Positions 1 to 64,000 of a stretch of DNA of 64,000 nt are shown piece by piece; positions within the stretch are counted from its first letter, which is position 1; the number at the start of each line of letters is the position of its first letter. The notes under the pieces were generated by a model that saw nothing but the letters and a program-made list of their open reading frames with translations, was not told the DNA's origin and ran no database searches. Made by a program: the position numbers and the translations under genes. Origin of the DNA: Thalassobaculum sp. OXR-137 (GTDB lineage Bacteria > Pseudomonadota > Alphaproteobacteria > Thalassobaculales > Thalassobaculaceae); NCBI RefSeq assembly GCF_034377285.1, contig NZ_CP139715.1, forward strand, positions 4,758,001-4,822,000. Reading direction: 5' to 3'.

Positions 1-36
1 CCCCGGCCAAGAGCCGGGGCCGCTCAGGGCGAGGTC
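1..36. repeat. Partial dispersed palindromic repeat at window edge
   Basis: A 7-bp hairpin, CCCCGGC with a 5-base loop and GCCGGGG (1-19), is followed by GCTCAGGGCGAGGTC (22-36). The same hairpin and the same 15-base tract, in the same order, occur inside the palindrome at 17622-17735, so this is probably a copy of that family cut by the window edge. It lies just downstream of the hydrolase gene on the minus strand and could also act as a transcription end. Confidence 0.55.
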
Positions 37-52
37 GGAGGGTTGGACGGCG

Positions 53-1030
53 CTAAACGGCCGCCTCTTTCGCGCGCTCCGGCGCCGCCGGCGCGACCTT
101 CAAGCCGCAAAACCGGTCGAACGCCTCCCAGAGCTGATCGCGGATCGGGTCGATCTCGCCCAGGATCTCGTGCTCGGCGTCGGGGATGCGGACCCCCATC
201 CCGTGCGGCAACCGCTGGATCGCCCGCTTGGTGGCCGCGTTGTCCACGATCCGGTCACGACCGGCCAGGACGACGAGGATCGGCGCGCGGATCGCTTCGA
301 ACCAGCCGGGCCGGTGGGTGAGCTGGATCGACCGCCAGGCAGCCCGGGCCCAGCCGAAGGTCGGATCGGCGACCGCCAGTTCAGGGTTTTGCTCGATCAA
401 ACGGTGAGTCCGGTCGAAGCGGACCGAATCGGTGGTGAGCTTATTGCCCTCGAACTGCCGCCGGCGCGGGCCATAGGGGCTGCCGCCGAAAACATAGCGG
501 CCAGACATGCCGACGGCACAGAACACCGACAGCAGACCGCCGATGGTGGGGCGGAGCGAGGCCACCCCGATCATCGGCGCGATCGCCACCCCCCGCTTCA
601 CCCGCTCCGGATGGCGTCGGCAGAACCAGATCGCCAAATGCCCGCCCATGGAATGGCCGACGACCGTCAGCGGCCCGGCGTCATCGAGCCCGGCATCGGC
701 GATCACCGCGTCCAGATCGGCCAGATGGGTATCGAAGCTGTCCACGTGTCCTTTGGAGCGGTCCGGCAGGTAACGCGCCGACAGGCCCTGGCCGCGCCAG
801 TCCAGACACAGCACGCCGAACCCGCGCGCGCGCAGGTCCCTGACGGTCTCCAGGTGCTTCTCGATGAATTCGGTGTAGCCGGGCAGAAACACGCACCAGC
901 CGAACGGCCCCGCGGGGCCGAACAGGGCGTATCTGAGGTGCATTCCGTCGGGTCTATCCAGCCATCTGGTCTCGCCGCCCGCCTCTTCGATCGTATCCGG
1001 TATGCTCACCTTTCCAGAACCACTCCACAT
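53..1030 (-). CDS. Alpha/beta hydrolase, lysophospholipase-like (serine aminopeptidase S33 type)
   Basis: Predicted soluble esterase or lipase of 325 residues. The fold is shown by the nucleophile elbow GHSMGG, a late acid in AGRDRIVD and the catalytic histidine in DAEHEIL near the C-terminus; an LDWRGQG strand-loop precedes the elbow. This arrangement is typical of PldB-like lysophospholipases and monoacylglycerol lipases. The ATG at 1030 was chosen because the domain begins shortly after it; the open frame runs further upstream but there lies inside the ATPase gene. The start overlaps the end of the transporter ATPase by 25 bp, so it is probably the last gene of that operon. The substrate cannot be told from sequence, and a polyamine role is only suggested by position. 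Confidence 0.82.
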   Translation of the reverse strand: MWSGSGKVSIPDTIEEAGGETRWLDRPDGMHLRYALFGPAGPFGWCVFLPGYTEFIEKHLETVRDLRARGFGVLCLDWRGQGLSARYLPDRSKGHVDSFDTHLADLDAVIADAGLDDAGPLTVVGHSMGGHLAIWFCRRHPERVKRGVAIAPMIGVASLRPTIGGLLSVFCAVGMSGRYVFGGSPYGPRRRQFEGNKLTTDSVRFDRTHRLIEQNPELAVADPTFGWARAAWRSIQLTHRPGWFEAIRAPILVVLAGRDRIVDNAATKRAIQRLPHGMGVRIPDAEHEILGEIDPIRDQLWEAFDRFCGLKVAPAAPERAKEAAV

Positions 1031-2148
1031 GTTGCCGTCCAGGAGAGATACACCGGATCCTCCCAGGTAAAGGCGCGTCGCGTTACCCGGTCCAGATTGG
1101 CGCTCGAGACCTTCATGAGCGGCAGGTCCGGGGAAATCCGGACATGATAGACCGATGTTTCGCCCAGATAGGTAATTTCTTCGACCATTCCAGAGACGGT
1201 ATTGGCGTCGGCCTCGCCGGTGGGCTCCTTGGTGATGTCGATCTTTTCCGGCCGCAGTGCCACCCAGGCGGTGCTGCCGACGGGCGGCGCGGTGTCGTGT
1301 TCCATCTCGATCGGCGTGGTAACCCCCGGGCACACTAGCCGTACCCGGCCGCTCGACGCCTGCTCGACCCGGCCCTCGATCATGTTCACCGAGCCTATGA
1401 AATCGGCGACGAAGCGGCTGGAGGGGAATTCGTAGAGCTCCGCAGGCGGGGCAACCTGCTGCACCGCCCCCTGGTCCATGACGGCGATCCGAGACGCCAT
1501 GGACAGCGCCTCCGACTGGTCATGGGTGACGATGATGAAGGTGATCCCCACGGTTTCCTGCAGGTTCACCATCTCCAGACGCATGGCCTCGCGCAGCTTG
1601 GCATCCAGCGCCGAGAGCGGCTCGTCCAGCAGCAGCACCTTGGGCCGTTTGACCAGCGCCCGGGCCAGCGCCACCCGCTGGCGCTGACCGCCCGACAGCT
1701 GATCCGGGCGGCGAGAGGCGAAGCCGTCGAGCTTCACCAGGGCCAGCGCCTCCTCGGCCCGACGCTTGATTTCCTCGCGCGGCACCCCGTCGATCCGCAA
1801 GCCGTACCCGACATTGTCCAGCACCGACATATGCGGGAACACGGCATAGGACTGGAACACCATGTTCACCGGCCGCTTATTGGCCGGGACCAGGGACATG
1901 TCCTGCCCGTCGATCTTGATCGTTCCTTCGCTGGGCAGCTCGAGGCCGGCCAGCATCCGCAGCAGCGTGGTCTTGCCGCAACCGGACGGGCCGAGCAGCG
2001 CGAAGAACTCGCCCCGGCCGATGCTCAGGTTGACGTCCTCGACCGCCGAGAACTTGCCGAACCGCTTCGACAGGCTGGAAATCTCGATGATCGGGGCGTC
2101 GTTGCCCGAGGCTGGGGAGACGGCGGGCGCGGCTCCGCTGATGCTCAT
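1006..2148 (-). CDS. potA: Polyamine ABC transporter ATP-binding protein
   Basis: ATPase subunit (380 residues) of a spermidine/putrescine-type importer. Walker A GPSGCGKT lies at about residues 53-60, the signature LSGGQRQR and Walker B LLLDEP follow, and then the switch histidine in IIVTHD. A C-terminal TOBE-like regulatory domain begins near residue 280, as in PotA/PotG proteins. The ATG at 2148 forms an ATGA overlap with the stop of the upstream permease, indicating translational coupling; a longer in-frame extension to 2691 is only the shadow of that permease. Gene order in the operon is binding protein, permease, permease, ATPase, hydrolase. PotA and PotG ATPases are hard to separate, so the symbol is tentative. 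Confidence 0.9.
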   Translation of the reverse strand: MSISGAAPAVSPASGNDAPIIEISSLSKRFGKFSAVEDVNLSIGRGEFFALLGPSGCGKTTLLRMLAGLELPSEGTIKIDGQDMSLVPANKRPVNMVFQSYAVFPHMSVLDNVGYGLRIDGVPREEIKRRAEEALALVKLDGFASRRPDQLSGGQRQRVALARALVKRPKVLLLDEPLSALDAKLREAMRLEMVNLQETVGITFIIVTHDQSEALSMASRIAVMDQGAVQQVAPPAELYEFPSSRFVADFIGSVNMIEGRVEQASSGRVRLVCPGVTTPIEMEHDTAPPVGSTAWVALRPEKIDITKEPTGEADANTVSGMVEEITYLGETSVYHVRISPDLPLMKVSSANLDRVTRRAFTWEDPVYLSWTATCGVVLER

Positions 2149-2975
2149 GACTTTTCCTTCTCCTGGCGGAACTGCATCCACAGGGCGACGCCGGTCAGCA
2201 CCACGGTCAGCACGATCAGAACGGTGGAGGCGGCGTTGACCTCCGGCGTCACCGAGAACCGGACCATGGAGTAGACCTTGACCGGGAAGGTCACCGTGTC
2301 CGGACCGGAGGTGAAGAAGGTGATGACGAAATCGTCCAATGACAGGGTGAAGGCCAGCAGCGCGCCGGCGACCAGCCCTGGGCGCATGAACGGCACCATC
2401 ACGTCCCAGAACACCCGCCACTCGCTGGCCCCCAGGTCCTGTGCCGCCTCTGCCAATTCCTGATTGAAGCCCGACAGCCGGGCGCGGACCACCACGGCGA
2501 CGAAGGGGAAGCTGAAGGAGACGTGGGCGATGATGATCGCCGACAGGGAGAGCGGCCAGGGCAGTCCGCTCGGCCAGCCGACCTTGGCGAAGAAGGCCAA
2601 CATCGCTACGCCCATGCAGATCTCCGGGATCACGATGGGCAAGGCCATCGCCCCTTCGTAGCCGGCCTTGAACGGGAAGCGGAACCGCCACAGCAGCAGC
2701 GCCGTCAACGCACCGAGAATCGTCGAGATGACGGTGGAGATCAGGGCGATGGTCAGCGAATTGACGAACGCCTCGATCAGCTCCGAATTGCCGAGCGCCT
2801 GCTCGTAGTATTTCAGGGTGAAGCCGCGCCAGACGATGTTGCGCCGGCTGTCGTTGAAGCTGAATGCCACCAGGGTGACGATCGGCGCATAGAGGAACAC
2901 GAAGGTCGCCAGTAGGGTCAGCCGCATCCAGGTGCGCCGCGTGTATTCGAGCGGGCCGATCGGGGTGCGCGCCAC
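2145..2975 (-). CDS. potC: Polyamine ABC transporter permease (PotC-type)
   Basis: Inner-membrane permease of 276 residues with about six hydrophobic segments. The cytoplasmic EAA loop, which docks on the ATPase, is visible as EAAQDLGASEWRVFWDVMVP. The N-terminal segment leading to YAPIVTLVAFSFND is characteristic of PotC/PotI proteins. The start is GTG at 2975, preceded by a GGGAGGG ribosome-binding site that overlaps the end of the upstream permease, and the stop overlaps the ATPase start. It should pair with the other permease as a heterodimer. Substrate assignment rests on the binding protein next door. Confidence 0.88.
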   Translation of the reverse strand: MARTPIGPLEYTRRTWMRLTLLATFVFLYAPIVTLVAFSFNDSRRNIVWRGFTLKYYEQALGNSELIEAFVNSLTIALISTVISTILGALTALLLWRFRFPFKAGYEGAMALPIVIPEICMGVAMLAFFAKVGWPSGLPWPLSLSAIIIAHVSFSFPFVAVVVRARLSGFNQELAEAAQDLGASEWRVFWDVMVPFMRPGLVAGALLAFTLSLDDFVITFFTSGPDTVTFPVKVYSMVRFSVTPEVNAASTVLIVLTVVLTGVALWMQFRQEKEKS

Positions 2976-2977
2976 GG

Positions 2978-3889
2978 CTAGAACCCTCCCCGGCCGCGGC
3001 CGATCAGCGCCCGCAGGGCCAAGGCGGCGAAGGTCAGGTACATCAGCAGGAACGACAGGGCCGCGCCGAAGGGCCAGTCATTGGCGCTCTTGAACTGCCG
3101 CTCGATCACGTTGGCGATCATCTGACTGTCGGTGCCGCCCAGCAGGTCCGGGGTCAGGAACGAGCCCAGGGCCGGGATGAACACCAGGATCGCGCCGGAC
3201 ACGATGCCGGGCATGGACAGCGGCACCACCACGGTCAGGAAGGCCCGCCACTGGGAGGCACCGAGATCCAGCGCCGCCTCGATCAGCGAGCGGTCGAGCT
3301 TCTCCAGAGCCGCGTAGAGCGGCAGCACCATGAACGGGAGGTGGACATAGACCAGCCCAATGATGACGGCGGTGTTGTTATACAGCAACTCCAGGGGCTC
3401 GAACCGCTCGCCCAGGAGCTGGTAGGAGCCGAGCCCCAAAAGCGACAGCAGGGTGTTCGACTGGTCCCAGAACCATTCCAGGGTGAAGTTGGCGAACCCC
3501 CTCACCCGCAGCACCGCGATCAGGGCGTAGGTGCGGATCAGCAGGTTGGTCCAGAACGGCAGGATGACCAACAGCAGCAGCACCGGCCGCCAGCGCGGCG
3601 GGGCGAAGACGATGGCCAGCGCCACCGGAAAGCCGACGATCAGCGAGACCACCGTCGTCAGCCCGGCGAAGACCACCGACTTGCCGAAGACTTCGAGATA
3701 GAGCGGATCGAGGGCGCGGGCGTAGTTGTCGAGGGTGCCCGTCACCTCCATGTCGACCAGCCCGCGCAGCTCCGCGAAGCTGTAGAGCCAGACGATCGCC
3801 AGGGGGATGAGGAAGAAGAAGACGAGCCAGAAGGTCGGCCCGAGGCCGATCAGCCAGAATGCGGATCGGCCTCGCCGCCAGTTCTCCAC
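2978..3889 (-). CDS. potB: Polyamine ABC transporter permease (PotB-type)
   Basis: The first permease of the pair, 303 residues, with six hydrophobic segments starting at FWLIGLGPTFWLVFFFLIP and an EAA loop at EAALDLGASQWRAFLTVVVP. Length and the long loop after the first segment fit PotB/PotH. The start is GTG at 3889, with a GGGGGA tract four bases upstream. Its stop lies 2 bp before the next permease start, so the two are co-translated. It acts in the inner membrane with the PotC-type subunit and ATPase. Confidence 0.88.
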   Translation of the reverse strand: MENWRRGRSAFWLIGLGPTFWLVFFFLIPLAIVWLYSFAELRGLVDMEVTGTLDNYARALDPLYLEVFGKSVVFAGLTTVVSLIVGFPVALAIVFAPPRWRPVLLLLVILPFWTNLLIRTYALIAVLRVRGFANFTLEWFWDQSNTLLSLLGLGSYQLLGERFEPLELLYNNTAVIIGLVYVHLPFMVLPLYAALEKLDRSLIEAALDLGASQWRAFLTVVVPLSMPGIVSGAILVFIPALGSFLTPDLLGGTDSQMIANVIERQFKSANDWPFGAALSFLLMYLTFAALALRALIGRGRGGF

Positions 3890-3918
3890 CGCGTCCCCCG
3901 CGCTTGCCTAAGGGCGCC

Positions 3919-5007
3919 TCAGGCCGCGCCGATCTTGGTCCACAGACGGTCGACCAGCTGGGTGTAGTCGGTGCCCTGATAGATCGCGGTCTCCGAATTG
4001 CGGATGACCTCGTCGGACGGGAAGATCGCCGGGTTGTTCTTGTACTCGTCCGACATCAGCGCCTTGGCGGCCGCGTTCGGCGTGGCGTACTGGATGAAGT
4101 CGGCGATCGCCGCCCCGGCCTGGGCGTCGAGCAGGAAGTTGATGAAAGCGTGAGCGTTTTCCGGATGCGGGGCGCCGGTGGGGATGCACAGCGTATCCTC
4201 CCACAGCAGTCCGCCCTCCTTCGGCACGACATAGGAGATGTCGTCGTCCTCGGCCATCACCTGCAGGATGTCGCCGTTCCACTCCATGGTCAGGTCGACC
4301 TCACCGGAGAGCAGCAGGTCCTGACCGTTGTCCTCGGCGAAGACCTTGATGTTCGGCTTCTGCTTGATGAGCATGTCGGCGACCTTCTCCAGGACCGCCG
4401 GATCCTTCTCGTTCAGCGGATAGCCGAGATACTTGCAGCCGACCTGCAGCACGGTGCTCGGCGCCGCCAGCAGGGCGATCTTGCCGGCATACTCGTCGCT
4501 GTCGTAGAGGACCTTCCAGCTGTCCGGGGTGCTGTTCACCCGGCTCTTGCGATAGCCGATGCCGATGGAACCCCACATGTAGGGCAGCGAATAGGTCCGT
4601 CCCGGATCGAAGGCGGGGTTCAGGAACGCCGGGTCGATATTCTTGATGTTCGGGATCTTCGAGTGGTCGAGCTTGACCAGCATGTCGGCCGAGATCATGC
4701 GCTCGACATAGTCGTTGGTCGGCACGATGACGTCGTAGCCCGGGTTGCCGGCCTTCAGCTTGGCGAACAGCTCGTCGTTGTCGGCGAACAGGTCCATGGT
4801 CACGTCGATGCCGGTGACCTCGCTGAAATCGTCCAGCGTCGTCTCGCCGATATAAGTGTCCCAGTTGTAGAAGTTGAGGACCTTCTCCTCCGCAGCGAAG
4901 CCTTTGCCGGAGAAGGTGAGGCCGGCGGCCACGGCCCCGGTTCCGGCAAGAAACGAGCGGCGCGAGACGCCGGACGCGATCCGCTGGGTGAGGTTGCGCT
5001 TGGTCAT
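3919..5007 (-). CDS. potD: Periplasmic spermidine/putrescine-binding protein
   Basis: Solute-binding protein (362 residues) that delivers polyamine to the permeases. The N-terminus carries a twin-arginine signal (SRRSFLAG) ending near GKGFAA, so it is probably exported folded through Tat. The mature part begins with VLNFYNWDTYIGE, the usual start of PotD/PotF proteins, and includes FDPGRTYSLPYMWGSIGIGY, which resembles PotD more than PotF. The ATG at 5007 has AGGGGG about five bases upstream and is preferred to a TTG three bases earlier. It is the first gene of the minus-strand operon. Binding specificity (putrescine or spermidine) cannot be read directly. Confidence 0.9.
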   Translation of the reverse strand: MTKRNLTQRIASGVSRRSFLAGTGAVAAGLTFSGKGFAAEEKVLNFYNWDTYIGETTLDDFSEVTGIDVTMDLFADNDELFAKLKAGNPGYDVIVPTNDYVERMISADMLVKLDHSKIPNIKNIDPAFLNPAFDPGRTYSLPYMWGSIGIGYRKSRVNSTPDSWKVLYDSDEYAGKIALLAAPSTVLQVGCKYLGYPLNEKDPAVLEKVADMLIKQKPNIKVFAEDNGQDLLLSGEVDLTMEWNGDILQVMAEDDDISYVVPKEGGLLWEDTLCIPTGAPHPENAHAFINFLLDAQAGAAIADFIQYATPNAAAKALMSDEYKNNPAIFPSDEVIRNSETAIYQGTDYTQLVDRLWTKIGAA

Positions 5008-5209
5008 CAATGCCCCCTGTTCTGGCTATGGCACCTTTTGCGGTGCACAACGTTAGATCGGATTCAACGGTGCCCGCGACAGAGTGTCAATGCCGGTCAA
5101 CGGGCGACTCTCTGATTGCGGGAATACGCGACGAGCTCGATTTTCAGTTTCTATTTACCAATCGTCGCCATATTTGGCGTCACACTGGGTAGGGTCGGGA
5201 TCTGCTTGC

Positions 5210-7363
5210 ATGGAAATAGCGCTTCCGCTGATCAATAATATCGGCCTGCTGGCCCTTGCCGCCCTGGCCTATACGGCGACACCGGGCCTCAACGACGGCA
5301 TCAATCCGCTCGCGCGATCGACGATTCTCGGCCTCGCCCTCGGCGCCGCCTCGGCCTTGGTGATGCTGATCCCGATCCAGTTCGCGCCGGGCGTGATCTT
5401 CGACACGCGCGCCAGTCCGGTGCTGCTGTCGGGGCTCCTCGGCGGGCCGGTCGCGGCCCTCGTCGCCGCGATCCCCCCGATGATCCTGCGCGCCTGGATC
5501 GGCGGGATCGGCGCCCCGACGGGCGTCATCGCCATGGTCGTATACGCCCTGTGCAGCGTGGTGGGCTGGGCGATCATGCAGCGCTGGTCGATCCGGCACT
5601 CCCTGCCCCTGCTGCTGGCCTACGCCACGATCGCCTCCATCGTCTGCCTGCCGACCATCTTCCTCCTCCCCGACAAAACGCTGGCCTGGCGGATCTTCAC
5701 CACCGTCGGACCGATCCTGGTCGCCGCCAACGTGGCCGGTGTCGGCATCTTCGGCCTTCTCATTTCGGTGGAAATCCGCCGCCGCGAGATCGTCGCCTCG
5801 CTGCGGGAAAGCGAGACCGCCGCCCGCGACGCGCTGGCGGTGGGCAACCGCTTCATCGCCATGATGAGCCACGAGGTGAGAACGCCGCTGAATGCCATCC
5901 TCGGCTACGCCCAGCTCATGGCGCACCAGCCCCGGGACCGGGAGCAGAAGGAACAGATTGACCGGGTCACCGCCGCCGCCCGGACCCTGCTGCGGATCAT
6001 CGACGATATCCTCCATGTCTCCCGGTCCCAGGGCGCGGCGGAGACGGTGGTCTTGGAGCCGACGTCCCTGCCCCGGCTCATCGACGAGGCCATGGCAGAT
6101 TTCCGGATCGAGTCCGACATCAAGGGGATCGACCTGAAGATCGCGGATGGCGGGGTACCGAGCGTCATGGTCGAAACCGACGGGCCGCGCCTCCGCCGCT
6201 GCCTGACGAACATCCTGTCCAACGCGGTGGCATTCACCGAGGCCGGCCATGTCACGCTCGCCGTCTCGATCACCGACGGCGAGCAGGGCGAGAGGCTCAG
6301 GGTCATGATCGCCGACTCCGGCGTCGGCATGGACGAGCAGCACCTGAAGCTGATCTTCGAACCGTTCCAGCGCCTCGGCACCCCGTCCAACCCCGGCGCC
6401 GGACTTGGCCTGGCCATCGTGCGCTCCAGCGTCGAGGCACTGCAGGGAAGCATCGACATCGCCTCGACGCCGGGCACCGGTACCACCGTGACCCTCGACT
6501 TTCCGACCAGAACCCTCGGCTCGGTGGAACCGGCAGCGCTCCCGGCCGACACGCCCCTCGACTACGCCCCGACCACGGCGGCAAAGACGCCGCGGGTGCT
6601 GGTGGTCGATGATATCGAGATCAACACCGACATCGCCCGCGCTCTCCTGGAGCAGATCGGCTGCAGCACGGCCGCCGCCTCGAACGGGGAAGAAGCGGTG
6701 GAGGCCGTCCGATCCGGCGATTTCGACGCCGTGCTCATGGATATCGAAATGCCGGTCCTCGACGGGCTGGCGGCCACCCGGGCCATCCGCGGCCTCGAGA
6801 CGGAGATGTCGATCCGGGCGGTTCCGATCATCGCGCTCACCGCCTATGTGTCGCGTGACGACATGAGCGCCTGTCTGGACGCCGGGATGAACGGGTATCT
6901 GGCGAAGCCGGTCGACAAGAAGGCGCTGTACGATGCGCTGGCGCAGGTCGGCGTCTTGCGCGCTGCCCCGGAAGATCGCCCGCCCGTTGCTCCCGCCGAT
7001 CCGGCCGGCGGCGGCGAGCCAGCCTTCAGCCAGGAACGCTACGAGGCCCTGACAAGGTTGATTCCGGCGGAAACCCTGAAGATGGTGTTGGAGCAGGCAT
7101 CCACGGAAATCACGGCACTTGGAAACACCATCGTGTCGCCCACGTCGTCCCAGGACGACAAGCGCCAGGCCCTGCACAAGCTCGTCTCCATTGCCGGCAA
7201 CATCGGCTTCCTGCGGCTCAGCGCCCGCAGCCGCGAGTATCAGGAGGCAATCCGTAGCGGCGGACGCTTCGTAGAGGAGAATGCCCGCACGATCGCCGCG
7301 GACGCCGAAGAGGCTGTCCTGAAGATCGCGACACTCCTGTCGACACCGCCACGTCCCACCTGA
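5210..7363 (+). CDS. Membrane hybrid histidine kinase (5TM LYT-like sensor, HisKA, HATPase, receiver, HPt)
   Basis: Sensor kinase of 717 residues. Residues 1 to about 185 form five or six membrane segments with an FDTRASPVLLSGLLGGPVAA stretch like the 5TMR sensor of LytS-type kinases. A HisKA domain follows with phosphoacceptor H221 (MMSHEVRTP), then an HATPase with DSGVGMD and GAGLGLA boxes. A receiver domain has its acidic pocket at VVDDIE and acceptor D511 (LMDIEMP). The C-terminus looks like an HPt domain with H656, although the lysine and glycine that normally follow the histidine are V and S. The ATG at 5210 was chosen because upstream in-frame sequence does not look like protein. Co-directional with the response regulator 6 bp downstream, its likely partner. 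Ligand unknown. Confidence 0.87.
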   Translation: MEIALPLINNIGLLALAALAYTATPGLNDGINPLARSTILGLALGAASALVMLIPIQFAPGVIFDTRASPVLLSGLLGGPVAALVAAIPPMILRAWIGGIGAPTGVIAMVVYALCSVVGWAIMQRWSIRHSLPLLLAYATIASIVCLPTIFLLPDKTLAWRIFTTVGPILVAANVAGVGIFGLLISVEIRRREIVASLRESETAARDALAVGNRFIAMMSHEVRTPLNAILGYAQLMAHQPRDREQKEQIDRVTAAARTLLRIIDDILHVSRSQGAAETVVLEPTSLPRLIDEAMADFRIESDIKGIDLKIADGGVPSVMVETDGPRLRRCLTNILSNAVAFTEAGHVTLAVSITDGEQGERLRVMIADSGVGMDEQHLKLIFEPFQRLGTPSNPGAGLGLAIVRSSVEALQGSIDIASTPGTGTTVTLDFPTRTLGSVEPAALPADTPLDYAPTTAAKTPRVLVVDDIEINTDIARALLEQIGCSTAAASNGEEAVEAVRSGDFDAVLMDIEMPVLDGLAATRAIRGLETEMSIRAVPIIALTAYVSRDDMSACLDAGMNGYLAKPVDKKALYDALAQVGVLRAAPEDRPPVAPADPAGGGEPAFSQERYEALTRLIPAETLKMVLEQASTEITALGNTIVSPTSSQDDKRQALHKLVSIAGNIGFLRLSARSREYQEAIRSGGRFVEENARTIAADAEEAVLKIATLLSTPPRPT

Positions 7364-7369
7364 GTTCTT

Positions 7370-7855
7370 ATGTCTACCGAACGATGGATCCTGCTGCTCG
7401 AAGACGACATGATTCAGACCATGCTGTTCCGGGCGGCGGTGGACGGCGTGCTCGGGACAGTACTGAACTTCACCGACCTTTCAGAAGCCCTTGCGCAGAT
7501 GCGGCGCATGGAGGTGGACCTCTGTGTGGTCGATCTCGGGGTGTTTACCCAGCCGGGTGTGTTCCATCTGGACGGCGGCAACCGCTTCATTGCCGAGGTC
7601 CGCAGCAAGATATCCCGGACCACGCCGATCATCGTCGCCACCAGCGGGCGCAAGCCAGAGAGCCTGATCGCCAGCTTTCGGGCGGGCGCAGACGACTATG
7701 TCCTCAAGGACGAGGGTCTGGACAAAGTCGTGGACCGGATCCGGCTCTGGATGGGGAAAATTCCGATCGACCGCATCCAGCTGGAGACCCAGCGGGTCAG
7801 ACTGCTCAATTTCCTGGAAAAGGCAGAGAAGAACAGGCACGACCTTCCGGAGTGA
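7370..7855 (+). CDS. Single-domain response regulator
   Basis: CheY-like receiver of 161 residues with no output domain. The acidic triad EDD (11-13), acceptor D55 in VVDLG, the conserved Thr/Ser region at VATSG and lysine in YVLKDEG are all in place. About 30 extra residues form a charged C-terminal helix. A 17-residue insert after the phosphorylation site (GVFTQPGVFHLDGGN) is unusual for CheY. It starts 6 bp after the hybrid kinase stop, so the two are almost certainly one operon and one phosphorelay. No clear ribosome-binding site is seen, in keeping with coupling. The output is unknown. Confidence 0.85.
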   Translation: MSTERWILLLEDDMIQTMLFRAAVDGVLGTVLNFTDLSEALAQMRRMEVDLCVVDLGVFTQPGVFHLDGGNRFIAEVRSKISRTTPIIVATSGRKPESLIASFRAGADDYVLKDEGLDKVVDRIRLWMGKIPIDRIQLETQRVRLLNFLEKAEKNRHDLPE

Positions 7856-7907
7856 CGGCAGGTCGGCTCTGCGTATCGGCCCCACGTAGGCGCGGGGCCG
7901 CGCGACG

Positions 7908-8324
7908 TTACACCGCGAGGTTGACGAAGGATCCGCGTCCCGCCGGCTCTCCCCGGATCGCCGCGATCTGCGCCGCCGCGACCGCCTGCTGAGAGCCGCC
8001 ATCGCTCGGCGCCGAAGGCCGTTCAGCGGGCGCGGAAACACCGGCATCGCTTTCCGGAGCGGTTGGCGCGGTGCGTGCCCGAACCTCGTCCGCGAACTGC
8101 CGGCGCGCCTCGGTGCGGGCAGCTTCCCGCTCCGCCTCGGCCAGCGCTTTACGCACATCGTGCAGATCTTCAAGCGACTGGCCGGCGGCGTCGATCAGGG
8201 CCACACCGGACCGCAGACCGCTACTCATGGACGTGGAGCCGCGTAGCCCGAGGGGAACCCCCGGGGCCTTGCCCAGCCCTGCGGCCCCTAACGGAACCGC
8301 CGGCTCGAATGTTGATAGAATCAT
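7908..8324 (-). CDS. Uncharacterised 138-residue protein
   Basis: I do not recognise this protein. It is Ala/Gly/Pro-rich at both ends, with a charged helix (about residues 50-85, many E, R and A) predicted to be a short coiled coil, and it ends in SFVNLAV. There is no signal peptide or membrane segment. The ATG at 8324 has GGGAG about ten bases upstream. It is convergent with the response regulator, ending 52 bp from it. Composition and a good ribosome-binding site favour a real gene, but no function is offered. Confidence 0.55.
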   Translation of the reverse strand: MILSTFEPAVPLGAAGLGKAPGVPLGLRGSTSMSSGLRSGVALIDAAGQSLEDLHDVRKALAEAEREAARTEARRQFADEVRARTAPTAPESDAGVSAPAERPSAPSDGGSQQAVAAAQIAAIRGEPAGRGSFVNLAV

Positions 8325-8423
8325 GATGAACGTACTCCCTCTCCCGCTCTTATGATGAGGGTTAAGGAAGCGTTAATCAACCCAGTTTTAACTGCATTCT
8401 ATTCAACTTTTGATCGCCCGCAT

Positions 8424-9794
8424 TCAGATATCGGCGAGAGTCCTGTCTAGGCAGATCTTGAGGGTCGAGACCAGCCTGTCGACCTCGGGCCGGGTGATCA
8501 CCAGCGGCGGCGAACAGACCATCGCGTCGCGCACCGCGCGCATCACCAGGTTATTGTTGAAGCAATGGTCGCGGCAGATGGTGCCGACCCGGCCGATATT
8601 GTCGAACAGGATAGGCCCGTCCTTGTCCTTCACCAGCTCCAGCGCCCCGATCATGCCGACGCCGCGGACCTCGCCGACCAGCGGGTGATCGGCAAGCGAC
8701 CGCAGCCCGTCCTGCAGGTACGGGCCGATCTCGCTGCGCGCCCGCTCGACCAGCCCTTCGCGTTCGATGATCCGCAGGTTCTCCAACGCCACCGCGCAGG
8801 CCACCGGATGACCGGAATAGGTGAAGCCGTGATAGAACTCGCCGCCGTCCTCGATCAGGGTCTGGGCCACCCGGTCGCCGACCATGACGGCGGAGATCGG
8901 CGCGTAGCCGGAGGACAGCCCCTTCGCCAGGGTCATCATGTCCGGCTTGAGGTCGAAGGTCTCGCTGGCGAACCAGTTACCCGTCCGCCCGAAGCCGGTG
9001 ATGACCTCGTCGACGATGAACAGGATGTCGTGGTTGCGGCAGATCCGCTGAATTTCCGGGAAATAGCTCGCCGGCGGGACGATGACGCCGCCCGCCCCCT
9101 GGATCGGCTCCGCGATGAAGGCGGCGATCGTGTCGGCCCCGAGTTCCTGGATCCGATCCTCCAACGCCTGGGCCGCGGCGACCCCGAAATCCTCTTCGGT
9201 CATGTTGCCGCCGTCGCGCACGAAATACGGCGGCCGAATGTGGGAGAAGCCGGGCAGCGGCATGTCGACCTGGGCGTGCATCGCGGTCATGCCGCCCAGG
9301 CTCGTCGAGATCATGGTGGAGCCGTGATAGGCGTATTCCCGGCTGATGATCGTCTTCTTGTTCGGCTTGCCCCGGAGCTGCCAGAAATGGCGCACCATCC
9401 GCACGATGGTGTCGTTCGCCTCAGAGCCGGAATTCGCGAAGAACGCGTAGTTCAGCCCGTCGGGCGTGAGTTCCGCCAGCTTGGCGGCGAGCTCGGTGGC
9501 CGGGACGTTCGTGGTCTTGAAGAAGGTGTTGTAGTACGGCAGTTCCATCATCTGCCGCGACGCCGCGTCGGCAAGCTCTTGCCGGCCGTAGCCCACGTTG
9601 ACGCACCACAGGCCGGCCATGCCGTCCAGAATCTCATTGCCCTTCGAATCCCAGAGCAGGCTGCCCTCGGCCTTCACGATCACCCGGGTTCCCTCGGCGT
9701 TCAGCGCCTTGGTATCGGTGAACGGGTGCCAGTGATGGGCGGCGTCGAGGCGTTTGATCTGGTCGGTGTCTATGGCAGGCGCGACAGCGGTCAT
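8424..9794 (-). CDS. spuC: Class III aminotransferase, polyamine:pyruvate type (SpuC-like)
   Basis: PLP-dependent transaminase of 456 residues. The PLP lysine is in [14 protein letters not shown], the cofactor-phosphate site in NSGSEANDT and the aspartate in [13 protein letters not shown]. The N-terminal HHWHPFTD and the [11 protein letters not shown] stretch are typical of the omega-transaminase group that includes putrescine-pyruvate aminotransferase SpuC. The reaction would give an aminoaldehyde plus L-alanine from a polyamine and pyruvate. Nearby alanine dehydrogenase (17752) could regenerate pyruvate. The ATG at 9794 is preferred to a TTG 9 bp upstream. Other amine:pyruvate transaminases share these motifs, so the substrate rests on context. 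Confidence 0.82.
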
Positions 9795-9948
9795 CGTGGT
9801 CAATCCGGGTTGGCGTCAGGTGGCGCAACTATAGCGACCGACGCTCGCAAACGGCAGCTTTCTGAAAAACCGACCCGGCTTAACCGTTTATTCACGTCCG
9901 CAGGTCAGTATCGGGTCATGGCATCACGCGGGGCGCGGGGGATCAGCA

Positions 9949-10140
9949 ATGACGGAAGATTGGGACCGGGACATGGACGCGGCTAATTTGCAGGCGATCG
10001 ACACCCTGCAATTGGCGGCGCAAGAGACCGGCCAGGCTCTGATGTACGGTCAGGCGCTCGCACTGGTGCGCTCGATCGCTGCGGAGACCGCCCGAATGGT
10101 CGCCGAGATCGAAGCGGAATATACGCGCGACGCGGCCTGA
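9949..10140 (+). CDS. Small acidic helical protein, unknown
   Basis: A 63-residue protein, largely alpha-helical by composition (many A, E, Q, L), without signal peptide or cysteine. It has GGGGGATC upstream of its ATG and is followed 24 bp later by a strong intrinsic terminator, which supports a short independent transcription unit. No family recognised. Confidence 0.5.
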   Translation: MTEDWDRDMDAANLQAIDTLQLAAQETGQALMYGQALALVRSIAAETARMVAEIEAEYTRDAA

Positions 10141-10164
10141 TCAGGGTTTTTTCCGGATTTTCTG

Positions 10165-10209
10165 GGGCACGATCGGTTTAGAATGAACCGGTTGTGCCCT
10201 TTTTCTTTT
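10165..10209 (+). terminator. Rho-independent terminator
   Basis: A 14-bp stem (GGGCACGAUCGGUU pairing with AACCGGUUGUGCCC, using two G-U pairs) with a 7-base loop is followed by a TTTTTCTTTT tract. It ends the small gene at 9949-10140 and lies just beyond the 3' end of the convergent formyltransferase gene. Confidence 0.85.
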
Positions 10210-10224
10210 CCGACCGCACCGCTA

Positions 10225-10863
10225 TTAGACTTCCCCCGAACGAAGTCGGCGTATTTCCCGGTCTATGTCAGCGCTCCAACCTGAAAAGCCGGCAGGGAGA
10301 TCTCGGAGGCGCTTGTATGTTCCAGGACCCGATTGAGGAGTGGCGCTAAACCGCTTCCCAATAATATCGGAAATATTATCAATAAAGAGATCCTCAACTT
10401 TCCAAATTAGTCTTTTATAGGTGCTGGAAAAGCTCGTTTCATATTTTGTGAACTCGACCTCCTTCTGATAGACGATAGGCCCGGTATCGATTCCTTTGTC
10501 GACAAGATGAATCGAGACCCCGCTTGGCGTATCATCATAAAAAGCCCAGAAATTCGGATGCGCGCCGCGATTCCAAGGCAGATAGGAGATGTGCAGGTTA
10601 AGAATTGGCGCCGTCGTTTTTTCCAATACTTTTGGTCTAATAATATGCCTATAACCAAAACTGATCACTAAATCGAACTGACTCAAATCCTCAACTTGCC
10701 CATCACAATGCCAAACCCTACACTTATTCCCGTAGAGAGCCGGTATCAGTTTCGTTTTTGTATTGTCGTACCCTAGAAATAACACTTCAGAGACCGGGTT
10801 GGCACGGTCAGCAATCAATGTGATGAATTCTGATCGAACATTTCGCCTTTCCTTCAATAACAT
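10225..10863 (-). CDS. Formyltransferase-family protein (methionyl-tRNA formyltransferase-like fold)
   Basis: A 212-residue protein with the formyltransferase N-terminal fold. The catalytic Asn-His pair is in LNLHIS and the aspartate in DKGIDTGPIV; the WNRGAHPNFWAF loop sits where sugar N-formyltransferases and PurN-like enzymes hold their acceptor. It is too short for tRNA formyltransferase and lacks its C-terminal domain. An amino-sugar acceptor in surface polysaccharide is possible but not shown. The ATG at 10863 has GGGAG ten bases upstream; an in-frame TTG at 10995 would add 44 residues but lacks a ribosome-binding site. Base composition is clearly AT-richer than all neighbours, suggesting recent transfer. 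Confidence 0.7.
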   Translation of the reverse strand: MLLKERRNVRSEFITLIADRANPVSEVLFLGYDNTKTKLIPALYGNKCRVWHCDGQVEDLSQFDLVISFGYRHIIRPKVLEKTTAPILNLHISYLPWNRGAHPNFWAFYDDTPSGVSIHLVDKGIDTGPIVYQKEVEFTKYETSFSSTYKRLIWKVEDLFIDNISDIIGKRFSATPQSGPGTYKRLRDLPAGFSGWSADIDREIRRLRSGEV

Positions 10864-11189
10864 CCTCAAAAGACTCCCTGCAGGAAAAATACAAGAGAGA
10901 TGGGCGACCTGAATTTCTCTGATAAAACTTACCCTTCTCCACATTGCAATTAAGTGGAGGAAATCAGGCCTCCCCATACTACGGAATAAAATCAAAAAAA
11001 GTGGGGGATTGCAATCCAGCGTTTTATCAAATCAAGAAACACACCATTTAATATGCATCGAAATGATCAGGCCCGCTGCACGGGCGTGTGATCCGCTGAA
11101 ACGAATAAGGTCCAGCTCTACACGACACAGATAGCGATCTGTCTCACCCTTACGCCGCGCGCACCATCCCGGTTTTCGCCAGCCCGAGC
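10864..11189. other. AT-rich intergenic stretch
   Basis: 326 bp between the formyltransferase and the glutamine-synthetase-like gene. The part next to the formyltransferase is AT-rich and could encode a 44-residue N-terminal extension from a TTG codon at 10995, which I judge unlikely. From about 11070 the composition returns to that of the host. No other gene, repeat or RNA was recognised. Confidence 0.5.
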
Positions 11190-12533
11190 CTAGACGTTCA
11201 GCAGCAGGTATTGCCGCTCCCAGGCGCTGATTACCTGGAGATAGGCTTTCGATTCCTGCTCCTTCACCTGGGTCAGCACGTTGATGAAACGTTGACCCAG
11301 GATATCGCGCAGCGGCTTGGAACGGTTCAGGCGCAGCAGCGCATCCTCCAGATGCCGCGGCAGGTTGGCGGCCAGGTTATAGGCGCTCCCCTCCACCGGC
11401 TTCGACGGCTCCAGCTCCTCGACCAAGCCGAGATAGCCGCAGGCCAGAGAGGCGGCGAAGGCCAGGTATGGATTCGCATCGGCGCCCGGCACCCGGTTCT
11501 CCACCCGGCGGCTATCCGGGCGGGAAACCGGCACCCGGAACCCGGTCGTGCGGTTGTCGACGCCCCAATGGACGTTCACCGGCGCATCGGAATCCGGCAC
11601 CAGCCGTCTGTACGAGTTCACATAGGGCGCGAACAGGGCCATGCAGGGCGGCACGTATTTCTGCAGCCCGCCGATGAAGTTCAGGAAGAAGTCGGAATTC
11701 TCCCCGTCCTTGCCGGCGAACAGGTTCTGGCCGGTCTCGCTGTCCACCACCGAGATGTGCATGTGCATCGAGCTGCCCGGCTCGTACTGCATCGGTTTGG
11801 CCATGAAGGTGGCGTAGATCTTATGGTCCAGCGCCGCCTGACGCACCGTGCGTTTGAACAGGAAGGTCTGGTCGGCGAGCGCCATCGCCTCGCCGTGGTT
11901 GAAGTTGATCTCCATCTGCGCCGCCCCGCTCTCGTGGATCAGCGTGTCGACGTCGATCTCCTGCGCCTCGCAGTAGTCGTAGATGTCCTCGAACAGCGGG
12001 TCGAACTCGTTCACGGCGTCGATCCCGTAGGCCTGACGCGCCGTCTCCGGCCGTCCCGAGCGGCCGACCGGCGGCTCCAGCGGGTAATCCGGATCCTCGT
12101 TCACCTTGACCAGGAAGAATTCCAGCTCCGGCGCGACGATCGGCGTCCATCCCTTCTCGGCATACAGGTCCAGCACCCGGCGCAACACGTGGCGGGCGGC
12201 GATGTCCACCGGGGTACCGTCGAAATAGAAGGCGTCGTGAATCACCTGGGCGGTCGGCTCGGCGTACCAGGGCACCATGCGGATGGTCTCGGCCACCGGG
12301 CGCAGGAAGACGTCGCTGGCGCGCGGGTCGAGGTCGATCTCGTCGATATATTCGCCCGTCACGGTCTGGCCGAAGATCGATTCCGGCAGGCGCAGACCCT
12401 GGTCTCGGGTCGCGCGCAGGAACTTCTGAGCCGGCAGGATCTTACCCCGGGCGATGCCGGAGAGATCGGAGACCAGACACTCCACCTCCGTGATCCGGTG
12501 TTCGCGGATCCAGGATTCGAGATCGATGGTCAT
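11190..12533 (-). CDS. puuA: Glutamine-synthetase-family ligase, probable gamma-glutamylpolyamine synthetase
   Basis: A 447-residue enzyme of the glutamine synthetase fold. N-terminal beta-grasp residues include LVSDLSGIARGK, the metal-binding glutamates are in APELEFFL and AQMEINFNHGEA, the ATP-site histidine in SSMHMHIS, and substrate-binding segments in NRTTGFRVP and ENRVPGADANPYLA. The lack of an adenylylation loop and the context of polyamine transport, PuuB-like oxidase and aminotransferase point to ATP-dependent gamma-glutamylation of putrescine or another amine, the first Puu-pathway step. The ATG at 12533 starts the conserved region; the open frame extends 19 codons upstream without support. 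A second paralogue lies at 14944, so the two may split substrates. Confidence 0.8.
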   Translation of the reverse strand: MTIDLESWIREHRITEVECLVSDLSGIARGKILPAQKFLRATRDQGLRLPESIFGQTVTGEYIDEIDLDPRASDVFLRPVAETIRMVPWYAEPTAQVIHDAFYFDGTPVDIAARHVLRRVLDLYAEKGWTPIVAPELEFFLVKVNEDPDYPLEPPVGRSGRPETARQAYGIDAVNEFDPLFEDIYDYCEAQEIDVDTLIHESGAAQMEINFNHGEAMALADQTFLFKRTVRQAALDHKIYATFMAKPMQYEPGSSMHMHISVVDSETGQNLFAGKDGENSDFFLNFIGGLQKYVPPCMALFAPYVNSYRRLVPDSDAPVNVHWGVDNRTTGFRVPVSRPDSRRVENRVPGADANPYLAFAASLACGYLGLVEELEPSKPVEGSAYNLAANLPRHLEDALLRLNRSKPLRDILGQRFINVLTQVKEQESKAYLQVISAWERQYLLLNV

Positions 12534-12600
12534 GGGGAGCCTCGCGGATTGGACAGCCCAGTGAATACAACACTGTCCAACCCGCGGCAATCTCGGCCCA

Positions 12601-13758
12601 TCAGCGCTCCTGCCGGACGGAGATGCGGCAGACCGTCATCCACAGGGCCGGCAGCAGGGCGCTGATCACGGCGAACAGAACGAACTGCGCGTCCAGCCCC
12701 GCGCCGATCGCCCATCCGTGCAGCGGCGGCCCCGACGCCGCTCCGAGCAGCAACGTGCCGGCGATCCAGCGGCCGGTGACCTGCGGACCGGTGGCCGCGA
12801 TGCTGCCCTGGACCTGCGCCGACAGGGAATTGAACGAGATCTGGAACAAGATCAGGAAGCAGAACAAGGTCTCGATCGTGCCGGCCACCGACATGCCGTA
12901 GCCGCCGACGGCGACCAGCACGCCCAGGACAGCCATCCGCAGGGCGGAGGAGCCCGGCCTGGCGATCCGCGAGGCGGCGACCAGCCAGATGCCGGAACCG
13001 ACCTTGCCCGCCGCGAAGGCCCAGGCGGCCGAGTGCAGGTCCATCCCCCGCTCCCCGGCGGAGAACAGCACATAGGCGACCAGTCCGGTCTGGCCAACGA
13101 ACAGCACATAGGCGGCGATCAGCCCGGCGGCCATCTTGCCGGTGAACCGGCCACCTCCCGGCGCGTCGTGCTTCTGCGGGACCGGCGGGATGGGGGCGTA
13201 GAGCAGGTTGCCGACCGCCAGCACGGCGGCGATGGAGATCCCGAACCACATCAGATAGGTGCCGTAATCCGCCGCCGCGTCGGTGACCTGGATCAGCCCC
13301 GTGCAGGCGCCCGAGAGCATGAGCACGACACCCAGCCTGAGGGTGAACGCGAGGGACGGCCGGGCGAAATGGGCCGCGGAAACCGTTCCCAGGAACAGCA
13401 ACACACCGCAGCACAGGCCGACCGCGAACCAGCCCGCCAGCAGAAGCAGGATGCCGTCCGCGCCGGACAGCACCATGCCCGCCAGCAGGGCGAGCGAGAC
13501 CGCCGCCGCCCACAGGCGCGGGATCAGGGCAACGCTGAGCAGCGGGAGGCCGAGGGAGGACAAAAGCTGGCCGATCAGCATGGCCGACGCGATCAGCCCG
13601 GCCATCTCCGGCGACACCGAGGTCCCCGCCACCACGGCGGTGATCGTGACCGGTAGAAGATGGGTCGGCAGCGACCCGGCGGCGGAAATCAGACTGGCCC
13701 CGACCAGATGGCGCGGGCGTCCGGACGGGGCTGCCCCGTCAGCCGCCGTGGCGGTCAT
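12601..13758 (-). CDS. MFS-like transporter, substrate unknown
   Basis: Integral membrane protein of 385 residues with roughly twelve hydrophobic segments and a central cytoplasmic loop (about 195-215, rich in P, K, R and G), matching the major facilitator layout. The usual charged loop motif between segments 2 and 3 is weak. AGGGGG lies six bases before the ATG at 13758. It is 67 bp upstream of the glutamine-synthetase-like gene on the same strand, so probably one operon. Amine or amino-acid export or uptake is a reasonable guess but nothing in the sequence fixes it. Confidence 0.75.
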   Translation of the reverse strand: MTATAADGAAPSGRPRHLVGASLISAAGSLPTHLLPVTITAVVAGTSVSPEMAGLIASAMLIGQLLSSLGLPLLSVALIPRLWAAAVSLALLAGMVLSGADGILLLLAGWFAVGLCCGVLLFLGTVSAAHFARPSLAFTLRLGVVLMLSGACTGLIQVTDAAADYGTYLMWFGISIAAVLAVGNLLYAPIPPVPQKHDAPGGGRFTGKMAAGLIAAYVLFVGQTGLVAYVLFSAGERGMDLHSAAWAFAAGKVGSGIWLVAASRIARPGSSALRMAVLGVLVAVGGYGMSVAGTIETLFCFLILFQISFNSLSAQVQGSIAATGPQVTGRWIAGTLLLGAASGPPLHGWAIGAGLDAQFVLFAVISALLPALWMTVCRISVRQER

Positions 13759-13941
13759 GTCCAGCCCCCTTGGCGACGGACGACCGGGGGCCGCCGTCAG
13801 GCCGGCCCCTTCCGCGAAAAACTTCCATAGCGCGCACTCCCCAGCACTGCGTTAGCGCCATGATCGTAGCGGCTACCCCACCTCTGAAATGCGAGTTTCC
13901 TCACAATGGCGGCAGTCTTAGGGGAGCGAACGGTACCTTCG

Positions 13942-14817
13942 TCAGTCTTCGCGATACCGGAAGTCGAAGGCGTCCCCGTGCCGCACGAAATGGCCGATGG
14001 AGGGCGAGCGGAAATGCGCGGTGCAGATCAGCGTGTCGGTCTCGCAATACTTGTCCATCGCAGCCACCCGGGTGGCCTTGGCCTGCTCGCGGTCGATGTC
14101 CGGTGCGGCGACCAGGTCCGGATAGCGGCACTGCAGCGGCGAGTGGATCATGTCCCCGATCAGCAGCGCTTCCGACCCGTTGGAATTCAGGTGCACGGCG
14201 AAGTGGTCGGGCGTGTGGCCCGGCGCCGGTTCCAGATGCAGGCAGTCGTCGAAGGCGTGGTCGCTGCGCACCTCGACCACCTGCCCGGCTTCCACCACCG
14301 GCAGGACGCTGTCCACCATATAGGGGATCGGGGTCTCCGCATTGCGCGCCGTCCAATGGGCCAGTTCCTTGGCCGAGAAGACGTACTTCGCATTCGGGAA
14401 GGTCGGGACCCATCGACCATCCAGCAGCTTGGTGTTCCAGCCCACATGGTCCGGGTGCAGGTGGGTGCACATCACGTAGTCGATGTCCTCCACGCTCAAC
14501 CCGGCCTTGGCGAGCGCGTCCATATAGGTGGTGTCGGTCTTCTGGTGCCAGTTGGGCCGGGTCGGCCGGTCCTTGTGGTTACCGACGCAGGTATCGACCA
14601 GGATCGTGTGCTTGCCGGTGCGGATCACGTAGGACTGCATCGGGAAGATGAACAGCCCGGTGGCCGGATCGAGGCTCAGCGGCTCCAGCCAGGACCGGTT
14701 CGCCTCCAGGATCTCGGGCGTCAGGGTCGGCAGGAAGGTGAAGGGATCGAAGCCGGGCACTTCCTGTTCGAGGATCCGGTCGACCCGGAGGTCGCCGACG
14801 GCAAAGCTGAGCGTCAT
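13942..14817 (-). CDS. Metallo-beta-lactamase-fold hydrolase (AHL-lactonase-like)
   Basis: A 291-residue hydrolase with the complete dinuclear zinc set: THLHPDHVG (HxHxDH), the third histidine in APGHTPDH, the bridging aspartate in LIGDMIHS and a late histidine in CTAHF. This layout is shared by N-acyl homoserine lactonases and many amide or ester hydrolases. GGGAG sits seven bases before the ATG at 14817. The gene sits between two gamma-glutamyl-ligase-like genes and is divergent from the second. Because no PuuD-type gamma-glutamyl-GABA hydrolase is seen here, it could serve that step, but lactonase activity is equally possible. Confidence 0.8.
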   Translation of the reverse strand: MTLSFAVGDLRVDRILEQEVPGFDPFTFLPTLTPEILEANRSWLEPLSLDPATGLFIFPMQSYVIRTGKHTILVDTCVGNHKDRPTRPNWHQKTDTTYMDALAKAGLSVEDIDYVMCTHLHPDHVGWNTKLLDGRWVPTFPNAKYVFSAKELAHWTARNAETPIPYMVDSVLPVVEAGQVVEVRSDHAFDDCLHLEPAPGHTPDHFAVHLNSNGSEALLIGDMIHSPLQCRYPDLVAAPDIDREQAKATRVAAMDKYCETDTLICTAHFRSPSIGHFVRHGDAFDFRYRED

Positions 14818-14943
14818 GGAGGGTCTCCCGCATCGGTTGGCGACCGGCAGTGTCGGCCTGCCGGACCGGACGGCGCAAGATCGCATTCCACAGGACCTTC
14901 GCGCCATGGTATGAGCGGTAAACCATTCGAGTGTCCCAAAATC

Positions 14944-16335
14944 ATGTCTTCCGTGCGCCCTACCTCCGTGCCCTCGCCTGAAACCGCGACCGCCTTCCTC
15001 GACGCCCATCCCGAGGTGGCGACGATCGACGTCCTCCTGCCCGACCTGTCCGGCGTGGTGCGCGGCAAGCGCATTGGCCGCGACCAGCTCAAAGGCACCT
15101 TCAAGGACGGTGCCGCCTTCCCGGCCTCCGTCTTCGGCACCGACGTCACCGGCGACAGCGTCGATTCAAGCGGCCTGGTGTGGGAGTTGGGCGATGCCGA
15201 CTATCCGTGCTGGCCGGTCGCCGGCTCCCTGGTCCAGGTGCCCTGGACGGCGCGCCCCTCGGCTCAGGTGATGCTGACCATGGCGGAGCCCGACGGCACG
15301 CCGTTCTACGCCGATCCGCGCGTCGTGCTGCAGCGGGTCGCCCAGCGCTACGCCGATCGCGGCTGGAGGCCGGTGGTGGCGCTGGAATTGGAATTCTACC
15401 TGATCGACAAGACCCGGGAGGCGCATCTGCCGCCGAGCCCGGCGATCAGCCCGGTCAGCGGATCGCGCCAGTCGACCACCCAGGTCTACGGCCTGGACGA
15501 GCTCGACGATTTCGAGGCGGTGCTGGACGACGTGGCCAATGCTTGCCAGCTCCAGGGCATCCCGGCCATGGCCGCCTCCGCCGAATACGCCCCCGGCCAG
15601 TTCGAGATCAACCTGACCCATGTGGACGATCCGGTTCAGGCTGCCGACCATGCCGTCATGCTGAAGCGGGTGGTCAAGGGCGTGGCCCGGGCCCATGGCA
15701 TGAACGCGACCTTCATGGCCAAGCCGTTCGGCGACGAGACCGGCAACGGCCTGCACATGCATGTCAGCGTGCTGGACAAGGACGGCAACAACATCTTCGC
15801 CAGCGACGAGGATCCGGAGCACGGCTCGCCGCTGCTGCGCCACGCGGTCGGCGGGCTGTGCCAGACCATGAACGACTGCATGGCCCTGTTCGCACCGACC
15901 GCCAACGCCTATCGCCGGATCCGACCGAACGCCTATGTGCCGCTGTCGGCCTGCTGGGGGTACAACAACCGGACCTGCGCCTTCCGCGTGCCCGCCTCCT
16001 CGCCCGATGCGGTGCGGATCGAGCACCGGGTTGCCGGCGCCGACGCCAACCCCTATCTGGCCGGTGCTGCCATCCTGGCCGCCATCCTGCACGGCATCGA
16101 GACCGAGGCAGCGGCCCCGCCGCCGGTGGACGGCAACGCCTACGAGTCCCAGGAACCGTCGGTGCCCAAGACCTGGGCGGAATCGCTGGAGCGCTTCCAC
16201 GAGAGCAAATTCATCGCCGACTGGCTCGGCGAGGGCTTCCAGCATGTGTTCCACGCGGTGAAGGAGAGCGAGCGCCGGGACTTCGAGTCCGAGGTCACGC
16301 CGCTGGAATGGGCCTGGTACCTGAAGACCGTGTGA
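14944..16335 (+). CDS. Second glutamine-synthetase-family ligase (gamma-glutamylpolyamine synthetase-like)
   Basis: A 463-residue paralogue of the 11190 enzyme. Conserved pieces are LLPDLSGVVRGKRIGRDQL at the N-terminus, metal ligands in ALELEFYL and GQFEINLTHVD, NGLHMHVSV at the ATP site, and NRTCAFRVP and EHRVAGADANPYLAGAA in the C-terminal half. The start could be ATG 14944 or, in frame, ATG 14911; neither has a strong ribosome-binding site. The FAD oxidase starts 16 bp downstream, so the pair probably gamma-glutamylates an amine and then oxidises the product. Divergent from the metallo-hydrolase, sharing a 126-bp control region. Confidence 0.8.
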   Translation: MSSVRPTSVPSPETATAFLDAHPEVATIDVLLPDLSGVVRGKRIGRDQLKGTFKDGAAFPASVFGTDVTGDSVDSSGLVWELGDADYPCWPVAGSLVQVPWTARPSAQVMLTMAEPDGTPFYADPRVVLQRVAQRYADRGWRPVVALELEFYLIDKTREAHLPPSPAISPVSGSRQSTTQVYGLDELDDFEAVLDDVANACQLQGIPAMAASAEYAPGQFEINLTHVDDPVQAADHAVMLKRVVKGVARAHGMNATFMAKPFGDETGNGLHMHVSVLDKDGNNIFASDEDPEHGSPLLRHAVGGLCQTMNDCMALFAPTANAYRRIRPNAYVPLSACWGYNNRTCAFRVPASSPDAVRIEHRVAGADANPYLAGAAILAAILHGIETEAAAPPPVDGNAYESQEPSVPKTWAESLERFHESKFIADWLGEGFQHVFHAVKESERRDFESEVTPLEWAWYLKTV

Positions 16336-16351
16336 CGCGGGGGGCAGTGCG

Positions 16352-17611
16352 ATGACGGCTCCCCTCACCTGGTATCACGCGACGGCAGAGGCCCCCGACC
16401 GGCCCCGCCTGATCGGGGATCGGAGCTGCGACGTCTGCGTCATCGGCGGCGGGCTCACCGGCGTGTCGACCGCCCTGCACTGCGCCGAGCGCGGGTTGGA
16501 GGTCGTACTTCTGGAGGCCGAGACCATCGGCTTCGGGGCCTCGGGGCGCAATGGTGGCCAGGTACTGCAGAGCCTCGGCGCCGACGTCTCGGTCGTCGAA
16601 CGGCAGGTCGGCAAGGACGGAACCCGCGCCTTTTTCGACATGGCCCGCGAGGCGGTGGAGGACATGAAGCTCCGCGCCGACCGTCACGCCCCGGACGCTG
16701 ACCTGCGCTTCGGCTACCTGCACGCCACCCTGAACGACCGGCAGTTCGAGGGGATGCAGGGTGTGTGCGAGGCCTGGCATGCCTGGGGCTACACCGGGCC
16801 GAAGATGGTCCGGGGAGCGGAGGTCCGCGATTGGCTCGGCTCCGACCGGTACACGGGCGCCATGGTCGATCCGGAGAGCGGCCAGATCCACCCGCTGCGC
16901 TACCTGCTCGGCCTCGCCCGTGGAGCCGAGGAGGCCGGAGCGCTCCTGTTCGAGCACAGCCCGGTGCGGGAGGTGGACGGAACGGTGGTTCGCACGGCCG
17001 CCGGAGCCGTCACCGCGAAACACGTGGTCTATTGCGGCAATGCCTATCTCGGCCGGCTACATCGCAAGCTGCGCTCCAAGATCATGCCGGTGGCCTCCTT
17101 CGTCGCGGTGACGGAGCCGCTGTCCGACGCGCTGGTCGCCAAACTGTTCCCCCAGGATGTGGCGGTCGCCGACTGCAATGTGGCGCTGGATTATTTCCGC
17201 CTGACCCATGACCGCCGGCTGCTGTTCGGTTCCGGGGCGAGCTATTCGGCGATCACCCCGCCGGGGCTGGCCGGCACCATGCGGCGCAAGATCGGCCGTG
17301 TCTTCCCGGAGCTGGCGAATGTGCGGATCGACCATCAGTGGGGCGGACTGATCGGCATCACCATCAACCGCATCCCGGACATCGGCCGGTTGTCGGAGAC
17401 TGTCTTCCACGCCCAGGGCTTTTCCGGCCAGGGCGTGGTCCTGACCGGGCTGGCCGGCAAGATCATCGCCGAAGCGATCACCGGCGACGACAGCCGCCTG
17501 AAGCTCTTCGAGAAGGTCCGCCACCTCCCCTTCCCCGGCGGCCCCCTGCGCACCCCCGCCCTGATGGCGGGGATGGGGTGGGCGAAGACACGGGACTGGC
17601 TGGGGGTGTGA
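16352..17611 (+). CDS. puuB: FAD-dependent oxidoreductase, gamma-glutamylputrescine oxidase-like
   Basis: A 419-residue flavoprotein of the D-amino-acid-oxidase family. The dinucleotide-binding motif VIGGGLTGVSTALHCAERG is near residues 30-50, GFGASGRNGGQ follows, and the C-terminal FAD-contact GFSGQGVVLTGLAGK is present. PuuB oxidises gamma-glutamylputrescine to gamma-glutamyl-aminobutyraldehyde, ammonia and hydrogen peroxide; the ligase directly upstream would supply that substrate. A GGGGGGC tract precedes the ATG. Hydrogen peroxide from this step may be relevant to the KatG/OxyR pair elsewhere in the window, though that is only inference. Sarcosine-oxidase-like activity is an alternative. 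Confidence 0.8.
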   Translation: MTAPLTWYHATAEAPDRPRLIGDRSCDVCVIGGGLTGVSTALHCAERGLEVVLLEAETIGFGASGRNGGQVLQSLGADVSVVERQVGKDGTRAFFDMAREAVEDMKLRADRHAPDADLRFGYLHATLNDRQFEGMQGVCEAWHAWGYTGPKMVRGAEVRDWLGSDRYTGAMVDPESGQIHPLRYLLGLARGAEEAGALLFEHSPVREVDGTVVRTAAGAVTAKHVVYCGNAYLGRLHRKLRSKIMPVASFVAVTEPLSDALVAKLFPQDVAVADCNVALDYFRLTHDRRLLFGSGASYSAITPPGLAGTMRRKIGRVFPELANVRIDHQWGGLIGITINRIPDIGRLSETVFHAQGFSGQGVVLTGLAGKIIAEAITGDDSRLKLFEKVRHLPFPGGPLRTPALMAGMGWAKTRDWLGV

Positions 17612-17621
17612 GCTGTGGGCT

Positions 17622-17735
17622 GGCCCTTCGACACGGCCCCCGGCTGACCGCCGGGGTCCTGCTCAGGGCGAGGTCCAAAGGATAATCTTTAAAGCGACGT
17701 CTCCCTGAGCAGCCCGAAGGGCGTGTCGAAGGGCC
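17622..17735. repeat. Dispersed palindromic repeat (REP-like)
   Basis: Perfect 14-bp outer arms, GGCCCTTCGACACG (17622-17635) and CGTGTCGAAGGGCC (17722-17735), enclose a 10-bp inner pair (CTGCTCAGGG with CCCTGAGCAG) and a 7-bp hairpin CCCCGGC/GCCGGGG (17638-17656). It sits between convergent genes (oxidase and alanine dehydrogenase) and may end transcription both ways. The hairpin and the adjoining GCTCAGGGCGAGGTC recur at 1-36. Confidence 0.7.
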
Positions 17736-17751
17736 GCCCGCAAGAGATGGG

Positions 17752-18870
17752 TTAGAGCCGCATCGCCTCTTCGGCCGGCGTGAAGGGCAAGCCGTGGGCA
17801 TCGGCGACCGCCTTGTAGGTCACCCTTCCCTCGTGGACGTTCAGCCCTTCCTTCAGATACTTGTTGTCGTACAGCGCCTGACGCCAGCCCTTGTCTGCCA
17901 GCGAGAGCGTGAACGGCAGGGTCGCGTTGTTCAGCGCGAAGGTCGAGGTCCGCGCCACGCCGCCCGGCATGTTCGCCACGCAGTAATGCACCACCTCATC
18001 GACGATGTAGGTCGGCTCCGCATGGGTCGTCGGCTTCGACGTCTCGAAGCAGCCGCCCTGGTCGATGGCCACGTCGACCAGCACCGAGCCGCGCTTCATC
18101 CGCGACACCATCTCCCGGGTCACCAGCTTCGGCGCCGCCGCGCCCGGAACCAGCACCGCGCCGATCACGAGGTCGGCCTGCAGGACGTATTCCTCGACCG
18201 CATCGCGGGTCGAGAAGATGGTGTTCAGGGTCGCGCCGAACTGCATGTCGAGCTCGTAGAGCCGGTGCAGGGACATGTCGAAGATCGTGACCTTGGCTTC
18301 CAGACCCATGGCCATGCGGGCGGCATTGGTGCCGACCACGCCGCCGCCGAGGATGACCACATTGGCCGCCGCCACGCCTGGGACACCGCCGAGCAGCATG
18401 CCGTTGCCGCCCTGAGCCTTTTCCAGGCAATGGGCGCCGGCCTGGATCGACATCCGGCCCGCCACCTCGCTCATCGGGGCGAGCAGCGGCAGGCGGCCAT
18501 GGGCGTCGGTCACCGTCTCGTAGGCGATGGCGATGCAGCCGCTGTCGATCAGCCCTTTGGTCTGCTCCAGGTCGGGGGCCAGGTGCAGATAGGTGAACAG
18601 GATCTGGCCCGGACGCAGCCGAGCGATCTCCACCGGCTGCGGCTCCTTGACCTTCACGATCATGTCGGCGGTGGCGTACACCTCCTCCGGCGTCGACAGG
18701 ATCGTGGCGCCCGCCGCCTCGTACCGGTCGTCGTCCAGGCCGATGCCGTAACCGGCATGGGTCTCGACGACCACCTCATGGCCATGGGCGACCAATTCGC
18801 GGACGCTGGAGGGCACGAGACCGACCCGGTACTCGTGGTTCTTGATTTCCTTGGGCACGCCGATGCGCAT
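17752..18870 (-). CDS. ald: Alanine dehydrogenase
   Basis: NAD-dependent L-alanine dehydrogenase, 372 residues, the usual family length. It begins [20 protein letters not shown], carries the substrate lysine region IVKVKEPQ and the Rossmann motif [17 protein letters not shown], and ends with [16 protein letters not shown]. It oxidises alanine to pyruvate and ammonia. This would recycle the alanine made by a pyruvate-dependent polyamine aminotransferase. A strong GAGGAGG precedes the ATG at 18870. It is divergent from the EamA transporter at 19056. Confidence 0.95.
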
Positions 18871-19055
18871 GGGGGCCTCCTCAGGTGTCGAGATCTCGAC
18901 GGTAGGCCGGTACCGCCGGCGCTTCAATCTCGGCGTCCCATGAGCACACTGCGGCGCCTTGCCGCGAGAGGTGCGGATCCTGACAACAAGAACCGGGAAG
19001 CCCGAGCGGGTGTCCCCCCATTGGCTGCGCGCACCTGAACACAGGAGTCCGCCCC

Positions 19056-20003
19056 ATGCCCCCCGCCGATACCCGCATGACCAGCCTCGACTGGCTGCTG
19101 CTGCTCGCCCTGTCGATCCTGTGGGGCTGCTCCTTCCTGTTCGGCCGGATTGCCGTTGCGGAGGTGCCGCCGCTGACCCTGGTCCTGGCCCGGGTCGGCA
19201 TTGCCGCCCTCGCCCTGCACCTGGTGCTCCGTGTGGCCGGGATCCGGTTCGCCCCCGGCGCCGCGCGCTGGCGCGACTACGCGGTGATGGGGCTGCTGAA
19301 CAATCTGGTACCGTTCGGCCTGATCTTCTTCGGCCAGCTCGAGATCGGGGCCGGCCTCGCCGCGGTGATCAACGGCATGACCCCGTTCTGGTCCGCCCTG
19401 ATCGCCCGAGCGTCGGGCGCCGAGCGTCTGCCACTGCACAAGGTGGTCGGCGTGATCCTGGGTTTCGCCGGCCTGGCTGTCACCGTCGGACCTGCCGCCC
19501 TGGACGGGTTGGACGCGCCGCTGATCGCCCAGCTTGCGGTGGTCGGGGCGACGATCTCCTACGGGGCCGCCAGCGTGTTCGGCCGCCGCTTCGCCGGCCA
19601 GCCGCCGCTGGTCACCGCCACCGGCCAGCTTTCCGCCAGCACCCTGCTGGTGCTCCCCCTGGCCCTGGTCGTGGACATGCCCTGGACCCTGCGCCTGCCG
19701 GGCCCGGCGGCGCTGGGCGCCGTTCTCGGCCTCGCCCTGATCAGCACCGCATTGGCCTACATCCTGTTCTTTCGAGTTCTGGCCAGCGCCGGGGCGACCA
19801 ACGTGGCCCTCGTGACGCTCCTCATTCCGGTGAGCGCCATGGCCCTCGGCGCCCTGATCCTCGGAGAGATCGTCGAACCGCGGCAGCTCGGCGGCATGGG
19901 AATGATCGCTCTGGGTCTGGCCGTCATCGACGGACGGCTGCTCGATGCCGTGTGTCGGCGTCCCCCCAGCGGGGTTGATGGCCGCGCAGGACTCCCCAGG
20001 TGA
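19056..20003 (+). CDS. EamA/DMT-family transporter
   Basis: Membrane protein of 315 residues with ten hydrophobic segments arranged as two EamA repeats; the start of the first is SILWGCSFLFGRIAVAEVPP and the end of the second is the GALILGEIVEPRQLGGMGMI pattern. Members export amino acids, amines or other metabolites; the substrate is not predictable. AGGAG lies eight bases before the ATG. Divergent from alanine dehydrogenase, so both may respond to the same signal. Confidence 0.85.
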   Translation: MPPADTRMTSLDWLLLLALSILWGCSFLFGRIAVAEVPPLTLVLARVGIAALALHLVLRVAGIRFAPGAARWRDYAVMGLLNNLVPFGLIFFGQLEIGAGLAAVINGMTPFWSALIARASGAERLPLHKVVGVILGFAGLAVTVGPAALDGLDAPLIAQLAVVGATISYGAASVFGRRFAGQPPLVTATGQLSASTLLVLPLALVVDMPWTLRLPGPAALGAVLGLALISTALAYILFFRVLASAGATNVALVTLLIPVSAMALGALILGEIVEPRQLGGMGMIALGLAVIDGRLLDAVCRRPPSGVDGRAGLPR

Positions 20004-20047
20004 AAGGTGTGGCAACAGCGACCACCAACCCCAAGGAGGAGGACGCC

Positions 20048-20239
20048 ATGGCCCAGATGCACGAACGCTACAAAGCCGCCCCCTTCGGTGCCGCCGATAC
20101 CTGGCGCATCAGCGACACCCGCACCGGCGAACTGATATCGGTGGTGAAGGGTCCGGAGAACCTGAAGAGGCGCTTGGCCCAGCTCAACGGCGAGGAAAGC
20201 CTGAGGCAGGGCGCGGTCGGCGAGGCGAAAGCCCACTAG
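20048..20239 (+). CDS. Small conserved-looking protein, unknown
   Basis: A 63-residue soluble protein beginning MAQMHERYKAAPFG. It has no cysteine, signal peptide or membrane segment; the C-terminal half is charged and helical. A near-perfect AAGGAGGAGG ribosome-binding site about six bases upstream fixes the start at 20048 rather than an earlier in-frame codon at 20000. It begins 44 bp after the transporter stop and may be co-transcribed. No family recognised. Confidence 0.6.
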   Translation: MAQMHERYKAAPFGAADTWRISDTRTGELISVVKGPENLKRRLAQLNGEESLRQGAVGEAKAH

Positions 20240-20491
20240 CACCGCCGCGCAATAACACGGCTCCAACTAGGCGTGGGCCGGGCACTGCTTGGCTCGGCCT
20301 GTGCCGCCCGCCCGTCCCAAAAACCCAAAGATGCATGAGCGATTTGCACGTTTCGCGCGCTTAACGGACTGCGCGTTACAGCCGTATGCGATTCTTGTCA
20401 TGAATTAAGTGAAAACTTCGTTTACTATCTCCTCTGTGGGAGTGGGGGAGCAAGAAGCGCTCCGCCGGAAAATTCAGATGCGAGCATAGAA

Positions 20492-22234
20492 ATGTTCGGC
20501 GGAAAAACCTTCGAGATCCTCGCACTACGCGAGGGCCGTTGGACAATTGAGGCCACGGCTCAGCACCAGGAGGTGGCTCAGGCGGAGGCGGCAAAGATCT
20601 TGAGCCGCGCCGGAATCCTGGGTGTCCGTGTCATCAAGGAAGCCAAGGGCTCCATAGACCGGCTGAAGCCGGAAGACATCCTGTTCGAAAAGATGAAGCC
20701 GAAGACCGAGGAGAAGGTCTTCGTCCAGGATATCGACGATGCCCCCGTCTGCCATGCGCCCAACGACCTGTTCGTCGGCGAGGCGCGGGCGACGATCAAC
20801 CGGCTGTTCCGCAACTATCTCGACAAGAACAACCTCACCGCCACCGAACTGCTCCACGCCCCGCGCGAGATCAAGCGGGTGCTGGAGGAGGGCACGCTTC
20901 TGTTCTCGGCGGTCGGAAAGGTCTCCACCTTCCAGGTCCGCAAGATGGAGGACACGACCGTCAACCAGCGGCGGGACGTGCTGTTCGACTTCATCAACAA
21001 GATCAACGCCCGCGCTATCGCCGCGTCGGAGCAGCGCCTGCCCCGGATCCGGGTGGACGGCTTCAACACGGTTGTCGAGGGCATCGTCGCTAAGGTCTCG
21101 CAGGAGCACGTCTCCCACCTGATCCGCTACGTCATGTCGGTGGAGCTGGTCGAGAACCGCAGCTTCCTAGGCAAGTTCGGCCAGCTCATGGAATGGGCCT
21201 GGAAGGCGGAGGCGCCTCAGGCGCTGGAGGCGATCGACATCTTCGTCTCCGACACGCTGTACAATGTCGATGTCCTGCGGGACATGATCGGCAATCCGCG
21301 CGAACTCGGCACCGCCCTCGTCACCCTGCTCTGCGTCGCCGAAGGGCGACCGCTCGTCGAGGAGGAAGAGGAGGAGGAGCCGGTCGAGCTGACGCCCGAG
21401 CATCAGGAGTTCGCCAACGCCACCTTCATCCGCCTGATCGCCGCCGGCAAACTGCCGGAAAGCAAGGCGGTTCTGGTCGACCGGGTCCGGCGCCAACTGG
21501 AAGGGCTCAGCCCGCTCACCCGCGGCGACCGCGAGGAGGAGCGCGAGGTCTTCATCGGCCTGCTCGACAAGCTGATCCCGGACATCGAGATCATCGGCGG
21601 CCCGTCCATGGCCCAGGCCATGACCGCGCGGCAGTCCACGATCATCAACAAGGGCGGCAGCAAAGGCATGCGCGAGGCGGCGGAGACCATGCTGCCGGCC
21701 CTAGGCGATCCCGGCCGCGCCACCGGCTACCTGCTGGCCATGATGGACAGCGAGATCGGCCAGACGGTGCTGCGCAACGATCTGGAGACGCTGCTCGACA
21801 AGCTGCTGGTCCATTCCAAGACGATCAACCATCTGATCCGGGACAAGCTGCCGCCGAACAAGAAGATGGCGAAGGTGACGTCGATCTATCACCACATCCA
21901 GAAGTCCAATCTGCCGCCGCAGCGCAAGGCGGCGCTGACCGAGCGGCTGGACGAGCTGCTGGTGTCCTACATCACCGAGGGCAAGATCCTCGACAAGCTG
22001 GACAACCCGGAGAAGCCGCTGCACGTGCGGGCCTTCATGCTGGTCAGCATGGTGCAGCCGGAGATGCTGCCCAAGGGCAAGGCGTCGGATCTGGCGCGGA
22101 ACATCATCGTCGGGCACCTGCGCCGGGCGAATTTCGAGGACGAACTGGTCGCCGCGATCCCCGATCCGAGCGAGAAGGCCAAGACCCTGCGGAAGTTCCA
22201 CGAACAGCTTCACCGCTGCGGTTTCTTCGGGTGA
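20492..22234 (+). CDS. Uncharacterised 580-residue helical protein
   Basis: I do not recognise the family. The first 60 residues (FEILALREGRWTIEATAQHQ) look like a small alpha/beta domain; the rest is almost wholly alpha-helical, with an acidic run of seven glutamates near residue 290 splitting it in two. The C-terminal half has several helical repeats of the type seen in tetratricopeptide or HEAT scaffolds, but without a clear TPR signature. No signal peptide or membrane segment. It lies upstream of a chemotaxis-like operon, separated by a convergent DUF-type gene, so a link is only positional. The ribosome-binding site is weak. Confidence 0.8.
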   Translation: MFGGKTFEILALREGRWTIEATAQHQEVAQAEAAKILSRAGILGVRVIKEAKGSIDRLKPEDILFEKMKPKTEEKVFVQDIDDAPVCHAPNDLFVGEARATINRLFRNYLDKNNLTATELLHAPREIKRVLEEGTLLFSAVGKVSTFQVRKMEDTTVNQRRDVLFDFINKINARAIAASEQRLPRIRVDGFNTVVEGIVAKVSQEHVSHLIRYVMSVELVENRSFLGKFGQLMEWAWKAEAPQALEAIDIFVSDTLYNVDVLRDMIGNPRELGTALVTLLCVAEGRPLVEEEEEEEPVELTPEHQEFANATFIRLIAAGKLPESKAVLVDRVRRQLEGLSPLTRGDREEEREVFIGLLDKLIPDIEIIGGPSMAQAMTARQSTIINKGGSKGMREAAETMLPALGDPGRATGYLLAMMDSEIGQTVLRNDLETLLDKLLVHSKTINHLIRDKLPPNKKMAKVTSIYHHIQKSNLPPQRKAALTERLDELLVSYITEGKILDKLDNPEKPLHVRAFMLVSMVQPEMLPKGKASDLARNIIVGHLRRANFEDELVAAIPDPSEKAKTLRKFHEQLHRCGFFG

Positions 22235-22261
22235 ACCCGGCGCGCGCATTCTTTCTCTCCT

Positions 22262-22359
22262 CCCGACTTCCTGGAAGCGCGCCAGCGCTATCCAGGACCG
22301 TGTCTCCGGCGTCGATACAGGATCCTGGATCGAGCGTTCCGCCCGTCCAGGAAGTCGGG
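22262..22359. repeat. Dispersed palindrome, GACTTCC family, copy 1
   Basis: Perfect 14-bp arms CCCGACTTCCTGGA (22262-22275) and TCCAGGAAGTCGGG (22346-22359) enclose an 8-bp inner pair ATCCAGGA/TCCTGGAT (22290-22297, 22323-22330). It lies between two convergent genes and probably acts as a bidirectional terminator. It is related to the longer palindrome at 27902-27980. Confidence 0.7.
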
Positions 22360-22379
22360 TGGGGTGGGGAAGAAAGAAC

Positions 22380-23060
22380 CTAGGTGAACTCCGCCTCGAT
22401 CTCGTCGGCGAAGTCGCCCCATTCGTCGTCCTCGGCGGCCGCGGGGGGAGCGGCGGCGCGGGCCTCCTCGATCATCGTCTCCAGCAGCCGGTCGAACTCC
22501 TCCCAGGCATCGGCCCGCCGGGTCGCCTTCGACGCGGCCCAGGCCGCCGCGAGTCCCGTGGAGCGCGCCGCATGGGTCCGGGCTGCCGCCGCACGGGCCG
22601 CCTCGCCGGCCGCCGCCGCCTGAGGTTCGTCCGACAGCACCGCGTCGCGGGACGCCTGACGCGCGGCGCCGCGGGCGGCCACCCGCAGGTTGTCGTTGCC
22701 TGTCTCCAGGAACTTGCGCACCTCGGCCGGCATCTCCCAGTACTCGGCCACGTCGAGCGCCACCTTGCGGGCGAAGGCGCGCAGCACCTCCTCGCCGTCG
22801 ATCCGCCACAGGATCGTGCGCCCGCCGCAGACCAGCTTGTCGGCCTGCCGCTCGGCCACGTCGTCGCATTCGACCCGGCAGATGATGTTGCCCGGCGCGA
22901 ATTTCAGGGCGTCGAGCACCCGTTCCGAGGCGTGTAGTCCGCCCTCGCACAGGCTGACCGGCCCGTCATGGGTCAGGCGTTCGCCGTCGGGCGGCACCGG
23001 ACGGCCGTCCTTCAGCGTCTCGTCGACAAAATGCCAAGCCAGCACGCGGGCCCCCGCCAT
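22380..23060 (-). CDS. DUF7666-like protein
   Basis: A 226-residue protein whose first half follows a recurring pattern seen in bacterial and phage hypothetical proteins: a start near VLAWHF, then the TVDGP-like THDGPVSLCEGGLHASERVL segment with DALKFAPGNIICRVE. I know this pattern as DUF7666, whose function is unknown. The second half is a long Ala/Arg/Glu-rich helical region, probably a coiled coil. The ATG at 23060 is preferred (GGAG six bases upstream); the open frame extends 34 codons further. It is convergent with the 580-residue protein. Confidence 0.65.
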   Translation of the reverse strand: MAGARVLAWHFVDETLKDGRPVPPDGERLTHDGPVSLCEGGLHASERVLDALKFAPGNIICRVECDDVAERQADKLVCGGRTILWRIDGEEVLRAFARKVALDVAEYWEMPAEVRKFLETGNDNLRVAARGAARQASRDAVLSDEPQAAAAGEAARAAAARTHAARSTGLAAAWAASKATRRADAWEEFDRLLETMIEEARAAAPPAAAEDDEWGDFADEIEAEFT

Positions 23061-23202
23061 GGTCTCCAGTGACTGTTCCCGCGATGGTACAATGGCCCGC
23101 GCCCTTCGCAGAAGCCGTTTCCGCGCGATCGGCCCGAAACCCCTCCACAAACGGGTAGGCAAACCAGCGCCGATATGGAACGATTGAGCACTTAGATTTC
23201 AA

Positions 23203-23230
23203 GGCCTTGGTTGAACTCGGCCTTGGTTGA
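23203..23230. repeat. Short direct repeat in che-like leader
   Basis: GGCCTTGGTTGA occurs twice with a 16-bp period (23203-23214 and 23219-23230), ending 20 bp before the first gene of the chemotaxis-like operon. Equal phasing suggests a tandem regulator site or a slipped duplication. Confidence 0.5.
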
Positions 23231-23250
23231 CTGGGGAAGACGGCCGGCGG

Positions 23251-23670
23251 ATGCCCAAAGTACTGATCGTCGATGATTCGAAACTTGTTCGGCTCACGAT
23301 CAAGAACATCCTGGCGCGTGCCGAGGGATTCGAGGTCGTGGGCGAAGCGGAGAACGGCCGCGAGGGCGTCGACATGGCCCGCGAGCTGTCTCCCGATGTG
23401 GTCACCCTCGATATCGAGATGCCGGTGATGGACGGCATCGAATGCCTGCGCCGCCTCAAGATCCTGTCGCCTGCAAAGGTGATCGTGCTGTCCTCCCTCA
23501 CCCACCCCGCCTCCCCGAAGGCCGTTGAGGCGCGGCTGGTCGGTGCCGACGCGGTGATCGGCAAGCCGTCCGGCTCCGTCAGCAAGGATGTCGACGCGTC
23601 CGGCGGCGGGCTGCTGATCGACACCATCAACCGCCTGCTGTCGCCCGCTCCGGCCGGAGCGATGACGTGA
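23251..23670 (+). CDS. CheB-type receiver protein without methylesterase domain
   Basis: A 139-residue receiver: acidic pair D8-D9 (LIVDDS), acceptor D54 (TLDIEMPVMDG), VLSSLTH and lysine in IGKPSG. The VDDSKLVR start and the GADAVIGKPSGSVS end match the N-terminal domain of CheB rather than CheY, but the protein stops where the linker to the methylesterase would begin. The ATG at 23251 is chosen over an in-frame TTG at 23227. Its stop overlaps the GTG of the next gene (GTGA). It should accept phosphate from the CheA two genes downstream. Confidence 0.82.
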   Translation: MPKVLIVDDSKLVRLTIKNILARAEGFEVVGEAENGREGVDMARELSPDVVTLDIEMPVMDGIECLRRLKILSPAKVIVLSSLTHPASPKAVEARLVGADAVIGKPSGSVSKDVDASGGGLLIDTINRLLSPAPAGAMT

Positions 23671-24605
23671 ACGCCGTGGTCAGCGGCAAGCGCGGCGGCA
23701 ACCAGGAACGCATCCCGGTCCTGCTGTTCATGTCCGACGGCCGGCGCTTCGGCGTCCCCCTCGGCCGGGTGCGCGAGGTCGTAGAGATCGACAGGATGGA
23801 GCCCATCGAGGGCGACTCCGAGGACTATATCGGCGTGATGGTCCTGCGCGATGAGCCGATCCCGCTGGTGGTGATGCGGCTGCACCCGCGCGAGGAAGAG
23901 CTGACCCTCGCCATGTGCATCGTCATGCAGCGCGGCAGCGCGGTGATCGGTCTGGCGGTCGAGCGCATCCTGGGCATTCAGGATTTCGGCCCGGCCAAGC
24001 CGATGCACGGGCTGGTCGCCGGCAACGAGGTGCAGCACGCCTTCCTCGACGAGAAGGGCGAGCTTGTGCAGGCGGTCGACGCCGACCGCTGGTTCAATGC
24101 CCAGAGCACCCTGCCCCTGCTGTCGGACCAACGCGCCGTCGCCGAGCGCACGGATCCGGACGAACTGCGGGTCCGACAGCGGCCGAAATATATGGCGATC
24201 GCCGTCGGCGGCCGGCTCTTCGCCATCGATTCCAGCATCGTGGAACGGGCCATCGACGATATCGGCACCGCCCCCCTGCCCCGGCGGCCGGGGGTGAAGA
24301 TCGATTCCGTCATCGAGGTCAGCGGCAACATCCTGCCGGTGCTGCGGCTCACGGAGGACGGGTTCGAGAAGCAGTCGATCCACGTCATCGTCAGCCATTT
24401 CGATCAGAAATGGGCGATCGCCACCGAAGGCGTGCTCGGCATCGTCGACGACGAGAGCCCGCCCGGCCCGGCCGACGAGGACGGCCAAGCCCGCGTGATC
24501 ACCCATAAAGGCACCTTCCACGAAGTGGTCGACCTGACCGGCCTGATCGCCTCGCATGTGCCGGAGTTTCACCGGGGCGGCGACCGCAGCGTGGCCCTGA
24601 CATGA
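23667..24605 (+). CDS. Double CheW-domain coupling protein
   Basis: A 312-residue protein made of two CheW-like domains. The first (about 15-145) runs from VLLFMSDGRRFGVPLGRVRE to the GLAVERILGI pattern, and the second (about 175-300) from YMAIAVGGRLFAIDSS to the ATEGVLGIVDD pattern. CheW domains link receptors to CheA; a tandem form could bridge two partners. Start is GTG overlapping the receiver stop, and its stop overlaps the CheA start by four bases, so all three genes are translationally coupled. Confidence 0.8.
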   Translation: MNAVVSGKRGGNQERIPVLLFMSDGRRFGVPLGRVREVVEIDRMEPIEGDSEDYIGVMVLRDEPIPLVVMRLHPREEELTLAMCIVMQRGSAVIGLAVERILGIQDFGPAKPMHGLVAGNEVQHAFLDEKGELVQAVDADRWFNAQSTLPLLSDQRAVAERTDPDELRVRQRPKYMAIAVGGRLFAIDSSIVERAIDDIGTAPLPRRPGVKIDSVIEVSGNILPVLRLTEDGFEKQSIHVIVSHFDQKWAIATEGVLGIVDDESPPGPADEDGQARVITHKGTFHEVVDLTGLIASHVPEFHRGGDRSVALT

Positions 24606-27600
24606 GCGGCTTCGACGACAATTCGGAGATGTGGGAGCTGTTCGAGCAGGAGAGCGAGGACTACCTCGCCCAGCTCGAGGCCAACCTGTCCGGCTCGGTG
24701 GCCGACTTGGAGAACCCCGAGATCATGGGCGCGCTGTTCCGCGCCATCCATTCGCTGAAAGGCGTATCGGCCTCGCTCGGCCTGACCGGCATGGAGACGG
24801 TCGCCCATGCGGCCGAAGACCTGCTCGACATGTTCCGCAACGGAGAGGCCCGCCCGAACGAGGCCGCCCGGGATCTGCTGCTGCAATCGGCCGATGCCTT
24901 GGTCGACCTGCGCGGCGCCTGCCTGCAGAACCGCAGCGACATTGCCGGCGATCCCGGGCTGATCGCCGCGCTGAAACAGGCCAAGGCGCAGCTCAAGGGC
25001 GGCGGCGCGATCACTGCAACGGCCCCGCCCGCCGCCGCCGCGCCGCCCCCGCCACCTCCGCCGGTCCAGGCGCCGGAGGCCGAAGCGCCGCCGGCCTACG
25101 ATCCGCCGGAGCCCGAACCGGAGGAAGAGACAGGCGCCACCACCCAGAGCCGGATGGCGATCCAGGTCTCGCAGAAGCCGGCCAATGACGACGAGGCGGA
25201 GTTCCAGCCCGGAACCGTGCAGCCGTTCAACGCGGTGGTGACGGCAGAGCTCGGCCAGCTCGCCGAGGCGCTGGAGAACCCGGCGATGGATTCCCTGGAC
25301 AGCCGGGCCATCGTCTCCTCCATGCTGGCGATCCGCGAGGCGGCGAACGACGTCGGCTATCTCGGCATCGCCGAGGTGCTGGGCGATATTCTCGGCGTGC
25401 TCGAGGGCGATCAGGCCGGCAACCGAACCGCCCTGATCCGGGGCCTGTGCATCTTCATCCACCGGCTGCGGGTGCTGTCCGAACTGGCCGATGCCGGGAT
25501 CTCCATGGACGACGTGGACGATTCCATGGCGCCGCACATCTCGCGCGAGGCCCGGGCGGTGGTCGACCGGCTGTCGGTGCGCGGCGGGGCGTCGGCGGAT
25601 TGGGAACTGGTCGGCATCCTGGCCCGGGCGCTCGGCGTGTTCCGGATCTCCGCCCTGGCCCGTCTCGCCAGCGAACTGACGCTGATGGAGGCCTGGACCG
25701 AGCGCGCCGGCGCGCTGGAGGTGGCCGACGAGATCCGCCGCGAGAGCGAGGTGATCGGGATCGAGGGGTTGACCGTCTCCTCCCTCGACATGCCGCGCGA
25801 GACCTACGACCGGCTGCGCGACGAGCTGGCCCTGCTGCTCACCGGCGCGGGGGCGGCCGTCGCCGAACTGCGCAAGGTCCTGGGCGACGACCTGTTCGAC
25901 AGCATGTCCCCCGCCGCCCGCAACGAGGCGGTGGAATTCCTGGAGCAGCCGGGCGCCCGGCTCGTGCAGGTGCAGGTCATGGTCCCCGACGGCGCCCCGG
26001 CCAGCGGCGAGATCCTCGGTCTGCTCTACCGCCAGCAGGTGATCTCCAATCGGGTGCTGGTCGATATCGACCCGGACCTCTACCAGTTCCTCATCGGCAT
26101 CACCGGCGACGACGCCCCGGTGGAGGCGTCCATCCGCACTCTGGACACCAGCGGCGACGTGCTGCGCGCCTGGACCGTGCTGGTGGTCGGCGACAAGGCG
26201 GCTCCAGCCGCCCCTGCTGCCGCGCCGACGCCACCGCCCGCCGCGCAGGCCCCTACACCGCCAGCGGCCGAGACCGACGGCCATGTGCTGTTCGTCGACG
26301 ACAGTTCCTGGGATTCGGCCCTGCATTCCGGATGGTCGCCGGAGCAGCAGGAGGGCTTTGCCGCCCCGTTTGGCGACAGCCCCGCCCCGCCACCGCAGTC
26401 CGCTCCTCGTCCCGCCCCGGCGCAGCCGCGCGCCGCGCCTCCGCCACCTGTGTCGCCGCGCGCAGCCGATCCCGCGCCCGCAGCGCCACCCGCCAGACCC
26501 GCCGATCCGCCGGCCACTGCCGCAGACGGCAGCGTGCCGGCCGAACGCGGCGAGGCAGCACCCGCCCGAAGTGCCGGTGCCGGCACCGGCGCCGCCGTCC
26601 CCGGCAGTGCGGGCGGCAGTTCCCTGCGCGTCTCCTCGGCGCTGATCGACAGCTATCTCGACACGGTGGCCGAACTCCGTCTCAGCCTGTCGCGGCTGGA
26701 CCAGGGCGCGTCGGAGGCCGGGTTCGGCGCCACGGCGGCCGAGCTGCGCTCGCTGGCAGGCCAGGTGGACGACCGCAAGGCCGAGCGGCTCTACGCCGCC
26801 GCCGCCCGGATCGACGATGCCGGCAAGGTCTTCGCCAACCAGATCGCCCGGGCCGAAGTCACCCTGCGGATGCTGCACTCGGTGACGCTGGATCTGCGGG
26901 TGGTGCCGATCAGCATCGTCTTCGGCCGCATGCCGCGCCTTGTGCGCGACCTTGCCCGCTCGCTCGGCAAGCAGGTGACCCTGGAGATCGACGACGGCGA
27001 CATCCAGATCGACAAGTCCATGGTCGACGCCCTGATGGAACCCATGGTCCACATGATCCGCAATGCCATGGATCACGGGATCGAGGGGCCGCAGGAGCGG
27101 CTGGATGCCGGCAAACCCGAGAAGGCGACCCTGACCCTGCGCGCCACCCAGCACGGCAATGTCGCCCAGATCATGATCGCGGAGGACGGGCGCGGCCTGA
27201 ACACCAACCGCATCCGCAACAAGGCGCTGGAAAAGGGCCTGATCACCGAGCAGGACGCCGCCCGGATGACCGAGCGGGAGATCCATCGGCAGATCTTCGC
27301 GCCGGGCTTCTCCACCGCAGCGGCGGTGACGGAGACGTCAGGCCGGGGCGTCGGCATGGACGTGGTGCTGACCACCCTGCGGCGGCTCGGCGGCGCCATC
27401 GATATCGACAGCGAGGAAGGCGAAGGCACGCGCTTCTATCTCAGCTTCCCGGTCTCCGCCGCCCTGCAGCGGATCATCGTGGTGAGCGACGGCGAACGCG
27501 ACCTGGGCCTGCCGGAGCGCGCGATCATCGAGGTGATCGAGGTCGACCGCAAACAGATCCAGACCGTCGGCGAGCGCGCCGGCATCCAGCACCGCGACGG

Positions 27601-27877
27601 GTTCCTGACCGTTCGGGCGATCGAGACCATGCTGGGCTGGGAGACGCCGGAGGTCGCGGTCGGCCAGCAGGCCTTCCCGGTCGTCATCATCGGCACGCCC
27701 CAGCGCCGCATCGGCGTGGCGGTGCACCGGGTGAAGCGGCGCCAGGAAGTGTTCATGAAGGAACTGCACCCGGCCCTGAACTCGGTCGACGTCCTGGCCG
27801 GCGCCACGGTCATGGGCGAAGGCCAGCCGCTGCTGGTGCTCGACCCGGAAACGCTGATCGCGATCGCGGGGGGGTAG
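24602..27877 (+). CDS. cheA: CheA-like chemosensory histidine kinase
   Basis: A 1091-residue kinase. An N-terminal HPt domain carries H50 (AIHSLKGVSASLGL). Pro/Ala-rich linkers (about 140-180 and 535-680) surround a long helical region (about 205-520) resembling a further, histidine-free HPt-like module plus a small alpha/beta domain. Dimerisation, HATPase (HMIRNAMDHGIEGP, EDGRGLN, GRGVGMD) and a CheW-like regulatory domain (from about 955) follow. It is far longer than canonical CheA (about 650-750). No receptor, CheR or methylesterase is next to it. It might steer pili, flagella or a non-motility output; sequence does not say. Confidence 0.88.
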   Translation: MSGFDDNSEMWELFEQESEDYLAQLEANLSGSVADLENPEIMGALFRAIHSLKGVSASLGLTGMETVAHAAEDLLDMFRNGEARPNEAARDLLLQSADALVDLRGACLQNRSDIAGDPGLIAALKQAKAQLKGGGAITATAPPAAAAPPPPPPPVQAPEAEAPPAYDPPEPEPEEETGATTQSRMAIQVSQKPANDDEAEFQPGTVQPFNAVVTAELGQLAEALENPAMDSLDSRAIVSSMLAIREAANDVGYLGIAEVLGDILGVLEGDQAGNRTALIRGLCIFIHRLRVLSELADAGISMDDVDDSMAPHISREARAVVDRLSVRGGASADWELVGILARALGVFRISALARLASELTLMEAWTERAGALEVADEIRRESEVIGIEGLTVSSLDMPRETYDRLRDELALLLTGAGAAVAELRKVLGDDLFDSMSPAARNEAVEFLEQPGARLVQVQVMVPDGAPASGEILGLLYRQQVISNRVLVDIDPDLYQFLIGITGDDAPVEASIRTLDTSGDVLRAWTVLVVGDKAAPAAPAAAPTPPPAAQAPTPPAAETDGHVLFVDDSSWDSALHSGWSPEQQEGFAAPFGDSPAPPPQSAPRPAPAQPRAAPPPPVSPRAADPAPAAPPARPADPPATAADGSVPAERGEAAPARSAGAGTGAAVPGSAGGSSLRVSSALIDSYLDTVAELRLSLSRLDQGASEAGFGATAAELRSLAGQVDDRKAERLYAAAARIDDAGKVFANQIARAEVTLRMLHSVTLDLRVVPISIVFGRMPRLVRDLARSLGKQVTLEIDDGDIQIDKSMVDALMEPMVHMIRNAMDHGIEGPQERLDAGKPEKATLTLRATQHGNVAQIMIAEDGRGLNTNRIRNKALEKGLITEQDAARMTEREIHRQIFAPGFSTAAAVTETSGRGVGMDVVLTTLRRLGGAIDIDSEEGEGTRFYLSFPVSAALQRIIVVSDGERDLGLPERAIIEVIEVDRKQIQTVGERAGIQHRDGFLTVRAIETMLGWETPEVAVGQQAFPVVIIGTPQRRIGVAVHRVKRRQEVFMKELHPALNSVDVLAGATVMGEGQPLLVLDPETLIAIAGG

Positions 27878-27901
27878 GGGCCGGCGCTACCCTCATACCC
27901 T

Positions 27902-27980
27902 AACCGACTTCCCGGACATGATCCGGGATCCTCAACCGGCGTTCCTGCCACGGTCCCGGATCAAGTCCGGGAAGTCGGTT
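27902..27980. repeat. Dispersed palindrome, GACTTCC family, copy 2
   Basis: Perfect 16-bp arms AACCGACTTCCCGGAC (27902-27917) and GTCCGGGAAGTCGGTT (27965-27980), then after one unpaired base on each side a 10-bp inner pair TGATCCGGGA/TCCCGGATCA. It could fold into one long hairpin between the convergent cheA-like and glutathione reductase genes, ending both transcripts. The outer arm shares CCGACTTCC-GGA with copy 1 at 22262. Confidence 0.75.
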
Positions 27981-28010
27981 GTTTATAGGAGCGGGGACTG
28001 CCGCCGCGAC

Positions 28011-29390
28011 CTACTCCGCCGCCTGCTGCTCCTCGGGCTCCGGGCGCTTTTCGCGCATGGTGACGAATTCCTCGGCCGCGGTCGGATGGATGCCGATGGT
28101 GCGGTCGAAGTCCTTCTTCGTCGCCCCCATCTTCACCGCGATGGCCACGCCCTGGATGATCTCGGGGCTGTCGAGCCCGACCATGTGGGCGCCGACGACC
28201 TTCTGGCTGGCCCGGTCCACGACCAGCTTCATCATTCCGCGCTCGGTATTCTCTGTGAGCGTGTACTTCATCGGCCGGAAGCCCGACATGTAGACGTCCA
28301 GCGTGCCGTATTTCTCGCGCGCCTCGGCCTCGCTCAGCCCGACGGTGCCGATCGGCGGCTGGCTGAACACCGCGCTCGCCACGTTCTCATGGTCCGGCGA
28401 CATCGGGTTGTCGTTGAACTCGGTCTCGGCGAAGCAGGTGCCTTCAGCCAGCGCCACCGGGGTCAGGTTGATCCGGTCGGTCACGTCGCCGATCGCCCAA
28501 ATGGAGGGAATGTTGGTGCGGGAGTATTCGTCCACCTTCACCGCCCCATTCTTGTCCATCTCGACCCCGACCTCCTCCAGGCCGATGCCCTTGGTGTTCG
28601 GGTGACGGCCGGTGGCGTACATCACGGCATCGACCTCCAGGGTCTCGCCGTCCGTCAGGTGGACCAGGTAGCTGTCGCCGGCCTTCTCGATCCGCGACGG
28701 CAGGGTTTCGCAATGCAGGTGGATGCCCTTCTTCGCCATCTCCTCGTCGAGGGCGGTGCGGACATCCTCGTCGAAGCCGCGCAGCACCTTGGAGGCCCGG
28801 TAGATCAGATGGGTCTCACTGCCGTAGCCGTGAAAGATGCCGGCGAACTCGACGGCGATGAAGCCGCTGCCCACGATGGCGATCCGCTCGGGCCGCTGCG
28901 GCAGTTCCAGCGCCTCGTTGGAGGTGATGGCGTGCTCGATGCCCGGCACGTCCGGCAGGCTCGGCCAGCCGCCGGTGGCGAGCAGGATGCGCTCGGCCGT
29001 GTAGCGCTTGCCGGCCACCTCGACCGTGTGCGGATCGACGATCTTGCCCTTGCCGTCCAGCACGTCGTTGCCCGCACCGGTCAGCAGCTTCATGTAGATG
29101 CCGTGGAGCCGGTCGAGCTCCTTCTCCTTGGCGGCGATCAGCGCCGACCAGTCGTGGCTTACGCCCTCAACCGACCAGCCATAGCCGCGCATGTCCTCGA
29201 TCTCGTGCGGCAGGTGCGATCCGTAGACCAGCAGCTTCTTGGGCACGCAGCCGCGCAGTACGCAGGTACCGCCGACCCGAAGCTCTTCAACGACGGCGAC
29301 CTTGGCGCCGTAGCGTCCGGCCATGCGCGAGGCGCGCACCCCGCCGGAGCCGCCGCCGATGGTGATCAGTTCGTAATCGTAGCCGGCCAT
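28011..29390 (-). CDS. gor: Glutathione-disulfide reductase
   Basis: NADPH-dependent flavoenzyme (459 residues) that reduces glutathione disulfide. The FAD site is TIGGGSGGVRASR, the redox-active disulfide is in GGTCVLRGCVPKK, the NADP site in AIVGSGFIAVEFAG, and the C-terminal catalytic His-Glu in GIHPTAAEEF. The ATG at 29390 has GGGAG eight bases upstream; an ATG two codons earlier is too close to that site. It sits apart from other redox genes and is divergent from the lipoprotein gene at 29562. Confidence 0.93.
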   Translation of the reverse strand: MAGYDYELITIGGGSGGVRASRMAGRYGAKVAVVEELRVGGTCVLRGCVPKKLLVYGSHLPHEIEDMRGYGWSVEGVSHDWSALIAAKEKELDRLHGIYMKLLTGAGNDVLDGKGKIVDPHTVEVAGKRYTAERILLATGGWPSLPDVPGIEHAITSNEALELPQRPERIAIVGSGFIAVEFAGIFHGYGSETHLIYRASKVLRGFDEDVRTALDEEMAKKGIHLHCETLPSRIEKAGDSYLVHLTDGETLEVDAVMYATGRHPNTKGIGLEEVGVEMDKNGAVKVDEYSRTNIPSIWAIGDVTDRINLTPVALAEGTCFAETEFNDNPMSPDHENVASAVFSQPPIGTVGLSEAEAREKYGTLDVYMSGFRPMKYTLTENTERGMMKLVVDRASQKVVGAHMVGLDSPEIIQGVAIAVKMGATKKDFDRTIGIHPTAAEEFVTMREKRPEPEEQQAAE

Positions 29391-29561
29391 CGCCATTCTC
29401 CCGCCTCAGTCCGTAATCGCGTCACCGCAACATAGTGCGCCGCAGCGCAGAAGGTTACCCCCGCCGTTCCGGCACGGAGATTTTCCGATGGGGAACGGGC
29501 GGGTTGGCCCTCCCGGCGAAATGGGGTATCCGTTAGATCTATCATAGGAGGAGTTCTATAC

Positions 29562-30632
29562 TTGCGTTTTCTAGCTCTAATGCTCCTCGCCATGGTCGTA
29601 TCCGCCTGCTCTCGGGACGTCGCTGTGCGGGGGGATGGCGATGGCCTGATCACGGGTGCGGGGGGCGTTGCCTTCGGGCTCTACAAGGCGGAGACCACCC
29701 CACCTCTCCTCTGGACCGTTACGATCGGCCGCATCAACGACGGCTCCGGCACCGTCACAACGTCAACGACACCCGGTGGTCTCCCGGTCTTCGTTCGCCA
29801 CAGCGAGATCGGATATCAGAACGAACGGAGCGACATCGCCTTCTACAATCTGGCTCCGGGTACCTATGCGGTGACCGCCATCGTGCCCTTCGAGGCGCAA
29901 GCTCAATTTTATCAGCCGACAACAAGTGACGATGTGATCAACGCGGGCATCTATCATGGCCCGTTGGGTGCGGGCATGACCGGGCTGATGATTGTCGGCG
30001 AACGCGTTCGGGAATCCCGCGAAGCAGCGGTTCTAGGGCCGCGCAAACCGTCCCAGCTCATTTTCGTCGAGAACGGCCGGATCAGTGACACCGCGCCGCG
30101 ATTCACCGTGCAGGCCGGGCGGGTCACGTACATCGGCGACTTCCTGTTGGGCGCCCGTCGCTACACGGTCGAGCTGGAGGGGATCAGCGGAGGCATCACC
30201 CACGTGGAGGGTGAAAACAACGAGATCGCCTACTGGCACAGCCCCGTCGCCGAACATTCCTATGACGAGCCACGCGTGCGCGCACGGCTCGCGCAGATCG
30301 GTATTTCGCCCTCGACGGTAATCACCGAACGTCTCGCATCCTTGGACGGCGCTCCCTTGTACTACGACCCGAGCTTCGACCGGGCTCGCGCCGAACTACG
30401 CGCCAGCAATCACGGCAAACAGACGATCCTTGCCGAAGATGTCGTGATGCCATTGTCCTCAAGACAGTCTCCCGCCACTTCTGGAAGTTCGCCCGCTATA
30501 ACGAGTTCGGAAACAAGTGCTCCCGTATCGAAGGACCCGCTCTCCTCGCTTCCCGCCGCAGAACTTCGCCGCCGCTTCTTGGCTGGGGAGATCAGCCTGG
30601 AGGAGTACAATAAAGCTCGGGCCGGACAGTGA
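29562..30632 (+). CDS. Lipoprotein with C-terminal SHOCT domain
   Basis: A 356-residue secreted protein. The signal ends in a lipobox (VVSAC, Cys16). The middle part is predicted beta-rich and contains AFYNLAPGTYAVTAI, a beta-sandwich-like pattern; I do not recognise the whole family. The last 30 residues (LPAAELRRRFLAGEISLEEY) form a SHOCT motif, a short domain of likely oligomerising role. The start is TTG at 29562, supported by AGGAGGAG nine bases upstream; the first ATG is six codons inside the signal peptide. Probably anchored to the outer membrane. Confidence 0.75.
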   Translation: MRFLALMLLAMVVSACSRDVAVRGDGDGLITGAGGVAFGLYKAETTPPLLWTVTIGRINDGSGTVTTSTTPGGLPVFVRHSEIGYQNERSDIAFYNLAPGTYAVTAIVPFEAQAQFYQPTTSDDVINAGIYHGPLGAGMTGLMIVGERVRESREAAVLGPRKPSQLIFVENGRISDTAPRFTVQAGRVTYIGDFLLGARRYTVELEGISGGITHVEGENNEIAYWHSPVAEHSYDEPRVRARLAQIGISPSTVITERLASLDGAPLYYDPSFDRARAELRASNHGKQTILAEDVVMPLSSRQSPATSGSSPAITSSETSAPVSKDPLSSLPAAELRRRFLAGEISLEEYNKARAGQ

Positions 30633-30647
30633 TCCCTGCCCGGCCCG
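30618..30647. terminator. Possible terminator hairpin
   Basis: CGGGCCGG and CCGGCCCG (8 bp) pair across a 14-base loop that includes the lipoprotein stop codon, followed by CGTTTAT. It lies between convergent genes. The short T-run makes it a weak call. Confidence 0.4.
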
Positions 30648-30673
30648 CGTTTATCCGGAACTGACAGGCCGAC

Positions 30674-32152
30674 TTACGGCGCGCCGAGGCCGCCCATCAG
30701 GATGTATTTGATCTCGGTGAATTCCTCGGTGCCGTACTTGGAGCCCTCGCGGCCGAGACCGCTTTCCTTCATGCCGCCGAACGGGGCCACCTCGGTTGAG
30801 ATGCCGCCCTCGTTGACGCCGACCATGCCGTATTCCAGTGCCTCGGCGACCCGCCACACACGGCCGAGATCGCGGGCGTAGAAGTAGCTCGCCAGACCGT
30901 ACTCGGTGTCGTTGGCCTGCTGGATGACCTCTTCCTCGGTCTTGAAGCGGAACAGCGGTGCGACCGGGCCGAATGTCTCCTCGCGGAAGATCTGCATATC
31001 CGTGGTCGCCCCGGTCAGCACCGTCGGTGCGAAGAAGTTCGACCCCAGATCCTTCACGCGCGAACCGCCGGCGGCGACCTTCGCGCCCTTGCCGACCGCG
31101 TCCATCACATGCTCCTCGACCTTGTCGACGGCGGAGCCCTCGATCAACGGGCCGAGCACGACGCCGTCATCGAAGCCGTTGCCCTGCTTCATCTTGTTCA
31201 CCGCGGCGGCGAGCGCCTCGGAGAATTTGTCGTAGATGCCGTCCTGCACGAAGATTCGGTTCGCGCACACACAGGTCTGACCGGTGTTGCGGAACTTGGA
31301 CAGGATGGTGCCTTCCACGGCCGCGTCGATATCGGCGTCGTCGAAGATGATCATCGGCGCGTTGCCGCCGAGCTCGAGGCTGACCTTCTTCACCGTGCCC
31401 GCGGCCAGGGCCATGATCTGCTTGCCGATCGGGGTGGAACCGGTGAAGCCGATCTTGCGCACGATCGGGTTTGTGGCGAGCTCGTTACCGATGGCCGACG
31501 CGCTCTTGCCGACGACGATGTTGAACACGCCGGCCGGAATGCCCGCACGCTCGGCCAGCACCGCCAGGGCCAGAGCCGAATACGGGGTCATCTTCGCCGG
31601 CTTGATCACCACCGGGCAGCCGACCGCCAGGGCCGGGGCGCATTTGCGGGTGATCATCGAGTTCGGGAAGTTCCACGGGGTGATCGCGCCGACCACGCCG
31701 ACCGGCTGCTTGATGACGACGATCCGCTTGCCCGGCGCGTGGTTCGGGATCACGTCGCCGTAGCTGCGCTTGGCTTCCTCGGAGAACCACTCGACGAACG
31801 AGGCGCCATAGGCGATCTCGCCTTTGGCTTCGGCCAGCGGCTTGCCCTGCTCGGCGGTCATGATGGCGCCGAGATCGTCCTGGTTCGCCATCATCAGGTC
31901 GAACCACTTGCGCAGGATCTGGCCGCGCTCCTTGCCGGTCTTCTCGCGCCAGCCCTTCCAGGCGGCGTTGGCGGCCTCGATCGCCCGCCGGGTCTCGGCC
32001 TCGCCCATGTCGGGGATGGTGCCGATCTTCTTACCGGTCGCCGGGTCGTCAACGTTGACCGTGCCGCCGCCATCGGCGCCAACCCACTGGCCGTTGATGT
32101 AGCCCTGCTGCTTGAAAAGCTCCGGATCCTTCAGACGGCTGGCGAGATCCAT
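30674..32152 (-). CDS. gabD: Succinate-semialdehyde dehydrogenase (NADP)
   Basis: Aldehyde dehydrogenase of 492 residues converting succinic semialdehyde to succinate. The general base region is LELGGNAPMI, the catalytic cysteine is in NTGQTCVCANR, and the C-terminal FGGMKESGLGREGS pattern is shared by GabD proteins. GGGAG lies nine bases before the ATG at 32152. It stands alone here, but it catalyses the last step of the putrescine to GABA to succinate route, whose earlier genes are at 8-18 kb. Other semialdehydes could be accepted. Confidence 0.9.
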   Translation of the reverse strand: MDLASRLKDPELFKQQGYINGQWVGADGGGTVNVDDPATGKKIGTIPDMGEAETRRAIEAANAAWKGWREKTGKERGQILRKWFDLMMANQDDLGAIMTAEQGKPLAEAKGEIAYGASFVEWFSEEAKRSYGDVIPNHAPGKRIVVIKQPVGVVGAITPWNFPNSMITRKCAPALAVGCPVVIKPAKMTPYSALALAVLAERAGIPAGVFNIVVGKSASAIGNELATNPIVRKIGFTGSTPIGKQIMALAAGTVKKVSLELGGNAPMIIFDDADIDAAVEGTILSKFRNTGQTCVCANRIFVQDGIYDKFSEALAAAVNKMKQGNGFDDGVVLGPLIEGSAVDKVEEHVMDAVGKGAKVAAGGSRVKDLGSNFFAPTVLTGATTDMQIFREETFGPVAPLFRFKTEEEVIQQANDTEYGLASYFYARDLGRVWRVAEALEYGMVGVNEGGISTEVAPFGGMKESGLGREGSKYGTEEFTEIKYILMGGLGAP

Positions 32153-32292
32153 GTCGACTAGCTCCCTTATATGCCTTGGTGGCATCGGCCCGCTGGCAGG
32201 CGTCCCGTGACGCGCGCCTTCACGGCGGGTGATGATTGTCGTGTTGTCCGTACTATAGGCAGCGTCGCGGCGATTTGAAGGGAGCGAAACGC

Positions 32293-32847
32293 GTGGGCGT
32301 CGTTATCCGCAGGCTGACGGAAACGGACTGGTCGGCCTTCCGCACCATCCGATTGCGCGCTCTGGAGACCGCACCCGAGGTCTTTGGCACGACGCTGGAT
32401 CAGGAGGCGGGTCAGCCGGAAACGTTCTGGCGCAGCCGGCTGGCGGACCCGCTCAACGCGATGGTTTGCGGCTTCGACGGCGATGTCCCGGTGGCCTTCG
32501 CCGCACAGCGCGAGGGGGCCGGCGGCAATGTGCGTCACCGGGCCACGATCTGGGGTGTGTTCGTGGCCGAGACTCACCGCTGCCAGGGGCTGGGGCGGCA
32601 GCTCATGACCGCCCTGCTGGCGCTTGCCGACGCGCGGCCCGGGATCGAGATCACCGAACTCAACGTGCGGGCCGACAATCTTTCGGCCATCACGCTGTAC
32701 GAGCGCCTCGGCTTCCGCGCCATCGGCACGATCCCGCGGGCATTGAAGCACGCGGGTCGTTATGGCGACGAGGTGATGATGATCCGGGAGAAACCGGGTC
32801 AACCGCCCCTGGAGACGCCGGGAACGGCACAGTCGCCGGTGGTGTAG
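32293..32847 (+). CDS. GNAT-family N-acetyltransferase
   Basis: A 184-residue acetyltransferase. The acetyl-CoA site is in THRCQGLGRQLM, followed by ELNVRADNLSAITLYERLGF, the standard motif B. The start is GTG at 32293 (GGGAG eight bases upstream), giving a protein that begins VGVVIRRLTETDW; an in-frame codon 57 bp upstream lacks support. The acceptor is unknown. Its 3' end overlaps the 3' end of the convergent small secreted protein by 49 bp. Confidence 0.85.
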   Translation: MGVVIRRLTETDWSAFRTIRLRALETAPEVFGTTLDQEAGQPETFWRSRLADPLNAMVCGFDGDVPVAFAAQREGAGGNVRHRATIWGVFVAETHRCQGLGRQLMTALLALADARPGIEITELNVRADNLSAITLYERLGFRAIGTIPRALKHAGRYGDEVMMIREKPGQPPLETPGTAQSPVV

Positions 32848-33131
32848 ATCGTTCGCACCGCCGTGGTGCCCGAAAGATGCATGGCCAGGTTGCCGGTACA
32901 GTCCGAGAACGCGATCCAGGCGCTGTAGCTGAGGGTTCCGGGCGCCTCGCCGCCATCGTCGTCGGCGGCGACGAAGACCTGGCGGATCCGCGACCGGTCG
33001 ATGCCGAGGTCGTCGATCACGGCGTGAACCTTGGCTCGAACCTCATCGATCCGCCGGGCCTCCGCCGGGGCGGCAAGAACGGTGGCGAGCATCAGAACCG
33101 CTGCGGTGGCACTCCCCAATCGCCTGATCAT
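32799..33131 (-). CDS. Small secreted protein, unknown
   Basis: A 110-residue protein with a clear Sec signal (hydrophobic core at residues 7-20, cleavage after APAEA). The mature part has two cysteines (in SDCTG and GDCAV) that could form a disulfide. GGAG lies seven bases before the ATG at 33131. No family recognised. The 49-bp tail overlap with the acetyltransferase gene is unusual but both frames look coding. Confidence 0.6.
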   Translation of the reverse strand: MIRRLGSATAAVLMLATVLAAPAEARRIDEVRAKVHAVIDDLGIDRSRIRQVFVAADDDGGEAPGTLSYSAWIAFSDCTGNLAMHLSGTTAVRTIYTTGDCAVPGVSRGG

Positions 33132-33192
33132 CTCTTGTCTCCATCGGTGACGTGTCGGCGCTGAAATGGTCAGCCGACCGTCGCCGGAGAAG

Positions 33193-34046
33193 TCACGATA
33201 CCGACATGTCCTCGTGCCGAGGCTGCACGAACGCCGTGACCGCCTGCACCACCGGACGGGCCAGGAGCATCCGGGCGTGGCCGTACCGGTCGGTCAGCTC
33301 CAGCATGGCGTCCGGACGCGCGGCGGCGAGAGCCTCGGCGTCGGAGACCGGAACCTCGTCGTCGCCCTGGTCGTGAACCAGCAGCAGGCGTCGGGGCAGC
33401 CGCTCCGCCACCGCGAGCAAGTCGAACCTGTCGCCGTCGAAGCCGCGCCGGCGCAGCTCCGCCATCAGGTCGGCCTGGCGGGATTGCGGCTCGCCGGCCA
33501 TCTCCAGCCAGCGCCGGGTCGCCGAGGCCAGGGTCACCGGAGAGGAGACCAGGGCGAGAGCTGGGATCTCGGCCGGCGGTCCAGCCAAGACGTCCGGTAC
33601 GCAGGCGAGCCCAGCGGCCAGGCCGCCGAAGGAATAGCCGACCGCCGCCGCCGGCGGGGTCCCCTCGTAGGCCAGCGCGCGGCAGAGCAGCCGGAATGCG
33701 GCGGCCATGCGGGGCAGGCTGGCCGTGGTGCCGCCGCTTTCGCCGTGTCCCGGCGCATCGAAGGCGGCGCAGCGGATCCCGGCCGCCGTCAGGCCGCGGA
33801 TCATGGCGGCGAAGTGGCTCGCCCGCGATCCCCAGCCATGCACGAGGACGACGCTGGGCCGGCCGTCGGCCGGCGCGGCCGGGTCCCAGCGGTAGGTCCT
33901 GACCTGATCGACCACGCCCTCCTGGACGCCGGAGACCGTCAGGAGACCCCGCGTCGCCTGGTCGCCCAGGGCCGTATCTCCGGGCCGTGTCGCCGGCGGC
34001 CCGGGAGTACACCAGCGCTCGAACAGGGCCTCCGCGTTCGCCTGGG

Positions 34047-34050
<4 letters not shown>
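33193..34050 (-). CDS. Alpha/beta hydrolase
   Basis: A 285-residue hydrolase with VLVHGWGSRASHF at the oxyanion-hole strand, AFDAPGHGES, the nucleophile elbow GYSFGG, an acid in HDQGDDEVP and a histidine in RYGHARML. The start is GTG at 34050, overlapping the glmS stop by a GTGA, so it is translated with glmS. The substrate is unknown; coupling to amino-sugar synthesis genes may be accidental. Confidence 0.82.
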
Positions 34051-35870
<1,820 letters not shown>

Positions 35871-35873
35871 GCC

Positions 35874-37235
35874 TCAGCCTTTCGTCTTCTTCTTCGCACT
35901 ATTGCGCTGGCGCAGGCGTTCGCCCCCGCCGGGAATGGTCTTGGTCTCGCCGCGTACGACCACCAGATCGTCGCCGGCCACGTTCCGGGTGACGGTCGAG
36001 CCGGCCCCGATCACCGCGCCGTCGCCAACCGTCACCGGGGCGACCAGAGCGGTGTTCGAGCCGATGAAGGACCGGGCGCCGATATCGGTGCGGTGCTTGT
36101 TGATGCCGTCGTAATTGCAGGTGATGGTGCCGGCCCCGATATTGGCGCCGGCGCCGACCCGGGCGTCGCCGATATAGCTCAGGTGGTTGGCCTTGGCGCC
36201 GGTCTCGATCTCGGCGTTCTTCACTTCCACGAAGTTGCCGATATGGGCCTGCGCGCCGATCCGCGCGCCGGGCCGCAGCCGGGCATAGGGACCGACCAGG
36301 GCGCCGGGTCCCACATGGGCGCCTTCCAGATGGCTGAAGGCGCGGATCTCCGCCCCCTCCTCGACCACGACCTTGGAGCCGAACACCACATGCGGGCCGA
36401 CCGTCACGTCGGCGGCCAGCCGGGTGTCGTGGCACAGGAAAACCGTCTCCGGCGCGGTCATCGTCACGCCGCCCTCCAGTGCCGCCGCCCGCAGGCGGAC
36501 CTGCATCGCCGCCTCCGCCCGGGCGAGGCCGGCGCGGGAATCCACACCCTGGGTCTCCAGCGGATCGCAGGTGACCACCGTGCAGCGCCGCCCGCCCCGA
36601 TGCGCCAGGCCCACCAGATCCGTCAGATAGAACTCGCCCTTGGCATTGCCGTTGTCGATCCGCCGAAGCAGGTCGAACAGGATCGACGCGTCGATCGCCA
36701 TCACGCCGCCGTTGCACAGGCCGATGGCCAGCACCTCGGGACTGGCATCGCGCGCCTCGACGATGTGTTCGAGAGAGTTGTCGGCGCCGAGCAGCAGCCG
36801 GCCGTATAGGCCGGGATCCTCGGGCTCGAAGCCGAGGACGACGACGGCCGGGTCGTCGTGCGCCGCGCGCGCCGCCACCAGATGGGCCAGCGTCTCGGGC
36901 GTGATCAGCGGCGTGTCGCCGAAACAGATCAGAACCGTGCCGCCATCCGCGCACCAGGCCTCAAGCGCGGGTCCGGCGGCAAGAGCGGCATGTCCGGTTC
37001 CCAGCGGCGTCTCCTGGATGACGACCTCGGCCCGGTCGCCAACCGCCTGCCGCACGGCATCGTGCGCCGGGGCGGTGACGACCACCATCGGGTCCGCGCC
37101 GCTGGCGGCGACCGCATCCAGCACCCAGCCGATCATCGGCTTGCCGGCCACCTGGTGGAGGACCTTCGGCAGCGCCGACTTCATTCGCGTCCCCATGCCT
37201 GCGGACAGGATCACGGCGGCGACTCGCTGCTTCAT
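35874..37235 (-). CDS. glmU: Bifunctional GlmU: N-acetylglucosamine-1-phosphate uridyltransferase / glucosamine-1-phosphate acetyltransferase
   Basis: A 453-residue enzyme forming UDP-GlcNAc. The N-terminal pyrophosphorylase has LSAGMGTRMKSALPKVLH and a PLGTGHAA loop; the C-terminal left-handed beta-helix has the acetyltransferase residues KNAEIETGAKANHLSYIGDA and TITCNYDGINKHRT. The ATG at 37235 has GGGAG about ten bases upstream; a longer open frame to 37412 overlaps the divergent HAD gene and is rejected. First gene of the glmUS operon. Confidence 0.96.
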   Translation of the reverse strand: MKQRVAAVILSAGMGTRMKSALPKVLHQVAGKPMIGWVLDAVAASGADPMVVVTAPAHDAVRQAVGDRAEVVIQETPLGTGHAALAAGPALEAWCADGGTVLICFGDTPLITPETLAHLVAARAAHDDPAVVVLGFEPEDPGLYGRLLLGADNSLEHIVEARDASPEVLAIGLCNGGVMAIDASILFDLLRRIDNGNAKGEFYLTDLVGLAHRGGRRCTVVTCDPLETQGVDSRAGLARAEAAMQVRLRAAALEGGVTMTAPETVFLCHDTRLAADVTVGPHVVFGSKVVVEEGAEIRAFSHLEGAHVGPGALVGPYARLRPGARIGAQAHIGNFVEVKNAEIETGAKANHLSYIGDARVGAGANIGAGTITCNYDGINKHRTDIGARSFIGSNTALVAPVTVGDGAVIGAGSTVTRNVAGDDLVVVRGETKTIPGGGERLRQRNSAKKKTKG

Positions 37236-37396
37236 CGGCGATAGGCTCCCTCTCAATGTCCATCGCGGCACCGGGCGATCTGCCGCGGGTCCGCGCCGGG
37301 CAAAATGCCACCGGGCAGGCCCATTGACGAACACACGTTTTGCAACGGAGTGTAACACCCTCCAGCCCTTGCGATGCGTAACACTCCCGGATCCCC

Positions 37397-38080
37397 ATGT
37401 CGCTTCCGCCAAACGCCGCCGCGGTCGTCTTCGATCTCGACGGCACCCTCATCGACAGTGCCGACGATCTCGGCGCCGCCGCCAACCGCCTTCTCGCCAG
37501 CGAGGGCCGGCGGCCGCTGACCCCCCAGGAGGTGCGCCGCTTCATCGGCGACGGCAGCCGTGTCTTCGTGGATCGGACCTGGGCCGCCACCGGCACCCCG
37601 GCCGACGGCTCGGACGGTGCCCAGGGCCTCGACTCGCTCGTGGCCCGGTTCATCGCCGAGTATCAGAGCGACGTGGCCGGGCATACCCGCGCCTATCCGG
37701 ACGCGGTGGAAACCGTCGCCAGGCTGAAATCGGCCGGGCTTGCCGTCGCGGTCTGCACGAACAAGCCGCAACGGCCGGCGGAACTGGTGCTGGAAGCGCT
37801 GGGATTCGCGCCGCATATCGACGCAGTAGCCGGCGGCGACCGCTTCGCCCATCGCAAGCCGGACCCGCGCCACCTGCTCGACACCCTGGCTCTGCTGGGC
37901 GTCGGATCGGACAGGGCGGTGATGGTCGGGGACAACGAGCACGACATGGCCGTCGCCCACGGGGCCGGGACCGGCGCCGTGCTGGTCAGCTACGGCTATG
38001 CCCGCCTGCCCCTGGCCGAGATCGAGGCCGATGCCCGGATCGACAGCCTGGCCGCGCTCCCGGCCCTGCTCGGCTTGTAG
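37397..38080 (+). CDS. gph: HAD-family phosphatase, phosphoglycolate phosphatase-like
   Basis: A 227-residue HAD hydrolase with motif I FDLDGTLIDS, motif II in AVCTNKP, lysine in AHRKPDP and motif III VGDNEHDM. A four-helix cap between motif I and II matches Gph/PGP, which removes 2-phosphoglycolate. Other sugar phosphatases of this type look the same. Divergent from glmU across 161 bp and 98 bp upstream of the tRNA gene. Confidence 0.85.
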   Translation: MSLPPNAAAVVFDLDGTLIDSADDLGAAANRLLASEGRRPLTPQEVRRFIGDGSRVFVDRTWAATGTPADGSDGAQGLDSLVARFIAEYQSDVAGHTRAYPDAVETVARLKSAGLAVAVCTNKPQRPAELVLEALGFAPHIDAVAGGDRFAHRKPDPRHLLDTLALLGVGSDRAVMVGDNEHDMAVAHGAGTGAVLVSYGYARLPLAEIEADARIDSLAALPALLGL

Positions 38081-38178
38081 GGGAAGAAAGACACGGGACA
38101 CCGAATGTGCCGCAGGGGGCGTTGAGTGATTGACAAGGCCGCCCGCTGCCCGTAGATACCGGCGTCCCGATACGGACC

Positions 38179-38253
38179 GGGCGCGTAGCTCAGCGGGAGA
38201 GCACTGCCTTCACACGGCAGGGGTCACAGGTTCAATCCCTGTCGCGCCCACCA
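38179..38253 (+). tRNA. tRNA-Val(CAC)
   Basis: A complete cloverleaf of 75 nt. The acceptor GGGCGCG pairs with CGCGCCC, the anticodon stem CTGCC/GGCAG encloses TTCACAC (anticodon CAC, reading GUG), the T arm carries GGTTCAATCC, and the 3' CCA is encoded. A short hairpin (38281-38303) follows without a T-run. Confidence 0.96.
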
Positions 38254-38467
38254 TTCCCCTCCAGAACGATAAATCGACAGGCAGCCTTAGAGATCTAGGC
38301 TGCACCGGGGCGGTCCGACACGCTTATGTCGGGCTCCTGGCGTGGCGAGATGGAGCCGCCGGTCGGCTCGCGGCTTCTTCGGGAGACCCTCCCGGCCAGG
38401 CCGGCTGTCCGCGCGGCCCGGGCCCGGGATCGGGTCTTCAGACGGGTCGACGACCCGCCGTGGTGAG

Positions 38468-38593
38468 TCAGGCGTTCCAGACCGCCACCACGCTGAGTGC
38501 GGCGACCGCGATGGCGAAGGAAATCGTCAAGACAACTAGGACCGGGCGGCCGCGGCGGGCCTGGCGGGCTTCGGTCGGGGTGAGCTTCGTCAT
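38468..38593 (-). CDS. 41-residue single-pass membrane protein
   Basis: Reading frame MTKLTPTEARQARRGRPVLV, then one hydrophobic segment (about residues 18-38) and ending VWNA. The basic N-terminal half before the segment predicts the N-terminus in the cytoplasm. AGGAG lies seven bases before the ATG. I recall similar short proteins (LTPTEARQ..RRGRPVL plus one helix) as unannotated small membrane proteins in Alphaproteobacteria, which supports a real gene, but no function is known to me. Confidence 0.65.
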   Translation of the reverse strand: MTKLTPTEARQARRGRPVLVVLTISFAIAVAALSVVAVWNA

Positions 38594-38811
38594 GGGAGGC
38601 TCCTTTCCTCTCCGTTGCAAACAAATCAACCCCCTACAAGGTAGGGCGCCGGTCGCTTCTGTCGACCCCGGACCGCCGGGAAGGGCGCTTCCGCCCGCGC
38701 GGACACGCGCAGTCCCCGGCGCGACCGAGCTGAGCTGCGGGCATCATCGTCACGTTTCGTGGAGAGGGGTCTGGGAGGCTGCGGCGCCGATCGCGGCGGC
38801 CTCCCGCAGGG

Positions 38812-39039
38812 CTAAATGGCGCGGAAATCCGTAGAGCGGATGCGATCGGTCAGATCGATCTCTTCTTCCAACACGGTCTCGCTCATCAGCATGCCACGAC
38901 GGATGAGTTCGCGAATTGCGGCCGCAAGACTCGGCATGCGATGGCGGTAGCGCCAGTCGTCGATCGAATCCAGCTCATCCCTATCAAGCATGATCTGCAG
39001 ACGAACATTCCGGAGGCCGGATTGGTCCGAGGCAGGCAT
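38812..39039 (-). CDS. Ribbon-helix-helix-like small protein, paralogue 1
   Basis: A 75-residue protein sharing a core with the products at 53340 and 55355: a strand (VRLQIMLD), ELDSIDDWRYRHRM, then AAIRELIRRGML. Strand-helix-helix order with an arginine-rich second helix resembles the ribbon-helix-helix DNA-binding fold, though these could also bind protein. The ATG at 39039 (GGAG nine bases upstream) is preferred to 39120. It is divergent from the phytochrome operon and so could control it. The acidic C-terminal tail ends in RSTDFRAI, close to the KSTEYRAI of the 55355 protein. Confidence 0.65.
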   Translation of the reverse strand: MPASDQSGLRNVRLQIMLDRDELDSIDDWRYRHRMPSLAAAIRELIRRGMLMSETVLEEEIDLTDRIRSTDFRAI

Positions 39040-39357
39040 CTTCTGTTTCTCCGAAATCAGGCTCGGTACCAAGCCGCGCCGAGCAATCGTATCAACGCTA
39101 CAGAGCGGCGCGTTAGTCAATAGCGACTACATACTACCGCCTACGAAACACTGATGATTCCCGGTCCAACGGCACTTGTCGGACCTTCCGCCAAAGCCGA
39201 TCCGCGACTACTGTGGCATTGAATCATGAGCTTGGATTATGACGGCTGCTATCGGCGGCAGGCAGATCTCGATCCGCCGCCCCGGAAACCGACAATCGAC
39301 CGCCGATCGGTCGGCCCATCGACCGGTACGTGACCGGGTTCCAATAGAGGCCTGCGC
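39040..39357. other. Divergent control region between RHH-like gene and bphO
   Basis: 318 bp without a supported gene. It contains the leaders of the two divergent genes. No exact EcfG-type promoter, clear sigma-70 pair or terminator was recognised. Confidence 0.5.
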
Positions 39358-39909
39358 ATGAGACTGAGAGACCATCTCAGACGGGAGACCAGGGCTCTGC
39401 ATCAGCGGACGGAAGCCCTGCTGCAGCACCTGGACATCCGGACTCGCGCGGGGCTGGACAGCTTCCTGCTGGTTCACCATGCGGTGGTCATGCCGATGGA
39501 GCGCCGTCTGGCGGCCTCGGACATGACCCGGCGCTGGCCCTTCCGGCTGACCGACCTGCTGGTGGAGGACCTGGAGGAACGGGCGCTGAAGCCGACCGCG
39601 GGGGTGCCCGCCGCCCGGTTCGAGGACGCGGATCCCGTCGGCCTCAGCTACGTGCTGGGCGGATCGAGGTTGGGGTCCCGCGTTCTGCTTAAGCGCCTGG
39701 CCGGCGCCTGCCCGGCGCCCCGATATCTGAGCCGCGCGCCGGACGACGAGATCTGGCCCTGGACGCTGTCGCTCCTGAATTCGCCGGAGGCGGCAGCAGC
39801 CCCCCGGGAGGACGTCCTACAGGGCGCCGAGATCGCTTTCGCCAGTTTCGCCGACGCCGTATCCCTCGTGGAGGCGCCCAAGGAGACCATCCATGCCCTC
39901 GCCGTCTGA
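39358..39909 (+). CDS. bphO: Heme oxygenase (biliverdin-producing, bacteriophytochrome-associated)
   Basis: A 183-residue heme oxygenase that opens heme to biliverdin, iron and CO. The proximal histidine is in LHQRTEALL near residue 15 and the distal-helix glycines in YVLGGSRLGSRVL. AGAGG lies seven bases before the ATG. The stop lies 17 bp inside the phytochrome gene, so enzyme and photoreceptor are translated together, the usual bphO-bphP arrangement that supplies the chromophore. Confidence 0.88.
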   Translation: MRLRDHLRRETRALHQRTEALLQHLDIRTRAGLDSFLLVHHAVVMPMERRLAASDMTRRWPFRLTDLLVEDLEERALKPTAGVPAARFEDADPVGLSYVLGGSRLGSRVLLKRLAGACPAPRYLSRAPDDEIWPWTLSLLNSPEAAAAPREDVLQGAEIAFASFADAVSLVEAPKETIHALAV

Positions 39910-42457
39910 ACTCCCGCCGGGCATCGACCTGTCGCAATGCGAGCGCGAACCGATCCACAAGCTGGGACGGGTCCAGTTCTTCGGCTTCCTGATCGCGGTG
40001 TCCCCCGACTGGACCATCACCCAGGTCTCGGAGAACATCGGCACCTATCTCGGCCTGGAGCCGGTCGACCTGATCGGGCTCGACCTCAACTCGGTGCTGA
40101 ACCGGGAAGCGATCCACAACATCCGCACGCGCATGCAGATGCTGCAGGACGAAGACACGGTGGAGCGTCTGTTCCGCATTCGGATCCTCGACAACCTGCA
40201 GCGCGATTTCGACATCTCGCTCCACGTCAACGGCGCCACCACGATCCTGGAATTCGAGCCGAATTCGGACGTGCAGCAGGACTACACTGCCTATGTGCAG
40301 CCGATGATCAACCGGGTCTCCAAACCGCAGACGGTGAAGGAGGCCTGCGAATCCGCGGCGAAGGCGGTGCGCGCCCTGACCGGCTTCGACCGGGTGATGG
40401 TCTATCGCCTCCATGACGACGAGTCCGGGGAAGTGGTCGCCGAGGTCCGCAATCCCGGATCGACCAGCTACCTGGGGCTGCGCTATCCGGCCTCGGACAT
40501 TCCGCCCCAGGCCCGCCGGATGTATCTGCGCAGCACCCTGCGCATCGTCTCCGACATTCAGGCGCCGACCGCGGCGATCGTCCCCGAGAACGATCCCGCC
40601 ACCGGCGAGCCGCTGGACCTCTCCCTGTCCAGCCTGCGTGCGGTCTCGCCGGTCCATCTCGAGTACCTGGCGAATATGGGCGTGCAGGCCTCCATGTCCG
40701 TGTCGATCGTCATGCACGGCAAGCTGTGGGGCTTGATCGCCTGCCACCACAACAGCCCGCGCGTGCTGAGCTTCCAGGCCCGCTCGGCGACCCAGATGTT
40801 CGGGCAGCTCTTCGCGCTGATCCTGGAGAAGAAGGACAACGAGGCCAGCAACCGCGACCGGGAGCGTGCCCAGGCGCTGCACGACGCGCTGATGGCCCGC
40901 CTGGCCACGGGCTCCTCCATCAGCCGCCAGTTCCAGGAATTGGCAGAGATGATCGCCACCGTCATTCCCTGCGACGGGATGATCGGCTGGACGGAAGGCG
41001 CCTATATCGGGTTCGGGGAGGTGCCGACCCATGACGAGTTCGTCGCCCTGCTGCCGTTCCTGACCTCCGTCGCCTCCGGCCGGATCTACGCGACCCACGA
41101 CCTGCCGGCGGCGTTGCCCGAGGGCGTGCCGGTGCCGTCGACCGCCGCCGGCCTGCTGGCGATCCCGGTCTCCCGGTCCACGCGCGATTTCATCGTTCTG
41201 GTGCGCCGCGAGGTCGCCAAGACCATCGAGTGGGCCGGCGCGCCCGACAAGGCGGTGATCAAGCGCGACGGCGAGGACAGGCTGAGTCCCCGCACCAGTT
41301 TCGAAGCGTGGCAGGAAATCGTTCGCGGGCAATCCGCCCTGTGGACCGACAGCGATATCCGGACCGCGGAATCCCTTCGGGTGACCCTCACCGAGGTCAT
41401 CCTGAAGATGTCGGAGACCGCGCTGGCGGAGCGCACCGCCGCCAACGAGCGTCAGGAGATCCTGATTGCCGAGTTGAACCACCGGGTCCGCAACATCTTC
41501 AACGTTATCCGGGGGATCTGGTCGCAGAGCTCGGCGTCGAGCGGCACCATCACCGGGCTTACCGAGACCGTCGGCGGCCGGATCCAGGCCCTCGCCCGGG
41601 CCTACGACCAGGTCACCGAGGTGGACTGGCGTCCGGCCTCCCTGTGGCGCCTTCTGGCCACCGAACTGGCCGCCTACTCCGGCAAGAACGGCCAGCGCCT
41701 CGACCTGCGGGGCGACGACGCGCTGCTGCTGCCCAACGCCGTTTCCGCGATCTCGCTGGTGATCCACGAACTGACGACGAACTCGATCAAGTACGGCGCG
41801 CTGAGCTCCCCCGCTGGCTGGATCGCGGTGACCTCGACGCAGGCAGCGTCGGGCGATCTTACCGTCGAGTGGCGCGAGCTGGGCGGCCCGCAGGTCTCGG
41901 CGCCGGAGCGGATCGGCTTCGGCACCACCATCATCGAACAGTCGGTTCCACACGAACTCGGCGGCACGACCACCGTCCGTTTCGTGGCCGAAGGGCTGGA
42001 GGTCGACATCACCGTCCCGGCGCGGTTCGTGGCCGGCATGGTCAAGACGCCCCCGCCGGTCCCCGGCCGCGAGCAGGAGCCGGCACCGACGAAGCAGACG
42101 GCCAGCGGCTCCGCCCTGCTGCTGGAGGACAACCTGATCATCGCGCTGGCTTCCGAGGAGATGCTGCGCAACGTCGGGGCGGATCACGTCTGGATCTGCT
42201 CCACCGTCGACCAGGCCCTGCGGGTGATCGAGACCAGCGACATCGATTTCGCCGTGCTCGACGTCAATCTGGGCGACCGGAACGCGGGCGACGTGGCGCG
42301 GGAACTGAGCCGGCGCGGCATCCCCTTCATGTTCGTCACCGGCTACGGCGAGAAGTCTCCGTTGAAGCAGACCTACCCGCACGCGCCCGTCCTGCAGAAG
42401 CCGTTCGCCGAGGAACGCCTGTCCTCGGCCCTGGCACAGCTCGAGCTGCGGCGCTGA
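39893..42457 (+). CDS. bphP: Bacteriophytochrome HWE-type histidine kinase with C-terminal receiver
   Basis: Red/far-red photoreceptor of 854 residues: PAS (about 10-120), GAF (about 140-310), PHY (about 320-505), kinase and receiver. The biliverdin cysteine is C16 (SQCEREPIH); GAF has YPASDIPPQAR and the histidine in SPVHLEYLANMGV; PHY has the tongue PRTSF motif. The kinase is HWE-class: H530 in ELNHRVRN, HELTTNSIKYGA and the W-x-E in VEWRELGG. The receiver acceptor is D790 with FVTGYG nearby. One oddity is QFFGFL where bacteriophytochromes usually have QPHGxL. HWE kinases commonly feed PhyR, and a PhyR gene is convergent 81 bp away. Confidence 0.92.
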   Translation: MPSPSELPPGIDLSQCEREPIHKLGRVQFFGFLIAVSPDWTITQVSENIGTYLGLEPVDLIGLDLNSVLNREAIHNIRTRMQMLQDEDTVERLFRIRILDNLQRDFDISLHVNGATTILEFEPNSDVQQDYTAYVQPMINRVSKPQTVKEACESAAKAVRALTGFDRVMVYRLHDDESGEVVAEVRNPGSTSYLGLRYPASDIPPQARRMYLRSTLRIVSDIQAPTAAIVPENDPATGEPLDLSLSSLRAVSPVHLEYLANMGVQASMSVSIVMHGKLWGLIACHHNSPRVLSFQARSATQMFGQLFALILEKKDNEASNRDRERAQALHDALMARLATGSSISRQFQELAEMIATVIPCDGMIGWTEGAYIGFGEVPTHDEFVALLPFLTSVASGRIYATHDLPAALPEGVPVPSTAAGLLAIPVSRSTRDFIVLVRREVAKTIEWAGAPDKAVIKRDGEDRLSPRTSFEAWQEIVRGQSALWTDSDIRTAESLRVTLTEVILKMSETALAERTAANERQEILIAELNHRVRNIFNVIRGIWSQSSASSGTITGLTETVGGRIQALARAYDQVTEVDWRPASLWRLLATELAAYSGKNGQRLDLRGDDALLLPNAVSAISLVIHELTTNSIKYGALSSPAGWIAVTSTQAASGDLTVEWRELGGPQVSAPERIGFGTTIIEQSVPHELGGTTTVRFVAEGLEVDITVPARFVAGMVKTPPPVPGREQEPAPTKQTASGSALLLEDNLIIALASEEMLRNVGADHVWICSTVDQALRVIETSDIDFAVLDVNLGDRNAGDVARELSRRGIPFMFVTGYGEKSPLKQTYPHAPVLQKPFAEERLSSALAQLELRR

Positions 42458-42474
42458 AGGGCTGGTGCTGAATC

Positions 42475-42502
42475 AAAAGTCCCGGCCGCGAGGGGCCGGG
42501 AC
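42475..42502 (-). terminator. Rho-independent terminator of phyR
   Basis: A 9-bp stem, GTCCCGGCC/GGCCGGGAC with a 6-base loop, is followed on the minus strand by TTTT. It is placed 37 bp past the phyR stop and also lies just beyond the phytochrome gene, whose side lacks a T-run. Confidence 0.75.
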
Positions 42503-42538
42503 GGTAGATCCGTAGTCCAGGATCACAGCGGATCGGCC

Positions 42539-43378
42539 TCAGCCGATCTCCCGCTCGGCCTCCGCGTCGATCACCGATCCCAGCCGGTCGCGGGCCGCAA
42601 CCGTGTAGCCGAGGGCCGCACGGATCGCTTCCGGCTTGAACGGCTTGGCCACGATCACCGACGGCTCCTCGTCCATTCCGGTGAGCACTTCGTCGGGATA
42701 GGCGGTGACGTAGATCGTCGCGAATTCGCCATCCGCCCGGAGCTTCTCGATGGCCTGAAGCCCCGTATCGCCATTCTCCAGCATCTGGTCGGTCACGATC
42801 AGCTCCGGCCAATTCTGGCGGCAGATCTTTATCGCGTCGGTCTCGTTGGCGGCAATCCCGATCACCGAAAGCCCGGTCTCGCCGATGATGTCGGACAGGT
42901 CCTGGGCAATCAGGCCGTGATCCTCCAGGATCAGCACCGGAAGCGGCGGCAGGTTGCGGGTCAGCTCCCGCCCCTCCTCCAAGGCGGCCACCGCCTCCTC
43001 AGGCGACAGATTCAGCAGCTCGGCGCCTTCGTCGACGGAGAAGCCGACAAAGTCGCAGAGCAGCAGCATCTGCTCGGGAGCCGGGGGAAGATTCGGAACG
43101 AAGGTCCGCAGGCGATCATCGGTGAACGGCGCGGAATCGCCGGACTTCTTCGTGTCGCCGTCCTCGCTCTGGGAGGCCCAATCGCGGAAGAAGTCCTTGA
43201 AGACCTGAAACTTGGCGGAGGCCGTCGCGGTTCCGCTCAGGACCTCATCGGTCTCGGCGCTGGCGTAGGTCAGCCGCAGCCATTCCTCGGCCCAGACGGT
43301 ATCCACGTTCAAAGCGCGCAGAAACCGCCGAAGCGGGCGCACGCTCTGATGATTAAGCCATTTTCGCATAACAACCAT
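42539..43378 (-). CDS. phyR: PhyR-type general stress response regulator
   Basis: A 279-residue anti-anti-sigma regulator. Residues 1 to about 140 form a sigma-factor-like domain (degenerate region 2, then a region-4-like LPPAPEQMLLLCDFVGFSVD); residues about 147-260 form a receiver with acidic E152-D153, acceptor D197 (IVTDQML), YVTAYP in place of the FAT-GUY motif and K245 (VAKPF). In known systems phosphorylated PhyR uses its sigma-like domain to pull NepR off EcfG. Here the usual EP after the acidic pair is HG. The ATG at 43378 lacks a good ribosome-binding site. Convergent with the phytochrome kinase; a near-consensus EcfG promoter lies upstream. Confidence 0.85.
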   Translation of the reverse strand: MVVMRKWLNHQSVRPLRRFLRALNVDTVWAEEWLRLTYASAETDEVLSGTATASAKFQVFKDFFRDWASQSEDGDTKKSGDSAPFTDDRLRTFVPNLPPAPEQMLLLCDFVGFSVDEGAELLNLSPEEAVAALEEGRELTRNLPPLPVLILEDHGLIAQDLSDIIGETGLSVIGIAANETDAIKICRQNWPELIVTDQMLENGDTGLQAIEKLRADGEFATIYVTAYPDEVLTGMDEEPSVIVAKPFKPEAIRAALGYTVAARDRLGSVIDAEAEREIG

Positions 43379-43431
43379 ACCCGATCACGCGACGACGCGC
43401 GTTTGAACGTCCGAATGAAGAAGACCAAGAT

Positions 43432-43456
43432 AACGCCGATTCGGCAATCGGGTTCT
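43432..43456 (-). promoter_or_regulatory. Near-consensus EcfG-type promoter of phyR
   Basis: On the minus strand AGAAC-N16-CGTT, one mismatch from GGAAC-N16-CGTT, 53 bp before the phyR start. Autoregulation of phyR by EcfG is known in other Alphaproteobacteria. Confidence 0.5.
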
Positions 43457-43595
43457 CGGTTTTCCGGGGATTTCGACCCTAAGTTTCGCTGAGTATGCAA
43501 GATTTAAGACAACGATATCGAGGCCAAATCTCTACATGGTAGAAACCATGAAGCTCCGTTAACCATATTGCCCGAATCGCGCTCGAAGCGACAGA

Positions 43596-44339
43596 TCAGG
43601 CTGCGCGCTCGATCGCACCGGTGATCAGTCCGGTGATCTCCTCCGGCGACGATTGGGAGGCCGGCTTGTCGGTCACCAGCGTTCCCCGCCGCAGGACCGC
43701 GACCCGGTCCGCCACGGCAAATACGTCGGGCATTCGGTGGCTGATCAGAACGACCGCGATGCCCTGGTCCCGAAGCCGACGGATGAGATCGAGCACCTCC
43801 GCCACCTGGCGCACGCTAATGGCCGCGGTCGGTTCGTCCATGAGCACGATTTTCGGGTTCGACAGGCGGGTCCGCGCGATCGCCACCGCCTGACGCTGGC
43901 CGCCCGACATGCGCCGGACCAGGTCGTAGGGCCGGGTTTCGGATTTGAGCTCTTCGAACAGCTCTCCCGCGCGGGCAAACATGGCCCGATTGTCCAACAC
44001 GCGGATCGGTCCGACCCCACGGGTCAGTTCGCGCCCGAGGAACACGTTGGCCGCGGCCGTCAGGTTGTCGCAGAGCGCCAGATCCTGGTAGACGACCTCC
44101 ACCCCGGCGTCCCGTGCCGCCCGCGGATTATGGAATTCCGCCGGCTCTCCGCCGACCAGGACCTGTCCGGCCGACGGCCTGAAATTGCCGGAGATGATCT
44201 TCACCAGCGTGGACTTGCCCGCCCCGTTATCGCCCATCAGGCCGACGATCTGACCCGGCTCCACCGCCAGGGATATGTCCGACAGGGCCTGAATGGCGCC
44301 GAACCGCTTCGACACGCCGCGAAGCTCGAGAACCGACAT
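43596..44339 (-). CDS. Sugar-type ABC transporter ATP-binding protein (orphan)
   Basis: A 247-residue single ATPase domain. Walker A is GDNGAGKST, the signature MSGGQRQAVAIAR and Walker B IVLMDEPTAAI, with ISHRM at the switch. Sequence style fits ATPases of fructose/ribose-type importers (FrcA-like). No permease or binding protein is adjacent; the gene is divergent from a ROK regulator that probably controls it. GGGAGGG precedes the ATG at 44339. It may serve permeases encoded elsewhere, as shared ATPases do. Confidence 0.82.
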   Translation of the reverse strand: MSVLELRGVSKRFGAIQALSDISLAVEPGQIVGLMGDNGAGKSTLVKIISGNFRPSAGQVLVGGEPAEFHNPRAARDAGVEVVYQDLALCDNLTAAANVFLGRELTRGVGPIRVLDNRAMFARAGELFEELKSETRPYDLVRRMSGGQRQAVAIARTRLSNPKIVLMDEPTAAISVRQVAEVLDLIRRLRDQGIAVVLISHRMPDVFAVADRVAVLRRGTLVTDKPASQSSPEEITGLITGAIERAA

Positions 44340-44578
44340 GAAACCCTCCCCTCCGCGGCCCTTTTTCGCCCGGGCCGTCGACATTTGTTCATATCATCAA
44401 CTTATTTTAGAACAATCGGACGTCTGGAGCGACAAAATCTAATCACGTCAGCTTGACCGGCCCAGGTTTCAGCCGAATAATTTCACGCAAGAACCATAAA
44501 TCGACCGGCGGCAAGAGGTCGCGTTATCCTGTCGGCGCGGCGGCGGGGCATTCTGGGGAAGCGGCTGGGCTGATCGTC

Positions 44579-45778
44579 TTGGAAAAGGATAACAGTCGAA
44601 CACGAATCCTGAGGCTGCTGCGCCGCCATGGCGCGATGCCCCGGGTCGAGCTGGTGCGCCGGACGGGGCTGAGTGCTGCGGCGGTGTCGACCATCACCTC
44701 CGACCTGATCGCCAACGGCGTCCTGCTGGAAGCGGCGGAAGAACCGGCGGCCGGCAGTCCGCGCGGACGCCCGCCGGTGAACCTGGTCTTCAACCCCGGA
44801 TTCGGCCGCGTTGCCGCCGCCTCGATCCGGATGGACGTGATCGACGCGGTGATCGCCGATTTCCAGGGCAACATCCTCGCCCGCGAGCTGATCCCCTGCA
44901 CCACCCGCGACCTGAAGGGCGACGAGGCCGCCCATGCCTGTGGTGACGCCATCGAAAGAGTGGCCGCCACCGTACCCGGCGTGCCGCCGAGCGCCCTCGG
45001 CATCGCCTTCCAGGGGATCGTCGATCCGGTCGCCGGCCGTCAGGTCTGGAGCCCGATCCTGGCGATCCGCGACACCGACGTGGTCACCCCGCTAGCCGGC
45101 CGGTTCGATGTCCCCGTGGTGATCGAGAACGACGCCGCAGCCACGGCGCTGGCGGTGACATCCCGCGACAGCCGGCTGCAGGAAGGGCTGGTCGCCGTCC
45201 TGATGATCGGACACGGCGTCGGCATGGGCCTGCTGCGCGATGGCGGCCCCTTCGCCGGGACCCACGGCTTCTCCTCCGAGATCGGCCATGTTCGGCGGCA
45301 GCCGGCGGGGGCCCAGTGCCGCTGCGGCCAGCGCGGCTGTATCGAGGCATATCTGGCGGATTACGCCCTGTATCGCGACGCCCGCTCCATCGCCAACCTG
45401 CCGATCGCCAACCACCAACAGCCGAGCGAGGATCAGATGATGGTGCTGGTCCGCCGGGCCGAGGACGGGGATGCCGGGCTGCAGCGCCTGTTCGACGAGG
45501 CCGGCACCAGCCTGTCCGACGCGGTGCGCACAGTGGCCTCGGTGCTCGCTCCCCATCGGATCGCCATCGCCGGGTCGGGGATGCGCGGATATCACCTGAT
45601 GCAGGCGAGCTTCGAGGCGGGACTGCGGGATTCGCTGAACCCGTCCTACGACCCGCTGTCGCGGATCGTCATCGCCGAGGGCAGCGTCGAACTCATCGTG
45701 GAGGGCATGGTGCAACTCGCCCTCCAGCGGATGGACGCCGAGCTGGCGAACGGCCTTCCGGCGCGGGCGGCGGGGTGA
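44579..45778 (+). CDS. ROK-family transcriptional regulator (NagC/Mlc-like)
   Basis: A sugar-responsive repressor of about 399 residues. The winged-helix region (ILRLLRRHGAMPRVELVRRT and GLSAAAVSTI) is at the N-terminus. The ROK domain has the zinc site CRCGQRGCIEAYL, the ENDAAATAL pattern and GHGVGMGLL. The start is uncertain: TTG at 44579 puts the DNA-binding helix near residue 20 as in the family but lacks a clear ribosome-binding site, and the frame is open back to 44453. It is divergent from the ABC ATPase across 239 bp and likely regulates it in response to a sugar or sugar phosphate. Confidence 0.78.
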   Translation: MEKDNSRTRILRLLRRHGAMPRVELVRRTGLSAAAVSTITSDLIANGVLLEAAEEPAAGSPRGRPPVNLVFNPGFGRVAAASIRMDVIDAVIADFQGNILARELIPCTTRDLKGDEAAHACGDAIERVAATVPGVPPSALGIAFQGIVDPVAGRQVWSPILAIRDTDVVTPLAGRFDVPVVIENDAAATALAVTSRDSRLQEGLVAVLMIGHGVGMGLLRDGGPFAGTHGFSSEIGHVRRQPAGAQCRCGQRGCIEAYLADYALYRDARSIANLPIANHQQPSEDQMMVLVRRAEDGDAGLQRLFDEAGTSLSDAVRTVASVLAPHRIAIAGSGMRGYHLMQASFEAGLRDSLNPSYDPLSRIVIAEGSVELIVEGMVQLALQRMDAELANGLPARAAG

Positions 45779-45792
45779 CCTCACCTGTTCAG

Positions 45793-45820
45793 CACTCCCC
45801 CGGACTGAATCCGGAGAGTG
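45793..45820. terminator. Bidirectional terminator hairpin
   Basis: CACTCCCCCGGA and TCCGGAGAGTG pair with one bulge across CTGAA (that is, CACTC with GAGTG and CCGGA with TCCGG), between the convergent ROK and phosphoglucomutase genes, followed by AGAAAATAAG. Confidence 0.5.
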
Positions 45821-45845
45821 AGAAAATAAGGAGGCCGTGGAGTCG

Positions 45846-47588
<1,743 letters not shown>

Positions 47589-47603
47589 TTATTCCCCGCC
47601 GTC

Positions 47604-48344
47604 TCAGGCCGTCTTCGGCTCGGACTCGGACCACGCCGCGAGCTTGCCCTCGATGAACGACACCACCTGCTCCTGGGCGCCGCGGCTGTCGGCGCCGATG
47701 TCGATGGGCTTGCCGATGGCGAAACGGACGGGCCGCTTGGGGATGATCCAGCCGATATCCTGGAGCAGACGTCCCTCGCTCCACGCGGTGGTCTGCAGGG
47801 CGATCGGCACGATGGGCACGCCCGCCGCCCGGGCCAGTCGGACGCCGATGGTGTTGAAGCCCTTGCGGTCGAAGGCCTCGGTCCGATGGGCCTGCGGGAA
47901 GACGATGACGGACTTGCCGGAGGCCAGGCGCTTGCCGCCCTCGCCCAGCACCTGGCGGAGATCCGCCTTGGGATCCTTCCGGTCGACCACGATGGGGTCG
48001 AAGGCCTTCAACACGGGACCGAAGACGGGATAGCCCACGAGGCTGGACTTCACCACGAACGTACAGGGGGCGGCCTGGCTGAGGATGGACGGAAGAATCT
48101 GGGTCTCCAGCGCGCTCATGTGGTTGGCGGCGAACACATAGGGTCCACCGCTCCAGTCCGTCTCCTCCAGGCCGGATACCTCGAAGCGGACGCCCACGGC
48201 CTCCAGGGACCGGCGCAGCGCATGGCTGCCTTCGACCAGACGGGCGTTGGTCAGCCGCCCGCGCCGGGCCTGATACGCGGCCGACCCGATATGGGCGGCT
48301 GCCTGGGCGTAGAACATCACCGACGGCAAGAACACGCGAAACAC
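47604..48344 (-). CDS. PlsC-like acyltransferase
   Basis: A 246-residue membrane-associated lysophospholipid acyltransferase. The catalytic motif is NHMSALET, with H-x4-E instead of the common H-x4-D, and the acyl-acceptor motif EGTR is replaced by FPQAHRT. Another block matches the family at VDRKDPKADL, and a C-terminal VPIVPIALQ. A single N-terminal hydrophobic stretch would anchor it. The start is uncertain: GTG at 48344 follows GGGGGA but the open frame extends to 48548. It likely acylates lysophosphatidic acid or a related glycerolipid. Confidence 0.72.
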   Translation of the reverse strand: MFRVFLPSVMFYAQAAAHIGSAAYQARRGRLTNARLVEGSHALRRSLEAVGVRFEVSGLEETDWSGGPYVFAANHMSALETQILPSILSQAAPCTFVVKSSLVGYPVFGPVLKAFDPIVVDRKDPKADLRQVLGEGGKRLASGKSVIVFPQAHRTEAFDRKGFNTIGVRLARAAGVPIVPIALQTTAWSEGRLLQDIGWIIPKRPVRFAIGKPIDIGADSRGAQEQVVSFIEGKLAAWSESEPKTA

Positions 48345-48682
48345 AGCTTCCCCCAATCTGGGTAGAGAAACGATAGCGTTACCGGACGAGGAACGCCCAA
48401 CGATACATCGGCGCTGCGCTGAAACCGCACGGTTCTTCAGATCCCGACCATCGAGATACATCAAGATTGCGGCGGCAATCATGGCAATTGGGACCATGCC
48501 GTCCCGCCGCAGGCGAACGCTTATATTCTGCGACGAGGGTTCGATCATTCCTGGGCGTCAGTGTCGAGCAGAAAGATCGCCCGGCAGCTCAAGTCCGGCG
48601 ACCGGGAGCGGACGGCTTCTCTCCAACCGACACAGGCCGCGCGCCCATCGATCGGTTCCGGCCCGGCGCTTCCGACAGACAC
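48345..48682. other. Region upstream of plsC-like gene
   Basis: 338 bp. The half next to the acyltransferase is open in its frame (to 48548) and includes a hydrophobic run MVPIAMIAAAILMYL, so the acyltransferase could be longer. The rest, up to the M15 peptidase stop, shows no supported gene or repeat. Confidence 0.45.
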
Positions 48683-49576
48683 TTACCGTCCCCAGCGCGC
48701 CTTGCTGCCGCGACCGTCGCTATGCAGGAAGGGGCCGTGGACGGCGTTGGCCGCATACGACCCGAGCCCGCCGGGCTCAACGTCCGGCCTGGCGGCGAAC
48801 AGACGCTCGGCGAAGTCGTAGAGGAAATCGGCATCGGCCTTCGTAACCGCGCCGTCGCCGTTCAGGTCGTCCATGACTCCGTCCCGCGGATCCACGTCCA
48901 CATAAATGTCCGAGGCATCGCCGTACATGTGGCGAGACAGACGGGCCGAGCCGATGGCGGCGTTGTAATAGGGTGTGCGGAATCCGCTCATCACGAAGAA
49001 GTTCTTCGCCTTGGTGACCCCTTCCTTGCGCAGGCCCGCCAGCAACACCTCAAGGCGATGGACATTCGCACCGCCCACGAGCAGGAACTTCGGAAAATGG
49101 CCGGGCTGCTGCTTGCAGATGAACTGACCGATCCTGAAAGACGGGGAGATCCGGATGTTCAGATCGTTCCGACCGAGGCGGATGAACCCCTTCGGCGTGT
49201 TCCGCGGATAGCGGCCAATCCGATAGCCTTCCAGATAGCCGCGGTCATCGATGCTGGCGGACGGCACCAGAACGAACAGGGCGACCTGCTGAACCGTCTC
49301 GCCCGTCTTGTCGACCACCCGAAGCGAATGGTGGCCGGGCGCTTCCGGAGCTACCCAGCGCCTCCCGACCGGCTCGCCGTCTACCGACGCCGTATAACCT
49401 TTAGGAACGTCGAGACGAACCGTGTGGCCCGGCATCACCAGCCGGTGCCAGATCCGATGAGGGGGCGCGTCGCCGTTCAATCGGACGGCGCGGCCTTCCG
49501 CTACGGCCGGAGTGCTGCCGGCCATGATCAGGCCGAACAGCACCGCCGCACATACTAAATTCCAAGCAAACCGCAT
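48683..49576 (-). CDS. Secreted M15-type peptidase (D-Ala-D-Ala carboxypeptidase-like)
   Basis: A 297-residue exported protein. A Sec signal covers residues 1-27 (TPAVAEG). The C-terminal half has the metallopeptidase pattern SGFRTPYYNAAIG, SRHMYGDASDIYVD (zinc His and Asp) and a late histidine in VHGPFLHSDG, as in peptidase family M15. Such enzymes trim peptidoglycan peptides. A calcium-loop-like DLNGDGAVTKADADF (EF-hand/dockerin type) sits between. The ATG at 49576 overlaps the stop of the L,D-transpeptidase by one base (TGATG). The operon is led by an EcfG-type promoter. Confidence 0.8.
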   Translation of the reverse strand: MRFAWNLVCAAVLFGLIMAGSTPAVAEGRAVRLNGDAPPHRIWHRLVMPGHTVRLDVPKGYTASVDGEPVGRRWVAPEAPGHHSLRVVDKTGETVQQVALFVLVPSASIDDRGYLEGYRIGRYPRNTPKGFIRLGRNDLNIRISPSFRIGQFICKQQPGHFPKFLLVGGANVHRLEVLLAGLRKEGVTKAKNFFVMSGFRTPYYNAAIGSARLSRHMYGDASDIYVDVDPRDGVMDDLNGDGAVTKADADFLYDFAERLFAARPDVEPGGLGSYAANAVHGPFLHSDGRGSKARWGR

Positions 49577-51456
49577 CAATCAGCCGGCTTCGGTCCCATG
49601 CTGTCGAGGGCGACGCTCGCCGTGGTCTGGATCTCCGGCGGGGCATAACGCTCGACGAAATGAATCTGATCGTCGCGCTTGTAAATGTCCCGCCAGAAAT
49701 TCGGAACCCCTTCATCGTCCACCGTGACGGTCACATACGTCAGATGGACCGGGATCGGCGCCCCGAAGCGGATGTGCCGGTTCTCGCCGGACGCGACCGC
49801 CCGCCGGATCTGCGCCTCGCTTGCCCGCGTATCGTGGGAGGCGAGCCAGTTCGCCATGGCCACCGGGCGCTCGAGGCGCACACAGCCCGAACTGAAGGCC
49901 CGGCTGGCCCGCTTGAACAGCGATGTGCTCGGCGTTCCGTGGAGATAGACCGAATGGCGGTTCGGGAAGATGATCTTCAACTCGCCCAGCGCGTTCGAGG
50001 AACCCGGGTTCTGGACCAGGCGATACCGGTTGACCGCGCCCGGATCGCGCCAGTTCACCGCAGAGGAACTGACCTGCAGGCCGGTGCTCCGCTCATAGAC
50101 GGTGAAACCCTTGCGGTCGGCATAGGTGGCATCTTCGATGAGCTTCGGCAGCTTGTCCCGGCGGGCGATGCTCACCGGCACGTACCATTTCGGATTGGCC
50201 ACCGTGTATTCGATCTGGTCGGAGAAGATCGGCGTCTCGCGGGACGGCATGCCGACGACGGTCTTCATCCGGATTTCCCGACGGCCCGCGTTCCAGCCCT
50301 CGGCCGTGAAGGACGGGATATTGGCCCAGACATAGCGCTCGCCGAGCGCCCCCTGGCTGCGCCACTGCTCCATCGCCCGCACGATCCGACCGACCTTGGA
50401 CTCGACGCTCTCGTTGAGCGCGGCGAGGGTCATCGGGCCGACCACCCCGTCCGGCTCGAGCCCGTGACGGGACTGGAAGTCCTTCAGGGTCGCCACCAGA
50501 GGCGCATCCAACTCGGTCGGATCGGCCATCAGGTCGGCCGCCCGTTCGGCGATCGCGCCATCCTCCGCCGCGCCGTCCTTCAGGGCCACCTCGACAAGAG
50601 GACGGCCGCTGTCGGTCGGAGTGGGCGCAGGGTCGTCCCGGTCCGCCTCGGTCTCCCAGGCAATCGCATAGCCTTCGGCCTGCAAGCGGGCCCGCAGCTG
50701 GGGGATGCGGGAATCATGGTCGCCCTCGCGGACCAGATCGCCGTCGGGAATGGCGTACCACCCGCCGCGGCTTTGGATATCGATGTATTGGTGCAGCGCC
50801 TTCTTGAGACCCTTGTACTGGGCGCTCTCCGGTTCGAACGGGGTCAGCGTGCCGATCGCGTCACCCTCGCCTGCGCGCCGAAGCGCGGTTGTCAGCAGAG
50901 AGCGCGCCGGCTGATTGGCGAGAGACGCAACCGCGGCACCCTCGTCCTCCAATCCGCCGCTCACCGCCGCGGCAATGCGCAGCCAGATCGCCGTCAGCTC
51001 AATGTCGGCCCGGGCGCGATCCGCATCGCTCGGAGCGTCGAAGCGCCGCTCGACCACTTGGGCAACCGCCTCACCGCCATCCGGGTCCACCGGAAGACCG
51101 TATGCCAGAAGGTTCTCGTTCAGCCGGATCAGCGACTCCGCCCCCGCCTTCGACCAGATCGGCTGGAAGAGGTCCTGGGCATAGGCCATGCGGCCCGCCT
51201 GAACGGCACTGTCGCCGATATCCGCGCTGAGGCCGGTTTCCAGGAAGCCCTGCATCACCAGGCGTTCGATATCGCCGGTCAGATCTCCGCCCGCGGGATC
51301 GCCCAGCATTTCCGCCAGGGGCAGGGCCGCCACGTCGGTCTCCGACGGCACGGCCAGGGAGACCGGCATGGCATGCTGCCCGGCTGCGGACGACACGGTC
51401 ATGAGCAGGGACGATCCGGCGACAAGTCCGGCCAAGAGGGATCTGGAATAGAGCAT
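49576..51456 (-). CDS. L,D-transpeptidase (YcbB/LdtD-like)
   Basis: A 626-residue periplasmic peptidoglycan cross-linking enzyme. The N-terminal signal is AGLVAGSSLLMTVSSAAG. A large helical domain, then a peptidoglycan-binding domain (FQSRHGLEPDGVVGPMTLAAL) and the YkuD catalytic domain with YLHGTP and the active-site cysteine in FSSGCVRLERP. YcbB-type enzymes form 3-3 cross-links under envelope stress. GGAG lies nine bases before the ATG at 51456; an in-frame ATG at 51477 is possible. It is translationally coupled to the M15 peptidase, so cross-linking and trimming are expressed together. Confidence 0.88.
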   Translation of the reverse strand: MLYSRSLLAGLVAGSSLLMTVSSAAGQHAMPVSLAVPSETDVAALPLAEMLGDPAGGDLTGDIERLVMQGFLETGLSADIGDSAVQAGRMAYAQDLFQPIWSKAGAESLIRLNENLLAYGLPVDPDGGEAVAQVVERRFDAPSDADRARADIELTAIWLRIAAAVSGGLEDEGAAVASLANQPARSLLTTALRRAGEGDAIGTLTPFEPESAQYKGLKKALHQYIDIQSRGGWYAIPDGDLVREGDHDSRIPQLRARLQAEGYAIAWETEADRDDPAPTPTDSGRPLVEVALKDGAAEDGAIAERAADLMADPTELDAPLVATLKDFQSRHGLEPDGVVGPMTLAALNESVESKVGRIVRAMEQWRSQGALGERYVWANIPSFTAEGWNAGRREIRMKTVVGMPSRETPIFSDQIEYTVANPKWYVPVSIARRDKLPKLIEDATYADRKGFTVYERSTGLQVSSSAVNWRDPGAVNRYRLVQNPGSSNALGELKIIFPNRHSVYLHGTPSTSLFKRASRAFSSGCVRLERPVAMANWLASHDTRASEAQIRRAVASGENRHIRFGAPIPVHLTYVTVTVDDEGVPNFWRDIYKRDDQIHFVERYAPPEIQTTASVALDSMGPKPAD

Positions 51457-51537
51457 TCTTCGATTCTCCGTTGGCATCTCTGACCGCCGCGGTCGGTCGA
51501 TCCGTTCCCGCAGCACGACAATGAAATCTGCCTGGGT

Positions 51538-51562
51538 AACGGCATCGCGACGCGATGGTTCC
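51538..51562 (-). promoter_or_regulatory. EcfG-type promoter for L,D-transpeptidase operon
   Basis: Exact GGAAC-N16-CGTT on the minus strand, 82 bp before the preferred transpeptidase start (61 bp before the alternative). Confidence 0.75.
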
Positions 51563-51703
51563 GGTATGAGGGAGTCTCTCTGCCGGCGGAGGTCCCCTGG
51601 CGGCGTCCGCCCCGCGGCGCGCACAGGTATAAAGAAAGTGCTCCCGCCGCGGCCGCCGCGGAGCACTTGGCGCCCCGCGTTCGACATCGGACAATTATTT
51701 ATG

Positions 51704-51728
51704 GGAACCGACCCCGACCAAGTCCGTT
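51704..51728 (+). promoter_or_regulatory. EcfG-type promoter for small lipoprotein 51782
   Basis: Exact GGAAC-N16-CGTT, 53 bp before the start codon. It lies in a 325-bp gap (51457-51781) whose other content is the divergent EcfG-type site at 51538 and the two leaders. Confidence 0.78.
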
Positions 51729-51781
51729 ATCCCACCGAACACACGAGGTCTTGCTGAAGACATCAAGAATGGAGGTTAGTC

Positions 51782-51937
51782 ATGAAGAAGATCGTTTGGG
51801 CCAGTCTGCTTGCTGGTTTTCTCTCCCTCGGCCTGTCCGCCTGCTACGACCAGGACGGCCCGATGGAACAGATGGGCGAGGCCGCCGATGAGGCGGTGAA
51901 CGACACCAAGCGCGCCGTTAAGGACGCTGCCGACTAA
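51782..51937 (+). CDS. Small lipoprotein, 51 residues
   Basis: MKKIVWASLLAGFLSLGLSAC gives a lipobox with Cys21, followed by about 30 acidic and helical residues containing EAADEAVNDTKRAVKDAAD, like entericidin-type or coiled-coil stress lipoproteins. GGAGG lies seven bases before the ATG. It has its own EcfG-type promoter and a perfect 12-bp terminator, so it is a single-gene stress transcript. Confidence 0.8.
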   Translation: MKKIVWASLLAGFLSLGLSACYDQDGPMEQMGEAADEAVNDTKRAVKDAAD

Positions 51938-51965
51938 GCCCACTCTCCTTCCCCGCGTCTTTTGC

Positions 51966-51999
51966 TCAGCCGCCGTGCCCCAACACGGCGGCTGACGCA
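51966..51999 (+). terminator. Terminator hairpin after lipoprotein
   Basis: Perfect 12-bp stem TCAGCCGCCGTG/CACGGCGGCTGA with a 6-base loop, followed by CGCATTTT. Confidence 0.75.
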
Positions 52000-52040
52000 T
52001 TTTCGGCGGCGAATAATTTTTCGGAAGCAAGGGATATGCG

Positions 52041-52065
52041 GGAACCGCCGTTCGGACGAAGCGTT
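52041..52065 (+). promoter_or_regulatory. EcfG-type promoter for glycine-zipper lipoprotein
   Basis: Exact GGAAC-N16-CGTT, 35 bp before the ATG at 52101. Confidence 0.78.
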
Positions 52066-52100
52066 CCCCTGCAAGAATGCAACAGCTAGGAGATAGAGCC

Positions 52101-52328
52101 ATGCGTAAGCTTGCTACCGCTGCCCTGGTTACCGCCGGCCTCACCCTGAGCGCCTGCTCGGGCATGAACAGCACCCAGCAGAGCACCCTGTCCGGCGGCG
52201 CCATCGGCGCCGGCGTCGGCGCGGCCGGTGCCGCGGTGACGGGCGGCTGTCTGGCATGCGGTGCAGCGATCGGCGGCGCCGTCGGCGCCGGCACCGGCTA
52301 TATCATCGACGAGTCGAAGAAGGACTGA
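52101..52328 (+). CDS. Glycine-zipper lipoprotein
   Basis: A 75-residue lipoprotein: signal to lipobox LSAC (Cys17), then a Gly/Ala-rich stretch with small-residue GxxxG spacing (GGAIGAGVGAAGAAVTGG and AIGGAVGAGTGY) that can insert in membranes. A Cys pair in GCLACG may be functional. AGGAG is nine bases before the ATG; the open frame from 52077 is not used. This is the second stress-promoter lipoprotein in a row. Such proteins (SlyB/YMGG-like) stabilise the outer membrane in other bacteria. Confidence 0.78.
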   Translation: MRKLATAALVTAGLTLSACSGMNSTQQSTLSGGAIGAGVGAAGAAVTGGCLACGAAIGGAVGAGTGYIIDESKKD

Positions 52329-52393
52329 GCCTGGCGCGGCAGCACGCGGGCCGCACAGGATACCGACGTCCCGAGGGGCGTGCGGCAGGAATA

Positions 52394-52429
52394 GGGGAAG
52401 GGACGCAGGTCTCTTCCCCTTATTTTTTG
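52394..52429 (+). terminator. Rho-independent terminator
   Basis: GGGGAAG and CTTCCCC pair, followed by TTATTTTTTGT. It ends the glycine-zipper gene transcript; the T-run overlaps the stop codon of the convergent Crp/Fnr gene. Confidence 0.7.
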
Positions 52430-53178
52430 TCTTCCGGAAAATGCAGATAATCGTCGGAGAATTCGCTGATCTCGCGCAGACGCTCGAGATCCAGCAGACG
52501 CACGGAGTTCCGCTCCATGGCGATCAGTCCGCCGCGCACCAGATCGCGCAGGACCCGGTTGGTGTGGATCATGCTGATGCCGAGAGAGTCCGCCAGATCC
52601 TCCTGCGTGAGCGGGAGCTGAAACTGCTCCCCTGGCCGCACAAGGTCGACAACCTGCAGCCGGCGGTGGATCTCGCAGAGCAGATGCGCCGCCCGCTGAC
52701 GGGCGCTGCGCCGGCCGAGCGACAGCAGACGCTCCGATACCACCCCCTCCTCCTGCGCCGCCGTCCAGGCCAGCGCCACGGCCAGCTGCGGCTGATTGTT
52801 CAGCAGATCAGAGAACGGTCGGATCGGGATCGAAAACGCGTCGATCGCCGTGTGGGCCTGGATATGGACCTCGGCCTTGTCGAACAGCGCCGCGTTGAAG
52901 CACAGGATGTCGCCCGGAATGGCAAAATTGATGATCTGCCGCGCGCCGTTGCTGGTCAGCTTGGACCGCGTCGCCCAGCCGTCGACGATCAGGTAGACGG
53001 ACCGAAAATCCTGACCCGGCTGGACGATATAATCGCCTTTGGCGAACCGCGCCTTGTCCGTGCACACCACCGAGAACGCCGACCGCATGACGTCGTTGAC
53101 AGCGATCATCCCGGACAATTTACGGAACAGGTATTCGGTCATGATATTCAACTGCTTGCCCGCTTTGTCGGTGACCAT
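52420..53178 (-). CDS. Crp/Fnr-family transcriptional regulator
   Basis: A 252-residue regulator. The N-terminal cyclic-nucleotide-type beta barrel runs from FAKGDYIVQPGQDFRSVYLI to about residue 130, a dimer helix follows, and the C-terminal winged helix has LTQEDLADSLGISMIHTNRV. No cysteine cluster for an Fe-S centre is seen, so it is not FNR itself; the effector is unknown. The start is ambiguous between ATG 53178 and 53142; 53178 gives the fuller N-terminus. It is divergent from an RHH-like gene. Confidence 0.82.
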   Translation of the reverse strand: MVTDKAGKQLNIMTEYLFRKLSGMIAVNDVMRSAFSVVCTDKARFAKGDYIVQPGQDFRSVYLIVDGWATRSKLTSNGARQIINFAIPGDILCFNAALFDKAEVHIQAHTAIDAFSIPIRPFSDLLNNQPQLAVALAWTAAQEEGVVSERLLSLGRRSARQRAAHLLCEIHRRLQVVDLVRPGEQFQLPLTQEDLADSLGISMIHTNRVLRDLVRGGLIAMERNSVRLLDLERLREISEFSDDYLHFPEDKK

Positions 53179-53339
53179 GGCGTTGTGCCCTATGGAATAA
53201 AGCCCTTTCGAAAAGCGCCTATACATTAACCCATGATGAAGATCTGGCACCTAAATACAGGTACTAAGTCTGTATGGACGATCAAATCTGGACTGACTTG
53301 AGACGAACTGGCCCCACGCCGGAAGGATCAGATAATACT

Positions 53340-53555
53340 ATGACGGAAGGGATACAAACTCGCGGCAAACGCACTGAACGTCTGCAGATCATGCTCAACG
53401 ACGACGAATTGGGCGAAATCGAAGATTGGCGATTCATACACCGGGTCAACTCCCGGTCAAGCGCCATTCGTATGCTCATCAGGCTCGGCCTGGATGCATC
53501 CAAGCAAGGCGTGAAACCTGCAGAGGAACTCCCTTTGGGTCGGCCCAAGGCCTGA
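53340..53555 (+). CDS. Ribbon-helix-helix-like small protein, paralogue 2
   Basis: A 71-residue protein with the same core as those at 38812 and 55355: RTERLQIMLNDDELGEIEDW, then SSAIRMLIRLGL. The first part is basic (RGKRTER) and could contact DNA. The ATG at 53340 fits the core position; an upstream in-frame codon at 53274 would add 22 residues. It lies between a Crp/Fnr gene (divergent) and an OmpA gene (convergent). Confidence 0.68.
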   Translation: MTEGIQTRGKRTERLQIMLNDDELGEIEDWRFIHRVNSRSSAIRMLIRLGLDASKQGVKPAEELPLGRPKA

Positions 53556-53627
53556 TTCGCCGCTGCGACGCATCGGGCGCCGCAGGAGCCGCCGTTCAGA
53601 ACTCGCTGTTCAGCGAATGACACGACA

Positions 53628-53655
53628 AAGCCCCCGCCGTCGCCGGCGGGGGCTT
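53628..53655. terminator. Terminator hairpin between convergent genes
   Basis: A perfect 12-bp stem AAGCCCCCGCCG/CGGCGGGGGCTT with a 4-base loop, between the RHH-like and OmpA-type genes. T-tracts are short on both sides. Confidence 0.7.
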
Positions 53656-53692
53656 CGCTTTATGGGCAGGCCGAAATGTCGGTCGCCAGCGC

Positions 53693-54628
53693 CTACTGCG
53701 TCAGCGCCGCAGATTGGTCGATCATCTTCGTCACCTGACCGCGGGCGATGATCTCGACCCGGCGGTTACGCGGTTCGCGGACACCGTCGGCGGTCGGCAC
53801 CGCCAAATCGGATTCGCCCTCGGCTTCGATCTCCAGGTCCCTGTAGTCGCCGACGGTCATGCCCTGGCGCTCCAGCGCGGCCCGCACCGAGGCGGCCCGA
53901 TCCTTCGACAGGTTGACGTTGTAGTCCTGCGGGCCCGTCGTATCGGCGTGGCCGGCGATGTACAGCGTAACCACCGGCTGGATCTTCTTCATCTCGCCGA
54001 CGAAGCTGTCGATCTTGGCCTGGGCCTGTCCGGTCAAGGTCGACTTGTCGAACTCGAAATACACCGTCTCCCGGGCGATCTCGTCCTGCACCACGGCCAC
54101 GGCCGGGGCCGGCTCCGGCGCCACCGCAAGCTTCAGATCGGCCAGCGCCGTCACATAGGCATCGCGGCAGGCCGCGATATGCGCCGGCTGATGGCCCTCT
54201 TCCTGCTGCTCGACCCAGCAATCGTACTTCGCTTGGGCGACGGCCGCCTCGTGCGGCGCACTGCTGCGCGCGCCGTTGTCGAGGATTCTGAGCAGTTCGG
54301 CCCGGGCCAATTCCAGTTCGCGCAGATGCTCCGTACTCTCGATGTCCCACTCCGCCGGCGTATAGGGCAGCGGCGTCTTGCCGTTGGCGGCCATGTTGCC
54401 CTTGGTGGCGTGGTTCTCGGCATCGATCCAGTCGTACATCTCGTCCGCCTCGAACAGGGCGATCTTCTTGTACTCCTGAGCCAGTTGCTCGTTGAACGAG
54501 GTACCGGTCGGCGTCCGGTCCCGGATCTCGGCGACGTCGTTGAAGATAAGGCCGGCCGTCGCGGGCGTGCTGATCAGCGCAGCCAGCACGAATGGCGTCG
54601 ACCTGCGAAGAAGGGTTTTCATAGTCAT
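53693..54628 (-). CDS. OmpA-family peptidoglycan-binding protein
   Basis: A 311-residue exported protein. The signal peptide ends near TPATAG. The middle (about 30-190) is helical and not recognised; the C-terminal OmpA domain has VYFEFDKSTLTGQAQAKID, the peptidoglycan-binding pattern NLSKDRAASVRAAL and NRRVEI. It has no beta-barrel, so it is periplasmic or anchored by another partner. GGAG lies six bases before the ATG at 54628. An exact EcfG-type promoter is 130 bp upstream, placing it in the stress regulon with the L,D-transpeptidase. Confidence 0.83.
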   Translation of the reverse strand: MTMKTLLRRSTPFVLAALISTPATAGLIFNDVAEIRDRTPTGTSFNEQLAQEYKKIALFEADEMYDWIDAENHATKGNMAANGKTPLPYTPAEWDIESTEHLRELELARAELLRILDNGARSSAPHEAAVAQAKYDCWVEQQEEGHQPAHIAACRDAYVTALADLKLAVAPEPAPAVAVVQDEIARETVYFEFDKSTLTGQAQAKIDSFVGEMKKIQPVVTLYIAGHADTTGPQDYNVNLSKDRAASVRAALERQGMTVGDYRDLEIEAEGESDLAVPTADGVREPRNRRVEIIARGQVTKMIDQSAALTQ

Positions 54629-54758
54629 GCGTGTCTCCTGTTTCTGAGATGGAAACAGGACCCGCCTCAACGGCTGCGCCCTATGCGCCCTCCGATGAAC
54701 GATATCGGGTCCCGCATGGCACGATCGGTATGGGTTCCAACCGCCCCCATGTCCCGAC

Positions 54759-54783
54759 AACGGCTCACCCAAACGGCAGTTCC
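54759..54783 (-). promoter_or_regulatory. EcfG-type promoter for OmpA-family gene
   Basis: Exact GGAAC-N16-CGTT on the minus strand within the 450-bp gap 54629-55078, which otherwise shows only the divergent EcfG-type site at 54984 and leaders. Confidence 0.7.
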
Positions 54784-54983
54784 AAAATCGGTCGATCCTT
54801 TCGACGAGCGGCGCCGTCTGTCCCTGGCCCCAAGCCGGGCGACACGGTGGGAAGACTCGGCCGAACGGGCTCGCCCGCGACCCGGCGCGGTGTGTCGCGT
54901 TTATATAATGCAGAAGCCCGCAACCGTGCCGTCCGGCGGGGCGGATGCCGGCACATCGGCACATTTTTTGTCGGTCCTTTTGC

Positions 54984-55008
54984 GGAACCGTTCATTTGAA
55001 CAGGCGTT
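54984..55008 (+). promoter_or_regulatory. EcfG-type promoter for DUF1328 gene
   Basis: Exact GGAAC-N16-CGTT, 70 bp before the ATG at 55079. Confidence 0.78.
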
Positions 55009-55078
55009 TACCGGTCACAACAACTCAATGCGTTGGATCCGTTCGGTCGCCAGCGCTGACTGAAAAATGGAGACGAAA

Positions 55079-55252
55079 ATGCTTGGTTGGAGTCTGATGT
55101 TTCTCGTGCTGGCGATCATTGCCGGCGTGTTCGGTTTCGGCGGCGTCGCGGCCGCTTCCGCGGATATCGCGCAGATCCTCTTCGTGGTCTTCCTCGTGCT
55201 GCTGGTGATCAGCGCCGTGGCCGGCGCCATCCGCGGCCGCCGACCCATGTGA
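55079..55252 (+). CDS. DUF1328-family small membrane protein
   Basis: A 57-residue protein of two hydrophobic segments, [20 protein letters not shown] and [15 protein letters not shown]. This layout, with a GFGG turn, is the DUF1328 (YtjA-like) family; members are often stress-induced. GGAG is six bases before the ATG at 55079, so a longer form from 55067 is unlikely. It has its own EcfG-type promoter and terminator. Confidence 0.85.
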
Positions 55253-55282
55253 CGCTCACCTGCGAGACACTGCTACAACGAC

Positions 55283-55318
55283 GATGCCCAGCTCGCAGAG
55301 CTGGGCATCGGTCTTTTT
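55283..55318 (+). terminator. Rho-independent terminator
   Basis: A perfect 12-bp stem GATGCCCAGCTC/GAGCTGGGCATC with a 3-base loop, then GGTCTTTTTG. Confidence 0.9.
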
Positions 55319-55354
55319 GGACATACGAATAGTCCGGAATATCGGGGACGATCG

Positions 55355-55597
55355 TTATTCCTCGATCGGAATAGCCCGATATTCCGTTGATTTCATGTCT
55401 CTGGGGTCCGGCATGTCGACAGCTTCGTCGATCGCATCCTCATAGAGCATGCCGCGCCTGATCAGTTCGCGGATCGCGGCAGCGCGCGTCGGGATACGAT
55501 TATCGAAGCGCCAATCGTCGATCCTGGTCAGCTCTTCGTCGTCCAGCATGAGCTGAAGCCGCTCAGTACGACGACCAGACTTTTGTTCTTCACCCAT
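55355..55597 (-). CDS. Ribbon-helix-helix-like small protein, paralogue 3
   Basis: An 80-residue protein with core RRTERLQLMLDDEELTRIDD, RFDNRIPTRAAAIRELIRRG and an acidic tail ending near KSTEYRAIPIEE. The last part matches the tail of paralogue 1 (38812). The ATG at 55597 has GGAG six bases upstream; in-frame codons at 55609 and 55750 do not. It is divergent from the ECF sigma gene and could control it. Confidence 0.7.
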   Translation of the reverse strand: MGEEQKSGRRTERLQLMLDDEELTRIDDWRFDNRIPTRAAAIRELIRRGMLYEDAIDEAVDMPDPRDMKSTEYRAIPIEE

Positions 55598-56049
55598 CGG
55601 GTTCTCCATGGTGCCAGGCCTCGCCACACCATCCAAGTCGTCGGATCCGCGGCCCAGATGCTTGGAACCGGGGATCGAAATCATCCGATTTTGAGCACTA
55701 ACACCATTTAGATCCGACAGATAGCGCCTACGAGGCGGCCGATAGGCCAATCATATACTCATAGTGCGCCTCTTACTCAACAGCCGTCATCTGTGTCAAA
55801 TGACACAATGGCTTTAAATGATCATTCACCCCAAACCGCCCAACCAACCCCTCCCGCTCATAGTGAGCCGAATAATCATAATGATTACGAGCCGCCTTTT
55901 CTGCCCGTCCCTCATGTTGCTGCAAATGCCTCCATTATATAAACCGCCCAAATGGGGCTTTATGCTTTAGAGTGGGCAGCGGATTTAATTGAACCGGAGC
56001 TCAATAAGTACTTTATTGCTATTCATCGAAACGAATTCAGGTGACCGAG
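55598..56049. other. Control region upstream of ECF sigma gene
   Basis: 452 bp without a supported gene, AT-richer than its surroundings. It holds a perfect inverted repeat TGTGTCA-AA-TGACACA (55792-55807), a likely operator. No EcfG-type site precedes the sigma gene here. Confidence 0.5.
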
Positions 56050-56616
56050 ATGAGTCCGAACGTGGCCAAAGAGATCGAACAGCTGCTCCCCACCCTGCGC
56101 CGCTTTGCGCGGTCGCTGACCCGGGACGCCGCCCGTGCCGACGATCTGGTCCAGGACACCGTCGAACGCGCGCTGAAGCGCATCGACAGCTTCGAGGAAG
56201 GATCCAACCTCAAGGCCTGGATGTTCACGATCATGCGCAATCACTTCATCTCCGAGTGCCGCCGCCCGCGTCCGGTGGCCGGTTCGGAGGAACTGGACTC
56301 CGGCAAGTACGAGCAGTCCATCCCCGGCGCCCAGCAGGACACCGTGGAGCTCAAGGAGTTCATGGCGGCTTTCTCCAATCTGGATAAGGGCGATCAGGAA
56401 CTGCTGATCCTCGCCGGCCTGGAGAACGTGCCGTACCCGGACATCGCCAACATGCTCGACGTCGCCGTCGGCACGGTGAAGTCCCGCGTTGCCCGCGCCC
56501 GCATGCGTCTTCGTGAGCTGCATGTCGGCGGCGCCCATCTGTCCTCTACGCCTGCATACGTCTCGTCCATGCGCTCTCGCAACGGCGTCGCCGCCCACCA
56601 CGCCGGTGTCGCCTGA
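56050..56616 (+). CDS. ECF sigma factor, EcfG-like
   Basis: A 188-residue group 4 sigma factor. Region 2 is LPTLRRFARSLTRDAARADD followed by LVQDTVERAL and NLKAWMFTIMRN; region 4 is VPYPDIANMLDVAVGTVKSR. The RADDLVQDT and AWMFTIMRN style is that of EcfG/ECF15, the general stress sigma of Alphaproteobacteria. AGG sits eight bases before the ATG at 56050. No nepR is adjacent, which is unusual; the nearest candidate anti-sigma is at 59101. A C-terminal extension of about 25 residues (from HVGGAHLSS) is not typical. Assignment as EcfG is supported by the promoters around it. Confidence 0.78.
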   Translation: MSPNVAKEIEQLLPTLRRFARSLTRDAARADDLVQDTVERALKRIDSFEEGSNLKAWMFTIMRNHFISECRRPRPVAGSEELDSGKYEQSIPGAQQDTVELKEFMAAFSNLDKGDQELLILAGLENVPYPDIANMLDVAVGTVKSRVARARMRLRELHVGGAHLSSTPAYVSSMRSRNGVAAHHAGVA

Positions 56617-56669
56617 GGCCTCACCCGCGCACGGAACGGCAACAACGTCTTTGATCAGGAGATAGAGAA

Positions 56670-56804
56670 ATGAAAACGGCTATGGAGCACACCACCGCCA
56701 TCCCAGCGAACAATCCGGCCCTGCAGCGGATGGCCCTTATGATCGGCTGCGCGTTCGCGACCACCCTGTGGGCGCAACTGCTTCTCGTCGTGGCGGGGGG
56801 CTGA
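56670..56804 (+). CDS. 44-residue membrane protein
   Basis: MKTAMEHTTAIPANNPALQR is followed by one hydrophobic segment (residues 21-42, ALMIGCAFATTLWAQLLLVV). AGGAG lies nine bases before the ATG. It starts 53 bp after the sigma gene and ends 4 bp before the next start, so it is likely in the same transcript. Possibly a small partner of the sigma locus, but no family is recognised. Confidence 0.65.
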   Translation: MKTAMEHTTAIPANNPALQRMALMIGCAFATTLWAQLLLVVAGG

Positions 56805-56808
56805 GGAC

Positions 56809-57093
56809 ATGCGGATCCGTTCCATAGCTATTGTCACCGGTATCGCCCTGGTCGCCCTGATCGCCATGCCTGCCACTCTTCTGGGCGGCGCGATCCTCGC
56901 CCAGTCCTACGCGCCGGAGAGCCTGAGATTCGCGGTGCACACCGCCACTGTCGTCACCGAGGACGGCCTGGACGCGGCGGAAATCGAAACCGCCTGGGCC
57001 AGCGTGCGGAATACGATGGACCTGAACCCGGTCAATGTCGCGGTAGCCGAAGAGCTCGGCTTCGAGTCCGCCGAGATCCAGGCTCCGCGCTGA
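56809..57093 (+). CDS. Small exported or membrane-anchored protein
   Basis: A 94-residue protein with one N-terminal hydrophobic segment (residues 5-32) that may be an uncleaved anchor, followed by a soluble acidic part (VTEDGLDAAEIETAW). It starts 4 bp after the 44-residue gene, with GAGG just before the ATG, so the two are coupled. No family recognised. Confidence 0.65.
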   Translation: MRIRSIAIVTGIALVALIAMPATLLGGAILAQSYAPESLRFAVHTATVVTEDGLDAAEIETAWASVRNTMDLNPVNVAVAEELGFESAEIQAPR

Positions 57094-57222
57094 CCCCCGC
57101 CCCGGGCGTCGCGCCGCATCAACCGATCTATCCGACAGGGATCTCGGACCGAGAGCCCTGTCGCGCGTTACGCCTGACGCACAGCCGACAGAAACGCCTA
57201 TACACCAGAGAAACGGCCTTCA

Positions 57223-58974
57223 ATGACTGTTCCGGCCGCCCTCAGGCAGCTTCCTCTCCCGCCGCTCAACGACTCGAAGCCGATGGACGCGATGGAAACG
57301 ACACTGGGGGTTGAGACACGGCAAGATCCAGCGGAAGAGACGTCGGCAGAGACGGTCACCCCGCTGATCGCGGCGAGCGAAGCCTATCCCGCCCTCGAAG
57401 AACGGATCTTCGACGCCAAGCGCGAGGTGCTCCTCGGATTCCGTATTTTCGATCCGACAACCAGACTGCGCTCCCAGCGGGTCACGGACTCGGGCCTGAC
57501 GACCTGGGCAGACCTGATCGCCGACGTGTCGTCGCGGGGCGTCGATGTGCGGATCCTGCTCACCGATTTCGAGCCCACCGTCGCCACCGATCTTCACAAG
57601 CTGACCTGGGCCTCCGTGCGCGGCTTTCATACGGCCCGCATCGACGCCGGCGACGACGGGGACCCGCGCCCGGGTCTGCAGGTGATCGCCGCGCTGCACG
57701 AGGCCAAGGTCGGCAAGATGTTGCGCTGGGTATTCTGGCCGCTGGTTTGGTATCGGGTCCGCCGTCTGGCCACGATCCAGGGCGTCCGTCCCGAGACCCT
57801 GCTGGCGGAGGCGCCCGGCCTCGCGCCGCTGCTGGGAACCCGCAATCCCAGCGCTCTCCTGCCCCGTTTCGGGACTCCCCCGCGCCTGCGACCGGCCACC
57901 TATCATCAGAAGCTCGCCATCGTCGACGGCACGTACGCCGTGATCGGCGGGCTGGACATCAACGAGCGGCGCTACGACACGCCGGCCCACGATCTTCCGT
58001 CCGATGAAACCTGGCACGATGTCAGCCTGGGCATCACCGGTCCGGTTTGCGACGACGCGCGGGACCATTTCATCGATTGCTGGAACCGGGAGGTGAAGCC
58101 GTTCAACCAGCGGGTCAAGCGCCTGCGCCGGTTCGTGCGCAATATGCCTGCCCTGGTGGAGCGGATGGACGTGCCGGACACGTCGGCCCGCCCGCAGCGC
58201 GTCGACGACCGCCGATTGCGCTTCATCCGCACGGTGTCCCGCCAGCGCCGCACGCTCACGGAATTCGGCCCCCGACCGGCGATCATGGAGATCGAGCAGG
58301 CGCATATCGACGCCATCCGCCAGGCGGAGGGCATGATCTACATCGAGACCCAGTTCCTGCGGTCGCGGAGCATCGTCCTGGAACTGGTGGCGGCCGCACA
58401 CCGCCAGCCCGACCTGCGTCTGATCCTTCTGCTGCCGTCGGCGCCGCAGGAGGTGCTGTACGAAGACGCCACGGAGCCGCCGCATCGGCACGGCGAATGG
58501 CTGCAGATCCAGTGCCTGGAGGCGATCCGGCAAGCGTTCGGCGAGCGTGCGGCGTTCTATTCGTTGGTGAACCGGTATCAGGAGCTGGAGACGGACGACC
58601 GCCGGACGATCGACGGGCACCCGGTCATCTATATTCACTCCAAGGTCTTCATCGTCGACCACCGCCTGGCGATGATCAGCTCAGCCAACCTCAACGGCCG
58701 AAGCCTGCGCTGGGACACCGAGGCCGGGGTGGTGTGGAACGACGCCGAAGAGGTCCGCGCCTTCGAACAGCGGCTGTGGGATTACCATCTGGGCTCCGTC
58801 TTCGCGGGCCGGCGCATTGCCGGCCGCAATGAAGAGCTTTTCGATCTGTGGAAGGAGGCAGCGACCGGCGGGCCGGCTGAGGCGGAACGGCGCCCGTATA
58901 TCGCCGACTTTCCGTTCGAAGAGGGTCGGGCCTTTGCCAGAAAATCGTGGTTCGTCCCGGACGATCTCGTTTGA
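57223..58974 (+). CDS. Phospholipase D-like protein (two HKD motifs)
   Basis: A 583-residue PLD-superfamily enzyme. The two catalytic motifs are YHQKLAIVDGTYAVIGG and IHSKVFIVDHRLAMISSANL, each HxK(x4)D. Such enzymes hydrolyse or transfer phosphatidyl groups, and some are cardiolipin synthases; no membrane segment is seen. The first 35 residues are low-complexity, so an ATG at 57283 is an alternative start. The ribosome-binding site is poor. It follows the sigma-linked small genes on the same strand. Confidence 0.85.
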   Translation: MTVPAALRQLPLPPLNDSKPMDAMETTLGVETRQDPAEETSAETVTPLIAASEAYPALEERIFDAKREVLLGFRIFDPTTRLRSQRVTDSGLTTWADLIADVSSRGVDVRILLTDFEPTVATDLHKLTWASVRGFHTARIDAGDDGDPRPGLQVIAALHEAKVGKMLRWVFWPLVWYRVRRLATIQGVRPETLLAEAPGLAPLLGTRNPSALLPRFGTPPRLRPATYHQKLAIVDGTYAVIGGLDINERRYDTPAHDLPSDETWHDVSLGITGPVCDDARDHFIDCWNREVKPFNQRVKRLRRFVRNMPALVERMDVPDTSARPQRVDDRRLRFIRTVSRQRRTLTEFGPRPAIMEIEQAHIDAIRQAEGMIYIETQFLRSRSIVLELVAAAHRQPDLRLILLLPSAPQEVLYEDATEPPHRHGEWLQIQCLEAIRQAFGERAAFYSLVNRYQELETDDRRTIDGHPVIYIHSKVFIVDHRLAMISSANLNGRSLRWDTEAGVVWNDAEEVRAFEQRLWDYHLGSVFAGRRIAGRNEELFDLWKEAATGGPAEAERRPYIADFPFEEGRAFARKSWFVPDDLV

Positions 58975-58984
58975 TCCGACGACG

Positions 58985-59009
58985 AAAAATACGCGCCGAA
59001 GCGCGTATT
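58985..59009 (-). terminator. Terminator of anti-sigma-like gene
   Basis: AATACGCGC/GCGCGTATT (9 bp) with a CGAA loop is followed on the minus strand by TTTTT. It lies past the anti-sigma-like stop and just past the PLD stop. Confidence 0.72.
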
Positions 59010-59100
59010 CCCGAGAATTCCTATGTCCGAAGTGCACCCTGACCCGATGTGGCGTCGGCGGGACGCGGCGCGAACGGCTCAGCGCGTAGACCGCAGCCCG

Positions 59101-59346
59101 TCAGTTCCGACCCTGGTGATGGCCGCGGACGAGATCGAGCAGCCGTTGAGGCACCGGCTCGTCCGTCATCGGGTCGAGTGCCCGGTGCAGAAGGGCATTC
59201 TGCGCCATGAACGCGCCCAGCGTTTCCGCACATCGATCATCCTGCAGATCGAGCTCTTCGATCGCTTCGGCCAGATCGCCATCCGCCTGCCCATCCACGA
59301 ACGCAGATAGATCTTCGATCGTGATGACATCCAGCAGGGTGGGCAT
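59101..59346 (-). CDS. Small anti-sigma-factor-like protein (EPVP motif)
   Basis: An 81-residue soluble protein. It opens with TIEDLSAFVDGQADGDLAEA, as in RsiW-type anti-sigma factors, and ends with LLHRALDPMTDEPVPQRLLD. The L-x6-D-x3-EPVP-x-RLLDL core is shared by anti-sigma factors and by NepR, the EcfG inhibitor. There is no zinc-binding HCC motif and no membrane segment. GGAG is eight bases before the ATG at 59346; an in-frame codon at 59388 is less likely. An exact EcfG-type promoter precedes it, the feedback expected of a NepR-like inhibitor. Confidence 0.68.
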   Translation of the reverse strand: MPTLLDVITIEDLSAFVDGQADGDLAEAIEELDLQDDRCAETLGAFMAQNALLHRALDPMTDEPVPQRLLDLVRGHHQGRN

Positions 59347-59406
59347 CTCATGATCTCCGTTTCGCGACAATGACATACTGAATCTCACTCTGTTGCACGA
59401 CTAAAG

Positions 59407-59431
59407 AACGTCCAACCGCGAGTATGGTTCC
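59407..59431 (-). promoter_or_regulatory. EcfG-type promoter for anti-sigma-like gene
   Basis: Exact GGAAC-N16-CGTT on the minus strand, 60 bp before the preferred ATG at 59346. Confidence 0.78.
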
Positions 59432-59524
59432 TAAAATTACATCGACTTTGAAAATATTCCAGGGAGATTCAACATCTTAAGATCTTAACCCTGACTGTTA
59501 ACTTTTGGTGCACCAGAGAGCCCG

Positions 59525-59831
59525 TCAATTCTTCCGCCACGGCATGCCAGCGACCGGCCGCCCGAGCCCAGCCTGCCGCGGCGTGACCGGGAGCGTACCG
59601 GCCTTTTCAAGTTGCCGCCGGCCAGCTCGTCCAATGCGGCCTTCGCGGCCTCATAGCTCGCCACCATGGTGTTGCGCGCCTCGACACTTCGAGTGTCACC
59701 GGTACTTCGCTGTACTGCTTCTCGGTGTAGTCGAAGATGTCCGGGCTGAGGTCCTCCGCTGGAGAATGGTCGGGGCTCAGTTCGGCGATCATCCCCGACG
59801 GGCGACGGCCTCGCAGCGGATCGTGAACCAT
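59525..59831 (-). pseudogene. Frame-disrupted small gene
   Basis: The minus strand can be read as one protein only by changing frame twice: MVHDPLRGRRPSG through LSPDIFDYTEKQYSEVPVTLE in one frame, EARNTMVASYEAAKAALDEL in the next (shift near 59690), and LEKAGTLPVTPRQAG to GMPWRKN and a stop in the third (near 59612). Each piece looks coding and each shift equals a one-base loss or two-base gain. It may be decayed, or the shifts may be sequencing errors. No family recognised. Confidence 0.5.
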
Positions 59832-59855
59832 ACCGACCGATGGGGCATGCAGCGG

Positions 59856-63672
<3,817 letters not shown>

Positions 63673-63704
63673 TCGCGGTCGCACTGACCTGAGCAGATCC
63701 AAGG

Positions 63705-63736
63705 GGGCGGCGTCTCGACAGAGGCGCCGCCCTTTT
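63705..63736 (+). terminator. Rho-independent terminator of katG
   Basis: GGGCGGCGUCUC pairs with GAGGCGCCGCCC (12 bp, one U-G) across GACA, followed by TTTT. Confidence 0.85.
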
Positions 63737-63743
63737 GCGTTCG

Positions 63744-63768
63744 GGAACCGGGTCCGCGACAACCCGTT
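63744..63768 (+). promoter_or_regulatory. EcfG-type promoter for gene at window edge
   Basis: Exact GGAAC-N16-CGTT, 43 bp before the ATG at 63812. Confidence 0.75.
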
Positions 63769-63811
63769 CCCCAACAGACCCTAATCCCTCCACACGACCA
63801 TGAGGAAACCG

Positions 63812-64000
63812 ATGACCGACCGGATCGTCTGGAAATTCACCCCCGTCGCCCATGCCGAGGATCCGCGCTGGCTCAACCGGGAGATCGCGCAGACCCTGTT
63901 CGTGGAAGCCCCGACCTCCGGCGAGGCGATCGTCGCCGCCACCGCCTGGGACAGCCGCAACGTGACCGGCCATGTCGGCAACGAGAGCGCCCACAACCAC
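63812..64000 (+). CDS. Partial gene, unknown product (cut by window edge)
   Basis: 63 codons are open to the end of the window, starting MTDRIVWKFTPVAHAEDPRW. GAGGA lies five bases before the ATG at 63812; an ATG four codons earlier is possible. The visible part has no signal peptide and no family I recognise. An EcfG-type promoter and the katG terminator just upstream make it an independent stress-linked unit. Confidence 0.7.
   Translation, partial: MTDRIVWKFTPVAHAEDPRWLNREIAQTLFVEAPTSGEAIVAATAWDSRNVTGHVGNESAHNH

Follow-up and report, generated by a model that had tools for sequence, protein, structure and literature searches.

A bacteriophytochrome gene facing a divergent phyR as a candidate red/far-red light input to an EcfG-type general stress response

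LovK of Caulobacter is a light-sensing HWE kinase that acts on PhyR upstream of EcfG, while Agp2 of Agrobacterium has an HWE kinase and a receiver. According to excerpts of the published accounts, RT-HK, a LOV-HWE kinase of Rubellimicrobium thermophilum, phosphorylates RT-PhyR in a light-dependent manner and more strongly in the dark (PMC12148442), LOV-HK modulates the general stress response in Brucella (PMC4438053), and the Paks, which belong to the HWE/HisKA_2 family, phosphorylate both PhyR and the FAT GUY regulator SdrG (PMC5898713); the EcfG promoter consensus is given as GGAAC-N16-17-C/GGTT (PMC12148442). Likewise from excerpts, red light activates SigB in Bacillus subtilis and Listeria (PMC12627116, PMC3019169), the second source stating that Listeria and Bacillus have no phytochrome-like protein (PMC3019169), and a bacteriophytochrome of P. 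syringae has been reported in water-stress anticipation. Our literature search found no paper connecting a phytochrome with PhyR.

Genes of the bphO-bphP and phyR1 pair

The window, that is the whole 64,000-nucleotide stretch analysed, contains bphO-bphP (39358-42457, + strand) and phyR1 (42539-43378, - strand) in convergent orientation. The features at this point are:

38815-39048, - strand: small ribbon-helix-helix-like protein, divergent from bphO (RHH_1 below cut-off)
39358-39909, + strand: probable bphO, heme oxygenase (biliverdin supply), 183 aa; 17-bp overlap with bphP
39893-42457, + strand: bphP, 854 aa; PAS-GAF-PHY photosensory core, HWE kinase, C-terminal receiver
42458-42538: 81-bp intergenic gap with a GC-rich palindromic hairpin; RNA fold z -4.1 (+) and -3.6 (-)
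42539-43378, - strand: phyR1, 279 aa; divergent PhyR, sigma-like domain and receiver

The original prediction, which had placed 81 bp between the converging genes and assigned the phytochrome kinase to the HWE class, agrees on the first point with the open reading frame calls (81 bp between the stop codons) and on the second with the Pfam HWE_HK score of BphP, 65.1 bits against a cut-off of 22.8. Because the genes converge, bphP and phyR1 are not co-transcribed, and the hairpin between them is a possible bidirectional terminator. Upstream of bphO, TAGTCAATAG is kept in all three species, as judged by eye.

The PAS_2, GAF, PHY, HWE_HK and receiver domains of BphP each pass their Pfam cut-offs, the C-terminal receiver with 32.5 bits against 30.2, and this receiver carries an FVTGY motif that resembles FAT GUY. 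C16 and P199-A-S-D-I-P204 are invariant in five aligned proteins, BphP included, and we take them to play the roles of the N-terminal Cys and the PASDIP motif of bacteriophytochromes. The best solved chain is 6g1y (E 7e-114), presumably Agp2; the score against the NCBIfam equivalog NF041576 is 321.8 bits, below 1040, so that BphP is not assigned there. BphP is predicted to bind a biliverdin chromophore. The product of 39358-39909 scores 13.6 bits against Heme_oxygenase (PF01126, cut-off 23), and a PDB search at E <= 1 gave no match for it. It is probably a BphO heme oxygenase, a name based mainly on its homologs, which occur in 45 of 80 BphP loci from elsewhere and in 42 of these immediately precede bphP on its strand; orthologs are also present in the two relatives G002 and G003.

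PhyR1 reaches 145.9 bits against the curated model NF006623 (threshold 240), and its sigma-like domain reaches 18.8 bits against PF22233 (cut-off 27). Among PDB entries it matches the PhyR structure 3n0r best (E 6e-27, residues 16-260), and the top 15 fold matches of its structural model are all PhyR structures, the fifteenth being a lone PhyR receiver domain; the receiver is modelled well and the sigma-like domain poorly, with low confidence. The PhyR layout and the receiver residues are retained, and PhyR1 is a divergent PhyR, called on layout and fold and not on the NF006623 model.

Conservation and recurrence of the linkage

The 5.65-Mb genome contains three HWE/HisKA_2 kinase matches, namely BphP, a CheB-CheR-PAS-HWE kinase and a GAF-HisKA_2 kinase, and two PhyR matches with both domains, each of which adjoins an HWE kinase gene. 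The second, phyR2, is divergent from the CheB-CheR-PAS-HWE kinase gene, an arrangement also found in G002. On a rough calculation that takes the gene number as about 5,000, the chance of both adjacencies is about 1e-6, and the bphP-phyR1 linkage exceeds chance.

The check on neighbourhood conservation that had been proposed with the original prediction gave a positive outcome, as bphP is convergent with phyR1 in all three genomes of the window's genus (g1) with a full-length bphP, where BphP identity to that of the window is 86% in G002 and 77% in G003. The genomes G001, G004 and G005 of this genus have no match for either BphP (E <= 1e-60) or PhyR1. At the same threshold BphP is matched in 9 of 116 genomes, and outside the genus none of the BphPs from this search adjoins a PhyR match by coordinates.

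The proposed tie between the phytochrome and a stress locus gains further support from two other alphaproteobacterial lineages. An EcfG homolog lies at most 10 kb from a related BphP in eight of the 80 loci (about 0.4 expected by chance, an estimate that assumes one EcfG locus per 5 Mb), comprising all seven Novosphingobium loci, which are non-independent samples, and one Rhizobiaceae MAG; a PhyR (190 or more residues aligned) is found no farther than this from BphP in seven of the 80. On the BphP tree the linked labels need three changes, compared with a mean of 10.5 after shuffling, and 0 of 500 shuffles were as low; the three linked lineages may share one origin. In the other 72 loci of the 80, a set in which 19 stretches are incomplete, no EcfG-like neighbour was found, save a weak sigma match of 27% in locus L098, and BphP-EcfG linkage is therefore not a general feature.

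EcfG, its promoters and the place of NepR

The remaining features of the stress island are:

51704-51728, + strand: EcfG-type promoter, 78 bp before a small ORF (51782-51937)
52041-52065, + strand: EcfG-type promoter before the ORF 52077-52328; kept in G002 and G003
53274-53555, + strand: second ribbon-helix-helix-like protein of the island
54984-55008, + strand: EcfG-type promoter of the DUF1328 gene; kept in G002 and G003
55067-55252, + strand: DUF1328 small membrane protein (58.7 bits, cut-off 27)
55370-55606, - strand: third ribbon-helix-helix-like protein, divergent from ecfG
56050-56616, + strand: ecfG-type sigma factor; PhyR_sigma2, Sigma70_r2 and r4 domains over cut-off
59101-59349, - strand: candidate anti-sigma factor in NepR's place, below every family cut-off
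59407-59431, - strand: EcfG-type promoter of the 59101-59349 gene; also in G002, G003 and G010, at -82 to -85

The sigma factor gene, which had been predicted to lie within 20 kb, is 12.7 kb away from the start of phyR1. The protein has 5uxx, listed as an RNA polymerase sigma factor and presumably EcfG, as best PDB match (E 5e-31; runner-up E 2e-17) and matches sigma genes beside phyR in relatives at 40-46%. A second EcfG-like sigma factor of the genome (C1:1934073), 39% to that of the window and followed by a membrane-type anti-sigma gene (by eye), was set aside. Upstream of ecfG, GCTCATAGTGAG is kept in all three species, again by eye.

The word GGAAC-N16-17-CGTT occurs at 109 genome sites, compared with 37 for a reversed-pattern control, and seven of the sites are inside the window. 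Such sites are conserved before the DUF1328 gene (3/3 of the genomes tested), which is a probable EcfG target, and before the 59101-59349 gene (4/4). A conserved site is also found before phyR2 (2/2), unlike bphO, phyR1 and ecfG, for which no EcfG-type promoter was found within 300 bp upstream (three, three and four genomes, respectively), except for a weak, partial word in front of the G003 bphO. The ribbon-helix-helix-like family has five members in the genome, three of them in the island; a search for a common operator in 14 intergenic stretches gave no k-mer clearly above shuffles.

Canonical NepR (PF18557, cut-off 25.7 bits) has no match over cut-off in the window's genome, and among the 12 genomes searched, this one included, matches over cut-off were confined to G006, G017 and G033, all of genus g2. 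Because at E <= 1 this profile also matches 8 of 14 control genomes, sub-threshold places carry little weight alone. Furthermore, nothing in the window's genus passed either a motif scan of small ORFs or a profile built from five NepRs on the retrieved loci. The full PhyR-NepR-EcfG set was not found in the genome, no nepR being over cut-off, and the claim that a PhyR-EcfG cascade would follow from the gene arrangement is unsupported as written, as PhyR1 is also divergent and a second PhyR has an HWE kinase of its own.

The anti-sigma factor may instead be the small, soluble product of 59101-59349, whose gene lies 3 kb from ecfG behind the conserved EcfG-type promoter. Its N half is anti-sigma-domain-like (zf-HC2, RseA_N; below cut-off) and its C half NepR-like (genera g1 and g6), with 13.9-14.1 bits against PF18557, below 25.7, so that it is not assigned as NepR; each resemblance is weak singly, and the combination of the two is stronger. 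A PDB sequence search gave no match at E <= 10, and the low-confidence AlphaFold model (pLDDT 58.7) was left unused. Proteins of this type occur at ecfG of several relatives, of which two have no PhyR match; G010, for example, has EcfG and the homolog and no PhyR match at E <= 1e-14.

One tentative explanation, to which we give rather less than even odds, is that the NepR step has been rebuilt in this family: EcfG would be held by a protein with an anti-sigma domain and a NepR-like tail, and the two divergent PhyRs found in the window's genus, which are paired with separate HWE kinases, one being a phytochrome and hence a sensor of red/far-red light, would have adapted to remove that protein. 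If this is true, the 59101-59349 protein would connect classical anti-sigma domains with NepR as a living link. That NepR is missing here and may have a substitute suggests that the core partner switch is open to rewiring, which bears on the origin of NepR.

Proposed mechanism, alternatives and comparison with known systems

The genes, their domains, adjacency and conservation, and the promoter words are read directly from the DNA. Because of the adjacency, the conservation within the genus and the EcfG linkage elsewhere, a light input to PhyR1 is the best reading: BphP would feed red/far-red light signals into the EcfG-type general stress response, with PhyR1 as its direct target (probability about 0.58). 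In this scheme, BphO would produce biliverdin, and BphP would bind it and so switch its HWE kinase, which would phosphorylate both PhyR1 and the receiver of BphP itself, the latter serving as a sink or a relay. Once phosphorylated, PhyR1 would free its sigma-like domain and remove the anti-sigma factor from EcfG, which would then transcribe genes with GGAAC-N16-17-CGTT promoters. Chromophore binding, the BphP-PhyR1 phosphotransfer, the direction of the light effect and the role of the 59101-59349 protein as anti-sigma factor, in place of a canonical NepR, are inferred.

That BphP and PhyR1 share the island without being partners is unlikely. BphP would then signal by way of its own receiver to other outputs, and PhyR1 would be fed by the CheB-CheR-PAS-HWE or the GAF-HisKA_2 kinase, in line with the FAT GUY-like motif of the BphP receiver, the two further kinases and the lack of co-transcription; however, PhyR2 has an adjacent HWE kinase of its own, and the pair is kept in 3/3 genomes of the genus with full-length bphP. 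An incidental position of a photoreceptor cassette at a stress locus would suit the 72 of 80 BphP loci with no nearby EcfG homolog (the weak L098 match apart), but it is very improbable given that the pair is conserved across three species (BphP identity 77-86%), that this genome holds another PhyR-HWE pair and that the linkage recurs in Novosphingobium and the Rhizobiaceae MAG.

It is also possible, with a rather low likelihood, that BphP phosphorylates PhyR1 but that PhyR1 has no anti-anti-sigma role, NepR having been lost, and that its sigma-like domain is repurposed or EcfG is ruled by the 59101-59349 protein and others without PhyR. The missing NepR, the sub-cut-off, poorly modelled sigma-like domain and the gene content of G010 point this way, whereas the sequence and fold searches group PhyR1 with PhyR across both domains, and phyR2 has the conserved EcfG-type promoter expected of a response component.

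If the light-input reading is right, the documented blue-light control of the alphaproteobacterial stress response would be widened to red/far-red, and HWE-type bacterial phytochromes would be assigned a concrete target. Like RT-HK, LovK and LOV-HK, this system would combine a light-sensing HWE kinase with PhyR upstream of EcfG, but the blue-light flavin sensor is replaced by a bilin PAS-GAF-PHY core with a probable heme oxygenase and a fused receiver, and no NepR is over cut-off. With the PhyR-NepR-EcfG response in general it has in common a PhyR-type regulator, an EcfG-type sigma factor, similar promoters and HWE kinases beside phyR; it differs in its divergent PhyRs and in having, with no NepR over cut-off, an anti-sigma-like protein with a NepR-like tail. 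Anti-sigma-domain proteins (zf-HC2, RseA_N) resemble the N half of that protein, whereas its C half is NepR-like instead. The red-light activation of SigB also concerns a general stress sigma factor, although the sigma factor and the switch proteins differ. Finally, Agp2-type phytochromes of Agrobacterium offer the closest solved photosensory core (6g1y); at the present locus a PhyR gene adjoins bphP.

The phytochrome genes and the PhyR proteins

The convergence of bphO-bphP with phyR1, separated by 81 bp, was confirmed on the 5.46 Mb contig (genome 5.65 Mb) and involves three ORFs:

39358-39909, + strand: bphO, probable heme oxygenase gene, overlapping bphP by 17 bp
39893-42457, + strand: bphP, encoding PAS_2, GAF, PHY, HWE_HK and receiver domains
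42539-43378, - strand: phyR1, convergent with bphP

Each of the five BphP domains exceeds its Pfam cut-off, C16 and the PASDIP motif show no variation across an alignment of five proteins, and the nearest solved photosensory core is 6g1y. The assignment of the kinase to the HWE class likewise holds, the HWE_HK domain being accompanied by the phosphoacceptor box ELNHRVRN, which is present in 81 of 81 BphPs (the best 80 loci listed plus the window). The receiver motif, FMFVTGYGE, resembles the FAT GUY family. The weakest of the names is bphO, a probable heme oxygenase gene: its product scores 13.6 bits against Heme_oxygenase (cut-off 23) and has no PDB match at E ≤ 1. In favour of the name, 42 of the best 80 loci listed have a homolog immediately before bphP, and three more have one elsewhere nearby.

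PhyR1 falls below the curated cut-offs (145.9 against 240 bits and 18.8 against 27 bits). Its residues 16-260 have PhyR structures as top match (3n0r, E 6e-27), and a fold search with its predicted model, in which the receiver is confident and the sigma-like part poor, returned PhyR structures as matches 1-15, the 15th being a receiver domain alone. The phosphoacceptor Asp, the switch Thr and the Lys align with those of other PhyRs. According to a Sphingomonas study, mutation of Glu-235 renders PhyR constitutively active (PMC5898713); the equivalent residue by our count, Glu238, is kept in PhyR1 and is Pro in PhyR2, encoded elsewhere in the genome.

HWE_HK or HisKA_2 matches occur at three places in this genome (BphP, a CheB-CheR-PAS-GAF-HWE protein and a GAF-HisKA_2 protein whose GAF domain was recognized by eye), and PhyR matches over both domains at two. 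While phyR1 adjoins bphP, phyR2 adjoins, divergently, the CheB-CheR-HWE gene, an arrangement found in the congeneric genome G002 too; no phyR2 was seen in G003, of the same genus. The chance of both adjacencies is about 1e-6 by our own arithmetic, assuming 5,000 genes. The kinase gene beside phyR2 (L020:7454-11467) ties a methylation-type architecture to a PhyR.

Conservation and recurrence of the link

Searches of 116 genomes gave BphP matches at E ≤ 1e-60 in nine, two of these confined to the C-terminal part (query residues 507-849), and PhyR1 matches at E ≤ 1e-12 in 19. Conservation of the adjacency, on which the original prediction was to be checked, extends to part of the genus: bphP and phyR1 are convergent in the window's genome, G002 and G003, the same searches found neither protein in the congeneric G001, G004 and G005, and outside the genus they placed no BphP beside a PhyR match, as judged by coordinates on what are often draft contigs. 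In a distant relative, G075, some 5 kb separate an EcfG-like sigma gene (39% identical, L061:14450-14905) from the gene of an HWE-type BphP, with no PhyR match near BphP and the PhyR elsewhere.

A scan of species genomes, taking flanks of 10 kb wherever the contig was long enough (19 of 80 stretches were shorter), located an EcfG homolog in the flanks of eight of the best 80 BphP loci listed, namely seven of seven in Novosphingobium (L080, L081, L084, L088, L089, L090, L146) and one in a Rhizobiaceae MAG (L119); a weak 27% sigma match at L098 was left out. Chance would give about 0.4 such loci, reckoning 22.5 kb for each of the 80 stretches and a single EcfG locus in every 5 Mb. Seven of the eight also have a PhyR over at least 190 residues, and L084 and L146 have a CHASE-HWE kinase in the same cluster. 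In a tree built from 85 BphPs, of which 11 are linked, the linkage label requires 3 changes, whereas shuffled labels require 10.5 on average, a contrast inflated by near-copies; the starred branches force only one change, so the linked BphPs may have a single origin. Outside the genus, the receivers of all eight BphPs linked to EcfG carry ASGYG, where most others have ATGYG; ASGYG also occurs in the unlinked L147 and L149, and a close variant in L130 and L131.

The sigma factor, its promoters and a candidate anti-sigma factor

56050-56616, + strand: EcfG-type sigma gene
59101-59349, - strand: ORF for the 59101 protein, candidate anti-sigma factor in place of NepR
38815-39048, 53274-53555 and 55370-55606: ribbon-helix-helix-like genes

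The expected sigma gene near phyR is present: its PhyR_sigma2 domain exceeds the cut-off, its best PDB match is 5uxx, the NCBIfam equivalog cut-offs are not reached (best 144.7 against 270), and homologs at 40-46% adjoin phyR in relatives. The word GGAAC-N16-17-CGTT occurs 109 times in the genome against 37 for the reversed control, so chance may account for about one third of them. Conserved EcfG-type sites precede the DUF1328 gene (3/3 genomes), ORF 52077 (3/3), the 59101 gene (4/4) and phyR2 (2/2). None was found within 300 bp before bphO, phyR1, ecfG or four ribbon-helix-helix-like genes, the sole exception being a weak partial promoter word before bphO of G003.

The small ribbon-helix-helix-like family has five members in the genome, the three in the window and those at C1:488276 and C1:2814647, with a sixth place at E 0.59 uncounted; four are found at general-stress loci, three of them as neighbours of bphO, ecfG and phyR2 and one within the island. 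Of the 116 genomes searched, 7, this one included, have matches at E ≤ 1e-6, and these proteins are possibly local regulators of the stress circuit. Two words noticed by eye, GCTCATAGTGAG before ecfG (55607-56049) and TAGTCAATAG before bphO (39049-39357), are each kept in 3/3 species and are candidate operators.

The NepR family PF18557 gave nothing over cut-off in this genome, the best place lying within ORF 59101-59349 (14.1 bits, E 0.31). Among 12 genomes including this one, it exceeded the cut-off only in G006, G017 and G033, of another genus, where PhyR does as well. Below the cut-off, its highest-scoring places in G003 (18.2 bits) and G010 (18.6 bits) coincide with the 59101 homologs, the place listed for G002 does not, and 8 of 14 control genomes give matches at E ≤ 1 too. 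Against Pfam at E ≤ 1, the 59101 protein matches only NepR, zf-HC2 and RseA_N, all anti-sigma families and all below cut-off.

A profile built from the four homologs in the window, G002, G003 and G010, run on 3,220 frames from 15 loci, ranked in its top 10 nine of ten anti-sigma frames, which had been recognized earlier and were listed after the result; the three from G007, G018 and G026 had been noticed partly by likeness to the 59101 protein, the six NepRs not. Of 100 column-shuffled profiles, none placed more than 2 of the ten there (mean 0.15), and the reversed profile placed 2. Used separately, the N half recovers the three anti-sigma-domain frames and the one from L003, and the C half has all six NepRs in its top 10; each half also gives a high rank to one unrelated frame, L066_18043 for the N half and L159_8803 for the C half. 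Single matches are not significant, except L162 (E 0.003).

Further information comes from the family. G010, of another genus, combines an EcfG of 78% identity with a 59101 homolog of 47%, whose convergent gene follows an EcfG-type promoter, and it also carries two ribbon-helix-helix-like genes, DUF1328 and the Crp-like gene; searches gave neither a PhyR match (E ≤ 1e-14) nor a BphP match (E ≤ 1e-60). In G007, G018 and G026, the gene after that of EcfG (51-53%) encodes a small anti-sigma-domain-like protein sharing 24-27% with that of the window, and a GGAAC-type site stands between the two genes; no PhyR match at E ≤ 1e-14 came up in G018, and those of G007 and G026 cover the receiver only. 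A 59101-type protein can thus occur without a recognisable PhyR, which argues against PhyR as its sole antagonist. The loci L158, L161, L162 and L163, with EcfG and such a small protein, belong to these family members. The congeneric G004 keeps a ribbon-helix-helix-like gene (L160:1116-1364) and a weak DUF1328 match; no EcfG (E ≤ 1e-25), PhyR (1e-14) or BphP (1e-60) was found.

Proposed circuit and known systems

Two studies describe as established elsewhere that an HWE kinase phosphorylates PhyR, which takes NepR off the sigma factor EcfG (PMC12148442, PMC5898713). Here the NepR step may have been rebuilt, with EcfG held by a 59101-type protein and released by two divergent, kinase-tied PhyRs; this tentative reading is given a probability of about 0.38, lowered from 0.40 because the anti-sigma list was fixed after the first profile result. 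The signal would pass from BphP to PhyR1 and from PhyR1 to the 59101 protein, whose removal would free EcfG. The predicted red/far-red light input to a PhyR-EcfG response is supported in part, given a PhyR1 below its cut-offs and a genome with no NepR over cut-off. Light may act in either direction here; among known systems, dark-on logic is described for RT-HK (PMC12148442). The bacteriophytochrome of P. syringae anticipates water loss (PMC12627116), and although no PhyR route was found in the available part of that source, it offers a precedent for stress preparation under the control of a phytochrome.
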